A DNA stretch of 64,000 bases from Malus domestica (lineage: Eukaryota > Streptophyta > Magnoliopsida > Rosales > Rosaceae). Shown in pieces: positions 1 through 64,000 of this stretch (its first letter is position 1; each line of letters starts with the position of its first letter). The stretch is taken from positions 8,515,001-8,579,000 of the forward strand of contig NC_091673.1 of assembly GCF_042453785.1 (NCBI RefSeq). The letters run 5' to 3'. The notes beneath the pieces are model-generated. The model was given only the letters and a program-made list of their open reading frames with translations. It was not told the DNA's origin and did no database searches. The position numbers and the translations under genes are program-made.

Positions 1-1312
1 TATTTCCGAGTGATTGGAAGATGTAGCAACTAACGTTTGCTTCGTTGATCGCCATGAAATTGCAGTATCCCCATTAGTGAACACTTATCCATTTTGTGAG
101 CAGGCTTTATGCGGATCAGAGAGAAAACCAGCATCTGCGTATCCAACAAGAATCTGGTCATTTGTGGGCTTGTCTGAGTAGAAGAGACCCATATATGTTG
201 TCCCACGAAGGTATCGTAGAACATCTTTGACTCCCTTCCAATGACGAATTGTTGGAGCAGAGTTATACCTGGCTAACAAGTTAACTGAAAAAGCTATATC
301 TGGTCTAGTATATTGTGCTAAATACAATAAAACACCTATTGCGCTCAAATATGGTACTTTTGGACCAAGGACCAGTTCATCGTCTTCTTTTGGACGGAAT
401 TGATCTTTCTTAATGTCCAAATAACGAACGACCATTGGCGTGCTAAGTGGATAAGTCTTGTCCATGCCAAATCGCTTCAGTATTTTTTCAATGTAAGCTG
501 ATTGATGGACCAAAATTCCATTAGCACAATGCTCGATCTGCAAGCCAAGACAATATTTTGTTTTCCCAAGGTCTTTCATTTCAAATTCGCTTTTCAGATA
601 TTCAGCAGTTTTATTGAGCTCTTCAAGGGTTCCCTAGGTTCATATTATCAACATATACTGCCACTATAGCAAATCCAGTATTTGATTTCTTAATGAACAC
701 ACAAGGGCAGATGACATTGTTGATATATCCTTCTTTGATCAAATACTCACTGAGACGATTATACTACATTCGTCCAGATTGTTTTAGCCCATATAGTGAT
801 CGCCTTAATTTGATTGGGAACATACCTCGTGGTTTGTTAGTTACTTCAGGCAACTTAAGTCATTCTGGGACTTTCATACATATGTCAGTATCTAATTCTC
901 CATATAGATACGCAGTGATGACATCCATAAGTCGCATGTCAAGTTTTTATGAAATCACCAAAATTATTAAGTAACGGAACGTAATTGCGTCCATTACAGG
1001 AGAGTATGTCTTTTCATAATCAATTCTAGGTCTTTGTGAAAAATCTTGTGCAACGAGTTGTGCTTTATATCTTGCAATCTCGTTTTTCTCCTTACGTTTC
1101 CTTGTGAATACCCATTTGTAACCTACGGGATTCACACCAGGTGGGGTTTGGACTACTAGTCCAAAAACACTTCGTCTTTCCAAGAAATTTAATTTTGCCT
1201 GGATTGCATCTTTCCACTTAGGCCAATCATGTCTCTGCTTGCATTCATCAACAAAGCGGGGCTCAATGTCATCGCTTAATATAATTTCAGTGGCTATTGC
1301 AAATGCAAACAT
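1..1312 (-). pseudogene. copia reverse transcriptase / RNase H remnant
   Basis: The RT start (KWKDAIQAKLNFLERR, then VGYKWVFTRKR and ARYKAQLVAQDFSQ) lies at 947-1312. Frame changes near 950 and 600 break it. The catalytic box at about 642-656 reads YVDNM where active copia elements have YVDDM. The 85-579 segment holds the connection domain (KDLGKTKYCLGLQIEH, VPYLSAIGVLLYLAQYTRPDIAFSV). A TAA at 85-87 precedes an otherwise in-frame RNase H segment containing SWRSTKQTLVATSSNHSE, which runs off the window edge. The lesions make it non-functional. Confidence 0.85.
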
Positions 1313-1615
1313 GTCGTCTATGATTATTTCATTTCAATCCCACAATTCATTAGTACATGTATAATTTATGAATATTTCTTTGCTTTCATGTACTTCTGTC
1401 TCTTCAGGGACATGTGTCTTATCAAGGACATTTTCTTTTTCTGGAAGTACGGAATCATGAATTGTGGATTTATCATTCATTTTCTTTTCCTGAATGATTT
1501 CATTTGGGTTCAACTGTGCCCTCATCTTTCTCTTTCGAGGGGCTGAATCTTTTGAACCTAGGGGTCTACCATGCTTCAGGCGTGCACTAGATGAATCATT
1601 CACTGCCACTTTATT

Positions 1616-3150
1616 TTATCCAATAGGGACATCAATTCTTGTAGGTGCATTTGCAGCTAGTATATGCGACTTTGTCACTTTCAAAGCATCATTAAATGCA
1701 TCTGACATTTGATTAGCATTACCTTGAAGATGAACGATCATTTTCGCTTCATTTTCACAATGAGTGTTTCGTGGATCAAAATGAGATAAGGTGGGAACAA
1801 CCCATGTCAGCTCTTGCCGTTTTTCTGGAATGGTCTTTTCTCTTCCTAACGACGGGAATATTGTCTCATCAAAATGACAATCAGCAAAACGAGCTGTAAA
1901 CATATCACCAGTCAAGGGTTCCAAGTATCTAATGATAGATGGTGAATCAAAGCCCACATAAATTCTCAATATGCGCTGAGGTCCCATTTTAGTTCGTTGT
2001 GGCGGTGCAATAGGCACATAAACAGCACAACCAAAAACTCGTAAATGTGAAATGTTTGGCTGATGTCCAAACACAAGTTGTATTGATGAGTATTGGTGGT
2101 TGGCTATGGGTCTCAGTAGAACCAATGATGCTACATGTAAGATGACATGTCCCCATGCAGAGATTGGTAATTGCTTTTTCATAAGCAGAGTGCAGGCTAT
2201 TAATTGAAGCCGCTTGATAAATGCCTCTGCTAAACCATTTTGAGTATGGACATGAGGAACAGGATATTCAATATCAATGCCCAGTGCCATGCAGTAATCA
2301 TCAACGGTTTGAGATGTAAATTCACCAGCGTTATCAAGTCGAATTGACTTAATGTGATGATCTGAGAATTGTGCTCCCAACTTAATTATCTGAGCAAGAA
2401 GTCTCGCAAAAACTACATTTCGAGTAGACAATAGGCAAACATATGACCATTGAGTAAATGCATAAACCAAAACCATAAAATATCGAAATGGTCCACAAGG
2501 TGGTTGAATAGGTCCACAAATATCCCCTTGAATCTTTGCAAAAATGATGGGGATTCATCATCAACATTTAGTTATGATGGTTTAATTACCAATTTCCCTT
2601 GGGAACAGGCCTTGCAAGGGTTATCATTTGAGACATCAAGATGTCTGCTCAATAATGGATGTCCATTAGAGTTGGTAATGATTCTACGCATCATGGTGGA
2701 TCCTGGATGACCCAGACGATCTTGCCAAAGTATGTAAACATTTGAATCAATGAACTTCTGGTTCATGATAGTATATGCCTCAATTGTCTTTATGTATGTA
2801 TAATACAATCCACTCGATAAACTACGCAACTTCTCTAATATGGGCTTGTGGGTATCATTGGAGGTAATGCATAAATATTCCACATTTTCTACATTTTTCA
2901 TTTCAATGTGGTATCTATTTAGACGTATGTCTTTAAAGCTCAACAAATTTCGAGTAGAGCGAATGGCGTTCAACGTATTTTGTATGGACAATATTGTTCC
3001 ATTTGGTAACATAATCTGGGCTTTTCTTGAGCCTTCAATTACATATGATTGTCTTGATATTGTTGTTTCCTTTACTTTTGCAAGTACCAAGTTCGAGAAA
3101 TACTTTCGATCTCGAAGTATTGAATACGTGGTTGTGCTGTCTGCAAGACA
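1616..3150 (-). pseudogene. copia protease/integrase remnant
   Basis: Near 3130 a protease-type ADSTTT motif is readable. Then comes the gag-pre-integrase zinc region ending RLGHPG and CKACSQGK; the residue expected to be the first zinc His (W-H-x-RLGH) is Gln here. A frame break near 2480-2570 separates it from the integrase core. In the core the first catalytic Asp is Tyr (VLVYAFTQWS, where relatives have VDA), while the second Asp (IRLDNAGEF) and the Glu (HTQNGLAEAF) remain. Downstream the conserved copia block with FGHQPNISHLRVFGC and YVGFDSPSIIRYL is present. Loss of one DDE residue plus frame breaks indicates a dead integrase. Confidence 0.82.
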
Positions 3151-3509
3151 AAAGTCTCTGCCATTGCTCTTGTTTTAAGAATAACCATAATTTTTATCCA
3201 TGTTCTCTGAGTAAAGAAATTACAGTTAAAAGCAGTTTATTCATACTGGAATACTACTTTTATTGAATTGAAAATGCGAGCATTAAACCACAAGTACAAA
3301 TAACAAAAGTACATTAAACATAAATGATTCAATCGGACCCATAAACTTCATTTCTTCTTTCAATAATAAAGTCTGAAACATCCAGGTGGGTTATGTTCAA
3401 CTGTCCTGATAAATTGGACACTGGATTAGGTGTTTCCATTGGTTGAGCCTGGTCGAGGAAATTGGTCTCAACACCCTTATCCTTAAGGGAGGCTTAATAC
3501 AGATCTACT

Positions 3510-4393
3510 AGATGCTTTGGGGTGCGACAAGTACGCGCCCAATGTCCATTGCCACCACACCTATGGCAAACTCCTTTAGGATTTCTAGGAGTGTTCATAT
3601 GAGTTTTTCCTTTCTGGCGATTTGCATTTTTAAAGCTCGGGCCTGGATTATGCCTTGGAACCTAGTTGTGAAACTGGACACCATGGCTCTTGCCTTTCCC
3701 ATTCCACCGACCTCGTTTATGGCCATTTCCTCGTTTATAATTATTTCCACGAGAGGATGTGGTATTTCTTTCAAGGGAAGCAGCATTCACTTCTAGGAAT
3801 GGTGCTGATCCAATAGGTCGGGACTGATGATTCTTCATCAAAAGTTCATTGTTTTGCTAGGCTACAAAGAGTACAAATATCAGCTGGTTGTACTCAGTAA
3901 AGCCTTTTTCTCTATATTGATGTTGCAGGAGCATGTTGGAGGTATGAAAGGTGCTGAAAGTCTTTTCCAGCATATCTTCCTCAGTGATTGTTTCTCCACA
4001 GAGCTTCAACTGTGAGCTAATTCTGAACATCGCAGAATTGTATTCAACCACCGTCTTGAAATCATGGATCCTTAGGTGAGTCCACTCATAAAGGGCCCTT
4101 GAAAGAATCATCGTGTTCTGGTGATTATATCTATTTTTCAGTGCCTTCCAGAGGGTTAATGGATATTTAACCATGAGGTACTCGCTTTTCAGTCCCTCAT
4201 TCAGGTGGCGACGGATAAAGATCATGGCCTTCGCCCGATCTTAAAATGATGCACTATTATCCTCCTTGATGGTCTCCCCAAGATTTCCTGCCTCCAGATG
4301 GATCTTGGCATCCATTACCCTGGTAAGGTAGTTTTTTCCAGTAATATCCAGGGCAACAAAATCAATCTTTGCCAAGTTTGCCATTTTCTTTTC
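3510..4393 (-). pseudogene. copia gag remnant with CCHC zinc knuckle
   Basis: The likely start is the methionine of MANLAKIDF at 4391-4393, downstream of the LTR. The N-terminal part has the copia gag (UBN2-like) pattern of an LTGKNY-type segment followed by W-K-A-L and R-Y stretches. An in-frame TAA at 4241-4243 interrupts it, after which the same frame resumes with DRAKAMIF. Further stops occur near 3857. At about 3530-3575 a nucleic-acid-binding knuckle CHRCGGNGHWARTC (C-x2-C-x4-H-x4-C) is intact. Gag would package element RNA into virus-like particles; here it is broken and presumed inactive. Confidence 0.8.
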
Positions 4394-4450
4394 TGAAGAA
4401 AAAATGAGGTGTGTAAAAACTTGCAATAATATGTATTCTGGAGGAATATA

Positions 4451-5420
4451 TTGTTAGAACTTCTTATTCTTACATATTTTGATCTTCAGGTCAAAATAAT
4501 AAGTACTCGAAACTTCAGGCTCGAGATAAACATGATTAATGAGAAGGGCGATTGTACCGCACCATTCTCATCGAAACTATAGGATGGGCGATTATTCCGC
4601 ACCACTTTAAACAGCAGGAAAATTTAAATATACAGAGCATGGTGGACGATTATACCGCACCAACTAAAATTGCATCTGCAGGGTGGGTGATTATTCCACA
4701 CCACCTAAAATTGCAATAAAATTTAAATATACAAAGTAGGGTGGGTGATTATTCCACACTACCTAAAATTGCAATAAAATTAAATAGCAGGCAAATTTAA
4801 ATATGCAGGATAGGGTGGGCGATTATACCGCTCCACTTAAAATGTGCAATAAAATTATATCTGCAGTCCAAGATAGGCGATGATACCGCACCATCTTGGA
4901 TTGCATAAATAAACACTGGGTTAGTAGTCAAGAGTTACACCAAATAAGAAATCAAAGATATAAGTAAACTGCTAGGTTGAGAACTAGAAGTAAACATGGT
5001 GCAAACAGTTCTTCGCGAGGGTATATCCAGCAATTGAGGCAGATGAAGAAGAAGAACAGTAAAAACCTTAGAGGAAACATTTTTTTTTCTTTCGGTGAAG
5101 GGAAAAGAGAAATGATTAGAGAGTCGTGCTAATAATACGTTATAAATAAGCAAAAGTTAGAGAGATAATCTTTGCTAGGGACATGAGCGAGGTTGTTGCA
5201 ATATATTACATTAACACAAAATGATTGCAGATAAGAGAGAAATAGGAGGATGCTGAAAATATTTTAACTTTTCTTTCTTTCTTACTCTATCTCTTTGAAC
5301 ACTCGTAATGCTCTATTTATAGAGTAAATACTTTGAAAGCATACAAATTATATTATTAAGCTTGTGAAAAGTTTACTGTATGAATGTGGGCATACACACC
5401 CACTATTTACAACATTTAAC
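4451..5420 (-). mobile_element. Putative copia LTR and leader
   Basis: Upstream of gag on the minus strand lies about 1 kb of non-coding DNA beginning TGTTAGAACTTC on the plus strand at 4451, the expected TG end. A minus-strand TATA-like box CTATAAATAG lies near 5312-5325, consistent with the element promoter. No clear initiator-Met tRNA primer site was recognised next to 4450, so the inner LTR border is tentative. The outer border may be at TTAACA near 5216 or at about 5420. Confidence 0.45.
4535..4900. repeat. Tandem array of a GGGCGATTATACCGCACCA-type motif
   Basis: About seven diverged copies of a core resembling GGTGGGCGATTATACCGCACC occur near 4548, 4587, 4644, 4684, 4742, 4816 and 4874. 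Spacing is roughly 40-75 bp, with AT-rich spacers such as TAAAATTGCAATAAAATTTAAATA. The array lies between the TATA-like box and gag of the copia element. Repeated units in copia LTRs can act as cis-regulatory boxes; that role here is inference. Confidence 0.75.
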
Positions 5421-5439
5421 TTAAGATACATAAAATCAA

Positions 5440-7300
5440 AAGGGGATGTGATTTAAAGTAAGAATAATTTGATTTTTAATTTCTAACTTCTTCTTCCTTT
5501 CTTCTTCTTTCTGAACTTCCTTCTTCTTCTTCCTGGACTTCCTTCTTCTTCTTCCCACTTTTCCCACTTTCTTCCCACGGATTCTGTAAGATTCTTTGGA
5601 CTCCCTTCTTCTTCTTCTTTTCTCTGGAACCCAACCCATACTCCGAAATGATGCCGTCGAACCCACCAAACTTTGAATACGGACACCCACCAAACTTTGA
5701 ATACAGACACCCAGTACCCTCTTCCCCACATGTCTCGCAATCACACCCAACCGATTTTACCCATCCAGTTTGGTCCCTACGTAGAGCAACCGGAGCCCTA
5801 GGATTGGCACGGGATCGGATGGGGTTCTAAGGATCGAAAGGCGTCGGAGGCGCGGCGGAAAGTGATGAATGTGGAGATCAACAGAGTTATGGAATGGGAT
5901 CGGATGGGGTTCCGCGGAGGCCGGTGCAGGTGAGAGTAATGGTGGCGAGTTCTTGTGTGTGGCGTCAAATGAGAGAGACGATAGCCATGGCGTCAACATG
6001 ACATCAAATGAGTCGTCTCCTTCCTCTGTCGATTTTGGATCGGCATGTGACCTGGCTTGGGCTGGGTGCCAACCTAAAAGGCTGGGGTGGAGCAAATTTC
6101 ATGGATGCCGGTTCATTTTTTTGCCTGGGTGCCGGGCTAAAAGCAGCGGTGGAACTACTCTTAGGACTTAGTAGGGGAGATCCGGCTGGAATCTCTGTCC
6201 GTTTTTGTTTGCCCAAATATGTGTTTAAACATTAAATAATGATAGGATAATTAACTAATTTTGGCTAAACGTGTGTGTAATGAACAATAAGTTCTTGTGG
6301 ATTGAGGTTGGCTAATGGAAACTATTAGTTAACTAATCCGATAAATTAATTAAATCGAATTTCAAGATCTCATGCTGAGAAGGGAACACGTGGGCACGTT
6401 CACTGCTGTTCATTGCTACCACTTGGTGGTGTTCATCGTTTTCAAAATCTCATGTTATCTGAAGAAATGGATGAATCACAAGATAATGATTAAGAAAAGT
6501 TGAAATATCTTTGTAAGTTTTTTTGGTTTCTAAAAAGGTGGACTTTCATGACGAAATCACAATAATCTCTTTTTAAAACAAAAGGAACAGAAGGAGATAT
6601 GGGATGTGCGATGGCCACTTTCATTCTTAGCAAAAACACTTTGATACTTTCCATGAGAAAACTATTTTTCGTAGTGATATAATTTGTTTTGATATTGTGT
6701 TGAATTTAATGAATAGCGATAGGTGAAAACAAATCCATAGAAAATTTGTGTTATCAAAAGAAAAAACGGCTTACTTTCCAAAGTCGACTAGTCTGAAGAA
6801 ACGTATAGAGAAACTATTATGCGCTATATAGCGCCAGATGTCATAATTTCTACTTATGTTTTAACGATTGTTTTATCTATTAATAACTAGAAGATGAGCA
6901 CACATTTTATGTGTGAACAATTTCATTTTCTTTTTTGTTTTTTATTAAGGAGTGTAATTAGTTTTTAAAATTTTTAAAAAGATTCTGAGACAATGATGAT
7001 AGGATCTCTTAATTAGGTCATATTTTTCTTAATATTACATTATTACCATTTTACCCTCTTTATGTAAATATTGTGTATCAAAGTGAGGGTAAAATAGGAA
7101 AATAGGGATATGATTGTCATTTTGTCACAAGGTACAAAAGTACTATTTTGCCCTCCTCATGTCAACATTGTGTATTCAAAAGTGAGGGTAAAATTGGAAG
7201 AAAGGGGGCAAAAAGTTGACAAGTCCTATTCTCTTAATAGAATAGAATAGATGTACACTAAAGTATAAATTCATAGTCCACCTTACCAAGAATTTATCAT
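5440..7300. other. Intergenic region without a supported gene
   Basis: Open frames here are short and compositionally biased: CTT-rich DNA at 5480-5630 gives Lys/Arg/Glu runs on the minus strand. A 24-bp unit (CCAAACTTTGAATACGGACA type) is duplicated at about 5668-5712, and GGGATCGGATGGGGTTC occurs near 5809 and 5898. At 7050-7095 and 7145-7192 a CCCTC...TGTGTAT...GTGAGGGTAAAAT segment is duplicated, suggesting an old mobile-element remnant. No recognisable protein was found. Confidence 0.5.
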
Positions 7301-7311
7301 TGGTGAAATAT

Positions 7312-7540
7312 GGATTTAAATCCTCGTCGGATCCCCTCCCTGGGGATCCTAGGGATCAACGAACACGGACTATTGATAAAAAATCGTGCGGTCCTAATTA
7401 AATGTTTTTTATATTTTTAAAAGTAAAGCATCATTGTTTTGCGTAAAAAAAAAAATTGTGGCGCATGATTTTTTATCAACGGTCTTTGTTCATTGATCCC
7501 TAGGATTCCCAGGAAGGGGATTCGGCAAGGATCCAAATCC
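7312..7540. mobile_element. MITE (MULE-type) with long terminal inverted repeats and 10-bp target duplication
   Basis: The element starts GGATTTAAATCCTCGTCGG and its reverse-complemented other end starts GGATTTGGATCCTTGCCG. The arms match over about 79 bp each (7312-7390 and 7463-7540), leaving a short loop. It is flanked by identical 10-bp repeats GGTGAAATAT at 7302-7311 and 7541-7550. Long inverted repeats and a 9-10-bp duplication are typical of non-autonomous Mutator-like elements. No coding capacity. Confidence 0.85.
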
Positions 7541-7550
7541 GGTGAAATAT

Positions 7551-8779
7551 ATTCCCCCATCGATTATATGTGAGTGATTGACTATTTTTTGACATGATTG
7601 GACCATATTCCATTGATTGGTATGAATTTCGTAAACTAGTATCAAACTGAAGCCCACTCTAGTCTCGCCTAAATCACATAGTTAATCATGCCACACGGCA
7701 ATATTTCGGTATCATACAATCAAGATTTTAAAAGACACTAGACGTTAGACGCTAGTCGGATGGTGAGTTGGGATCTAGCACCTAGGTGTCTAGGTGGGGC
7801 CTAGGCAAATTTAATTTAATTGATTATATATCATATAAATAAGTACCTATTTATACTTAAAAATATACATAATTGTATTGAGATATATAAATTGCAAAAT
7901 AAGATAACCTATAAATTATAAAGTATTAAAACATATTGAGAACATGAGGAACAAGCATATAATGAGTGTTTATTCGAGTACTCAACAAGTCTCTTATATT
8001 TTAATGAAAAATAAAATGCAAAATAAAAGTTATCAATTTTCAGTATAAGTGAGAGTCGCGACCTAAGATGGTATAAACAAGCTAGGCGGACGCTTAGATA
8101 AGTTAAGTGTCATTTCTTATTTTTAAACACCTATGGATTAAGCCGGACAGTAACCAACCGTGTAGCACCTAGACGAGGATGTTTAAAACAGTACATACAA
8201 TTTACAATATAATTATAAGCTTTTACTAAATTATTTCTACTTATATATCAGATTTATAAATTTAAAAGAAATGACTCTGGGTAAGAAAGTTGCCAAGATG
8301 TGTTGATTTTCACGTAGGTACTTATTTTTGGTGTATGGAAATATGTGTGATCCTGCATCAAGGTACGTGTGCAGGTCCATACCAAGTGGAACCTCACCAC
8401 CCCCTCCCTCGACTAGTCGACTTGTTCCATGGCCTGGTCCCACTCATCACTCCTGTCTAGTCAATTCACCAACAGTACGGCTCGGTCTCTCAAACTCTTC
8501 TTGTTAAAATCCGATAAACCTAACCAAACCCTCCTAGCCTCCTACTCACCAAACAAAATATGTTGGTACGTCTTGTGAATTATTTAACGTATTATAATAT
8601 AGATAGAAGATAAATGACATTTTAATTAATCGTTTTAAACCAGATATGTAATCTTAATAGAGCTTAGTTGGTAATCACAGCTCAACAACAATCGACCTAG
8701 TTGGTTGTGATAGACACCTAGCCCGTCGATATCCGTATGTATTGGCTTTGGCCCGGTTATGGTAGTTTAAACCATGATA
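7551..8779. other. Intergenic region with old repeat remnants
   Basis: No gene is supported. The stretch at about 7730-8190 is flanked by GACACTAGACGTTAGACGCTAG-like and CACCTAGACGAGG-like segments in opposite orientation, consistent with a worn inverted-repeat element. The last several hundred bases lie 3' of the ACOS5-like gene and probably include its 3' UTR. Confidence 0.4.
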
Positions 8780-11075
8780 TTAGTTAAGGCAGTGGAGCTT
8801 GGATGCCTTGATCTTTTCCATCATGCTCTCTTTGATAAGCCTCCTCATGATCTTCCCCGAGGGCGATTTTGGAATTGTGTCCACAAAGTGCACCACTCTC
8901 ACTTTCTTGTATTGTGCAACGTTTGAGGCCACGTAGTTGATTATCTCTTCCTCGCTCTCTTTTGTACCAGCTGCGATCACAACACTTGCTGCCGGAATCT
9001 CCCCTGCCTCCTCGTCCGGCAGCCTGCAAAAAAGTGCCAATAACATAAGTAGACAGCATTGTCAATAACAAAGCATGTCGATGTGTTATTGACACATTGT
9101 GGATGCAAAGTCCACCGTTTAACAAAGGATGGGCGTCGTGCATAGGAAATTTCTAACAATGAATATGAACAAGAACAACAGAAGTCTTTGTTTCGGTTTA
9201 TGGAAATAAACTTACGGGACTACTGCTACATCTTCAACCGAGGGATGACTCAGAAGAATGGCCTCAAGTTCAGCAGGAGCCACCTTCAAACGTCGCACAC
9301 ATAATTAGTCAAGCAAACGCATTGCAATGTCGATTAGTCTAGTTAATCTATTAATTATAAGTCGTCCGTCTTACTTGGAAACCTTTGTACTTGATTAATT
9401 CCTTGATCCGGTCAACGATAAAGACGTTGTCATCATCATCTATGCAGCCAATATCTCCGGTGTGAAGCCATCCATCTTTGTCGATAGTCCGGGCAGTCTC
9501 CTCTTCGTTGTTAAAGTAACCTGAAAATCAAGTTACAGTTGTGACATGAAATCTATTGACATTATTCAGTTGGCTTTTTTATCGCGAATAGTCTTTGAAC
9601 TGAAATAATGAGTTTGGAACCATACGGATGCTATTCCCGATTAAAAAGCCATATTCAGTTTGATGCAAATCAATCCGAAAGCTCTATGCTTTACCTTGCA
9701 TTACACATTGACTCAACACGCAAAGTTCACCGGGTGTATTTCTCGGTAGGGAACGACCGGTGTCCGGGTCAATGAATTTGACTAGCAAATTTGGAAGAAT
9801 AAACCCTACTGAGTTTTTCTTTGCTACAAGACCTGGTCCTGCATGAGTGAGTGTGATGCAGCTATGCTCAGTCAATCCATATGCCTGCAAGTTTAAAAAT
9901 CATTAATCAGCACAAATACATAATATTTTATTACAATTTTTAGCTACAGACGTAGGGTTTTGTCACAATGTGTCACCTCTTGGACTTGGACGCCGGGGAA
10001 CTTGTTTTCGAAAGCGTTGAGGACTTCGGGTGCAAGAGGAGCTGCTGCAGTCATAATTGCCTGGAGTTTGAGCTTGCTGAGATCAAATTCATCAACAATT
10101 GGATTCTTAACCAAGTTCAAAATGATTGGCGGCACAATGGGCGCATAGGTAACCTCATGTGAGATCAATGCGTTAAGAAATGTCCGAAGTTCGTATCTTC
10201 CCATCACCACAACTTTTCCCTTGTTTCGGAGCGTGGCACAACATATTCCAGTGATCCCGTAGATGTGGAAGAACGGAATTAGGCCTAGCACGGTGACTTT
10301 ACCAATCATTTCCGGCGTTACTCCAAAGAGCGTGGAGCTGAGGTTCGCTACTAGGTTTCGGTGAGTCAGCATTACACCCTTAGACAATCCTGTTGTGCCT
10401 GATGAGAAGGGAAGGGCACATAGATCAGTCTGCTTCAGCTCCTCCTCATTAATTCTGTTTCCCGCACGGTCTGCTGCTTCAAGTAGGTGTTCCCAGTTCA
10501 TGGCACCTTCAATAACCTCTTCTCCAAGCAAAATTACCGGCACCCCAAAAGATTTTACCTGATCATCTCAAATTCTCAACTTCAAAGGGTTAGATTTTTA
10601 TGTGATCATAAATGCCTGCATTATTCAAAGTAAAAGAATTAACGTACGTTACCTTTTCATAGGTTGCACCATTTGTTACAATTATCTTGGCATCAGCAAC
10701 CTCAACTTGCTTCTTAATTTCGGATGCGTGCCCCGATGGATTTGCACCCGAAAACACACCACCAGCAGCCATTATTCCCAAGGCAACAATGGCATACTCT
10801 GCCACATTTGGGAGAACAACCACCACCACTTGCCCCTTTCTAAGGCCAAGAGACCTTAAGGCTTTAGCAAACCTCCTTGTGTCTCTAACCACCTCGCCGT
10901 ACGTAATTTTCTTTCCAGTCACAGCCTCCACGAACGCGACATTTCCAGCGTATAATTCTGCATTTTGGAGCACAAATTCTGGCAATGTGATGTTATCAGG
11001 TACTCGGACAGATGGGGACCGGCTTCCGAAAATATGTTCATCCTCTTGGGCTGAGTTCTGCACAAAAGTTCCCAT
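8780..11075 (-). CDS. ACOS5: Acyl-CoA synthetase, ACOS5 / 4-coumarate:CoA ligase-like 1 ortholog
   Basis: Six exons on the minus strand: 11075-10653, 10558-9977, 9884-9695, 9520-9375, 9283-9216, 9023-8780, with GT-AG junctions and matching phases, giving 550 aa. The start at 11075 (MGTFVQ) was preferred over one 24 codons upstream because it matches family length (about 540 aa). ANL-superfamily motifs are visible: AMP-binding [14 protein letters not shown] (about residue 190), YGLTEHS (337-343), the GELC box (388-391), [22 protein letters not shown], and the C-terminal [11 protein letters not shown] with the adenylation Lys. Overall sequence strongly resembles Arabidopsis ACOS5 (At1g62940), which activates medium/long-chain hydroxy fatty acids for sporopollenin in the tapetum. 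Residue 392 is Leu where I recall Arg in the family motif GELCVRS. Otherwise the gene looks intact. Confidence 0.93.
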
Positions 11076-11867
11076 GATGAATATGTGAAAGGGAGCTAAT
11101 GGAAGCCAAAGGGAGGTTGAAACGAGTGAAGGTATGAGATTTACCATTGGATTAGTGGATTTAAAGGAAAATTAAGATGGGATTAGTGAGTTAAATAAGG
11201 AGATGTTGTTAGAAAACAAGTGAGGGTGAGATTTTCCATGGTCTTTTGGTTGGTAAGAACTTGTTAAATCATGTTTCTGTCACAAGCTATTTGCAAGCCG
11301 TTCAACTTCAAGGGCAATGCTGTTGGCATGTGGAAAAAAAAATTATCACCCCCTTTGCTTGTTATGCATATTCCATATTTCGTGAGTTTTCTTACAGAAC
11401 ACAGCAGATTAAATTTTATCTTCGCGAAAATCGGATTTGATCGGAATGCTGTTAGGGTAACTGTACATTACATCAATAATGACTTCGGATTTGGTTTGAG
11501 CATAATTAGGCAAACATTTAATGACGTTCGGATTTTACATTAACTTAATCAGGACACGGTCGTTGTTTTTTTATTGTTGTAGCCTTCCATTAGATTTTCT
11601 GTGACATAGAGCAACATAACATAGCATACCGTCTCTCCAGCTCTGTAGCGATGGAATCAGGTACATTTTCGTCGTAATTCGATGTTTATTGTTTATGCAT
11701 TGGATCGTGGAATCAGTATAAGTCAACCGTTGAACTTTTCAAAACGAAAGCAATACCGTTCAAGATTCAAACAAAACATAAAAAAGTAACCTAAAATCTT
11801 GCTGTATATCATTAGGAAGAGTAATATACAATTGTCAACGTCTAATAAAATAAGGAGGCTGAGCTAG

Positions 11868-11899
<32 letters not shown>

Positions 11900-11959
11900 A
11901 CCGGCTTAGTATAGCTATTTTTCTTCTCAGTTATCATCTGAATTTGCTTTCTATGGCTG
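11076..11959. other. Intergenic spacer between divergent genes, with an AT microsatellite
   Basis: This interval holds the upstream regions of the minus-strand synthetase gene and the plus-strand pseudokinase gene. A (TA)n tract occupies about 11870-11898, some 60 bp before the pseudokinase start. No other gene is supported. Confidence 0.6.
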
Positions 11960-13620
11960 ATGGATTCTGCAGCAAACATTACAGTGTTTACATCTGGGGA
12001 CTTGAGAGCATGCACCAATGACTTTCACCAGAACAACTTGATTGGATTTACCCAGTTCGGTAAATTATATCGAGGATGGATTAGGCAAGGATTTACTGGA
12101 ACAGATCAAGTTCGAGATGTTACAGTAAAAGTATGGGATGAAAAATCAGCTGGCTGCAGTAAACTCATGCATGATGAGTTTCTGGTGGTTAAGGTAAGTT
12201 GTAAAAGTTTAAGCCTTTTGGGTTTTGGAGGGTTTACCCAACTGATGATTTGGCTTTTGCTGCAGGAAGAAGTCGAATTTTTGACACATCCCACTTTAAA
12301 TGATTATCCAAACTTGGTGAAATTGATTGGTTACTGCTGTGAAAAGGAAGTGAAAGGTGTTGTTTATGACCTCAATCCATGGGACACACTGCAAAATTTG
12401 ACTGTCAAAGGTAAGTTCAGTTTATGTTTTGAACCTTCAAATTCTTGTGGATTACCAAATAGCTTATATCAAATAATCAAAAGCGTTTATGGTAACGTTA
12501 AACATAAAAAGTTAGAAAGGATTTATGTGTTATAAAAGTGTCTTATGGTGTTTTCTCACTGTTTTTCAAAGAAACATTTGGAACTTTAATGAAACTTCCA
12601 GTGTTTGAAATTGCTTATATAGGAAACACTTCTGCTCATAAGCGCTTTCCGCTCTAATTGCTTAAATTTATACACAGATTATCTCAACTGGGTTCAGAGG
12701 GTGAATGTGCTTGTGCAATTAGCAGGCCTGCTTGAATTTCTACACAACAAGGAGAAGCCATATTTGGTGCTAAATATGAATGCATCTCATATAATTCTGG
12801 ATCGGGTTTGGACCTCAGGCCTTCAACCTCTCTTTTTATCTGTTTCAAATCTGCATTGAAATTAATATCTTCACAACTTTTGGTGTTTTATAGGATTGCA
12901 AGCCAAAATTATTTGATTTTGGACTCATCAGTGGAGGAATCATTGGTGACATGACTACACCAAAAAAGCAGATACCAACGTCCATCGGCTTTGTTGACCC
13001 ATTTTTCGCTGCAAAAGGTTCTTTCCAAAACTTCAAAAATATGTCTGATTCTTAGAATTTTGTGCCTACATGTATCAATAACACGTTGAATTTTTTTTCA
13101 TTGAAAAATATCATCTACTAAATGTTAGTGATGATTTATCTCGCATCATATCGACAGTCTGTTATTTAATAAAAAAAATGACGTTCAATCGAGAGAAGAA
13201 ACGTTCAAAACTGATGAAAAACAAAACGCGTTTCATTTTTCAGGGGGTAGGTATTGGCATACAAGCTGTGATGTGTACTCATTTGGCGTGATTCTCTTGG
13301 GCCTAATAGCCAAGAGAGGGTTTGAGCTAGAGAGTGTGGAAGAACCCCAGTTGGGCCTGGACAATTTAGTCCAGTACTGGGCCAAGAAGGAATATAAGCC
13401 CAATTGCTCACTTGTCCACAGAGGCTTACAGGAAGACTGGAGTTATGTTGTTGAAGATGGTACGGCAATTACAGAGCTGGGGATGCGTTGTGTTGAATTT
13501 TTCCCGACAAACCGTCCGACAATGAAGAACGTTGTTGAAAGTCTTGAAGGTTTAATGCTTTTGCAACGGTTTGGTGATGCTAGACCTAACAAAAGGGAGA
13601 AGACATTTCATGGCATGTAG
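11960..13620 (+). CDS. Receptor-like-kinase-type protein kinase-like (predicted pseudokinase)
   Basis: Five exons, 11960-12193, 12266-12410, 12678-12805, 12894-13017 and 13244-13620, join in frame with GT-AG borders to encode 335 aa. The fold is that of plant RLCK/RLK kinases: LIGFTQFGKLYRG (degenerate glycine loop), VTVKVWDE with a Lys at about 57, KLIGYCCE, catalytic-loop region, LFDFGL (Asp 177), GGRYWHTSCDVYSFGVILLGLIAKR and a C-lobe ending near RPTMKNVVESLEGL. The HRDxKxxN loop is replaced by VLNMNASHIILD: the catalytic Asp is Asn 159, the Lys is Asn 161 and the Mg-binding Asn is His 164. The middle glycines of the loop are also lost. Catalysis is therefore unlikely and a scaffold role is inferred. 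There is no signal peptide or membrane span, so it is probably cytoplasmic. Confidence 0.85.
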
Positions 13621-14787
13621 GCATTAGGCAACCAATGCAGGATGCAGATGACAGTATGTAGCAATTAGGTTGTAACCTCCTTCACCTTCTAGTTTTTCCT
13701 CATTCAATTTGGATATAGTATGTAGTTGAGTTCAAAAGAGTATTATAGTATGAGTAACGCTATGATATTATTAGTGGTGCGTTTAAGAATTTTTCCTATC
13801 GTGAGCAAGACGAAGCTCGCACACCACTTTGACTTGTTGTCATTGACTATCTGTCATGTCTTAAGCCTTGTTGAGACATTTTGTTAAGCATCTTGCCTTT
13901 GTTGCGTCATGCTCATGAAGAACATCAAAGAAACATTGGACGGTTTCATAGGTAACAACTGTGAACGGTGGGTGCAACTACATAGACTGACTCTCATGTG
14001 CATCTACTAATGGACATTACAATGATGTGGTTTCGCAACTACATAGACTGACTCTCATGCGCATCTACTAATGGACATTACAATGATGTGGTTTCCTAAC
14101 ATATCTTATATTGCTAAAAAATATTGGGAAGCTGTATGTAATACAATTACAAACCCTTTTTGCTGAAATAAGAAATCCAGCACGATCAACATGAATCCAA
14201 TACAAAAAGTATCGCACATGAACTAACCCAACAAACAAGGAAAACTCTCCATATATCTTAAAACTACATCATTGATCAGTTTTATCTTTCAGATGTCAAT
14301 TCTTATTGTCACACATACAAAATATTCGAGACATTTCACATGTTACGCTTGGTGTCACATGATGGCAAGACGGTCATAGTGCTAAAGTTGGATGGACTAC
14401 TCCCAACCAAAAGTTTGCATTTATATGGGTTGAGATGAAATGGCGCGGAATCAATGGAGGAAAATAGAAAGGGTTGAGTGAAGATTCAAAAAAGCAATCT
14501 CACACGGGGAAAGGGAATCGAATGCACACGTAAAAGAAGGGAATCGATGATGAATGCGATGATGGGCAATTATACCATTTATACCCACCAGTAACCATCC
14601 AAATGACCAAAATGACCCAATGTCTTCTTTCTTTCTTCCTTCCCAAGGAGGGAAGAAGAAGAAGGAGAGCATGTGAAATGATTACAAAACCGCATCCGCA
14701 TCTCACTCACTCACTCCCCTTGGTTTTGCCAAACCTAATCATTAATTTTCAAAACCTTCCCTCTCACCTTAACTTTAGCCTCGACAT
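13621..14787. other. Intergenic region downstream of the pseudokinase gene
   Basis: Contains the probable 3' UTR of the pseudokinase gene and a 61-bp tandem duplication (listed separately). No coding sequence is supported. Confidence 0.5.
13974..14095. repeat. 61-bp tandem duplication
   Basis: Two adjacent copies (13974-14034, 14035-14095) beginning GCAACTACATAGACTGACTC differ at a single base, indicating a recent duplication in intergenic DNA. Confidence 0.9.
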
Positions 14788-14790
14788 TTA

Positions 14791-15219
14791 GGGGGGTGTA
14801 TTCAATTGGGATTTTAAGGGATTTTAATTCTTTTAATGAATCTAGGGGTATTCAATCAGGATTTTAAGTGATTCTCTGAAATTCTAGGTGTATTCAATTA
14901 GAATTTTAAAATAGTTTATTAAAATCCTTAGAAATCCAGGTGTATTCAATTAAGATTTTAAAGAAGTTTATAACATTCTAGGTGTATTCAATTAGAAATT
15001 GATTTTAAAGAATTTGAGAAAGTTGAGGAATTAGAGGGAATTTGAGAGATTTCGTAGTGTATTTTAAGTATCCACAAATCTCACCTCATCCCATGAGATT
15101 TCGAGGGAATTGAATCAAAATTTTATATGGAATCTCTACAAATCAATTAAACTCCATAAAAATCCATGGATTTATAAATCCATTAAAATCTCTCACATTC
15201 TCAATTGAATACACCCCCC
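14791..15219. mobile_element. PIF/Harbinger-type MITE with TTA target duplication
   Basis: Perfect 18-bp terminal inverted repeats, GGGGGGTGTATTCAATTG at 14791-14808 and its reverse complement at 15202-15219, are flanked by TTA at 14788-14790 and 15220-15222. TTA duplications mark PIF/Harbinger (Tourist) elements. Internally the end motif GGTGTATTCAATTA recurs about every 50 bp (near 14847, 14889, 14939 and 14982). Length is 429 bp with no coding capacity. Confidence 0.85.
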
Positions 15220-15222
15220 TTA

Positions 15223-16845
15223 ATCATTACTTCCCCCCTTACCAAATTCTCCACCTCTTCCCCACCTAATTACCTTCCTTACCATTTTCCCACTTTTTTC
15301 TCCCTCAATTTGTTCAGTTGTGTAGTTGGACTGTTTCAAACTGAATCGAATTATGATCTAGATATGATATAATTACATTAGAAATTGTCTCTAATGAACA
15401 CAAAGAGATGAGAGAGAAAACTATTTTAGTAGATCTCGTTTTGTTGAATGTGAGACATTGAAAGGATTGAGATGATTATGTGTTTGTGCAGAATGTGAGG
15501 CAATCAGACGACTCGCTTAGTTTTCTCGCACTTCCCACAATAGAATCATGTTGACTGCCCGCTTGTTTCACATCTCGCAAAATGGTTCTCCATTTATGAA
15601 GCTTCTAGAGAGAGGATGAGTGTTATAGGAAGACAAGTTAATTAGGCAAGGCTCAAGTGCTGCATTGAAGCAACAATTTAGCTTAGGTTGCTATGTTTTG
15701 GGTTTAAGCAATTGGTACTTATTGCATCAGTGCGCATGACTCTGGGGTTGGGGGTGTAACAAATTTATTAGGTAAAGGAAAGCCCCACAAGTCTTAGGAG
15801 AAAGAAACTTTCAAATAACTACAATAGTCACCAAACTATCCCATATGCTCATTTTTCAAGTAACACCAACACATGTGGTAAATAACAATTAAATCAATCT
15901 TTCTTAGCTTAATTTAGGTTAATCCAATTTAAACTTTATTAACTTACTTTTAAGATGTGATTTGATAAAATGGAAAAAGGAAAAGGAAAACATCCCACTC
16001 ACTTATTAGTCACTTCATGATGTGTGATCGAATGCGTAGATTGGCCATTTGCTTAGGAAATGAATTGTATGATTGCTTCTTTTTCTTTTCTTTTTCGAAG
16101 TCCGAGGTATCCCGTGATTCAAATGGTAGAATTAATCTTCAACGGAGAGAGATTTTTTAATGTGTCTAGAACATTATGTGATACATTACATATCATATAA
16201 GTATAGAGATTTTTTTTCTTCAGATATCCATCCACTTATATAATGACATTTGCATATGTGATCTTTCTTCAGTGGGGAACTTGTATGACTTTGATTGCTT
16301 AAGACAAGGTTTGCTGCCATCACTTATTTCAACAAATGTTGTGAGGGGGAATGTATGCGATTTTTCTTTCAACTTCTCTTTTCTCCATGTTTTTAGGGGT
16401 AGACATTATTAGTGTCATTTATGGCTTTTGATTACGCATGAAGGAAGAGCATTTTCAACTTTGCTTATTTGCATTTTCCATTTTTATATACTTTTGCTTT
16501 CAAAATCATTATCGTCTTTTCATATGAATGAACTCTCAAATTAATTTTATCGTATAAATAAATTGATGTACAACATATAACATATTTAGTGCCTTGAAAG
16601 TAAAATTGATTAGTTTGCAAAGATTTGCAGATCAAGCAATTACAAGCATCTTGTGCGCAGAGGCTGAATTTTAGTATTTCATCCTGTCTTGTAATGTCGC
16701 ACGTATAAAAAATATCTAAAAATTTGAGTAATTTTACATAAAAAGAAAAATGAAGTAACTTTCAAATGTATTTTTCAAAAAGCCAACTTTTTGACGAACT
16801 TGTGTTTGATTTAAGTCATAATATTTTAGTTTCTCAAATGTGGAT
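15223..16845. other. Intergenic, no feature recognised
   Basis: AT-rich DNA with only short random frames. I see no gene, RNA gene or intact element. Confidence 0.5.
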
Positions 16846-16849
16846 TTTG

Positions 16850-17185
16850 TTTATTTAAAATGGTCCATAAGATTGTCATAACTCTACACTTTGTTCCTTA
16901 AGATTTAAAATCGATAAAAATGATCTCTAAGATTGTCCACTATCAATCATTTTGGTCATCCTATGAAAAATCTCCATCAAATTGATAAAACCACCAGTTT
17001 AAGTGGAGGGGTTGATTTGAAAAAACTATTATCAATTTAACAGAAATTTTTCATGAAAAGACCAAAATAATTGACGGTAAACAATCTCAAATACCACTTC
17101 TATCAGCTTTAAATCTCTGTAATCAAAATGGGAGTCCTGCCAAACTTAAAAACCATTTTGATTAAAAAGCTTTATTTTAACATTT
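16850..17185. mobile_element. MITE-like inverted-repeat element
   Basis: The left arm around 16930-16990 (GATTGTCCACTATCAATCAT, then TTTTGGTCATC...ATGAAAAATCTCC...AAATTGATAA) matches the reverse complement of 17026-17092 with scattered mismatches. Weaker matching extends outward to about 16850 and 17185. The ends are worn and no target duplication was identified. Confidence 0.6.
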
Positions 17186-17259
17186 TGGTGTGTCGTGCCC
17201 TAGGGCTTTAGTTTGTAATCTCATTTTTTTACTACAAAAATGAAAAGGGAAAAAAAGAA

Positions 17260-17403
17260 AGGAAAATTAACGAAAAGTTCAAAAAAACTTCTATTTTAAC
17301 GAAAAGTCATTTTTAAAGGTATAGTGAATAGTGTCAATTAAAAGTAAAAATTTGATTTTTCGTTAAAAGTAAACAGTAACAAAAGTGTTTAGTTAAAACT
17401 CTC
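17260..17403. repeat. Short interspersed inverted-repeat remnant (TTAACGAAAAGT type)
   Basis: Segments TTAACGAAAAGTTC, TTTTAACGAAAAGTCA, and the oppositely oriented TTTTTCGTTAAAAGT and GTTTAGTTAAAACTC lie within 140 bp. They resemble a worn MITE abundant in Rosaceae genomes. Family assignment is from general recall and uncertain. Confidence 0.45.
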
Positions 17404-18512
17404 AAAAAAGAAAGATGAATAATGATAAGCACTTGAGGGGTATTGTGATCATTATGAAAAATGAGTAGAGGAAAAGACTGAAAAGGCATAAGTAGGGGTA
17501 GGCACTCCCGTAATTCTAACAAAATTCATCATAAAATGGGAAAAGTGTGCGTGGAACAAGGGCAACAAAGAAAGAGCCTTCCCATATCTAACCACAGCCG
17601 TTGATTCTCCAAAAGCCAAGCTATTATTATTTGCTACTTCAAAAGTCGCTCTCTTCCGTGGTTTCCTTGACCATCATCAGGTTAAAATCCTTTGCGTTCA
17701 CACTTGATTGCAAAACCCTATGTTAAACTTATGAATTTACTCTTATACCCATCAACAACAAAAAAAAAACTTTATTTTTCAAGGTTTAAACAATATGTAA
17801 CAAAAAAAATTAATAATAAAATAAACTTGTTTGGTCACTATTTCTGTTTCTAAATAAAAGTTAAAAATAGTTATAGAAGGTTTTGGTAATTGATACTAAT
17901 TCTGAAGATGAGATCATATAAAAAATTATGAAGATCATCCTCAAAAGTTAGAACAATGCCAAATATAATTTTAATTTCGGTTAAAAGTTAAAAAGAAAAC
18001 GAAATGATTACCAGAGAATTTGTAAACAATAAACTTTTATTTTGAGCATCCGACAAAAAATCCACGAACAGTTGTAGCAAAGAAGTTTTTCTAGTTTGAC
18101 TGCCTACATACCAATTCAGTTGTGTTATATAATATAATGTGTATATAGTTTTACAATACTCTATCAAAAGTCCATGACATATTAAATAAATCGTATGCTG
18201 ATATTATAACAAGTGAAATAGTAATTATTTTTAAGGTCAAAAAATAAAACATTGGGGAAGAGAGAGTCAGAGAGGAGAGAAAAGGAGGAGAGAGAGAGTG
18301 GAAGTTGGGTTGGGGGATGGAGAAAGAAGAGAAAGGGGCAGCTCTGGTTTTTCTGGTGCTCTCCTGTTCTTTATTTAATTAATTCTCAGTAAAAATAAAT
18401 TAAAATAAGAAGAAGAATAAAAGGTCTGGTTTTTGTGTGTTTTGTTTGGGAGTTTGGGTCGTCAATCGCGAGAGGGGAGAGAGAGAAGAGAGAGAGAGAG
18501 CCTGTGAGGGGC
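17404..18512. other. Upstream region and 5' UTR of the F-box gene
   Basis: No gene is seen. The last 270 bases contain GA-rich runs (18250-18300 and 18460-18502), typical of plant promoters and 5' leaders, and lead to the F-box gene start at 18513. Confidence 0.5.
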
Positions 18513-21500
18513 ATGGAAGGGCTGGCCATGCTGAGGCAGCTCATCGGTCAGCTTCAGGAGCTCGTCGGCTCTCACCCGCCTCCTCCTCATTACCAACACC
18601 ATCTCCAGCTTCAGCTTCAGCTTCCTCCTCTTCTCCGCCATCGCCACTCTCAGCAACCACAACAAGACCACCACCACCACCACCACCTCCTCAGGTTTCT
18701 CTCTTCTCTCTCTCGCTCTTCTGGATCTCTCCCGCCTTCTCAAATTCCATTTCTTTCCGACCCATCTCTTCAATTTCTTCTCTTTCTTTCTTTTCATGGT
18801 TTATTGGTGGTATTCTGATTTTTGTTCGAGTTGCTTCCTTGTTTGCTTTATTTGGTTTCTTTTTCTTCCTCTGAAGTGTAAATTACATGGCTTTCCTTGA
18901 TTCTCTTGCTGAATTTGGTTGTTTTGCTTTGTTTGCTGTGTTGCCATTTACGATTGAGAAATTGGGTTTGATTGCTTTGCAGAAATGGTTTTGCCATTGT
19001 GGAGTTGGGTCTTAATTATTTGAGGAATTTGTTATTTAATTTCTGCCTTTTACTCTATGAGCTTCATCTCTTTTCCTTTTATGTTTAGCTTATTTCTTTG
19101 TCACAAAATTGATGGGCTCTACCAAACTATTTAGTGATAGACAGTAGCAATGGTGCAAATATTTGATATTTTTGTTTTCTTCTCCCCTCTCTGGTTTGTC
19201 TTCATGACTGTCCAGCCGGGGTTGGGTTTCCGGGTTCACGGTGTTCTTGGGGAGGCTCATGGCCAACTCTGAACCTATTCATGGTTGCCCATTTCTGTCT
19301 TAAAACCATTTGATTACGTCTACCATAGCAAACCAGAAAAGGGGAAGGAGCAAACGAACAGTTAGGTCCTTGAACTTTAAGAATCTGATTAGATGAAGGA
19401 AAAGTTGGAAGAGGGGTTTTCAGAAACATAGATCGCCAACTAAACCGTCTCCTTGGACCAAGCTGGGTAAATTTGTAGGTGACGTTCATTACATTAGGGT
19501 ACTGAATAAAAACAATTAGTTTCTGGTTAAATATGACACCTGAACTTCACCTCTTGGTTCCTTGTACTGTATGCTTACGTATATTCCATTGAATCGTAGA
19601 CCTCTTCATATTTAGTGTTTAACAAACTTCCTACATCTTCTACATCTCTTTCTGTTCGGCGTAGGTTGTTGGTTAGCATTACATGTTCTGCTTGGTTGTC
19701 TTCACTTCTTGACTGGTAAACTGGCTAACTTGGATTCCAGCCTTCAACAACTTGTTTCTGAAAGTTGCATTATTTAGCGATATATTGCTTAATTTTCATG
19801 AAAAATACAATCTCGAAGTGTATAAAAGTTAGTTTATTGCACTATCTTAATTTGCTCACTTGTTCTCCGAGTTTGTTCACCCCATGTCTGTTGAAGTTGA
19901 ACTTATGCTTGGTGTTTGATTTCAGTGTTTTTTTGGGGTGGAACCTTCAAAATTTGAATGTCATAGGTTTTTCGTACTACTACATCAGTGACCCTTCCTT
20001 TCTCTTTAAGTCCTTAATATTCAATATCTTTCATTTCTGGTCAATTCCATGCTCTAGTATTAGCTTGCTTCTTTTGATAAGTTATTGCAAATTACCTAAA
20101 ACTAATATTTAAGGCTAAGTGAAGTTCTTTTCTAAGGGATCTAATAGAGTTTCAGTAAAGCTTGTAGCCTGTACCGCACGGAGTTGGCTTGAATCAGTTC
20201 TTAGAATAAGAAAAACCTAATAAAATCGTAGATAAGGCCTCGTAGAAGCAGCCTCATAGATTTGCCTACTTCAATTTTTTATAAGAACTCCAGATTGGGT
20301 TTTGTTTTACATCTTTGTCCTCAATAGTTCAGAACTCGTTATTGTTTCTCATGTCTTTGTGTTAATGTACTTTGTTGACCTTTACATGTGTACATTTCAT
20401 TTTTCTTCCCTTTTTAATTTCCAACTGCGGTAAAGTTCCTCAATTAAGGAGCATATAATTAACTTAATCATTACTTCTATTTACACAGGTGGTGCCCAAT
20501 TAACGTTGATGAAGGTTCTGCAGATGATTACTACAGTTTTATGATGGCAGCTGGAAAATCTGGAAGTTATAAGATGATGGAACCATGCAAGCCTCCTCCT
20601 ACCAAGAGATCTCGTAAGGAGCGAACCCGGGGTAAATCCTCTGAAACTACCAATACCACTGAGCCTATGGAACAGAATATTTGGAAAGATTTCCCGGAAG
20701 ACCTTTATGAAGCTGTCATTGCGAGGCTTCCCATTGCTACATATTTCCGATTTCGTACTGTTTGCAGGAAATGGAATTCCTTGCTGGATACTGAAAGTTT
20801 CTCTCAACATTGTGCGGAGGTCCCACAAACTACTCCATGGTTTTACACCATCACTCATGAAAATGTGAATTCTGGAGCCATGTATGACCCTTCCTTGAAG
20901 AAGTGGCACCATCCCACTCTTTCTTCTTTGCCAACAAAGTTAATTGTTTTACCGGTGGCTTCAGCAGGGGGACTGGTATGTTTTCTTGATATCGGTAATA
21001 GGAACTTCTATGTTTGCAACCCCCTGAATCAATCTTTTAAAGAGTTGCCAGCCAGGTCAGTTAAGGTCTGGTCTCGCATTGCTGTGGGGATGACTTTGAA
21101 TAGGAGTTCAACCAGTGGCGGCTACAAGATCCTATGGGTGGTTTGTGACGGTGAGTACGAAGTTTATGATTCAGTGACGAATTCTTGGACCCGTCCAGGA
21201 ATCATGCCATCAGGTGTTAAGCTGCCACTATCTCTGAATTTCCGGTCGCAGGCTGTTTCAATTGATGGCACACTCTACTTCATGCGTTCAGACCCTGAAG
21301 GGATTGTGTCATATGATATGGCCACTGGGATTTGGAAGCAGTTCATAATTCCCACCCCGCTGCATCTGACTGACCATACACTTGCTGAATGTGGAGGCCG
21401 GATCATGCTCGTGGGATTGTTATCAAAGAATGCTGCCACATGCGTGTGCATTTGGGAGCTTCAGAAAATGACACTTCTTTGGAAGGAGGTTGACAGAATG

Positions 21501-21734
21501 CCAAATATATGGTGCTTGGAGTTTTACGGGAAGCACGTGAGGATGACTTGCCTGGGTAACAAAGGCTTGCTCATGCTGTCCTTGAGGTCGAGACAAATGA
21601 ACAGATTGGTTACATATAATGTGTCGAGCAGGGAATGGCTGAAGGTCCCTGTTTGCGTGGTGCCACACGGGAGGAAGCGGCAATGGATTGCATGTGGCAC
21701 CGCATTTTATCCAACCCCGACTGCTGTTCCTTAG
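18513..21734 (+). CDS. LCR: F-box protein, LCR / F-box only protein 6 ortholog (miR394 target)
   Basis: Two coding exons, 18513-18694 and 20489-21734, are separated by a 1.8-kb intron and encode 475 aa (Arabidopsis LCR is of similar length). Exon 1 starts MEGLAMLRQLIGQLQELVG and ends in a Pro/Gln/His-rich stretch with a six-His run. Exon 2 opens RWCPINVDEGSADDYY. A basic cluster (KRSRKERTRGK, about 99-109) precedes the F-box (about 125-168, WKDFPEDLYEAVIARLP...FRTVCRKWNSLL), which would bind a SKP1 in an SCF ubiquitin ligase. The rest is the kelch/galactose-oxidase-like substrate domain. The coding sequence contains a miR394 site. LCR controls shoot meristem competence and leaf shape in Arabidopsis; the same role here is inferred. 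Confidence 0.94.
21485..21504 (+). promoter_or_regulatory. miR394 target site in the LCR coding sequence
   Basis: GGAGGTTGACAGAATGCCAA is complementary to miR394 (5'-UUGGCAUUCUGUCCACCUCC) at 19 of 20 positions, with one mismatch. It encodes part of KEVDRMPN at about codons 393-399, the location known in Arabidopsis LCR. Near-perfect pairing predicts AGO1-guided cleavage. Confidence 0.92.
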
Positions 21735-22656
21735 CCATCGGTTTCGTCACGGTCAGTTGCAAGCTTTCCCGGCCAACTTGTTTCTGGACAATTTTCTTTA
21801 TTTGTTTTAATCAAGTGGACAATTCCATGTGTTGTAAGTTGTATGACGGCCGGAGTTTACTCTTTTGTGTTCAAACTTGACACATTGCTTTGTTTCCGGA
21901 AGACAGATTAGAATGCCTATGTTTCAGTCACCTTAATGAATGTAATCTCATCTGTGTTTGTAACTGGTTGTACTGAAATAAACCGTCTGTCTACCATTAT
22001 ATTGTTTGCAGGTGGTGGAACTGGAATTTGGAAAATCAGAAGCGCACTCGAATTCTTCAAATTGGTAGGCTTGATTTGTCTCGGACAATGTACAACTGGG
22101 CGAATACAATACAATCTCATCTGATGGTTATCAAACGGGCCCAAATTTCACAAATACAACCTCGTCTAATGGTCATCAAACAAACACAATCTCGTCTACA
22201 AGAATGAATCGTTTTTACTACAAATAATTCCGAAATCTGTACATCTTAACCTTGATAGTGGTGGATTGCCAAAGGCAAGGAAAATAGTGGTTTTCACAAC
22301 CCTGAAGTTTTGCACAAAATTTCATGTCATGCAAACTCAACCACAAGAGAAACGATTGTCCGAGACACGATTATATCTCGGTGATGCCGACGAGAGATAC
22401 AAGTTAATCTAGCCATTGACAATGAAACAATGCATAGGGATAAACAAGAAAAGGTAGAATTAAGCGAAGCAGAGGAAGGGATCCTTTATTCAAACTTCTT
22501 ACTCTTCACAAGATAGAAACACCACTGTTTTAGTTCTTACTACATCACATCTGTATATCATCAGTTTCCTAATCGCTAACAAATGGTAAACGGCATGACA
22601 GGTTCATGCCATCTCTCATAAATTAGAAAGCATCAGCAGCAGCAGCGTCGATTCGA
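21735..22656. other. Convergent 3' regions of LCR and SERP genes
   Basis: Holds the 3' UTR of LCR (plus) and of the SERP gene (minus), with no further coding sequence. The exact polyadenylation sites are not determinable. Confidence 0.5.
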
Positions 22657-23669
22657 TTAGGCCATGCCTCCGCTTGTAGCAGTCCTGATTATCTGAAAGA
22701 GAGCTGCTCCACACAAAATCAAAAGGTCAGAATCGCAACGACACCAAAAAATCATTCATGCACATCACATTTGCAACAGAAAAAAATGAACTGAAACTAG
22801 CAAAACCCCCCCTTATCTTTTTGATCAAGGCAACGTCACAAGTTCAAACATCCCTTTGGGTTTCAACCCACATGACCATTGCCAAATAAGTGCTGTACGT
22901 TTCGGTTTTGATCTTATTCAAATCAAGGAAACGAAACAAATTCGAAAACCCTTTTCGGCTTCAACCCAAATGAGCATTGCCAATTAAGTGCTTTACGTTT
23001 CGGTTTTCATCTTATTCAAATCAAGACATCGAAACAAATTCGAAACCCTTTTCGGCTTCAATCCAAATGAGCATATTGCAAAATGGGTGCTTAAAGCTTC
23101 AATCTTTCTATCAATTTCTTAATCCCCTTCAAAGTTTCACAAATTCCATTGCATGCAGACACAATACAATGCAGACCAACCAAATCAAGAATCACAAATG
23201 GGAGCTAAAACCCAGATATAATTACCAATTATACGGATTATTCAAATGATATCAGTTAGGCAAACTCTAGCTTATGACATAATCATATCAGGTCTGTGAT
23301 CTGCTAAATTGAGTGAGATTGCACATACATGATCCGATGACAACAAAGACGAAGAAGCCAAGGAGAATAGGACCCACTGGATAATCCTTGCCCTTCTTGG
23401 CGGTCGTCTCAGGCACCGCCCCTCTCTTCGTTATGTTCTTCTCGAACCTCTCCACCTTCCTGTCAGCCAAACGCCTTGAAGTCGTCTGCAAAAATCCCCA
23501 ATTCAAATTTAAATACACACACGCACATCATCATCATAATCCCAATTTCACATGCAGCTACAAAAACAATTCAATTCAATTTTACAGATCCGCATCAAAG
23601 AACAAAACTTTGGAAAACCCAAATGATTTCATCTAACATTACAGAGGGGATCAGCGAGAATGTTACCAT
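22657..23669 (-). CDS. Stress-associated endoplasmic reticulum protein (SERP/RAMP4)
   Basis: Three coding segments, 23669-23667 (the ATG alone), 23485-23329 and 22703-22657, give a 68-aa protein starting MTTSRRLADRKVERFEKNI and ending IRTATSGGMA. All junctions are GT-AG with consistent phase. The protein has a basic cytosolic N-terminus and one C-terminal membrane span (VGPILLGFFVFVVIGSSLFQII), the tail-anchored layout of RAMP4/SERP. It associates with the Sec61 translocon and ribosome and stabilises nascent membrane proteins during ER stress. Length and sequence match plant family members almost exactly. The gene is convergent with the LCR gene. The first intron begins directly after the initiation codon. 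Confidence 0.95.
22864..23080. repeat. Tandem repeat (about 98 bp) in SERP intron 2
   Basis: Two full units starting CAACCCACATGACCATTGCC at 22864 and CAACCCAAATGAGCATTGCC at 22962, plus a partial third at 23059, repeat with about 10% divergence. They share TTTCGGTTTTgATCTTATTC and AACAAATTCGAAA blocks. Confidence 0.8.
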
Positions 23670-25354
23670 GGTTGCGGGTGTAGATCCGGTAGCTGAAGTG
23701 CGTCGCAGGTGATTACTCCTCCCCTTCCTGGTCGAATTCTTTCTCTGAGGCGAGTTCTGACTCTCGCCCTTATTTTCTCTTCCACGAAAACAGTAGCGTT
23801 TTCAGGCGGTTTTATATTTAACAAGCGGATGATAGGGTCCCCGACCCCGGCGTTATGGAGTCACCGCCCTCGCTGCGATTGGCCGAACCACGTAATTCGG
23901 GACACGCGTCGGGTGGTGATTGGGGGTAGGTGCGTACATCCCGGAATCCGGATATTCGCCAGATCCTCGAATCCGGATATTCATAACTCGTGTCCGTTCA
24001 TAGTACATCGTTGCTGTCAGAAATCATTTTAAATATTTTTATTTAAAATTAAACGTAAACAGTACTGGACAAAAACTAATAGCACGATATACGATGAATG
24101 AATACGATTCATGGATCCTTAGGATCCTCACCAAAAGGATTCGGAAAAATTTTTCAATGTGACTGTCAAACGAAATGATACATCACTTATTACTATATAA
24201 ATGGTAGGATATATATATTAAAAAGTATAACTTTAAAAACAAAATTCATTACTTACATAAAAACACATGATGTACCATCCGTATTCCTGTCATAACTAAA
24301 AATTTATCTCCGAAGAGGATCCTGTTGGCGGATCCCGTACCCAGAAATCGAAAATGGATCCATTACGTACGCGGTATATGCAAACACCATCCACGTGACG
24401 GTTTTAATGAAAACGACATGTCTATTTTTAGCAAAATAAACAATAAAAAAATCATTGAAAAAGAAAGTATCTTCCAGAACTAGAAGCATCGGACTTTCCA
24501 GAACTAAAAACATCGAGCCCCTAAATTCTCAAGGTAATAAAAAATTAAGATGACCGCCCAAAAGCCTGGTTAGTGTACTTGAGACTTTTTTTTTTTTTTT
24601 TTTTTAACAACGATGTTGGCTGCACTAAGAGGGTAGGGCATTGAATTAAGTCTCATAATAATTACAATAATATGGTTAAATTCTCTTTTAACGGAAATTG
24701 AACTCAGAACCTTACTTACAAATAAAAAAAATACTACTAAAACGTAGTACTAAATGAAAAAGTGTACTTACTTAAGATTAAAATCACGAATTTTCATGTG
24801 CAGAAATTTCATCTCAGCCAGTTTCGTAGAGTTTACAGAAACAAAGAAAATAAATCAGAAAACCATGTCTCTCGTGAACTGAAATGAAATGGGGTATCAG
24901 AATGCACGACCATTTGATAAGTAATCAGAAGAGCAACAGCAACACTACAGTTTTACACAAAACATACAGCAAGAAGATGCAATTGGGCAGGTCATAGCAA
25001 CTACATCAAGGGAATGGAGCATCATCAGCTCATGGACAACCAATAATTAGAGATATATCATTCACAGGAAAAAAAAAATGGCTGTTGGAAGAGGGTATGT
25101 CAATTTCCGGGCTTTCACGCTTTCACCTGCTAATGCCGCGAGCAAAATCTCGGATTGAGTTGCAGTGAAAGGGCCTTCAGCGTTTCAGCTGCTTCAACTC
25201 CCTGGGCACATGATGTGAGGTAAGCCGTAAGGAGTATCATTACAAACATTCCACAAAAATTCAGTTTTCCAACTTATGCTGCATAGCCCCAAAATATTTC
25301 CAACTCATGCTGCATAGCCCCAAAATATGTCACAGCAAATTCTATCTGCATATA
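23670..25354. other. Intergenic region including SERP promoter and a SINE
   Basis: The SERP upstream region (23670 onward) is CG-richer near 23830-23980. A SINE lies at 24581-24760. The tract 24900-25354 is 3' of the J-domain gene and probably includes its 3' UTR; AGCCCCAAAATAT is duplicated at about 25285 and 25316. No extra gene is supported. Confidence 0.5.
24581..24760 (-). mobile_element. tRNA-type SINE with 9-bp target duplication
   Basis: On the minus strand the unit begins with a TAGTACTACG...TAGTAGTATT A-box-like region, has a box-B-like AGTTCAATTTC (about 24694-24706), and ends in a 20-nt poly(A) (plus-strand T run 24586-24605). AGTGTACTT flanks it at 24572-24580 and 24761-24769. 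A second copy of the same family lies at about 32581-32757. Confidence 0.75.
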
Positions 25355-27613
25355 TCAACTCCCTTTTGCTTCTTCCGTGACGGGAATAGAATTGGCTGCT
25401 ATCTCTATGCCAGTATCATTCTCTCCATCATCTGCTACATCGACTTGCTGACCCTTTTTGTCAACCTCCATCGTATCTTCCTCTTTAAGGTCGTTTATAA
25501 CTTTAAGAAGCTCCAATGGAGTAGCTGCTGGATCCAGCTCCCGACAACCCTTTGGAGCATTTGCAGCTTCCTGACCCGTGATCAAGCTTGAAGGGATTTG
25601 ATGAGAGAACCGAAACAGCTCTTCTCTAGGGATCCTCCTGGTCTCTCTGGGATCCAAGTGCCGGTGAAATACCGTCTTGAAGCCAGCCACTTTCACCAAG
25701 GGCGTCACAAGCACACCTTGGTCCTCACTAAAGTCTTCAACAACTTCAACCATGTCATACTTGTGAATGACATTGTCAGCTGTCAGTTCATTCCAGTCCG
25801 GGGACCAATTCCGGTATAGCGCCCAAACATCCCCCTTCCTGGGATATATCCAGATAGTCCCCCGTGGACCTTTTGTTGACCGAACTCTGTGAGAGAAAGA
25901 ATTAAGTGAATTACTCACTTCATATTTCCCTATGCGGAACTCCCCACACGTCTTTGAAAAGCCAGAAGATACCCAGTTAAGAGGTCCCAGTTCACTATTT
26001 GTTTTCGAATTTAGCCAGCTGATACGCACTGTGAAAGGATCCACAGAAATCACCTTTTGAACTAATGCATAAAACCTTGGCATCCCATCATCATTATCAT
26101 ATGCAGCCCAGACCTGATTATCTTCAAAACACTTCTCTGATCGATCCTTGTCAAAGTCATGAAAATCAGAATCAGGAACATTTATTGTCAATGTTTCTAC
26201 ATCTGAACGGACACCAGAAATGCCAGAACCTTTCATGTCAGAAGAACCATTCTTTGTGTCTACTGGCTCACCAGACTGCTTTTGATTGTTATGCACATCA
26301 ATGTTTCCCAAAGATTTTTCTCTCTCATTCCCATTCCCCATCTCTTTGGCTGCAGTCTTGGATACGGTGGATTCATTTAGTTTCTTCAGAATTTCTTTTC
26401 TAGCCTTGTCCCTTAGTAAACTTTGAATTTCAATCTGGGAGATATCCCTTGTGATACTGGGCCTTGCGTTTCCATTTGATCCAGAAAAATAAGTTGTTCC
26501 AGCTCCTCCAGCTCCAGCTCCCACACCCATTTGATTTGTGACATCCCTTCCGTAGCTGCTGACACTGACATCTTCCATTCCTCTTCTTCTCTTCGCAGCA
26601 TTCTTGGAGGCTTGATGCTTCCTCCGCAACTCCTCTCTTTTTAATGCTGCTTGAGCCTGCTCGCGCTCTCTCTTCGCTTTCTCATATGCCTGGCTAACTA
26701 CGCTTGCTGCTTGGGCAGCCGTAGAAGCACCCGATGCTTTAGAGAATGGACCCCATTGGAAGTTGTTTTGGTTGTACGATTGATTACCACTGAAACCTGC
26801 AGATCCCACACCCATTCTATCAGCTGTTTCATGCTTTGGTGGAGCTGACTTGGCACCATTTGTAGGTGGTGGAGCTATTTCTGCTGCTAGAAATGGTTCG
26901 TGGCAATTCGGGCAAAGAAGATTATGATTAAGATAAATCCTGAGATACTCATACTGCATCTTGCATTTATGACACACCGTCCAAAAGGTATTCGGTCTTG
27001 GTTTTTGAGATGAAGCAGGAGCTGAAGAGCGGCCAGCCCGTGAGGTACCCTTCTGATTGTGTGAGGTACTCTTCTGAGTCTGTGTGGTACTCTTCTGAGT
27101 CTGTGTATTAACCTTCTGAGTCTGTGCACCTGACGTTGCACCTTTTGTGAAATTGTAGTAACCATTGGCCCCTGGAGGAGCCTGTGAACTCCCACTCGCA
27201 GTCGCTACCCTTTGGTGTACTCTCCTCTTCTGGTCATAGGCTACTCTCTTAGATTTATCGGACAACAAACTCCATGCTTCTGATAGTAGCTTAAACGCTC
27301 CATCAGCTCCTACGGACTTGTTCTTATCAGGGTGAAGCATAAGAGCTAGTTTCCTATACTGTTTCTTCACCGCCTCATCATCTGCTTTCGGATCCGCACC
27401 AAGTATACCATACCAATCAGCCTCCCCATTTATTTTGTTCTCTGCAGCGATATGCACATCGAGGGTCGCCAACATTTGGGGAATCCCCTCAAGCCCCGGA
27501 AACAAAGTTTGAGCCTTCAAGGCAAATTTCTTTGCTCCCATAAGATCCTTTGCGGTGAACTTTCTTTCCGCAATCTCTTTTGCTCTAGCCGCCTCATCTT
27601 TGTTGCACTCCAT
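25355..27613 (-). CDS. J-domain protein with DUF3444 (DNAJ heat shock N-terminal domain protein)
   Basis: A single uninterrupted coding exon encodes 752 aa. The N-terminus MECNKDEAARAKEIAERKF is typical of the plant family. The J-domain spans about 66-130 with HPD at 94-96, the motif that stimulates Hsp70 ATPase. Residues 165-190 repeat TQTQKST units. A zinc-ribbon-like segment has CxxC pairs at 214/217 and 234/237. Residues 310-345 are charged and coiled-coil-like (AYEKAKREREQAQAALKREELRRKHQ). DUF3444 fills about 500-710 (FEDNQVWAAYDNDDGMPRFYALVQKV, then WALYRNWSPDWNE). A possible 5' UTR intron donor (AAG/GTGATT) lies near 28212. The client pathway is unknown; a co-chaperone role is inferred from the J-domain. 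Confidence 0.93.
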   Translation of the reverse strand: MECNKDEAARAKEIAERKFTAKDLMGAKKFALKAQTLFPGLEGIPQMLATLDVHIAAENKINGEADWYGILGADPKADDEAVKKQYRKLALMLHPDKNKSVGADGAFKLLSEAWSLLSDKSKRVAYDQKRRVHQRVATASGSSQAPPGANGYYNFTKGATSGAQTQKVNTQTQKSTTQTQKSTSHNQKGTSRAGRSSAPASSQKPRPNTFWTVCHKCKMQYEYLRIYLNHNLLCPNCHEPFLAAEIAPPPTNGAKSAPPKHETADRMGVGSAGFSGNQSYNQNNFQWGPFSKASGASTAAQAASVVSQAYEKAKREREQAQAALKREELRRKHQASKNAAKRRRGMEDVSVSSYGRDVTNQMGVGAGAGGAGTTYFSGSNGNARPSITRDISQIEIQSLLRDKARKEILKKLNESTVSKTAAKEMGNGNEREKSLGNIDVHNNQKQSGEPVDTKNGSSDMKGSGISGVRSDVETLTINVPDSDFHDFDKDRSEKCFEDNQVWAAYDNDDGMPRFYALVQKVISVDPFTVRISWLNSKTNSELGPLNWVSSGFSKTCGEFRIGKYEVSNSLNSFSHRVRSTKGPRGTIWIYPRKGDVWALYRNWSPDWNELTADNVIHKYDMVEVVEDFSEDQGVLVTPLVKVAGFKTVFHRHLDPRETRRIPREELFRFSHQIPSSLITGQEAANAPKGCRELDPAATPLELLKVINDLKEEDTMEVDKKGQQVDVADDGENDTGIEIAANSIPVTEEAKGS

Positions 27614-29480
27614 ATTCCTACTCTATCTTCTTGCTCTCTAATGTTTGCTTATTGTTTTACAATGCTCCCAATTACCCTAGCGATTCAGCAACCTTATTGT
27701 CAAATTAGATAAAAATCCAGTTAGAAATTGTCATGAAAGTTGCATGCAAACACAAGAATCCCACAACAAATACATATCCGTGATACATATCGAAAATAAC
27801 AACGCTTTTTCGAGCTTTTTCAAGAACCTCATCCTCACCACGCAACCCCAACACAAACAAAATATGAATTCATACGCATATCTCGAAAAAAATATGCGTC
27901 TAGTTTTAGCTCTGAGGCCCAAAATTGACCAGCGAACTGGTAATTAGCTCAAACAAACATGCAGCACATAACTACACAGATGCAAAATCAATGAAAGTAA
28001 AAAGCACAACCCAAATCAGAGAAATGAAACCAGAAATCTCAGCCATGGATCTAACTCAATAAGTTCCAATTCAGCTCCAAAAGGTCGAATTTTTAACGAA
28101 AGACCTCGAATTTGATAATTATAAGTCGGAAATCAAACCCTAGAATCAATGATTCAGGCATGAAATTCACTAAATTTTAGGAAACCCTAGATTCAGAGAT
28201 GAGTTTAATCACCTTATTATGTGAGCTACGCTGGCTGAGGAATTTGAATCGCAGAGAGACACCATGGACGGACCTCCTTCACCAGTTTTTTTTTTCTTTT
28301 TTCGGCCCCTCCTTCTAGCCCAAATCTCAAAAATCCCCAAAAGCTGGCCCCTTTTCTCAAAAACACAACTTCTCACAACCTGCAATGGCATTCTCCCAAA
28401 TACCAAAAAATATAAAACAGAGCATGGGCTTTCCTAACCCAACATGTTTTCCCACCTTAACCATGGTTAAATTCTAACTCTTGAATTGCCAATTATGGAA
28501 TTTTAATTGGTGGATGGGGGTGTGTGTTTGTGGTGGTGTCTAAACATGTTACATCGTGAAATGACGTGACAGTGTTTGAGTGGTTTAAATTTGAGTTCAT
28601 TTATTAATAAGATATTAATAAATGTTGGAATGTTGATTAATGTGCAAATTCGAGGACTCTAGATTTTTCGATAAGATAAATACGAAAGTAGACTTAAGTA
28701 TTTCTGAGGTAAAAAACTTTATTTAGTGTAGACTGTAAAGTTTGTAAACATCATATGCTTAGAATATTCGTTTTACGAAAGAGCATATCTTGAGAATATT
28801 CCAACTTTCAGTTATCTTGTTAAATCTTATAAAAGGCTAATGATTATTTAGTATAGTGATAATTAGTCTTCACTTTATTTTTTTTACCAGAGTATGTATT
28901 CAAATGTTATGGACGACAATCGTTATGACAACCCATCCTTTTTTTTTTACCCAAACTTTTTTTTTTACCCTTTTAAATTAAAAATAAAAGGAAAAAAAAC
29001 CCACCCACTACCAACATGTCCAACACCGACAAGAGGATCACTCATGCCCTCTTATCGGGGACTCCTCTTCCTTCGACCACCCACCCTTTCTTTTCCATTT
29101 CCTCTTCCTCTTAGTTTATTTCTATGTATCTTTTTCTATCTATTTTTATTTCTCTTTCCTGTATCTATCTTTCTCATCATATTAACCCAAATCTAAATAT
29201 GATATGGTTGTTGCCAATTCCATGCCAGCTTTGCCATTATTCCACAGGGTCAACCTTGAGAGAACGAGGAAGAAAGAAATGAGGAGAAAAAGCGAGAGAG
29301 GAAAGTGAAAAGAGATGAAAAGGAGATTATATTAGATAACTCATTAAATTCAAAGCACATTAAAGCGGAAATATATATATATATATATATATATATTAAA
29401 GGATAAATTTATTTCAGAATAATTTATCTTCTATCTTTAGTTTGGACAAGTTTTAATCTGACATTAATTGTATTAACGTA
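27614..29480. other. J-protein gene 5' region and intergenic DNA
   Basis: 27614-28400 is probably the 5' UTR and 5' UTR intron of the J-protein gene plus its promoter. Beyond this the sequence is AT-rich, with T-runs near 28940-28970 and an (AT)n microsatellite at about 29372-29396. No gene is supported. Confidence 0.5.
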
Positions 29481-29490
29481 CGTTGAATCT

Positions 29491-29562
29491 AGTAAATTAT
29501 CTAATCTGATCTAATTAGAGTCACCAAGTAAATTATCTAATCTGATCTAATTAGAGTCACCA
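29491..29562. repeat. 36-bp perfect tandem duplication
   Basis: AGTAAATTATCTAATCTGAT followed by CTAATTAGAGTCACCA occurs twice without a break (29491-29526 and 29527-29562). Confidence 0.9.
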
Positions 29563-32500
29563 AACGTGCACTATTAATTAATCATTTGCATAGTAAAAAA
29601 AAACTTTTACTTTTGAGTAGAAAAAAAAAAAGCATTTTGAAGCAAGTGAGAATGAGTAGTGAGTACTTTAGTTGGTGGCATGATAATATTTAAATGGGGC
29701 TTCAAATATGGAGAAATCTCATTTCGATACCTCCAACTCTACTCTAATTTCCAATTGTTCTAAAATTAAAATGCGGCCGCCTTCAAATGAAAAACCTAGG
29801 CCGGCATAGCAGCCACCCGGCCAATCCTAACGGCCATGTTGTCGACAGTGTAACGGACGTTGCTACTATTGCATAAGGGCAACCGGCAACCTGCCAAAAA
29901 CGTCTTCATTTCCATATAGCACAACACTCTTCAGGTGACGTCCGCGTTACAATGTAACGGACGTTTGTTTCTGTTGGGATGCTGACGGCGGCTGTGTGGA
30001 TTATATATGCACATTTGGCCGTAATACGATAGACACGAGGTTGCAACAAGTTTTTGAGCGACTCCAGTTAGCATTTCTTTCTTATAAATGAAAATATGAA
30101 GAATTGGGAAAGAAAATAGTGTTTTGTGTGTGTGTGTGTTAATGATGAAATTAGATTGGATAACTCCTCCGATTTAATTTTTGTTGGAAAAAAGAAATTT
30201 ATGTAATTTTTTAGTAGAAGAATGAGGATGAATTAGTTACGAACAAAACGTACCCGTTAAAAAATTCCATAAGAATGATAGGATTTGGATAACTAAGTTT
30301 CTTGTATGAATCATCCATATTCTACATTACTTGGAAAAAATTTGAAACTTAGCATCCAACAAATATTAATTAATTGAGTCTAATCAGTTCTCCTATCCAT
30401 TTTAATTAATACTTTAATATTTAATTAATGCATCACTTGGAGCCTCAAGTCCTTAGAAGTTGATGTAAACAATCTAATAAGTAGTTAGCTCAAGAAGTAA
30501 TGTATAGTGACTTAGTATTATAGTTAAGTGCTATTTATTTCTACATACATGCGAGAGGTCTTAGATTGAATTTTCGTATATGACCAGTTCAATACTAAAT
30601 TGTTATAGTAGACTCATTGTGCAGTTTAGCCCAAACTCCCCACCACATTAATGTAAATATATTGCTATAGTTAAAGAAAAAGTAACACATAAGCAGTTGA
30701 GATGCATGTTAGTCAATGACTTAAGTGTATCTCAAACGTCAAACCGAATCATCTTGTTATTAGTATAATAAATTACTTAATAGATCTACTCATTATTAAA
30801 AATTAACGATTGCATTGATGAGATTTGTATAGCTCATGATAAACGAAAAAGAAGTGTCATCAATAAAGAGAAAAAATCCAAAATCCAAAACCCAAAATAT
30901 GATGTCGTTCCCATTTATTCCAAGTTTCCAACCAGGCACCTCCTAATTTTTATGGGCCTTAATCCAAAAATGATTCAACCCGAAGATATAGGCCCAAAAG
31001 TGAATACAAGCAAAGCTCCCGTAATTTTGTCTTCACACATGTACACATTAAAGAGAAACATGAAATGTGAAATGGTAACAACACACCTTTGATTATTATG
31101 TCTTTAGAAAGTTTTCTGATTCAATTCAAAAGTCAGAAATAAACATTGGTTAGGGATTGTCACGAGGGATAGGACCTTCTCCAACACAGTGCATCTAGAA
31201 TTCAAACATTTGTCATTTCTTTAGTCAGGGACAAAGTTAGAATCATTTTTTTAGTGGGAGCGACCTTAATCTCCAGTTATACTTGAGATTTTTTATTTAT
31301 TTTTTATTTTTTATGATAGTAGTAGATCTTATGTAATTTCATTACTTTTTTTTCTTTCTTCTCAAATTTCATTAAGCCAACTTGTAGGTATTTTTTTTTA
31401 TAATGATCGTTTGTTATTATACATATTATTTGAAAATTTTAACTAATCATTTGAAGGAGCATGAATAACATGACAAATACGTTTTCTACCCCTTCTATGA
31501 GCATCATGATTATTAACTTTGCACAACAATTTAGTGGGAGCAGCTATCTCCGGTGAGCCTCAACTGCCTCCGTCCTTGTCCTTAACATAACTTAGAATAG
31601 TAATATCGTTTGTAATATTATGATAAAAAAATATATAAATAAACAAAGCTCCTAATTGTAAAGCTTTACTAACATAAATATCTCGAGGGGAAGTTTGTAC
31701 ATTAATATTGGAACCGATGTTGAAGCTTGAAAATAGTCAAATTAACTTTGTCCCATTTGCAGTATTGCGACAGGCAGTTCCATTCGGACCTTCAAATTTT
31801 GAGGATTTTTATGGAGATGATTGCCACTGTGGGAGCTCAATCATGATATGACTTATTAGTCATTTGGGTGAGTGTGAGATTAAAAGTTGCTCTCATTGTT
31901 TTTGCACTTTTGCTCATACAAAACAACTTATTAGGGCCCCGTCAATGAGTTGTATGCACTTGGTGAATCAATGGCCGTTGGATTTTGACTACTCTATATA
32001 TATCTACGGTTGGTATACATAGAGTTTGTGATATGTATACTTTTGCGTGCTGCATATATATAATTAATTAGATGACTTTGATGGAATAGAATGATTGAAG
32101 CAAGCAACCATTTTGAAGCCCGCTTGCTGATCGTGACCAGCTTCTGTCTGCAGGACCCATCCATGGTCCATATATACCCACCCAACATGCATTTCCAACC
32201 ACTTGATGATTTTAAAAGGGCTTTCTTTTTAACTCGAACTCGTTGGTAAATATTGGCAATCACGGATTCAAGAGAGATTTTTCATGCAACGAAAATGTCA
32301 CAGCTGCACTTGCATCAATTTCCTATATGTGCCCTTCAGTCTTGTGGCAAAAGATTACCGTGTATTGCAATTTAGTTATGTCAATTCTATATATTTCATG
32401 TGAAAAAGTTAAAAAATATTGCAATGTATAACCATATTGAAATTGCATGAGATGGTTGAGTCTGGCCCTAATAAATTATACTACATATGCAGTACTTGAG

Positions 32501-34529
32501 ATTTTTGTACTATTTACTTATGTATGGACGATTGTAACTAACATGATTAATGTATTAATACATACGAGAGGTAACCATAACTTTTTTTTAAACAAACGAT
32601 AGTATCCATACTAAAGGAGTAGGGAGTGGGCTAAGTCTTACAATAAGCTTGTCATAATAATGTGGTTCAACTTTGTCTTTTAACAATAATCGAACTTAAG
32701 ACCTCTCACTTATAAGTAAAGATGAATACCACTAGACCGTAATACTAACTGACAATGTTAACTATTAACTGTACGTACGTTCACGATTAATCACCTTTGA
32801 TTGTCATCTTTTAGTTGAATAAGCTTAACTATTGTATTTTCTGAATTTTTGTGCTTAGTTAAACCTATACTTTTTTGGTGACAATTTATTTTTTTAGTCC
32901 CACGAGCGTTGAGCTGTTAGGCTGGAAGCCAGTTAGAGAAAAGCAATGAAATTTGGCAAATTCCCACCGTCGAGCATGTGGCCACATCTCTATCATGCAC
33001 AGGCACTAAATGGGGCTTTGTTGGTCCACCTCCAACAGTAATCTCAATTATTCTAATCTCATTCATTAATTAGTGCGACGTTTAATTTAAAACTTGACAA
33101 ATCCACACATGCTAATTTCCATCAATCACCACACTCGTACGTTTAAATAATTTAAGGGTCCACGACGTGCCGAATGAAGCTGAGGTTGATTAGCATTGTG
33201 GGAATGAGTAACAAATGAGCAATTTTATTAGGTTTGCATCGAGAACATGTGGTACTCGAACTTTATCTGCGGTTAAATTGATTGTGATATCATAAAAATA
33301 AAATAAAAATTTAAGCTTAACTTTCTATATAATACAACTCTTCACAACCTGCCACGTGCAATGTGCAAGCGCAATGCAAAGTTATAGTAAGAGAGATTTT
33401 CTCTTGCAACTAATGCATAGTTTTAGAGCAAGCAGAGGCAAAAACATCCTCATCTCTACAACATTCGTTTCAACAGCAAAGGCCTAGCTAGTTAGAGGTA
33501 GGTAGAACAGAAGCAAAGAAGGCAGATTGTCAAGTGTTCAACAAGTGTAACACATATGAAGTGAACGATTATCATAACGTTTTTAATTACACAAGAGTCT
33601 TTCTCAATAATAGACGTAATTTGGAGCATGCATCATATAACATGGCTTGCAAGAACGAAACAAGTATATAATATTGTAACGTATGTGAACACAACTTACT
33701 TATTAGATTAATTAATAATTAGGTTAAGTAGGATTAAGAGAGATGCTTCATGTCACAGACAACTTTAACCCTTTTATTCTGTCTTTGTTGACGACATGGA
33801 CATGCATGGTATGCATAAATAATGAAGCAGCTGGTTCGTCCTTCGGGCGGGTAGGATGCCGTAATCACTGACGCCCAGTTTGTTTGTTAATTAATGAAAT
33901 CAAGGATTCAAGGGGAGCTTTGTTGAGAGTTACCTAACTATGTTTTTATTAATATTTTGTCTATAAATTATTGTTATTTTGTTTTAAAAATTAGGTGGGA
34001 TATTTGAAACTTTGTCTGTCTTTTACCTTTCATGTTGAATACCAAAACCCTATCAAATTTCGGTTTGGCCATACTTTCTTCAAGTTCTATATTATATTTT
34101 GAAGTATTAAACTCCCTCTATATGTCTTCTGCTGATCGAAGCTTCCCAATATATTCATCAAAGTATTTCTAGTGGATTAACATATCATTAACCATAATGC
34201 TTCTTAATGTTTGGAAAGAGAGCTCCGCCAATGTTAATCACCCTCCACGTATACATATGGCGGATAGTTAATCAACAACTGTAATACTCTACGAGTTCAC
34301 GAGCGACTAATTAGATGGTTGTTAATTGGGCATCCTTATTAGTTTGTCCTTAAATAAAGAAAAATATATGCAGCTTGTGATGTTGATGTTAATCGTGTGT
34401 ATGCGTTGCAAGCATTTGGACTTTTGAGTTGAAGAATACCGAACCTGCAAACCAATGAAAAGGAAAACTGGAAAGTGATTTGGACAGCCACCATTTTCAG
34501 CGGAGGCTGCTTGTCCCAGATGAAGAAGT
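29563..34529. other. Gene-poor intergenic region
   Basis: Nearly 5 kb without a supported gene. It contains a short hairpin at 29938-29964, a SINE-like remnant in plus orientation at about 30510-30660, and a SINE at 32581-32757. Frames such as 31994-32263 on the minus strand lack recognisable domains or codon bias. Confidence 0.5.
32581..32757 (-). mobile_element. tRNA-type SINE, second copy
   Basis: On the minus strand it reads TATTACGGTCTAGTGGTATT (box-A region), then GGTCTTAAGTTCGATTATT (box-B-like GTTCGATTA, about 32688-32706), and ends in an A-rich tail (plus-strand T run at about 32582-32589). It aligns along most of its length with 24581-24760. No clear target duplication was seen. 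Confidence 0.65.
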
Positions 34530-35310
34530 TAGGCCATCTCCAAACCGAAGGGTCCAGAAGGCTGAAAATAGTTCGAAAATCGTCTCCAATCGAGGGTCAG
34601 GTGAAAGGGCTCGTGGGTCCCACCGGACAAAAAGGACCAAAGGACCAACCGGCTGGTCCTGGGCCGAGCCAGAATTCAAATTACAACGGCTAGCTAGCTG
34701 ACTTCAACTATAGAATGATACGTTCAAATTACTAAAAAATAAAAAATTTAGTTCCCGTCATTTAAAGAGATACTACCAGTAGAACTGATAGTATCTCTTT
34801 AAATGAGTACATGAGACGCTATAGAATGATACGTTTCCGTGCCACAAACAAATACCTACAACAGGATCTTGTTGCATAGCATGAAGTAGGTGTTTAAGTT
34901 TTATGTTGTTAAATGTTTTTAAAAATGTTGTTAAATGTTTTATTTTTATGTTGTTTAATGTTATTTAATGTTATTTAATATTGTTTAATGTTGTTTCATG
35001 TTACTTGATGTTATGTAATATTTAATGGTTTAGGAAGCTATAGGGGAAAAAAAATTTACAATTTTTAAAACAAATTTTGTAAAAAAATAATTAAAAAAAC
35101 TGGAAAAAAATAAAAAAATAAAAAATAACAGTTAAATGACGTCAGTTAGTTACGATTGGTTTTCAAATTTTGGCCCGGCCTGGGCCAGCTGGTTGGCCAT
35201 TTGGCCATTTTTTGTCAAGTGGGGCCCACAAACCCTTTGGCTTGGCCCTCGGTTGGAGATGATTTTCGAGCTATTTTCAGTCTTCTGGATCTTTTGGTTG
35301 AAGATGACTT
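34530..35310. mobile_element. Long inverted-repeat (foldback/MITE) element
   Basis: The left arm 34530-34702 (GGCCATCTCCAAACCGAAGG...CCAGAAGGCTGAAAATAGTTC...) pairs with the right arm 35141-35309 read in reverse complement (TCATCTTCAACCAAAAGATC...CCAGAAGACTGAAAATAGCTC...). Matching extends over about 170 bp. The roughly 440-bp centre holds a perfect 18-bp hairpin and a degenerate run of TGTTGTTTAATGTTATTTAA units (34895-35030). No protein is encoded. Confidence 0.8.
34758..34806. repeat. Perfect 18-bp hairpin nested in the foldback element
   Basis: TCATTTAAAGAGATACTA (34758-34775) and its exact reverse complement (34789-34806) enclose a 13-nt loop. CTATAGAATGATACGTT flanks this block on both sides (about 34708 and 34819), suggesting a nested insertion. 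Confidence 0.85.
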
Positions 35311-36537
35311 AAGCTGTCCAATTTCCTTGTCGGCATAATTAATATAAAAAACAGTTATTTTTAATAAATTAGAAATTAAAATAAGAAAGTTTAATTAGGT
35401 CTGCCGGACAGGGATTAGGGAGTCCTACCAGTACCAGTGTATTGAGCTAGCCTAGTCCTAGCATATCCAGAAGAAACTTCCTTTGAGGACAAAACTGCAT
35501 CCATCAAGTACAATGCATGATATAATGAAGAAAGAAATGTGATTTTAAGAGGAATTTTTTTTGGCGGATATGAAAAATTTACGATCTAATACTACAATCA
35601 TGTGAAATTAGTATAAGGCGCTCACATAAGGGTATTAATTGTTTCATGCCAAATTAGGAACAAGATGACACTTACTCTAGATTAAAAGTAAATGTAAATA
35701 ATGCATGCGAACATACATGTATCCTTTATTTGAGTAGGTTGTGGTACTTTTTGTAGGGAGACCCTCAATACTCTTTGATATTTAATTATATGCATGTCTA
35801 ATTGGTATGGAAAATGCCTCACTTAAGGAAACAATCATGGGATTTATTTATTTATTTGTTTTGTTAACTAGGGATTTACTTTTCTTTCATGGCCAGGGAA
35901 AACAACTCTATACCTTTCAAACCTACCTACTAAATTACTAATCATGTTCTACATACATATTCATCCTATTCATACCATTTGATTCCTTAATAATACATAT
36001 ATAAAGTAATATTAGGCGAGTTGAATTACACACCAGGACTGAACTACGACTGTAAAAGCAACCTACCCCTTCTCCCTGTTCAGAGCAGTTGAAAGGAACC
36101 ATGCCCGACAGAACTGCCCCCCTTGCCCTCATATAATCACAAACCAATAAAAACCAACTAAGTATTAGTAAGGTAATAATCCATGCTACTAGTGAGTTTG
36201 TACGACGCTCTACTTTGAAAATTGTTTTACATAATCTTGTGCAGATAACATCACTGTAAAAATTACTCGTCACTAAAGCTGCGATGAAGAGGCATTTTTT
36301 ACAGTTTTACAGAGCTGATCATACGAGAACACAACGCTGAGCTGCAGACTCCGACAAAGTTTGTACAAAACGAAGGTCAGAGAGGAGAGAGAAGGTTTGG
36401 GTACACGTTGGAGAGAGATGCTCACATTTTCCATCCTCTACCCCACACGTGACACGTAGCAAGCAAAGCCATTACGCACATTACAGGTTGGACATTCTGA
36501 TTGGCCTACACCAGAGACAGTTGCGCTGAAGAAAGAA
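35311..36537. other. Intergenic, no supported gene
   Basis: Mostly AT-rich. The minus-strand frame 35938-36273 has one hydrophobic stretch (WIITLLILSWFLLV) but no recognisable family. It is not called as a gene. Confidence 0.5.
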
Positions 36538-36538
36538 A

Positions 36539-36669
36539 ATCATCGGATCAAGTGATCTGGATCTTTGAAATTTTATTTAACGGTAAAAAATTATTATAGC
36601 TTTTAAGAAATCAAAACAGGTGGACCGTTGGATGCAATTTTAAAGGTTCGGATCATTTGATCTGATGAT
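36539..36669. mobile_element. Small MITE-like inverted repeat
   Basis: ATCATCGGATCAAGTGATCT at 36539 and the reverse complement of the right end, ATCATCAGATCAAATGATCC, form about 37-bp arms around a 55-bp centre. No target duplication was identified. Confidence 0.65.
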
Positions 36670-39508
36670 ATTGGTAGAAAAGATCCGGAGATGATCTCTT
36701 CTCCGCTGAAGAGGTCACCCAAAAAGTGGGTGTTGGGTACTGAATTATGATATTGTAGTATTTTTCTTCATTTATAAATGAAAGTTTTCAAATTCAATTC
36801 TCGTCGAAAGTTAATTCGAACCAAATTATTATGTTGAAACCATTATGAAACAGTTTACATTTCAAAATTCATTTGCTGTGAAATTAAATTCAACCTAAAT
36901 TATTATTGATAAGTGATTCAGTTACTTTTCTATGCAGAGTAGATAATAATATAGTAGGTATTAAAAGAAAAAGTGGACAGTAGTGATGGCCTAATGACTT
37001 CGTGACAAGCCTTGATTAAAGTGCCCTTGTGTTCTCGCCCCTGCTTTCTCACCTTTTTACGCTTCTGTCACTGTTGTTGTCTGGTCACCTCCTATATCTT
37101 ATCTCCTTTGATGACAATTTGCCCTTGAATTTGGGTTGTATTTGCTTTCATGCCCGGTTCCTTGTCCAACTTTTGTCTCTTGTTTGTTGCCTCCTATTAG
37201 GTTGACAAGCTTAAAATTGAAAAAAATTGTTAAAAAGATGCCCACTCTATTTACCCATTTACTCTTAAAGGCTTTAGAGGGATCAGATACATCTACACAT
37301 TTACTTAAAAAGGTCTCTCTCATTGTTGGGGTTGATTTTAACTTTATTTTTTGATATATTCCCTTTAACTTAATAACTTTGATTTCAATTTAATAAGCTT
37401 GAGTTTTTGAGTTGAGGCATCATACAAATCAAACGCGTGTTCATTTGTTCAGATCTTAAAAGTTAGTGTAATAAATAGATTATTATTATATTTTACATGT
37501 TTTTTTTTCGCGTGTTGGTGATTGTAATTCCAAATTCTCATAGTATACAATAGAACAAAATTCATCCATCAACATTCCCCCCAATCTATATTCCAAAAAC
37601 AGAGAATAAAAAATCACTAAGCCGGCAACCAAACAGTGGTTAAGATTCCAGAACAAAAAACACGGATAGCAAATAGGCAATAGGATGGAATGGAAGATAG
37701 CACGATGCCAACAATGGCATTGGCACCTCCTACAAGTTCCTATCATTGGCCCTTCTCTCTTTACCAACTCTTTTGACTTTTGGTCCTACCAATCGCAATT
37801 TTGGAAAAGTACGGGGCATCTAATACCATATGCTACCAAGCGGTCCAGTGATAAATGTGCAGACTGCGACTCTTCAATAAATAAAAATATGTGAGAGGTT
37901 CCGCGTTCGGTGCTTTAAGCTGATGAGTTTGTTTAACTATAACCATGAACAGGATAAAATTCTCATAACCTTTCTGGACTCGAAAAAAGTGAATAAGCAT
38001 AACTTGCCATCAGTTGTTCTTTTTTTTAAAAGAAAAAAAAAATGCCATCTGGTTCAAAGCACCAAAGGCTGACATGTCAAAGAATGAAATTACACCCCCA
38101 TGCAAAGGGTACTTTTGTCACTAAAAAGTACAGCCAAACAAACGCATAGAGTTAACGACTTGGCGCCTATAGCGTGTGGAATTTGTCTACTGGGCATCGG
38201 ATGGATCGGGATGTCAACACCAAACGAAAGTTGAGACAAAAAAGCGGCTACTTCTCTGCTCAGTGGGGGTAAACCTTTACGGCCCTCCATTTATAGCGGT
38301 AATTTTTCCGTTCACAAGAAACATTTTTACGTTATGTTATTATTCAATTTAATTGTTGTGGAAAATCATTTTAACCCTTATACAATTACTTATCAGTTTG
38401 ATCGACACATATTCTTTTTATTTAATAAAAAGAGATCAAGGTGATTTCGTTATTACAATTCATTATTTTAGAGTTAAAAACAAAAAAAAATTCACAAAGA
38501 CATACCTATTGTTCATAAAAATTCTCCTAAATATTTTTATTCATATTTTTATGAGTAATGCTACATTTATTAACTAGTTGTACTATTATTTGTACTATCT
38601 CTTTAATAAAAATAAGTCTCGTCAAAGCATATAGATCTTATTTTTATTAGAAAGATGACACAAATGATGGTTGAACTAGAGAATAAGTATAAACAAATTA
38701 TATAACATTTGGTTTTGTTTTTATTTTATTTAAAATATAAAATATAAAATTTTATATTTTCTCCTGGGTGGAAGTTTTGGATAGAGATAATGGCCCTGTG
38801 CTAGCAAGACATCTCTAATTTGCTACCACCATATTCTTGCAGAACTTGTCTCACAGGTTCTTCTTCGTTCTTCCTAGTTCTAAATGTCCATGAGTCATCC
38901 ACACTTGCAAGCTTCTTCTTCTTCCACTACCAAACTTGCTACTTCCACCATTACCTTTATTCCTTATGGTGTTTTCAGTGCTTCTTCTGTGCATAGATCT
39001 CTCCAGCTGGGTGTGCTCAATTGTTAGCAAACAAAACCCACATGCTCGAACTTGTTCTGGTATGATTTCACGAATTTAAGGACGAGGTTTTCCTGTCAGA
39101 TTCTCTGTTGGTTTGTTACCAAATTTGGAATCTTTGCTGTCCCATTTGCTTGTTTTGGGTTTTGGTTGGTGGCTGGAGAGAATAATCAAATCAATTTCTT
39201 CTTAGAAGTTAGAAAAACCAGACTGAATCTTGGGATTCTCTTGTCTTCTTGGGTGTGGTGGAAGTAAATTCATTGTCTTTTCCTGGTTTTGGGTGTCCTG
39301 TTTCTGCCTGCTGCTGCACACCCGAATTTGAAGTTATTTGGGTGTGGATAAGGGTAACTTCTACCGACACACATCCTACCAAGAATCCCAAAATCTTCGT
39401 GGCTGCAGTGGATTCAAGGTCGGTGGGTTTGTTCTTCCAAGCTTGGAATTTTACTTCTAAATGTTGGGTTTTGCTGGACAGTTCCTGTAGATTTGATAGT
39501 TGGTGTCT

Positions 39509-39554
<46 letters not shown>

Positions 39555-39586
39555 TTGTAGTTAATTTGCTTGGTTTACTGTGGTGG
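36670..39586. other. Intergenic DNA, then promoter and 5' UTR of the AHK3-like gene
   Basis: No gene is supported before about 38.8 kb. From about 38800 the sequence becomes CT-rich and transcribed-like, leading into the histidine kinase start at 39587. A (CT)n run at about 39512-39549 sits 38 bp before the ATG. Confidence 0.5.
39512..39549. repeat. (CT)n microsatellite in the AHK3-like 5' UTR
   Basis: About 19 uninterrupted CT units lie 38 bp upstream of the start codon. CT-rich leaders are common in plant genes, and the length is likely polymorphic. Confidence 0.9.
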
Positions 39587-42500
39587 ATGAGTGTTTTCCA
39601 TGTATTTGGGTTCGGTTTAAAGGTGGGGCATCTGCTTTGGATGCTATGTTGCTGGATTGTATCTGTAATTTCCATGAACTGGTACCTCACTGGTGGGATT
39701 GTGACAGACACCAAGGCAGGATTGCTTGGTGAAGCTGCCAATATGTGCCTCAAATGGTGGGAGAAAATCCCAATGAACATCTGCAAGATCCGCTACCATT
39801 ACTACCAGTATATCGGGTCGAAGAGAGTCCGAAAAAGGTGGTGGAAGGGGCTTTTGTTTACGTGGGTGGTTGGATGGACAATTGGGAGCCTCTGGATCTT
39901 GTGGTACATGAGCTCACAGGCTAGTGAGAAGAGGAAGGAGACTCTTGCAAGTATGTGTGATGAGAGGGCTAGGATGTTGCAGGATCAGTTTAATGTCAGC
40001 ATGAACCATATTCAGGCCATGTCGATACTGATCTCGACATTCCACCACGGGAAGTACCCGTCTGCCATTGATCAGGTAAAGAGATCATCTTTCATCTTTG
40101 GGTAATTTTAGGATGGTAAATATGCTGGAATTGATGTTTCTCATTGGTGCTTTTGATGCATGCAGGTTAATTGGTGTTTTATGTCACTCAGTTTGATGTT
40201 AATTGGCCAAGTACCTGTCTGTTAATTAACTGTTTTGGCTACATAACTGTCTTAGTTGATGCATTTCGTTCGTGTGGGTATTTTGTAGCGGTTTCTCAAC
40301 CGGTGTTAATTTGATACGCTTAGCTTGTTTTAGTTTCAGATATACAGAACTGAGCTTTCTTTAGCAATGATGCTAGTTATCTAGTCGATAGAACATCCTA
40401 ACTTTCGTAACCTGCAGAAAACTTTTGCGCGGTACACTGAAAGAACTGCTTTTGAGAGACCCCTCACAAGTGGCGTGGCATATGCTGCAAGGGTGCTCCA
40501 CTTGGAAAAGGAACAATTTGAGAAGCAGCAGGGCTGGACTATAAAGAGAATGGATACCCTCGAACAAAACCAGGTTCATAAGAATGACTATGCCCCAGAA
40601 GCCTTGGAACCATCCCCAGTTCAGGAAGAATATGCTCCTGTTATCTTTGCACAGGATACCGTTAGACACATCATCTCTTACGATATGCTGACCGGGAAGG
40701 TATTTCATTATCTAGTTTCTGTCGTCAACTTGTCACAATACAACTATACTGGTAGATCCAATCGAATTATATTATTGTAATTAAGCAGCATGTTAATTAC
40801 AATTAGTAGTTGTCTAGGATCTTTTACTTTTATTTTGCAGTCGTGCTGTATCCAAAGTCTAGATTATAGTACCTTTCTCTTAGAAATTTAGAAAGCTCTT
40901 CAACATTGTCTCATGTTATCTAGAAAAATTTGGTTTCCTGATTTGCGATCCTCAACCGTTAAGTTTCATTCATTTGCGTTGCAACAGGAAGATCGACAAA
41001 ACGTGTTGCGTGCTAGAGAATCAGGAAAGGGGGTTCTAACTGCTCCTTTTCGGTTGCTTAAAACAAACCGCCTTGGAGTAATACTGACATTTGCTGTCTA
41101 CAAAAGAGATCTGCCCTCAAATGCAACTCCAAATGAAAGAATTCAAGCAACTGACGGGTATGCTTTCTATGAATGAGAACATGCTAATATTAAGAACGTA
41201 CTGCAAGTTTTCTGCCAATAAAAAGCATATTCACAGTCCTTTATGGTATCATCAAGGCCTAGAAGTGCTGTCAGCAGACAGGGAATTGCTGTTAATGCTA
41301 AACTTGTAATATTCAGAGTGGTCATACTTTCGAAGTTTTTTAATCCTGTTGTTTCTGCCAACCAGGTATCTCGGTGGAATCTTTCATATTGAGTCACTTG
41401 TGGAGAAGTTACTTCAACAACTTGCTAGCAAGCAAACCATCCTTGTGAACGTGTATGACACTACCAATCAGTCGCATCCAATCAGCATGTATGGTTCAAA
41501 TGTTTCAGATGATGGATTGCAGCACATAAGCTCCTTAAGTTTTGGAGATCCCTTAAGGAACCATGAGATGCGGTGCAGGTAATCACCAAGTCTTGTGCTC
41601 TTATGTTATATGCCTCTCCTTGGTCTCTGGTAACGGGTCTAAGTTTGTTTCACTTATTGTAATCAACTCTATTTCTGAGGCACCTAGGCATCTAGAAAGT
41701 CTTGTAGAACTGTATTCAGAAGCCAAGTTTATTTTTTATGCAGGTTCAAACATAAGCCACCATGGCCGTGGTTAGCCATTACAACTTCTTTTGGAATCCT
41801 CGTGATTGCATTTCTTGTTGGATACATTTTCCATGCAACTGTAAATAGGATTGCCAAAGTGGAGGATGATTTCCGTAAGATGATGGAGCTCAAGAAACAG
41901 GCTGAGGCAGCTGATGTTGCCAAATCTCAGGTACTTTCTGACTTTTGTTAATGCAGGAAAAATTTGTTTGGAATTGTACTATTCTTGTGCCTAATCAGAT
42001 CTTAATCCTATGTAGTTTCTTGCAACTGTTTCGCACGAGATCAGAACCCCGATGAATGGTGTCCTAGGTGAGTTCTTGAGACTGCTGCCGTTATTTGTTT
42101 AAAATCATGTCCCTGCATTGCTCAAAATCTTCGAGTAAAACTACAGCCAAAAGAGCTTGCCGAACATTGACAGTTCTGTTCCTTTTCAGGAATGTTACAT
42201 ATGCTAATGGACACAAATCTGGATGTTACTCAACTAGATTATGTCCGAACTGCCCAGGGAAGTGGAAAAGCTCTTGTCTCACTTATAAATGAGGTGTTGG
42301 ACCAGGCAAAGATTGACTCTGGTAAGCTGGAGCTTGAGGCGTTGCGTTTTGATCTGCGAGCTATTCTGGATGATGTTTTGTCACTCTTTTCAGGGAAGTC
42401 TCAAGAAAAAGGAGTAGAGGTAAATAACATTTCCACCCCTGGCACTTCCCCAGAACTTTTTTTATGTGTGGTTTTCTGCTCCGAGTTTTCATGGTAATAA

Positions 42501-44424
42501 CTGAAATGAAATTTGCATGACCAAATTTTTGGGGAGAGCAGTTGGCAGTATACATCTCAGATCAGGTTCCTGATATGCTTATTGGTGATCCCGGAAGGTT
42601 TCGGCAGATTATCACCAATCTCATTGGGAATTCAATCAAAGTAAGTGTCTAGTTGGTTCTCAACTCTTGGTTAAAATGATGAGACTTTGTTAAATATGGG
42701 AAATGAATTCTATTTAACTAGAATTCACAAAATATTAGGACGGGGAAGAAACCAAGCGATGCTGTCTGCTTTCTGTATAAATAGTTCTGAAATTGATTAT
42801 TTTATGTACAGTTCACAGAGAAAGGACACATCTTTGTCACGGTTCATCTTGTCGAGGAGCTGATTGGCTCGATAGATGTTGAGACTGAATCATCATCGAA
42901 GAACACCTTGAGCGGTTTCCCTGTAGCAGATAGACGCCGCAGTTGGGGAGGATTTAGGTGTTTTGGTCAAGATGGATCGACGAACCAATTCTCATCCTCT
43001 GACCTCATCAATATTATTGTATCTGTTGAGGACACAGGAGTAGGAATCCCTCTAGAAGCACAATCTCGTGTTTTCACTCCTTTTATGCAGGTGGGACCAT
43101 CCATCTCACGTACACATGGAGGCACAGGAATTGGGCTAAGCATAAGCAAGTGTTTGGTTGGCCTCATGAAAGGGGAAATCGGGTTTGTGAGCATTCCCAA
43201 GATTGGTTCCACTTTTACATTTACTGCTGTTTTCACCAATGTCAGCTCCAATTCAAACGAGTTAACAATCCAGCAAATGAACAGCCAGTCAAATGCTGCA
43301 TCCTCAGAATTTAATGGCATGACGGCATTAGTAGTGGACCAAAGACCTGTTAGAGCCAAGATGTCAAGATATCATATCCAACGGCTTGGAATTTGTGTTG
43401 AAGTAGTTTCTGATTTGAATCAGGGTTTATCTAGCATAATCTCTGGGAATACCACCATCAATATGGTCCTTGTTGAACAGGAAGTCTGGGACAAAGATTC
43501 GAGCACCTCAGCTCTCTTTGTCAATAATTTACGGAAAATTGATGGACAGGTTCCTCTAAAACTGTTCATTCTCACCAATTCTATAAGCTCATGCAGAATA
43601 AGTTCTGCAACTTCAGGTGTCTCTACCCCAACTGTCATCATGAAGCCTCTCAGGGCAAGCATGCTTGCTGCCTCACTACAACGAGCCATGGGAGTTGGTA
43701 ACAAGGGAAATCTCCGGAATGGGGACCTCCCAAGTTTGTCTCTCCGCAATCTTCTGCTCGGGAGAAAAATTCTTATTATAGATGATAATAATGTGAATCT
43801 CAGAGTAGCTGCTGGTGCTTTGAAGAAGTATGGGGCTGAGGTGGTCTGTGCAGACAGTGGTAAAAAGGCCATCTCACTGCTTACGCCGCCCCACCATTTT
43901 GATGCCTGCTTCATGGATATCCAGATGCCAGAGATGGACGGGTGAGTGATGCTTCTAGTTTAGAAAGCTTTCATTTTTGAAAACCTTACTGAAATGTCAG
44001 AGTACTAAAAAACTTGCTTTTTTGGCCTGTCTTGCAAGTCAACTTATATATGATGGTAGTTGTTTGTAGTTCATTCATAAAAAAACTCACCTTCGGTTGT
44101 GTACTTGGCTAGTTTTTGGCCTCTAGATTTATATGTTCCATTTATTTCCCTCACAGGTTTGAAGCTACAAGGAGAATACGCAACATGGAATGCAATATCA
44201 GTAACCATATTCAGCATGGCGAAGTTTCTGCAGAGGATTATGAAAATATTCAAGCATGGCATGTACCCATTCTGGCCATGACTGCAGACGTAATTCAGGC
44301 AACCCATGAGGAATGTACAAGGTGCGGAATGGATGGATATGTTTCAAAACCATTCGAAGCTGAACAGCTTTATCGCGAAGTTTCACGTTTTTTCCAATCT
44401 ACAACAACTGGGAGCTTGGAGTGA
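39587..44424 (+). CDS. AHK3: Cytokinin receptor histidine kinase, AHK3 ortholog
   Basis: Ten coding exons (39587-40075, 40418-40699, 40988-41157, 41366-41578, 41744-41930, 42016-42067, 42190-42419, 42542-42640, 42812-43941, 44157-44424) join in frame to 1039 aa, near the 1036 aa of Arabidopsis AHK3, which it closely resembles. Membrane spans lie at about 88-108 and 394-414 and bracket the cytokinin-binding CHASE domain. The kinase core has the phospho-accepting His at 454 ([13 protein letters not shown]), N-box [12 protein letters not shown]1 VEDTGVGIP and G2 [12 protein letters not shown] degenerate receiver-like segment follows, then a receiver with acidic pocket LIIDDNN and phospho-accepting Asp 943 ([11 protein letters not shown]). 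It signals from the ER/plasma membrane via phosphotransfer proteins to type-B response regulators. All key residues are intact. Confidence 0.97.
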
Positions 44425-45645
44425 GGACTTGAATTGATGAGTTGCAGATGGCATAAGCTCAGGCATCGTTTCTCCAGGACACTGTAAATGGATCCAGAAT
44501 TTTCCACGGAGTAAGTTTTTATTGACAAAGATTTAGTTTGCGCTCGCTAATGCTCCATGTCTTTTCATTGTGTTTGAGGGCCGTCAGGAACTGACAACAC
44601 ACTGCCTCATCGTCTAATTTTTCAGGAGAACATGTCTTTTGTCACAGAGAGCGTATATCGGAGCCCTGCTCGATTACTTGGGATCCAAGTCGGTTTTTCT
44701 TTTCCCTTGTAATTTTTCGATGGGCCAGATATCAAAGCCGGTTCATTCTCCTTGTACAGTTGATCCATCTCAAGAACCGATGACTTGAAATCCCGAATCA
44801 TTTGGGGGTGAAATGGAAGCTCTGGGTTTGGATTCCGGTTCTGATTCCGAGTTTAACGATGGAAGTTTGCATCGTTGAAGATATATCACACTTTTCTTAG
44901 CACCAGTACTATGTATAGATTGATTTGGCCGTGAGGAGGAACTTCTGGAGCTTATCCTGGGAAGATGTTGGAGGATCCACCATGTACATTTGTAGAGTTT
45001 GATCAAATGTAGGATTTGACGTCAACTATACAATGTTTGGTAATTTGAGAAAATCTCATTATTTTTTTGTCTGATTTGTACCTTTCAAAGAATATGTTGA
45101 AAACATGCTTAAGAGTTAAAGCCTGATCATGTCATTCGTAGCGGCATCTTTCAGAGTATTTATTTTAGTTCTGTCCAAAATTAGACAACCTTGTTGAAAA
45201 TCTGTCAATTATTCTATCGAAGGGAGGGTTGTTTTGTTTCATTTTGTTTGGTTAAAGCCTTTGAATTTGCAATAGAAAGAAATCTCAATTATTATAAATC
45301 AATTAATATAATTTCGGGTGTTTTATAATTCATGTGAATGAAGTATTTTGTTGATCGTAACTTTAAAAGCTAGTGAATTTTACAATGATGATTAAAGAGG
45401 TTAAAATATCTCATTTGTCTCTCTTTTCTCGAAAAAATAAATTACCATACTGAAGCTACAAGCTAATTCCTTTTATAATAAAAAAAAGCAAGAATCAAAA
45501 TAAAACGTTTAAAATAAAAAACAAAAATAATAATAACAACCAGCGTCAGTCACGCGGCAATATTTTTGGATTAGGATTGATAATTCAAAATTATAGTTTT
45601 AACCCCACCCCCGCCCCCAGAAAAATCAATTAATTAAAATAAAAT
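44425..45645. other. AHK3-like 3' UTR and spacer before NTF2
   Basis: 44425 to about 45010 is probably 3' UTR. The remainder is AT-rich spacer. No coding sequence is supported. Confidence 0.55.
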
Positions 45646-45649
45646 TAGA

Positions 45650-45657
45650 TATAAAAA
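45650..45657 (+). promoter_or_regulatory. TATA box of the NTF2 gene
   Basis: TATAAAAA lies 137 bp upstream of the NTF2 start codon, with a pyrimidine-rich stretch about 30 bp downstream as a plausible transcription start. Confidence 0.6.
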
Positions 45658-45786
45658 CCTAGCCACTCGGTCACAGCTTGTCTCAACTCGCTCCGTATCC
45701 TTCCATCGCTTTGTTTTGCAGCAGTCCCTTCCAACAAATTTCACAGTCGAGTCTCCTCTGCGGCGCGGCGATCAGGTGCGGCGGCG

Positions 45787-47957
45787 ATGGATCCAGACGC
45801 ACTTTCCAAGGCCTTCGTGGAGCACTACTACACGTTGTTCGACGCCAACCGCGGCGCCTTGGCGAATCTGTACCAGGAAACCTCGATGTTGACCTTCGAA
45901 GGTCAGAAGATCCAAGGGTCACAAAGCATCGTGGCCAAGCTCACCAGCCTCCCTTTCCAGCAGTGCCAGCACAGCATCACCACCGTCGATTGCCAGCCCT
46001 CTGGCCCCGCCGGCGGCATGCTCGTCTTCGTTAGCGGCAATCTCCAGCTCGCCGGCGAACAGCACGCTCTCAAGTTCAGCCAGGTCCAATATTTATTTGT
46101 TTTCTAAATTCGTCTTTGCTTTAATCTTTTGCGGCGATTCTAGGGTTTTAGATGCGACTCATTTGCTGTTCTGCTGCTAAATCGGCTTGCGATCGGTGGT
46201 TGTGGCGATTTGATTGTCGTTGCGTTTCTGCTGGTGCTATGAGCAGGATTATGAGTTTTCTTGGCTATGATATTAGGGATTTTGGCTTCTGAGATCGAAG
46301 TTTAGTCCTCGATCTACTCGAAGATCATGTATACAAATCCGATAGTGGAACTGGCATCATAGATTGACTGTGATTGGTTAGATTTATCAGGTGTTTTTCT
46401 GTATGTGATTTTGATTTGTGGACCTTATGATTATATGCATGCGATTTATTTAGTGCTTGTGTGATTGTAATTTCAGTCGGATTCAGCCGCGTGTGCTTAT
46501 GCAAGTTTCTCTCTGCGGATTACTCGCAGAGATGGACATTTGTAGCTTTGAGTATTCTGATTTTGTTTCTTTTACATTGTGTTTGATTTGAGCTCACAGT
46601 GGATTTTATGCTCGTTCGATGTTTCTTTCTGTTTATACACATCAATTGAAGATTATTAGTTGATTTAGCAATGCCTTTTGTTATTTAGATATGGCTTCTG
46701 CTGTAAAAGGGGGGAAACAAATGCACATTGTAGATGACGTTGAACCGTCTGCATAAAAGTGCTGTTTTCTCTTTTGAATTCTTAGTTTTGACTAAATAGT
46801 TGTTTCATTTTCATGTGGCCTAAATTTTGGTGGATAGGTCCACAAAATTCTCGTTTTCTAATTTCACATTAGAAAGTTTTACATTGTCTTGTTATGTATT
46901 TTGGATTTCATGTTTGCTATTTATTGTTCGGAATTCTATTTGTGTCTATCCATTATCTCTCTTGCCTTTAATTGCTTTGTTGGTAATGTGAAGGGTCTCG
47001 TATCACCTTCTGCTTTATGGGCACCCATTTTACAGGGATCTTGGACAATGTGTAGTGATTTACAATTCGAAACTGCTTGATTCGCTATCCTTTTCAATAA
47101 AAATGTTCGCAGTTGCTAACTGATAAATAAAAGCTTGGGATGGGTTTACATGACCTAAGAATGCTAATTAAGTTGGTCCCTTCGGTTTTCTGATTCAATT
47201 GTGACGTGTCATGCACCGACTGACATTTTGTTATTGTGCGGTATATATGCATTTCTTTGGCATATAACTGCGGCTACTTTCTGCTTGCACTCAGCCATCA
47301 TCTATGATACCCAGTGATAGAACTCCAGAATTAATTTTCGCTCCCGCTCCCCTCCCTCTTGCATTGGGATATAACAGTGTGTTTGCATGAGCCCCTTTAG
47401 GGATAAGAAATCCATTCTGTGTCTTCTTGTTGGCTTGCATGCCCTGTTTATCATTATAGGCGTATAGGCATACCTGCTGCTTGTATTGACATTGTGAGCT
47501 GTCTTCTGGTGTTGTCATTATCACTTTGCTTGATCACGACGTCAACAGCTTTTCACTTATGCAAAACCATTACATGTGTACTAGGTCACTTTTCAAAAAT
47601 TTTATGCGGTTGTATATTTCAGATAACTGATTAAATAATTCCAAGTTTCCCAAAATTGTTCTTAAACCTGTTGCAAATGCGTATTCTACGATGTTTACTT
47701 ATTTTAGATAGAGGGTATTGGCCTGTGTCTGTCTTTTATCGATTCCAATTTCTATGTGGTTTACCATTTATGTAGGATTTTGAAGATCTTGAAAGATTCG
47801 TCTTTGCAATGTAGTTTACTCGTTTTTGTTTCCCATCTGCAGCCAGCTTTTACCTAACCATAGTTCTTCATTTCGTTTCCAGATGTTCCATCTGATGCCG
47901 ACTCAACAGGGAAGCTTCTACGTGCTCAATGACATTTTCCGGTTGAACTATGCGTGA
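45787..47957 (+). CDS. NTF2: Nuclear transport factor 2 (NTF2)
   Basis: Two coding exons, 45787-46083 and 47883-47957, flank a 1.8-kb GT-AG intron and encode 123 aa. The sequence begins MDPDALSKAFVEHYYTLFD and ends FYVLNDIFRLNYA, spanning the entire NTF2 fold with the family motifs LYQETSMLTFEGQKIQG, KLTSLPFQQ and MLVFVSGNLQL. NTF2 imports RanGDP into the nucleus through FG-nucleoporins and so maintains the Ran gradient. Length and ends match Arabidopsis NTF2A/NTF2B, so the model is complete. It lies just downstream of the AHK3-like gene in the same orientation, as in Arabidopsis (At1g27310 beside At1g27320, from memory). Confidence 0.96.
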
Positions 47958-49249
47958 AGACGAGATTATGAACCACATTTCAACAAAAGGGTGGGATTAT
48001 GTGTGGCCTCTCTCTGTTGCCCTGTTATTGTTTAGTTTCTAGGGATCTGAAATGGAAAGTATGAACGTTCTTTCGGGTCTTTTTCGGTTGGTGATGTGTT
48101 TAGTGTTGTTGAATGTGGTTTTTGTGTCTCTTAAAAGTTTTAGAAATTTGAAAGATTGTTATTGGTTAAATTGATGATGTTACCTTACTGGGTAATTGTC
48201 TAAATGAATACAGTTATTGGAGGTTTGAAAACGAGATCTGTTTCTTTTCTCCAATTACTCTTCCAATATGAGTTTGTGAAGGGGTATTGTTTTGCTGAAA
48301 TATCTAGTAATGGGTATTATGATAGTGAGATTTTTTGAAAATATTTTTAAAATAACTGAAAGCGTTTTTGGTAAAAATGTTTTTGGAATCAATTCTTAGT
48401 AAAATGCAAGTGAATCCTGATAATGTACTTGAAGTGCTTTTGGAATTCAAAATTATTTTCTCTAAAAACATTCAGTTATTTTAAAAGCACTTCTAAATGA
48501 ATCATTTATTTGGTTTTCTAGCTTCCCTTTCCGACAAGTTATGTTGGGTAGGAATGGGCAAAAGTTCTGGATAACTGGCCGAACTGCCTGACTCAGATCG
48601 AACCCGCATTGGAATGCCTAGGCGTCATTAACATTGCAGTGTGCATATGTATTATTACTTTTCGCTGCCATAAAGCACCATCTGCAGTTTGGCCGGTTTG
48701 GTTCGGTTTTCTCATATGTGCAAGGGACGGGACGTTCGACCGTGTCTTGTTGAACCCAGGCAAAGATCATGCTAAACAACGTCATGATATCATGAAAGCA
48801 TTAACCAAATGAGCAGTAGACTCTTTACAAAAATGTCAAAAGTCACCACTTCACCAATTCCACGCACATAATTGGCACCACCGATTGCCTGAGCTCTAGC
48901 CCTGCCGGCGACATTTTTACAAAAAACTTATGATTTGTATGTAATAAGAAGAAACAAAAAACTAAGGAGCCAAGCAATTTTCGAACAGGACTCACGCAAC
49001 ACCAACAAGTACATTCACAGTTTGTTCTCAAGCAGGCAAACGCTCTTTGAGCTTTCCCTTGTCAAACATAGAAGCTTCAAAGATGTCACCATTAACACCA
49101 ACATTATACCTAAATTATCTTCAATGTTATTCTCGAATTTGAACCGGAGCAGACGAAAAACAAAGCAGGCAAGGCAACGCACGATCGACTCTTCTTTTTC
49201 GTCGAAAGTTCAATGCTTTTCACTTAGATTAGCATCTGGTAAGGGGAAC
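47958..49249. other. NTF2 3' region and spacer, with a MITE remnant
   Basis: Contains the NTF2 3' UTR, an inverted-repeat remnant (about 48326-48510), and the 3' side of the minus-strand membrane-protein gene. No further gene is supported. Confidence 0.5.
48326..48510. mobile_element. MITE remnant (AGTGCTTTT type)
   Basis: TTTTAAAATAACTGAA at 48345-48360 is perfectly inverted at 48471-48486. Flanking AGTGCTTTT/AAAGCACTT segments extend the arms. No target duplication was resolved. Confidence 0.6.
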
Positions 49250-50306
49250 TCAGGTATTTTGAGGGAAGGGAAGAGGAGACTCATCTTGAGGGAAAGGAAG
49301 AGATGGAGACTCACTCCGGTGGTGTTCTTCCGAGTCCTTCTTCCCCGTCAGCATCCCTCCTATCCATCGAAAGGGGTTTCTGATTCCGTCTTTGAGTTGC
49401 CAAAGCATAGTCATCTCAGAGGCTTGCCAGGCGACAGTAAGCACAATCATGACCGAAAGCAGCCACTGAATGACGTTGTTCTGTCTCTGCACCTTGTTTA
49501 GTTCTTTCACAATTCGTTCCGTATCAGTTTCAGCCCCACCGCCATCATCCCCATCCACTCTGCCACCGCCCTCTCTCTCCGGCTCCAATTCCTCGTCTGC
49601 GGAGGGTTTGGTTGAAGATTTGGGTGGTTGAATCCCGTCATTAGCTTTCAATGACTCCAACTGTCATTAGAAATGAGAGTAGATTGAATTTTGAATAATA
49701 CTCACTCACTCTCGTCTCGAGGGAGGGATGGAATGTAACGGTATCTCAAGACAATCACGCACGTTTTCACATGTCAGTGCCATCTCGAGGGATGCAACTG
49801 TAATGGTATCTCAACACAATCACGCACTTTTTCACATTGCAGTGCCATCTCGAGAGATGCAATTGAAACGGTATCTCAAGACAATCACACACTTTTTCAC
49901 ATGTCAGTGCCAAAGTGCGTAATTGAGTAGGACTTAATACCGTTACAGTGACATCTCCGTTGAATATCTGTGAAATTGGATAACCACTGCATATTCTAAT
50001 TTCAATCCAATATATTAGTGGGGGCAACAATTTGAATAAGATTCATGAACTTCTATTGCAAACCTTCTACACGAAACAAAGAAACGAATCCGAAACGAGG
50101 GAAATAGATAGAGAACTAGTGGATATGGCCCGTGATCTGACCTGAGAGAGCAATCGGTGGAGGAGGCGGCGGTCCTCATCTTTATCATCATCATCACCGC
50201 CTTGGAAAACGCTGTCAGCGGAGGAGGCTTCGCTGTTTTTGCTCTCCTCCAAGAGCCTCTTGATTGCCACGTTGATCAGCTCCAAGTTTTCATCTTTCGA
50301 ATCCAT
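49250..50306 (-). CDS. Small single-pass membrane protein of unknown function
   Basis: Two exons, 50306-50142 and 49660-49250, join at LLSQ/LESL to encode 191 aa. The N-terminal half is acidic and helical (MDSKDENLELINVAIKRLLE, with a DDDDKDED run), followed by a Gly/Asp/Glu-rich linker and a helix TERIVKELNKVQRQNNVIQW leading into one membrane span at about 118-138 (IQWLLSVMIVLTVAW). The C-terminus is Ser/Pro/His-rich. No catalytic motif or signal peptide is seen. Its position beside NTF2 and AHK3 suggests homology to the Arabidopsis At1g27300 membrane protein, but this rests on synteny and memory. The 5' UTR carries a (GA)n microsatellite. Confidence 0.75.
49716..49911. repeat. Three tandem copies of a ~65-bp unit in an intron
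   Basis: Units built on TCTCGAGGGATG...GTAACGGTATCTCAAGACAATCACGCACTTTTTCACATGTCAGTGC start at about 49716, 49781 and 49846, with roughly 10% divergence. They lie inside the intron (49661-50141) of the small membrane-protein gene. Confidence 0.85.
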
Positions 50307-50345
50307 GGCTTAAGTTAGGATGTAATATCTCACACAGAAAGAGAG

Positions 50346-50349
<4 letters not shown>

Positions 50350-50382
<33 letters not shown>
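50350..50382. repeat. (GA)n microsatellite
   Basis: About 16 GA units lie 45 bp upstream of the membrane-protein start codon (reads as CT on the coding strand), within its probable 5' UTR. Confidence 0.9.
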
Positions 50383-50385
<3 letters not shown>

Positions 50386-50567
50386 AAGGAAGACACTCAT
50401 GAAAGTCTAGAACCGTTTTCGTTTATTCCAGATTTGACTAACAAGTTGCCACAGTGGAATTACACGTAGCACTTTAACCTACGAGTGGCAGACATGCAAT
50501 TATAGTCATAGTGATCTACTTCAAATATTCAATCAGTTACCACCACACGTTTTGGGTTCGATTTATG

Positions 50568-52258
50568 TGGGTTCTGTTCGTGGCTAGAATTTCCGTCGGG
50601 GATGTCTCCTAGCCGACGAGCACACAGCTTCCCGAAAGGTTGGCGCCGGTTGATGCTTTCTGTCAGGCTTCTGCTTCACTGGCGGGCTTGTTGGGCAAAG
50701 CTGTTCGTGGCTAGAATTTCCGTCGGGGATGTCTCCTAGCCGACGAGCACACAGCTTCCCGAGAGGTTGGCGCCGGTTGATGCTTTCTGTCGGGCTTCTG
50801 CTTCACTGGCGGGCTTGTTGGGCAAAGCTTGTCAGGCAAGGCTTGTCGGGCAAAGCTTGTCAGGCAAGGCTTGTCGGGCAAGGCTGAAAGAGAAGGACAT
50901 AGTTAACTTTGAAATGTGCCTTTGTGGGGCCTTAGGTGTAGGCCTTGAGACTCACAATCAAGATTAACTTTTAAGTGCTCAGGCGTGCCACTGCCACTTT
51001 TAGCATAGCAGATGTAAAATGGATGTTGAATTTTAGTTGTACATATACCCGAGAGGTCGTGTTAGTTATGACAGGTGTCTTTGTAGGGCCTTAGGTGTAG
51101 GCCTTGAAGCTTCCGATCAAGAACTAACCCAGTACTCGAATATACGATGTCTGTTTTATTGTCTGCAGAAGTGTTATAACCATTATACTTCTGATTATCC
51201 GAGCCCGCAGAGCAGAATGAATCCAAATAGGTGCCTTTGTAGGGCCTTAGATATAGGCCTTGAGGCTTCCCATCAGAATCCCTTCTATACTCAAACGTTC
51301 TACTATAATCATAATATAATAAAAATAAAACTAAGAAATAGATCGATTACTTGCGCCCCAAGTAACTTCGGACTTCTTGTTATCAAAGCTTGTCGTGGAT
51401 GGGTTAAGTCCACATAAGGTTCTTTTTTATGCCTTGAGGCCAATGACTTTTCAATGATCAATCTTACATGCCCGAGAGCTTAGAACTTAGATCTGGTTTT
51501 GAACTATGAAGACATATTCAAATCGGATCCAAGAGTTGAGAGAGTCTTTTAATAGTCATCTTACTAGAAATAACTTGAATACAACTTGAAGTATACAACA
51601 TATTGCTAGACTAATGAATGAAAAGACAAAAACAAAGAGGGTCGGGCAAGGTTTAACCTTGTCGGGTAAGGCTGATCGTCTTGCAACTTCCTATCTTTAT
51701 GGTTTATCAAGGGGTTTGAGAGCTTTTATAAAAGGGGGTAGGGAGATGAGTTTACAGAAAGAAATCGATACTACAGCAAGCTTAGGACAAGGTAGCAGAG
51801 CTATTACAAAGGTTTTTGGTGAGGGTTTATCCCGAAAGGAATGAAGGCTTGGGCTGACTATAGCTTCGTTTGAAGGCAAATCTGGCTTTGAGCAGAGTTT
51901 GTGCTTATATTTGTTTGTTTGATTGAGTGTCATTATCCCTGATTTCTCTCTCCTTTTATAGACACTTCGGTTTGGCCTCCTGTAGCAATAATCTTGCCCG
52001 AATGCAGCTTGAAGGGTAATGACTCATCAGCTATTTACTTGTATTGCCATTGTAAAGTACTTTTGGGCTGATTAGCTGGCTGGTCTATACCACTTGGTCT
52101 CTAGGCAGGTGAGCAAGTGGTGCAAATGATCTGCACCTAGTCGGGAAAGGCCTTTTCTGCTTTCTGGGCTTAGGCTCGGCTTCGGGCTTTTCCCCCTTTC
52201 AGACCTCCGTTTGGGCCAACTCCTGCTTGAGCCCAAAGTTCAAGTTTTAATCCAAACA
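50568..52258. mobile_element. Repeat-rich insertion, LTR-like, flanked by a 13-bp near-perfect direct repeat
   Basis: The segment starts TGGGTTCTG and ends CCAAACA. GGTTCGATTTATG (50555-50567) lies before it and GGTTCAATTTATG (52259-52271) after it. Inside are a 127-bp tandem duplication (50574-50700, 50701-50827), four 14-bp CTTGTCRGGCAARG units (50828-50883), and three interspersed CCTTTGTRGGGCCTTAG units near 50919, 51078 and 51233. There is no gag-pol. TG/CA ends suggest a solo LTR, but a 13-bp flank is too long for a normal LTR target duplication, so the class is uncertain. Confidence 0.5.
50574..50883. repeat. 127-bp tandem duplication followed by 14-bp units
   Basis: CTGTTCGTGGCTAGAATTTC starts both long copies (50574 and 50701), which differ at only a few bases. 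Four alternating CTTGTCAGGCAAGG / CTTGTCGGGCAAAG units follow directly. Confidence 0.9.
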
Positions 52259-52271
52259 GGTTCAATTTATG

Positions 52272-53088
52272 ATGATGGTAAATCGTACTATTGTAATTAT
52301 GAAAGGTTAAAATGTATATGTGAGTCTTATTGGCCTCTCAAAAGGATAGATTTCCGTACTGAAGCCACTAGCTAGATTACTTTTTTTTTTTAATATAAAA
52401 CTTAATCGGTAGCTTAAATTTTATATTTTTAAATAAATATCTAACGGTTAAAATAAACGTAATATTAGTGTCAAGAGGTAGTCGACTGCTACATCAGAAC
52501 CTGCATGCCAAACGATGATTCTCTATTAATACCCTTGTTTTTTTTTTTTTTTGGTCAATTGTTTCTTTTGTTAAATTAAATGTTAGATTAACTAAATTTT
52601 TTTTTTTGTCAATTGTTTCTTTTGTTAAATTAAATGTTAGATTAACTAAAAATGAAATTTGAACTCACGTCGTCATGCAATAGATCCGTCACTGTGATAA
52701 AAAAACCACTTACCTATTAATACCCTTTTTAAAACTTGAATAGTATAACGACGTACGGATTTGGAACACGATAACGAGCATGCTCCGATCATAACTGGCT
52801 TTAGTGGCAGCTATAATGACAGTTTGGGTCAACCCATTACTTCGGGGAAGAGAGGGCAAGATTTTCTCCGAAGAGACGAGTTCAGGGCCGAATCAACAAA
52901 CATTTCCATCAACAAATTTGAAAACAAATGGTCATGATTCATCAAACATCATCTCTTCACATAAACCCAGATCAGATCAGATCACATCATTATGTACAAA
53001 CTGACAACCCATAATACCATTTATCAGCAAGATTTTCGTCAACCAAAGAAAGTTACTCAAGTTAGAATCACCACATGTTGCTTTGCTT
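52272..53088. other. Spacer and CAMTA 3' region with a 54-bp tandem duplication
   Basis: GTCAATTGTTTCTTTTGTTA...GATTAACTAAA is duplicated at 52554-52596 and 52608-52650, each preceded by a T run. About 52800-53088 is probably the 3' UTR of the minus-strand CAMTA gene. No other gene is supported. Confidence 0.55.
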
Positions 53089-56000
53089 CTACGGAAATAG
53101 GTACATATCAATGTCGTCTACACTCAAGTCATCGCCACCGGAATTTGGTGCATCTGCTTCAGCACCTTCACCGCTAGTGCCTCCTAGTTCAGCCTGCAAG
53201 AGAAGCATATATCTTCGGAAATTAGCTACACCCAAGTCCACGGTATGTTCCGTCACCAAAGATTTGTTGTTTGTTTGCTTACCTTAGCTTGATGGTACCT
53301 CGTCAGCATGCGATGATATTGCTGGCGTGCCTTAGGAGACTCGACCATGGACAGCACACGCGAGACTGCCTCCTCAATGGCTACATTGACTTTTTGTTTG
53401 CGGAACACCTTGAGAATATCTTCATCTTCACTTTCTTCATCAGTCTCTGTCTCCAGCCTAAAGCCACGTAAACCAGCTCCTTTCCTACGCCACCTTAGTA
53501 CAACCTTGTCCAGAATTCCAACAGCCCAGCAAATTACCTTGTAGTGCTTCCTCACCTGATAACCTCTCACATGCGCCTACCAAGACAAATAAATTTAATA
53601 CTTCATTTTACTAACTAGAAGAACATCAATATTCTGAACTTATATGCGGGCGTTGCATCTCGTTAAAATGAAAAAGGTAAAAAAGAAGAGGAATCCTTTT
53701 GTCTAAAGGTGAGGTACCTGTATCTTCACAACTTTCTGGCGGAGAACGAGGAAATCTTTGCGGCCTTTATACCCGCGATATTTCTTTTGAATAGATACTG
53801 CAGCTGAATTGTAATCACGCAGATTGCGAAAGCTTAGCTTTGAACACGCTGAAAGCCCTGGAATGTCAGCTGAACTGATACCATAGTCATCTATACTAAC
53901 ACCAGCTTCTTTCTGTTGCCGTTTTCTGAAAGAATGCGCCCGGAAAGCAGACTGTATGCGTGCTGCAGCCATGGCTGCATTCCGGACTGCAGCCAAGGTG
54001 TTTTTAAGTGACACCTGGTCCTCACTGCCCTCGAGGCTTCTATTTGAGATGCTGTTTACTGTTATTTCTGCTTCAACCTCAGCTGAACCTTTGGAAAACT
54101 CACTTTCTTCCAGTGTAAGGGAGGACAGATGGCTAGTCAGTGACAGCTCTGAAAGATAACCTGCAAGTCCCTTATGCCCATTGATGGCTGCAATAGATGC
54201 CGCAGTTTTTCCAACTGGATCTTGGGAACTGGGATCTGTCACCGCTCCAGCTGATGCACCAGAAGCTACAAGTACGGCAACCATCTTTTCCCTGTTAACA
54301 ATAAGAAAGTTTCAACGATGCACATTGCACAACAAGGGATAGCCTATTTGAGATTAAACAAATCCAAAAGTTCTGCCTAGTAATCACCCTTAATCCTAAT
54401 GGTATGCCGATGCACAAACAAATCTGACCTAATAATACCGATGACATCATTACGTGTTGATATTTGTATCAAGCAATCATATTTGTATACAGATGACAAC
54501 CCATGGGCATTACCCCCTTTGCTATGTTTTTAACAAGCAATAACTCAAAAAGAAATGGAAGTTTCATTACCTTCCAAAACGAGCAGCCCAATGTAGAGCA
54601 GTCCATCCGTTTATGTCGCGGAAATTTATATTGACTCCACAATTAAGTATCGGGTTTAAGGCCCACTCAAATCCCAAACCAGCAACCATGTGTATTATCC
54701 CTTGCTCTTTCTTGGACAAGCAACATCCATACTGGTCAAATTCATGGGATCTGGAAGAAAGCCATTGCTGCAACTTGTCTTTCAGTAGCTCTTCCAAAAG
54801 CCAATATATGGTGGTAGATGTACTTCCATTGCCGAGTAACAGGGATTCAATGATAGTACCCCATGAATCATCATCAGCTTTCAATTTCCTCAAGGACTCA
54901 GACCCAACGCTGTCCCCTTTCTGCACTGATGAATCATACATAAGCATCTGAACGAATCTAACTAGTAATAACAGCTCTTCAGCACTCTTAGCAGCTTCTT
55001 GTGGAGGTGAATTATTGTGAGTATAGCTACTGCTCTTAACTCGATACTCAAACTCCCTGACTTCACTGCAAGACGCCCGATTTCCAGCAGTAACGCAGAC
55101 AGTAACCTTTCCCGGAAGGTGAGGAGGAGCTTCACAACGGATTACACCTTCCTGAATGATCTGAGCAGGGACCTCAACGTCACCAAACATACATGTCCAT
55201 GCAGATTCTGATGGGTCACACAGAAAAGATCCAATAATGATGACCTGCATCGAGCAAAGTAGGTTTTTAAGTACTTTGAAAAGAAATAATATATCTGTTG
55301 ATACACAAAACTGGAGGGGTCTTGGAACAACGTAAATCCGATTGTGAATCTGCAAGAAAGTAAATAACATAAGATGTATCGTGGTTCATCCCAATGTTTG
55401 GGCTACGTCCACACTGATATTGTATTTCTCTGAGAGGATTGTGAGGGAGAAAACCTCTGTAATGTGAGAGGGGATGTGAGAGGGTGAGGGGGCTTCAGGC
55501 CTAAGAGTTGGCCTCCCCTAATGAGGAGAGTGAGGGGTTCTTTTATAGAATAAGGACTCCTCCCTTATTACATATTTGCCCCTTCCTTTATTACATAATT
55601 ACATTTGAGTCCTCCGAGTATTTATACAAAATCTAAATACGGAGGCCCTAAGTATGGTACAAACAGTAGTCCCCCAAGTCTTCAGTCAAGAGAGTCTTTT
55701 GGCTGGAGACTTGAAATTCAGTCCATGTGTGGGCCGAAGTAACTAGATGTTGTCTTGAACTGACGCTCGATATGAGGCGGTGCTCAATCTGAAGTGATGC
55801 TCAACTAGAAGTAGCACATGTTGCGAGGCTGCTCTGCTTGTGGCTTATCTTGCCTTGGTTGGCTCGGCTTGTGGCGTTGAAGGTGAGGGAGTCCATTTTA
55901 TAGAATAAGGGCTCGCTCCTCAATACATAAATAATGGGCTAGAGTTGATGCTCGCGGCGAGGCGGTTGCTCAGTAGGCGGCGATGCTCTCTAATGAAGGT

Positions 56001-59000
56001 GAGGGAGTCCCTTTTATAAAATAAGGGCTCGCTCCTCAGTACATGAATAATAGGTTAGGAGTGATGCTCGCGGCGAGGCGGTTGTTCAGTAGGCGGCGAT
56101 GCTCTCTAATGAAGGTGAGGGAGTCCCTTTTATAAAATAAGAGCTCGCTCCTCAGTACATGAGTAATGAGTTAAGTCCCCCAAGTATTTTTCATGAGGCC
56201 CAGTTGAGGCCCAATATATGATACATAATGTAGTCCCCCAAGTCTTCGGTCAATAGAGTCTGTTGGCTGGGAACTTCAAATTGAATCTATGTATGAGCCG
56301 AAGTGGCGGTTGTTCTAAGGCGGTATTTGTATACCCTGCATTGAAGCTTTGTAGGTGAAGCTTTGAAGCTAGAGCTCTGGAAATGAAGCTTTTGAAGCTA
56401 GAGCTTTTGTAAATGAAGCTTTTGAAGGTAGAGCTTTTGTAAATGAAGCTTTTGAAGGTAAAGCTTTGTAAATGAAGCTTTTGAAGCTGATTGACATGAG
56501 TGATGCTCATGAATGTTTATGTATGATTGACATGAGTGATGCTCATGAATGTTGACATGAGTGATGCTCATGAATGTTTATGTATGATTGATATGAGTAA
56601 TGCTCATGAATGTTTATATATAATTGACATGAGTAATGCTCATGTATAATTTGAAGTACTGGGCGTACTTTTGATTACCTGGTTGGTGATAATAACGGCA
56701 GACTGTCGAATAATTTGGAGTACTGGGCGTACTCTTGATCACCAAGTTGGCGATAATAGCGGCAGGGTGCCGAATAATTTTTTGTAGTACTGGGCGTACT
56801 TTTGGTCACCTGGTTGGTGCTATTTTGGGCTTATGGGCCTTTGCCCTCCACACAACATTCCAACCCATTTATTTTGGGCTTTGCCGTTTTATTTTATTTT
56901 ATTTTTTTTTATTACCCTCTGATGGGGTTTATATAGATGTCTCCGAAAGATGAGAAATAAATCACATCATACAAAAACAAGAAAAGTAAATCACATCATT
57001 CTGGTGGGGTGTTTATTCCTTGCTTTTGCTTTCTCTTTTCTTTTCTGCTTTTGTTTTTCCCACTCCTATTCTTTCTCTTTTCTCTTTTGGCAGATGGCAG
57101 ACAACACCAAAGTGGAATAATAATGGTATTGTTGTAAGACAGTTTATCTGTATCTCTATTTTCATCATTGGCAGCGGACGGTGATCTCATCTTTTGCTTT
57201 TCTTGATCTCTTTCCACTGCACCTCTCTCTGTCTCTGTCTCTGTCTCTGCGTTGCCAGAGATCTGGCTTCCACTTGGTGACGTCAAGGACCGAGTCGATC
57301 ACCTCGGCGCTTTCAGTATAATGACCCTTAGCCCAGTTGTTTCTGGCACCGGAAGGGTTGCTGCACTGGTCTCCCTGGATGTGGAGAATCTCACGCATTT
57401 TGGTGGATGAGAGAGAGTGAGGAAGGAGAAGAAGATTCTTTTTTCCGTCTTTCATGATCTTCCTCTTTTTCTAGTCATGCATTTGTTATGTGAATGTTTA
57501 CACAGTTTTCAAAAGCAGCTGGACGATTAAAGGAAGCCATATCTAATCTGTCTGTTGCAACCGAGGACGATGATAGAGAAGAAGCAGCTGTGCTGGCTCT
57601 GGATCAACATCAGGCTCCTCCTCCAGCTCGGCCTCTGCCTCATCCTCCGGATCGCTATCTGGGTCTGTATCCGATTGGTACCCCCTCATTCTCACAAGCT
57701 TATCAATGCCTCTAAACAATTCCTGGTCAAAATTGCCCGGCAGCCCATTCCGCTTGCTTCTTTCAGTTCCTAAAACCCAGTATGAATCGGAAGCTCGGGA
57801 CTTCGCCTCCCACTGCTTGATCCCCTTGTACTCGCCGAACGACAGCGCTTTCAGGTAGTCGCCCTCTACGACGGCGACCTCGTTCACGAGGATGAGCTCA
57901 TCAGTCGGATTCCAGTCCGGTGCTGCTTACAAACGCGTGCTGCACCGGTTGCTGGAAGAGCGGTGAGATCGGTCGAGCTGGGACGGGGTTTGTTCGGGTT
58001 TCATTTTCGAAATTTATGCTCAAAATGCCATCTTTTTTTTTAAATTGGGCGGCGGTGAGTGTTGAATCGACTTACCCAGGACTAGCAGTCGTTTCGCAGG
58101 GATCGATGGCTCTGTGCAAACCCTAAAACCACAGTGGAGTGTAGTCCTAGCTCTAGCTCTGGCTATAGGATTTTTGTTTGTGAATACTTGTAGGTGCTGT
58201 TGTTGCTCCACTTTTCCTGTGTTGTCTAGAGAGAGAGATGGGACTGGTTCCTCGGGTTTTTCTGGGAAAGCTTTGGGTTGTTGGATTTTTGCAGATTTTG
58301 CAAATTCACGGTGGAGGTGAAAAAATGAAAGAGAACCGACATAGTTTTTTGTGTCGTTTCCCACAGACAGCGCCAAATGTTGATGCACAAAACCGGAGAG
58401 GTCTTAGAACAACGTAAATCTGATCGTGAATCTGCAAGAAAATAAATAACACAAGATGTATCGTGGTTCACCCCAATGTTTGGGCTACGTCTACAATGAT
58501 ATTGTATTTCTTTGAGAGGATTGTGAGGGAGAGAACCTCTGTAATGTGAGAGGGTGAGGGGGCTTCAGGCCTAAGAGTTGCCCCCCCTAATGAGGAGAGT
58601 GAGGGGTCCTTTTATAGAATAAGGACTCCTCACTTATCACATATTTGCCCATTCCTTTATTACATAATTACATCTGAGTCCCCCGAGTGTTTATACGAGA
58701 TCTAAATACGGAGGCCCTAAGTATGGTACAAACAATATCCAAAGGAGAATGTATGACGTTTGAACTTTGTTATAAAGTAGAAACTGAAACCTAGTGGATT
58801 CTGCACTGTTGGACACTTAGCACCTTCATAACTGAACAAAACCAATATCATATAACCCCCTCCCCTTTAAAATGGACATAGGAAAGTACCCACAAACATG
58901 ACTCATTTTAATTGTTGTTTCTTCCGCTGATCAGTGTGATGGTTTGAATTTAAAATTCAAATTATCAGTATACAAACTCTTTATTTTCTCAGGAAAATGT

Positions 59001-61775
59001 AAGATTAAAATGTCAAGTTAAATTTCTAGAGTTGAGGATATTTGGTGTTTGAAAGGGCTTTAATACTTGTATTGGACAATGGGTCATAGAGTTCTGGACC
59101 TATAACTCAAACTTTAGTTTTGAAGCATTAGAAGCACCTGGTAGAAAATATTTGCGCTAGTAGGATAAAACTGAGAACAATCATACCTTTGTCGCTTCAG
59201 TGGCATAACCCCACTCTGGAGATATTTCCCGAATTGTGAACTTTTGATTTTGTGCAACAGTCAAACTAACATCAGATTCAAGAGATCCTATCTGGCCTTG
59301 CTCAAACAACTGTGTATAATAGTCCGAATGTGTTCCAGTCACAGAAGAATACGGAGAAAGATTGAAACTGTCAACTTCTTGTGGCAGTGGCAAGGAATCT
59401 GGTTACAGGTGAAACTTGTTAGAGTCTGAAAATTACTCAAAACGTCCTAAGTGTTAAAGAGATTTTCATAACGAGAAAAGGTTATCATACAATTGTCAAC
59501 AATATTTCCTTTGTAATTTAGCCACTGACAATGCTCCTGCACTTCAGTTGGTCCACTCGAGGAAGAGGCCGGGTTTTCCTGTTCCAATTGGGAAAAAAAA
59601 AACAACGAATTAATGGCTCAATAATTAAAAGGACAACTAAGCAAATAATACAGAGAGGTTATTGCCACCTCAGACACACAGGAGCAAGCTATGCATAAAA
59701 GACAAACAAAGCGGCCAAAAGCCATTAACAAATTCATCTGATAAAGGTGTAATAAAGGTGCAAAATAAAACAGAATACTATGACCTTTTTAGCAACACTC
59801 ACATTTCTGTCCAATATATATAAAGATTTCTCCTCGGACTTTAGGACTGATGAAATCTTATGTGGATCCAGAAACTCCTTCCAAGTAGCAGATTCTTTGT
59901 TACCGTCTTTGAATTCACGGTCAACAATTTGATGCTCCCCACTATAGTCTGCATTACCTTGCATCCGAGCAGGTTCATTGTAGAACCGATCATGTTCAAC
60001 ATATTTAGGTCCATTGAAGGCAGGAAACTGATCCTGATTGGCGATATCACTATAGTCCAGGATATCTAAAGCATTTGGATTATCATCCACAAATCCTTTG
60101 AAGCTGTCCTCATCTAAGCTTAATTGCTCTTCAAGTTGCCGCAAAGCTTGATTAACATCCAACTTAGTCAAACTATCTAGCTCCCCCGTTCCATATAAAT
60201 TTTCTGGGTTCTCCCTTCCATTTTTCTTGATGACTATATCTGAACTAACTTCTAGTGAACCTGGACTGGATAGATTCTGATAAGGCTCACGTAAATCACT
60301 AAATATGGAGATAGAGCCTGGATGAGTAGTATTAGGGCTCGGACTGTGGCTAAAGGAAGAAGATACTGGTGATTGTACGAAAGATCCAGTACTCGGCTTG
60401 CCCTGAAATGCATAATTGTATAAAAAACTATCACAACCTGGTGAGGGGAGAGAGCGAATTCATGTGAAAAGTAGTGAGATATGCCTGGTTTATGATCAGG
60501 TTCTGAAGACTCACCTCATTAGTTTCTCTATAATGCACAAGAACAATGTGCTCATAGGCCCTACAAAAAAAAAAATTATATTTTGTAAAGAATCTCTTCA
60601 GGGAAATGCACTCAACAATAATTGCCAGGGTACTCACGGATCTAGCATCCAATAGCTACGTCTCTGAAAACTTGGGTTGTCCTCTCCATGTGCGTAATAA
60701 CAATTTAAAGTTTCGACATTTCCAACCTGTGCATATGAAACTTGGTTACTCAAGCTGGAACATAAGACTACATTGGCCTCAGTAGTGCAAACAACATTAG
60801 CTTAGTGCAACAACATAAAGAGAGGAAAATAAAGCACGAATTTTTTAACACTAGAAACTATTCCATTGGAATGCTGAACCATCCAAAGAATACAGGACAG
60901 ATAAATTTCATCATTTTATAACTACCCGAGAAAACAAATAACTGTCATGTGTAATAAGGACAGACCTTTTCACAAAAGAACGCATTCAGTGTAACTAAAT
61001 AGACAGCGTTAACAAACCTTAAGCCGTTCATGTGCTTCACCTACGGTTCGTCCATCCTTCTTTTTGCGCCATTGGTGCCCATCTCTACGAAAGAACCGAA
61101 GGATCCTCTTGTTAAAAAGAAATAAAGATCCACCTGTTGGAAAATCCAAAAGAAAAAGATGTAAGGATAAAGAATTCAAAATCTAGTGGAAGCAACAATG
61201 CCACTAAGCCATGCCATTACAATACAATAAGAAGAACACACAGGTGACATACTACTAGGCTGTTGCGGGGGCACCGTTGCGAACTTATACTTGTCATGGT
61301 TCTGCAATATGAAGAGCACTTCAACAGGCTTCAGCCAACGGGTTTGCGCTTCTTGAAACAGATCATTGATGTTATATCCTGAGACATCATATGACATAAA
61401 CAATGTCAAACAGTTTCCAATTGACAAGACAAACACAAATTTGAGATCACTAATAATTATAATGAAATTGTTGTTTACAGCAGGAAAGACTACTTCATGC
61501 AGAGAGAAATTCACCAACAAAACAAGTTCAAATTTCGATGGTTATTAGTTAACAGTCATGTAATTACACATTTCGGTGCATAAGCAAACTTTAATCAAAC
61601 TGTAAACAGGCCCAAATTTCCCTACTTGTAACACGAAAAGGGTCAGAAAATTTCCAATCTTCAACATAATCATAGCATTTTCGTACTCAAAATTCAATAA
61701 AAAATTGTAAAATTTGTATTTTTTTTTCCTGGGTACATGTGAACAAGCTCAGTTGCCTTGCATACCTGATTGCAT
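53089..61775 (-). CDS. CAMTA4: Calmodulin-binding transcription activator, CAMTA4-type
   Basis: Twelve coding exons on the minus strand (61775-61766, 61378-61253, 61133-61018, 60726-60638, 60560-60515, 60402-59803, 59578-59491, 59398-59187, 55244-54571, 54291-53718, 53576-53283, 53193-53089) join in frame to 977 aa. Domains in order: CG-1 DNA-binding (about 10-128, [12 protein letters not shown]...[18 protein letters not shown]...[20 protein letters not shown]), TIG (430-500), ankyrin repeats (about 610-695), IQ motifs at about 766, 821 and 844, and a calmodulin-binding helix (about 858-880, [21 protein letters not shown]). CAMTAs bind CGCG/CGTG elements and couple Ca2+ signals to cold and defence transcription. 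Exon 1 encodes only MQS plus one base. Intron 8 (59186-55245) carries a complete LTR element. No frame lesion is seen. The CAMTA4 assignment rests on the short N-terminus and length. Confidence 0.93.
55296..55665 (-). repeat. LTR (3' in element orientation)
   Basis: TG...CA bounded. It shares with the other copy blocks such as AAGATGTATCGTGGTTCA, CCCAATGTTTGGGCTACGTC and ATACGGAGGCCCTAAGTATG. It has one 14-bp internal length difference (AGGGGATGTGAGAGGG region) and scattered substitutions. Confidence 0.9.
55850..56660. repeat. Tandem repeat blocks inside the LTR element
   Basis: Three kinds of repeat follow one another. About 120-bp units contain GAAGGTGAGGGAGTCC...AATAAGGGCTCGCTCCTCAG (starting near 55880, 55995 and 56115). 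About 32-bp units of AATGAAGCTTTTGAAGSTAGAGC run from 56340 to 56490. TTGACATGAGTGATGCTCATGAATG units run from 56490 to 56645. A second copy of the polypurine-adjacent TAGTCCCCCAAGTCTTC lies at about 56231. Confidence 0.8.
57270..57398 (-). pseudogene. Captured, internally deleted beta-tubulin fragment
   Basis: The minus-strand frame starting at 57398 reads [18 protein letters not shown], closely matching the universal beta-tubulin N-terminus. It continues directly with [20 protein letters not shown], which in intact beta-tubulin lies about 80 residues further on, before losing similarity. About 240 nt of coding sequence is therefore missing. Upstream, 57400-57455 is pyrimidine-rich and looks like the donor gene's 5' leader. 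The fragment sits in sense orientation within the LTR element and cannot make tubulin. Confidence 0.82.
57543..57887 (-). pseudogene. Second gene-like fragment captured by the LTR element
   Basis: An uninterrupted minus-strand frame includes [19 protein letters not shown] and [18 protein letters not shown], followed by an acidic tail of [19 protein letters not shown] type. Composition and codon use look gene-derived rather than random, and it is GC-richer than its surroundings. I do not recognise the donor family. It lies between the tubulin fragment and the 5' LTR, in the same orientation. Confidence 0.5.
58378..58734 (-). repeat. LTR (5' in element orientation)
   Basis: TG...CA bounded partner of 55296-55665, with roughly 5-8% divergence by eye, implying that the insertion is not very recent. 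It is adjacent to the primer-site-like sequence on its inner (left) side. Confidence 0.9.
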
Positions 61776-63469
61776 CGTGATCAGCTGCCGAAAAATCCAA
61801 AAATTGACGAACTGCAGAGAAAGCGTTTGACTTGCGGGCGTTTGAAAACCGGAGGCGGTCGGCGGAGCAAACTCGAGGGTCGAAGTTTGGACTTTGGAGG
61901 AAAAGAGACCGGAATCTCGGTCGTGAACCGGATCGCAGGTGAGCAGAGTCCCGTTCGCCTTGTACTCGAAAGGAAAAAAACCCGACAGAGACAGCACGAC
62001 CAAAGACAATTAAGGATAAAGTGTACGAGGAAGTCGACAGAGAGGACGAAGGGCGTAAGTAAACAAGAGCGAGTTATCTCCTGCGCCCTGTACCTGGGAA
62101 GCTTCCTGAATCCTCCGGAATCATCGAGGTCAATATGTACGGATGAAAATAGTAGCGGCAGCTGACCGCTGGTGAGAGTAGTGGAACTAATATGGGTAGG
62201 TGGAGACCACAAACGTTGTCGCTACCCGAAGGGTATCGTGGTCATTTTAGTACTGCTGACCGCTGGTGCACATATTGTTTGACCGTCGTAAAGAATGGAA
62301 AACGTGGAAAAGGTGCCGACTGTCTTGCCGTGACGTGACGGCAATATCCGCCCATAGATTCTCTCTTTGGATCTGTTTGGGACTGAAATACCCCCACTAG
62401 GGCCCCCACCCAGACTCGGATTGAGACTCAGAAGGATGACGATGGTCTTCAAACATAATACAGCCACACAAATTATGGATTTCATAAAGCAGGCAGATTC
62501 TATGCCCTCTCATTTTCTCTACCTTCCTATTTTGTGTGATCACAGTTAAGTCATATCAATATTTTATATAATTTTTTATAGAGATAATAAGACAAAAAGA
62601 AATAGCAATATAAAAGGTTGACATGATTTAATTGTGACCGAAGGGCACGAGAGGGCATGAGAGATGGGAGGGCAGAGAACCTGCCTCCTTTCATAAAAGA
62701 GAAATGCCACGGAGATTTTATCAAAGTGAGATTTTTAATGAATTTTCTGTCGCTTCACAATTTAACGTTAATTTTCGTATCAATATTATAAAATATTATG
62801 TAAAAAATACGAGATGTCGAAGAATTCATGACGAGTTCTACTTTTGAGAGTCTTCTTAGCATTCTCTGTCATAAAAATGAGAGGCTGCCTAATTGACGGC
62901 AATCGGTCTCAAAAGTGGGGATTGTATGTTTTTGGGAAAAGATATTTTTTCTGTATACTCCGGCTACTCTATATTCTAGTATTTTTAGTTGTTAAATTCT
63001 TGATTAAGGATGTAAGGTCTTTTGGGCTTTTCACAATATACAGAAAGTGTGAGTGTAATACTAGAATATTGAATTCATATAGTAATCACATTAATAGTAG
63101 GCTAGAAAGTTAAGTCTGATACCAATACAATAAACTAACGAAGTCAATATATTAAACTCATGATTTTGATACTTATAAACTAATTTTGTAAAAACGTATG
63201 ACTCTTACAATTATTAAACGCACACTAGTATTGTAGTAGTGTTATAATACTAGGTATTACACACGCTTAAACTAAAGTAGAATGCCTTATAGTGATAATT
63301 GCTCATCACTTACAAGATGCAATCCAAGAGTATATTCCATGTGAAGAGGCCATGCAAGGAGAAATTTTGAAAGTTATGTCGCATTACCACGTTGTTATAT
63401 TAGTATAATTGTTGATCCTAAAAACTACCAAGCCTACGTTGCACGCAAACCAAGTAATCTATAAGCTAA
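61776..63469. other. CAMTA4 upstream region and intergenic DNA
   Basis: 61776 to about 62200 is the probable 5' UTR and promoter of the CAMTA4-type gene on the minus strand. CTGACCGCTGGTG is duplicated at about 62162 and 62258. No further gene is supported; frames at 62222-62549 and 62844-63113 have no recognisable domains. Confidence 0.5.
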
Positions 63470-64000
63470 CTACGTCCTTCGATGAATGCGGGGCGTGCCA
63501 ACTCGTCGGCCGAGCTCGACCGAGGAGTAAATTTGTTGATGTTGCATTGGGTGCGTGGCTGACTTCTGCGTCTTGCGATTGCGACCGAGGAAGGAACACG
63601 TCTCGGCCTCTTGGATTCTCGAACCTGAAGACAAGGCTACTATTCTTACGAAGTTCACGAATCGTCGTCGTTGGAATCGGTCACAGTGATGATATTCGTC
63701 AGAGTAAACTCACGCCGAATCGACACCAAAGTGTAAAGGCACAAATACTCGAAGCAGATATAAGTCTTAATAGTGAACGTGGTTCGGCTGTTTGAATGCC
63801 GAACTCTAAATCCTACTTGAGAGTATCCAATCATAAAATAACTCAGCGTACAATGCGCCGAGCTTGGTAGGCTGTAACACCTTGCTTCGCCGAGAAGGCT
63901 AACGATATGACCTCAATCAATAAGGATTCTGAAATCCTTCTTGATCGAGACTTAGATAGGTAAGCAACCGTCCTCGCCGCAGTGCTGTTGATGCCAACGG
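63470..64000. mobile_element. Possible LTR-retrotransposon fragment running off the window
   Basis: Composition shifts to CG-containing, GC-richer DNA with GCCGAG / CTCGGC motifs repeated, ending TGCTGTTGATGCCAACGG at the window edge. This resembles Rosaceae LTR sequences, but neither terminus nor coding domain is visible. The frame at 63409-63795 has no protein similarity I can recognise. Confidence 0.35.

Follow-up and report, generated by a model that had tools for sequence, protein, structure and literature searches.

What is the element lodged in an intron of a Malus domestica CAMTA gene, where did the sequences inside it come from, and does it disturb its host? The window, a stretch of 64,000 nucleotides, contains on its minus strand a gene whose 12 exons, in a hand-built splice model, form one open frame of 977 aa in which CG-1, TIG, ankyrin, and IQ domains follow in order, as in a CAMTA; the number 4 in the name CAMTA4 is our assumption. 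A sequence-only reading had placed a complete LTR element with an intact ATATC target duplication in intron 8, in sense with CAMTA and about 50 bp from a splice acceptor, and each of these points was borne out. The element (55296-58734, 3439 nt) is structurally complete, with two direct LTRs of 370 and 357 nt that differ by 23 substitutions over 357 aligned positions (K2P 0.068), both reading TGTTG at the start and AAACA at the end on the plus strand, and with the short target duplication that marks an LTR retrotransposon (Table 1). The positions of the PBS-like and purine-tract sequences, named as such by sequence, by their placement beside the 5' and 3' LTRs, and by similar ends in 17 copies of the family, set the element on the minus strand like CAMTA, and its end lies 51 nt from the native exon 9 acceptor at 55245. 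Mis-assembly at the LTRs, which by that reading would refute the insertion, is unlikely, since the LTRs differ from each other, the target copies match, and the homeologous CAMTA gene on C16 has an uninterrupted intron with one target copy and no LTR match, corresponding to an empty site.

Table 1. Features of the element, its cargo, and the surrounding CAMTA exons (positions in the window).
Feature	Position	Strand	Basis or remark
CAMTA exon 9	54571..55244	-	bears most of TIG and the start of ankyrin
CAMTA intron 8	55245..59186	-	3942 nt; by subtraction 498 nt once the element and a single target copy are removed
Target-site duplication, left copy ATATC	55291..55295	.	sequence comparison
3' LTR	55296..55665	-	LTR alignment
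Acceptor-like site in 3' LTR (TGTTATTTACTTTCTTGCAG)	55350..55369	-	second-ranked among the 278 AG sites in intron 8
Polypurine-tract-like sequence (..GACTTGGGGGACTAC)	55666..55690	-	adjoins the 55665 end of the 3' LTR
Family-shared 3' internal part	55666..57283	-	tandem repeats (116-, 30-, 36/61-, 64-bp units)
Beta-tubulin fragment	57265..57412	-	region around the start codon (about aa 1-14) fused to about aa 93-122
Cargo piece	57438..57596	-	matches C12:30379653-30379811 (96%) and four other places, whole or in part
Cargo piece	57593..58154	-	matches C15:7402547-7403191 (94 and 90%)
Cargo piece	58136..58238	-	matches C10:13061459-13061561 (93%)
PBS-like start (TTTGGCGC...) and family-shared leader	58266..58377	-	adjoins the LTR at 58378
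5' LTR	58378..58734	-	acceptor-like site as in 3' LTR, at 58432-58451
Target-site duplication, right copy ATATC	58735..58739	.	sequence comparison
CAMTA exon 8	59187..59398	-	hand-built splice model

Beyond what that reading had described, the element carries gene fragments and has a family behind it. No Pfam match to gag or pol was found among the element frames scanned singly (on the plus strand, some of them), so it does not qualify as autonomous. TRIMs are bounded by size, and with 3439 nt and LTRs of 357-370 nt the element is not of the very small total length that would make it one. An Rfam search of the window returned nothing at the gathering threshold, and one exact 20-mer found no family members in viral contigs.

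Host gene fragments lie between the leader and the 3' part, consisting of a beta-tubulin piece and pieces matching other loci. The best PDB match of the beta-tubulin fragment has an E value of 3.8e-12, and a source-like gene lies at C1:29739487-29739872; the last ~18 nt of this fragment overlap the family-shared 3' part. The piece matching C15 lacks 91 nt of that locus, which may be an intron or a deletion, and contains most of a 127-aa frame (57926-57546) that may be Myb/SANT-like; no Pfam or PDB match supported this second fragment. Matches of it to Trypan_PARP and to a designed protein are weak, fall on an acidic tail, and were set aside.

We examined 17 two-LTR copies in the 651-Mb genome, drawn from the 40 best-scored LTR matches of 4458 first-look candidates and therefore not a random sample. 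LTRs, leader, and repeat-rich 3' part are common to all 17, while the cargos, between 1.1 and 4.0 kb long, occupy the same slot and differ from one another, each being covered on average by only 0.0-0.2 of the other 16; single elements, summed from their parts, are 3.4-6.3 kb long, and 13/17 have exact 5-bp target copies (L046 possibly being a boundary effect). Within the 3' part, 55666-57059 is common to the other two-LTR copies and 57060-57283 is present at many further places; the 44 bp with which the 3' part starts were not found in the other 16 two-LTR copies but do occur in other family loci. Each of the three cargos that were traced recurs elsewhere, largely or entirely, as one more contiguous copy (C1:11262048-11263326, C4:18700185-18700905, and C6:20965528-20966225), so an element can transpose without a new capture, and sampling more widely would turn up cargos in common.

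The content of these cargos points to host transcripts. On the element strand, 117 cargo frames gave 18 frame-family matches to 17 Pfam families (Enolase_N twice), none of them a transposon family, whereas 101 frames on the opposite strand gave three frame-family matches, all to copia gag (two families), and no host family. The antisense gag families mean that some of the cargo has a source other than host mRNA. Tic22 (L040), Alg14 (L043), and I29 (L053) were assigned to their copies by reading translations; for SUS_N (L050) and enolase (L053), PDB matches added to the assignment. The cargos of L031, L032, L054, and L055 showed no host family, and a PDB search of cargo frames from L055, L031, and L032 gave no match; L055 may carry TON2. 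TBCA, BES1_N, PRKCSH-like, and copia gag matches occur in the cargo set without an assigned copy. By eye, match positions seem to lean toward N-terminal parts, an impression of a bias to mRNA 5' ends.

Two cargos could be traced to multi-exon genes. That of L040 consists of four ordered blocks from C4 (2365424 to 2361554) without the intervening 117, 606, and 2395 nt, together with two blocks from C7 without 529 nt, and that of L036 of four blocks from C16 (13892422-13895838) without 1209, 1372, and 277 nt. Judged from these gaps between genome blocks, seven introns appear to be missing. In both cargos the exon-like blocks abut, and pieces of two or three loci stand in a row. Host exons without introns, as sought for Bs1-like gene capture, were thus seen in these two copies (their introns deduced from the gaps), the window copy contributing host pieces. 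Seams follow no consistent rule, with overlaps of 4 and 19 nt in the window copy and of about 9-10 nt, as well as gaps of 1 and 5 nt.

Taken as a whole, the explanation we favor, and hold to be likely, is that the element is a non-autonomous LTR retrotransposon from a high-copy family, that the cargos arise when the reverse transcriptase switches template to host mRNAs packaged with the element RNA, and that the insertion hit a single member of the homeologous CAMTA pair, where it was tolerated. Under this scheme, particles of a putative autonomous partner would host reverse transcription of the element RNA, and the enzyme would leave that RNA, next copy at least one spliced host mRNA packaged in the same particle, and then return to the element leader. 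More tentatively, and with somewhat less than even confidence, we suggest that the family may have a dedicated cargo slot, its RNA retaining just the ends needed for copying while the middle is refilled through template switching with spliced, often multi-gene, chimeras of host mRNAs. Host pieces might instead have entered at the DNA level, or as processed pseudogenes inserted secondarily at a favored site in the element, and the antisense copia gag frames show that nested or foreign elements do occur in the cargo set. Nevertheless, we regard such entry as highly improbable, given the absent introns, the strand bias, the abutting pieces of several loci, a slot identical in 17/17 copies, and cargo ends without a consistent long A-run (runs of at least 9 A occur in 9/17 cargos, at varied places).

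The consequences for CAMTA depend on what happens at exon 9. The proposal that the branch-point and polypyrimidine region had been squeezed into about 50 bp or supplied by the LTR found no support, because the last 51 native nt are left unchanged by the target duplication and 45/51 of them are identical in the C16 homeolog, and because even in the reconstructed empty site the nearest full yTnAy is at -85, with none in the 60 nt next to the acceptor. We consider it rather unlikely that splicing to 55350 in the 3' LTR rivals use of the native acceptor, adding 35 residues inside the TIG domain, although several features would suit it. When the 278 AG sites in intron 8 are ranked, the sites in the two LTRs take places 1 and 2 and the native acceptor takes place 3, with 55350 second in 119/120 subsampled models; the 55350 site has 11 T at -20 to -5 vs 6 for the native site, and a yTnAy motif 21 nt upstream; its AG is kept in 27/30 LTR copies, the window element's two included; and its use would add 105 nt, or 35 stop-free codons in phase 0, at residue 429/430, within the TIG match (413-495). 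However, the model was trained on just 10 CAMTA acceptors, its score predicts use poorly (the native exon 8 acceptor scores -0.96 in leave-one-out), and a stop-free in-phase tract is not rare, 866/3837 intron tracts being stop-free, times one third for phase.

Truncation by the LTRs, through premature polyadenylation yielding a CG-1-only protein of ~430 residues or through a 3' LTR promoter yielding a CG-1-less transcript, seems to us more improbable still. The sense orientation, a stop one codon into read-through from exon 8, the AATAAA and TATAAA hexamers of each LTR, and ATGs in frame at 55370 and at 55250 are compatible with it, and intronic LTR termination has a precedent in RPP7/COPIA-R7 (PMC7529245). 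Yet the sole AATAAA (LTR position 74) sits between two TATAAA (40 and 119), so that neither is a clear signal, and exons 9-12 remain intact despite 6.8% LTR divergence. Hexamers of these types are frequent in AT-rich DNA. Strong damage to CAMTA is disfavored because the 12-exon frame is open and CG-1, TIG, ankyrin, and IQ have been kept while the LTRs diverged by 6.8% (K2P) since insertion. We infer from the sequence that CAMTA splicing would be mostly normal, with use of the LTR acceptor as a possible minor isoform.

The insertion, with its empty homeolog as a built-in control, offers a clean site for testing the effect of a sense LTR near an acceptor. If the cargo slot is real, the thousands of LTR candidates in this one genome would constitute a continuing source of exon shuffling, in which chimeric cassettes equipped with an LTR's promoter and splice acceptor land near or inside genes such as CAMTA. 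A family with variable, spliced, multi-gene cargo in one slot would allow host mRNA packaging and template switching to be tested directly and counted, and would supply a fruit-tree genome with chimeric genes.

Gene capture by LTR elements is itself already known, and accounts of it usually treat individual cases or give counts across a genome; we found no published description of a slot whose filling differs in each copy examined. COPIA-R7, an LTR element likewise inside a host intron (intron 1 of Arabidopsis RPP7), can end host transcripts, as shown by RNA and chromatin data, whereas the CAMTA element is known from sequence alone (PMC7529245). In rice and sorghum, 672 and 1343 host genes, respectively, have been counted within LTR elements; that survey provides genome-wide counts of annotated genes, its main text does not use the words intron, template, or sense, and it appears not to single out a family whose cargo slot varies (PMC3726574). 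The GmaRetroS15 soybean TRIMs with captured exons (30 elements in seven subfamilies) are likewise described as non-autonomous, with 5-bp target copies and exon-only fragments of several genes, although they measure 1172-1449 bp and the present family 3.4-6.3 kb with a long repeat-rich 3' part (PMC4717578). Bs1 of maize resembles the window family in holding host-gene pieces inside an LTR element, from three genes and none as a full-length frame, but as described in a review it is one element with one gene set (PMC13317346), whereas here the sets in the shared slot differ among all 17 copies.

The LTR retrotransposon in intron 8 is bounded by an LTR pair and by ATATC target copies at both outer ends, as the sequence-only reading had proposed. 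Placement of a PBS-like start and a purine tract puts the element on the minus strand, the strand of its CAMTA host, so that the sense orientation claimed in that reading also holds. The element frames scanned yielded no match to gag or pol. Over 357 aligned positions, the LTRs have accumulated 23 substitutions (20 transitions and 3 transversions; K2P 0.068), which would correspond to an age of about 2.6, 4.9, or 8.6 million years if each site changes at 1.3e-8, 7e-9, or 4e-9 per year, respectively.

Features of the window and the basis of their assignment
Feature	Position	Strand	Basis
3' LTR of the element	55296-55665	minus	LTR pair comparison
5' LTR of the element	58378-58734	minus	LTR pair comparison
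CAMTA intron 8	55245-59186	minus	hand-built splice model
Copia-type pieces (RVT_2 in two frames, SH3_retrovirus)	88-2476	minus	
Genes: AMP-binding enzyme, F-box protein, DnaJ with DUF3444, CRE1-type histidine kinase piece, NTF2	9947-46104		Pfam
Tandem duplication of ~129 bp, near-identical (98%)	50574-50829		

Searching the genome with the LTR returned 4458 first-look candidates, and all 40 of those scored matched. Two near-full, same-orientation LTRs were present in 16 of 25 fetched stretches, which together with the window copy gave 17 family copies, picked by LTR similarity from one genome. In every copy, the interior starts with TTT (14 TTTGG, 2 TTTGA, 1 TTTAG), and a common leader of 36-112 nt and a common 3' part of 1356-1864 nt with a purine-rich end enclose a middle stretch, the cargo, of 1089-4042 nt (median 1629, n = 17), the longest being that of L043. 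The cargos differ among the 17 copies, with a mean coverage by the others of 0.0-0.2. Exact 5-bp target copies flank 13/17 elements, the target copy of L046 coinciding with the LTR start letters, which may be a boundary effect, and LTR-LTR distances range from 0.033 to 0.090.

Every stop-to-stop frame of at least 60 codons in the 17 cargos was scanned with Pfam at E 0.001. Element-strand frames (n = 117) yielded 18 frame-family matches to 17 Pfam families, namely Enolase_N (2), Tic22, GH14, SUS_N, DUF7899, TBCA, Alg14, I29, GH79 N-terminal, photolyase, cytokinin dehydrogenase, GINT1_N, PP-binding, BES1_N, PRKCSH-like, AAA_assoc, and ArgoN. Four or more of these matches, among them ArgoN, DUF7899, AAA_assoc, and an enolase frame, fall short of Pfam's own cut-offs. 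The same scan of opposite-strand frames (n = 101) returned no host families and 3 matches (two copia gag families); the antisense gag frames may stem from an element nested in L043. An overlapping Pfam run on 10 copies gave 9 families in 64 element-strand frames versus none in 45 other-strand frames. PDB matches supported a chlorophyll a/b protein (L052), a UGT74-type enzyme (L051), sucrose synthase (L050), enolase (L053), and, weakly, Argonaute (L037, E 3.8e-4). Through Pfam, PDB, and reading of translations, a named host family was assigned in 13/17 copies (the window copy, L034, L036, L037, L038, L040, L043, L046, L047, L050, L051, L052, and L053), and these three approaches found none in L031, L032, L054, and L055.

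The genome search for cargo origin covered L040, L036, and the window copy. Positions 1-552, 551-628, 626-687, and 686-746 of the L040 query lie in order on contig C4, spaced by 117, 606, and 2395 nt, while 748-1033 matches C17, and 1093-1291 and 1294-1355 match C7, 529 nt apart. Similarly, four successive L036 blocks (949-1100, 1099-1206, 1201-1332, and 1323-1487) are collinear with C16, where intervals of 1209, 1372, and 277 nt separate them; 397-763 falls on C11 and 1493-1668 on C3. We infer that the seven gaps in these source loci are introns. Some cargo pieces may be repeats, such as L036 769-912, which has many genomic matches. In the window copy, the product of frame 57455-57165 aligns with beta-tubulin chains (lowest E 3.8e-12), strongly at residues 94-122 and weakly at 1-19; the element lacks the ~239 nt that separate these pieces in the closest gene (C1:29739487-29739872), where they are read as coding. 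The tubulin piece joins the family-shared part at ACGTC, present, by eye, in both. Further pieces match C12:30379653-30379811, C10:13061459-13061561, and C15:7402547-7403191, the last with a second matching pair on C8 and with a 91-nt stretch, missing from the cargo, that may be an intron or a deletion.

The strand bias and the absence of the gaps from the cargos point to RNA templates, and the succession of pieces from several loci points to repeated switching, with no consistent overlap at the seams of the traced cargos. Since all three have a further contiguous copy elsewhere in the genome, cargos are also inherited between copies. Segments of the cargos in L040 and L036 recur, contiguous and lacking the gene gaps, at C4:18700185-18700905 (87%) and C6:20965528-20966225 (93%), which are either other element copies or processed copies, and most of the window mosaic recurs in a sister element at C1:11262048-11263326 (L057, 89%). 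The L057 LTR is just 78% identical to that of the window element, though the cargo mosaic is ~89%; LTR and cargo may differ in history, as if element RNAs recombine.

The host gene, on contig C13 of the 651 Mb, 19-contig assembly, is a CAMTA, presumably CAMTA4; a hand-built splice model joins 12 exons into a single open frame of 977 residues with CG-1, TIG, ankyrin, and IQ matches. Its homeolog (C16:8612330-8613053, 92% identity) has a single uninterrupted target in intron 8, where no LTR match was found, so that the element must have entered one of the two genes once they had been duplicated or, at a minimum, the C16 gene lacks it. The two introns differ at 71/565 aligned bases and agree at 45/51 of the last 51.

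Insertion about 50 bp from the acceptor, as initially read, measures 51 nt, and the target duplication leaves these final native bases unaltered. They contain only near-matches to yTnAy (e.g., CTTAA at -24); the empty site likewise has only near-matches within 60 nt of the acceptor, its first full match being at -85, so the idea of a squeezed branch point finds no support. In an acceptor model trained on the gene's other 10 acceptors, LTR sites 58432 and 55350 rank first and second and the native site third among 278 intronic AG sites, a rough guide only, because the genuine exon 8 acceptor scored -0.96 in leave-one-out. With 7/10 training sites, 55350 ranked second in 119/120 models and the native acceptor third in 76/120; 12/3882 AG sites on the window minus strand, 55350 included, score at least as high as 55350. 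The LTR acceptor AG is retained in 27/30 LTR copies, counting the element's own two. Splicing at 55350 would insert 105 nt, in phase and stop-free, adding 35 residues within the TIG match, and this openness may be due to chance, since 866/3837 intron tracts of that length lack a stop. Read-through of exon 8 meets a stop one codon into the intron. The hypothetical CG-1-only product, if made, would be of interest because an N-terminal repression module of CAMTA3, as described in PMC7744605, acts independently of calmodulin binding.

The open-licence literature searched yielded no family whose copies each hold a different cargo in a single slot; one may have been published elsewhere. Host gene capture by LTR elements is itself known, as published accounts describe for Bs1, TRIM captures, and LTR-captured genes.
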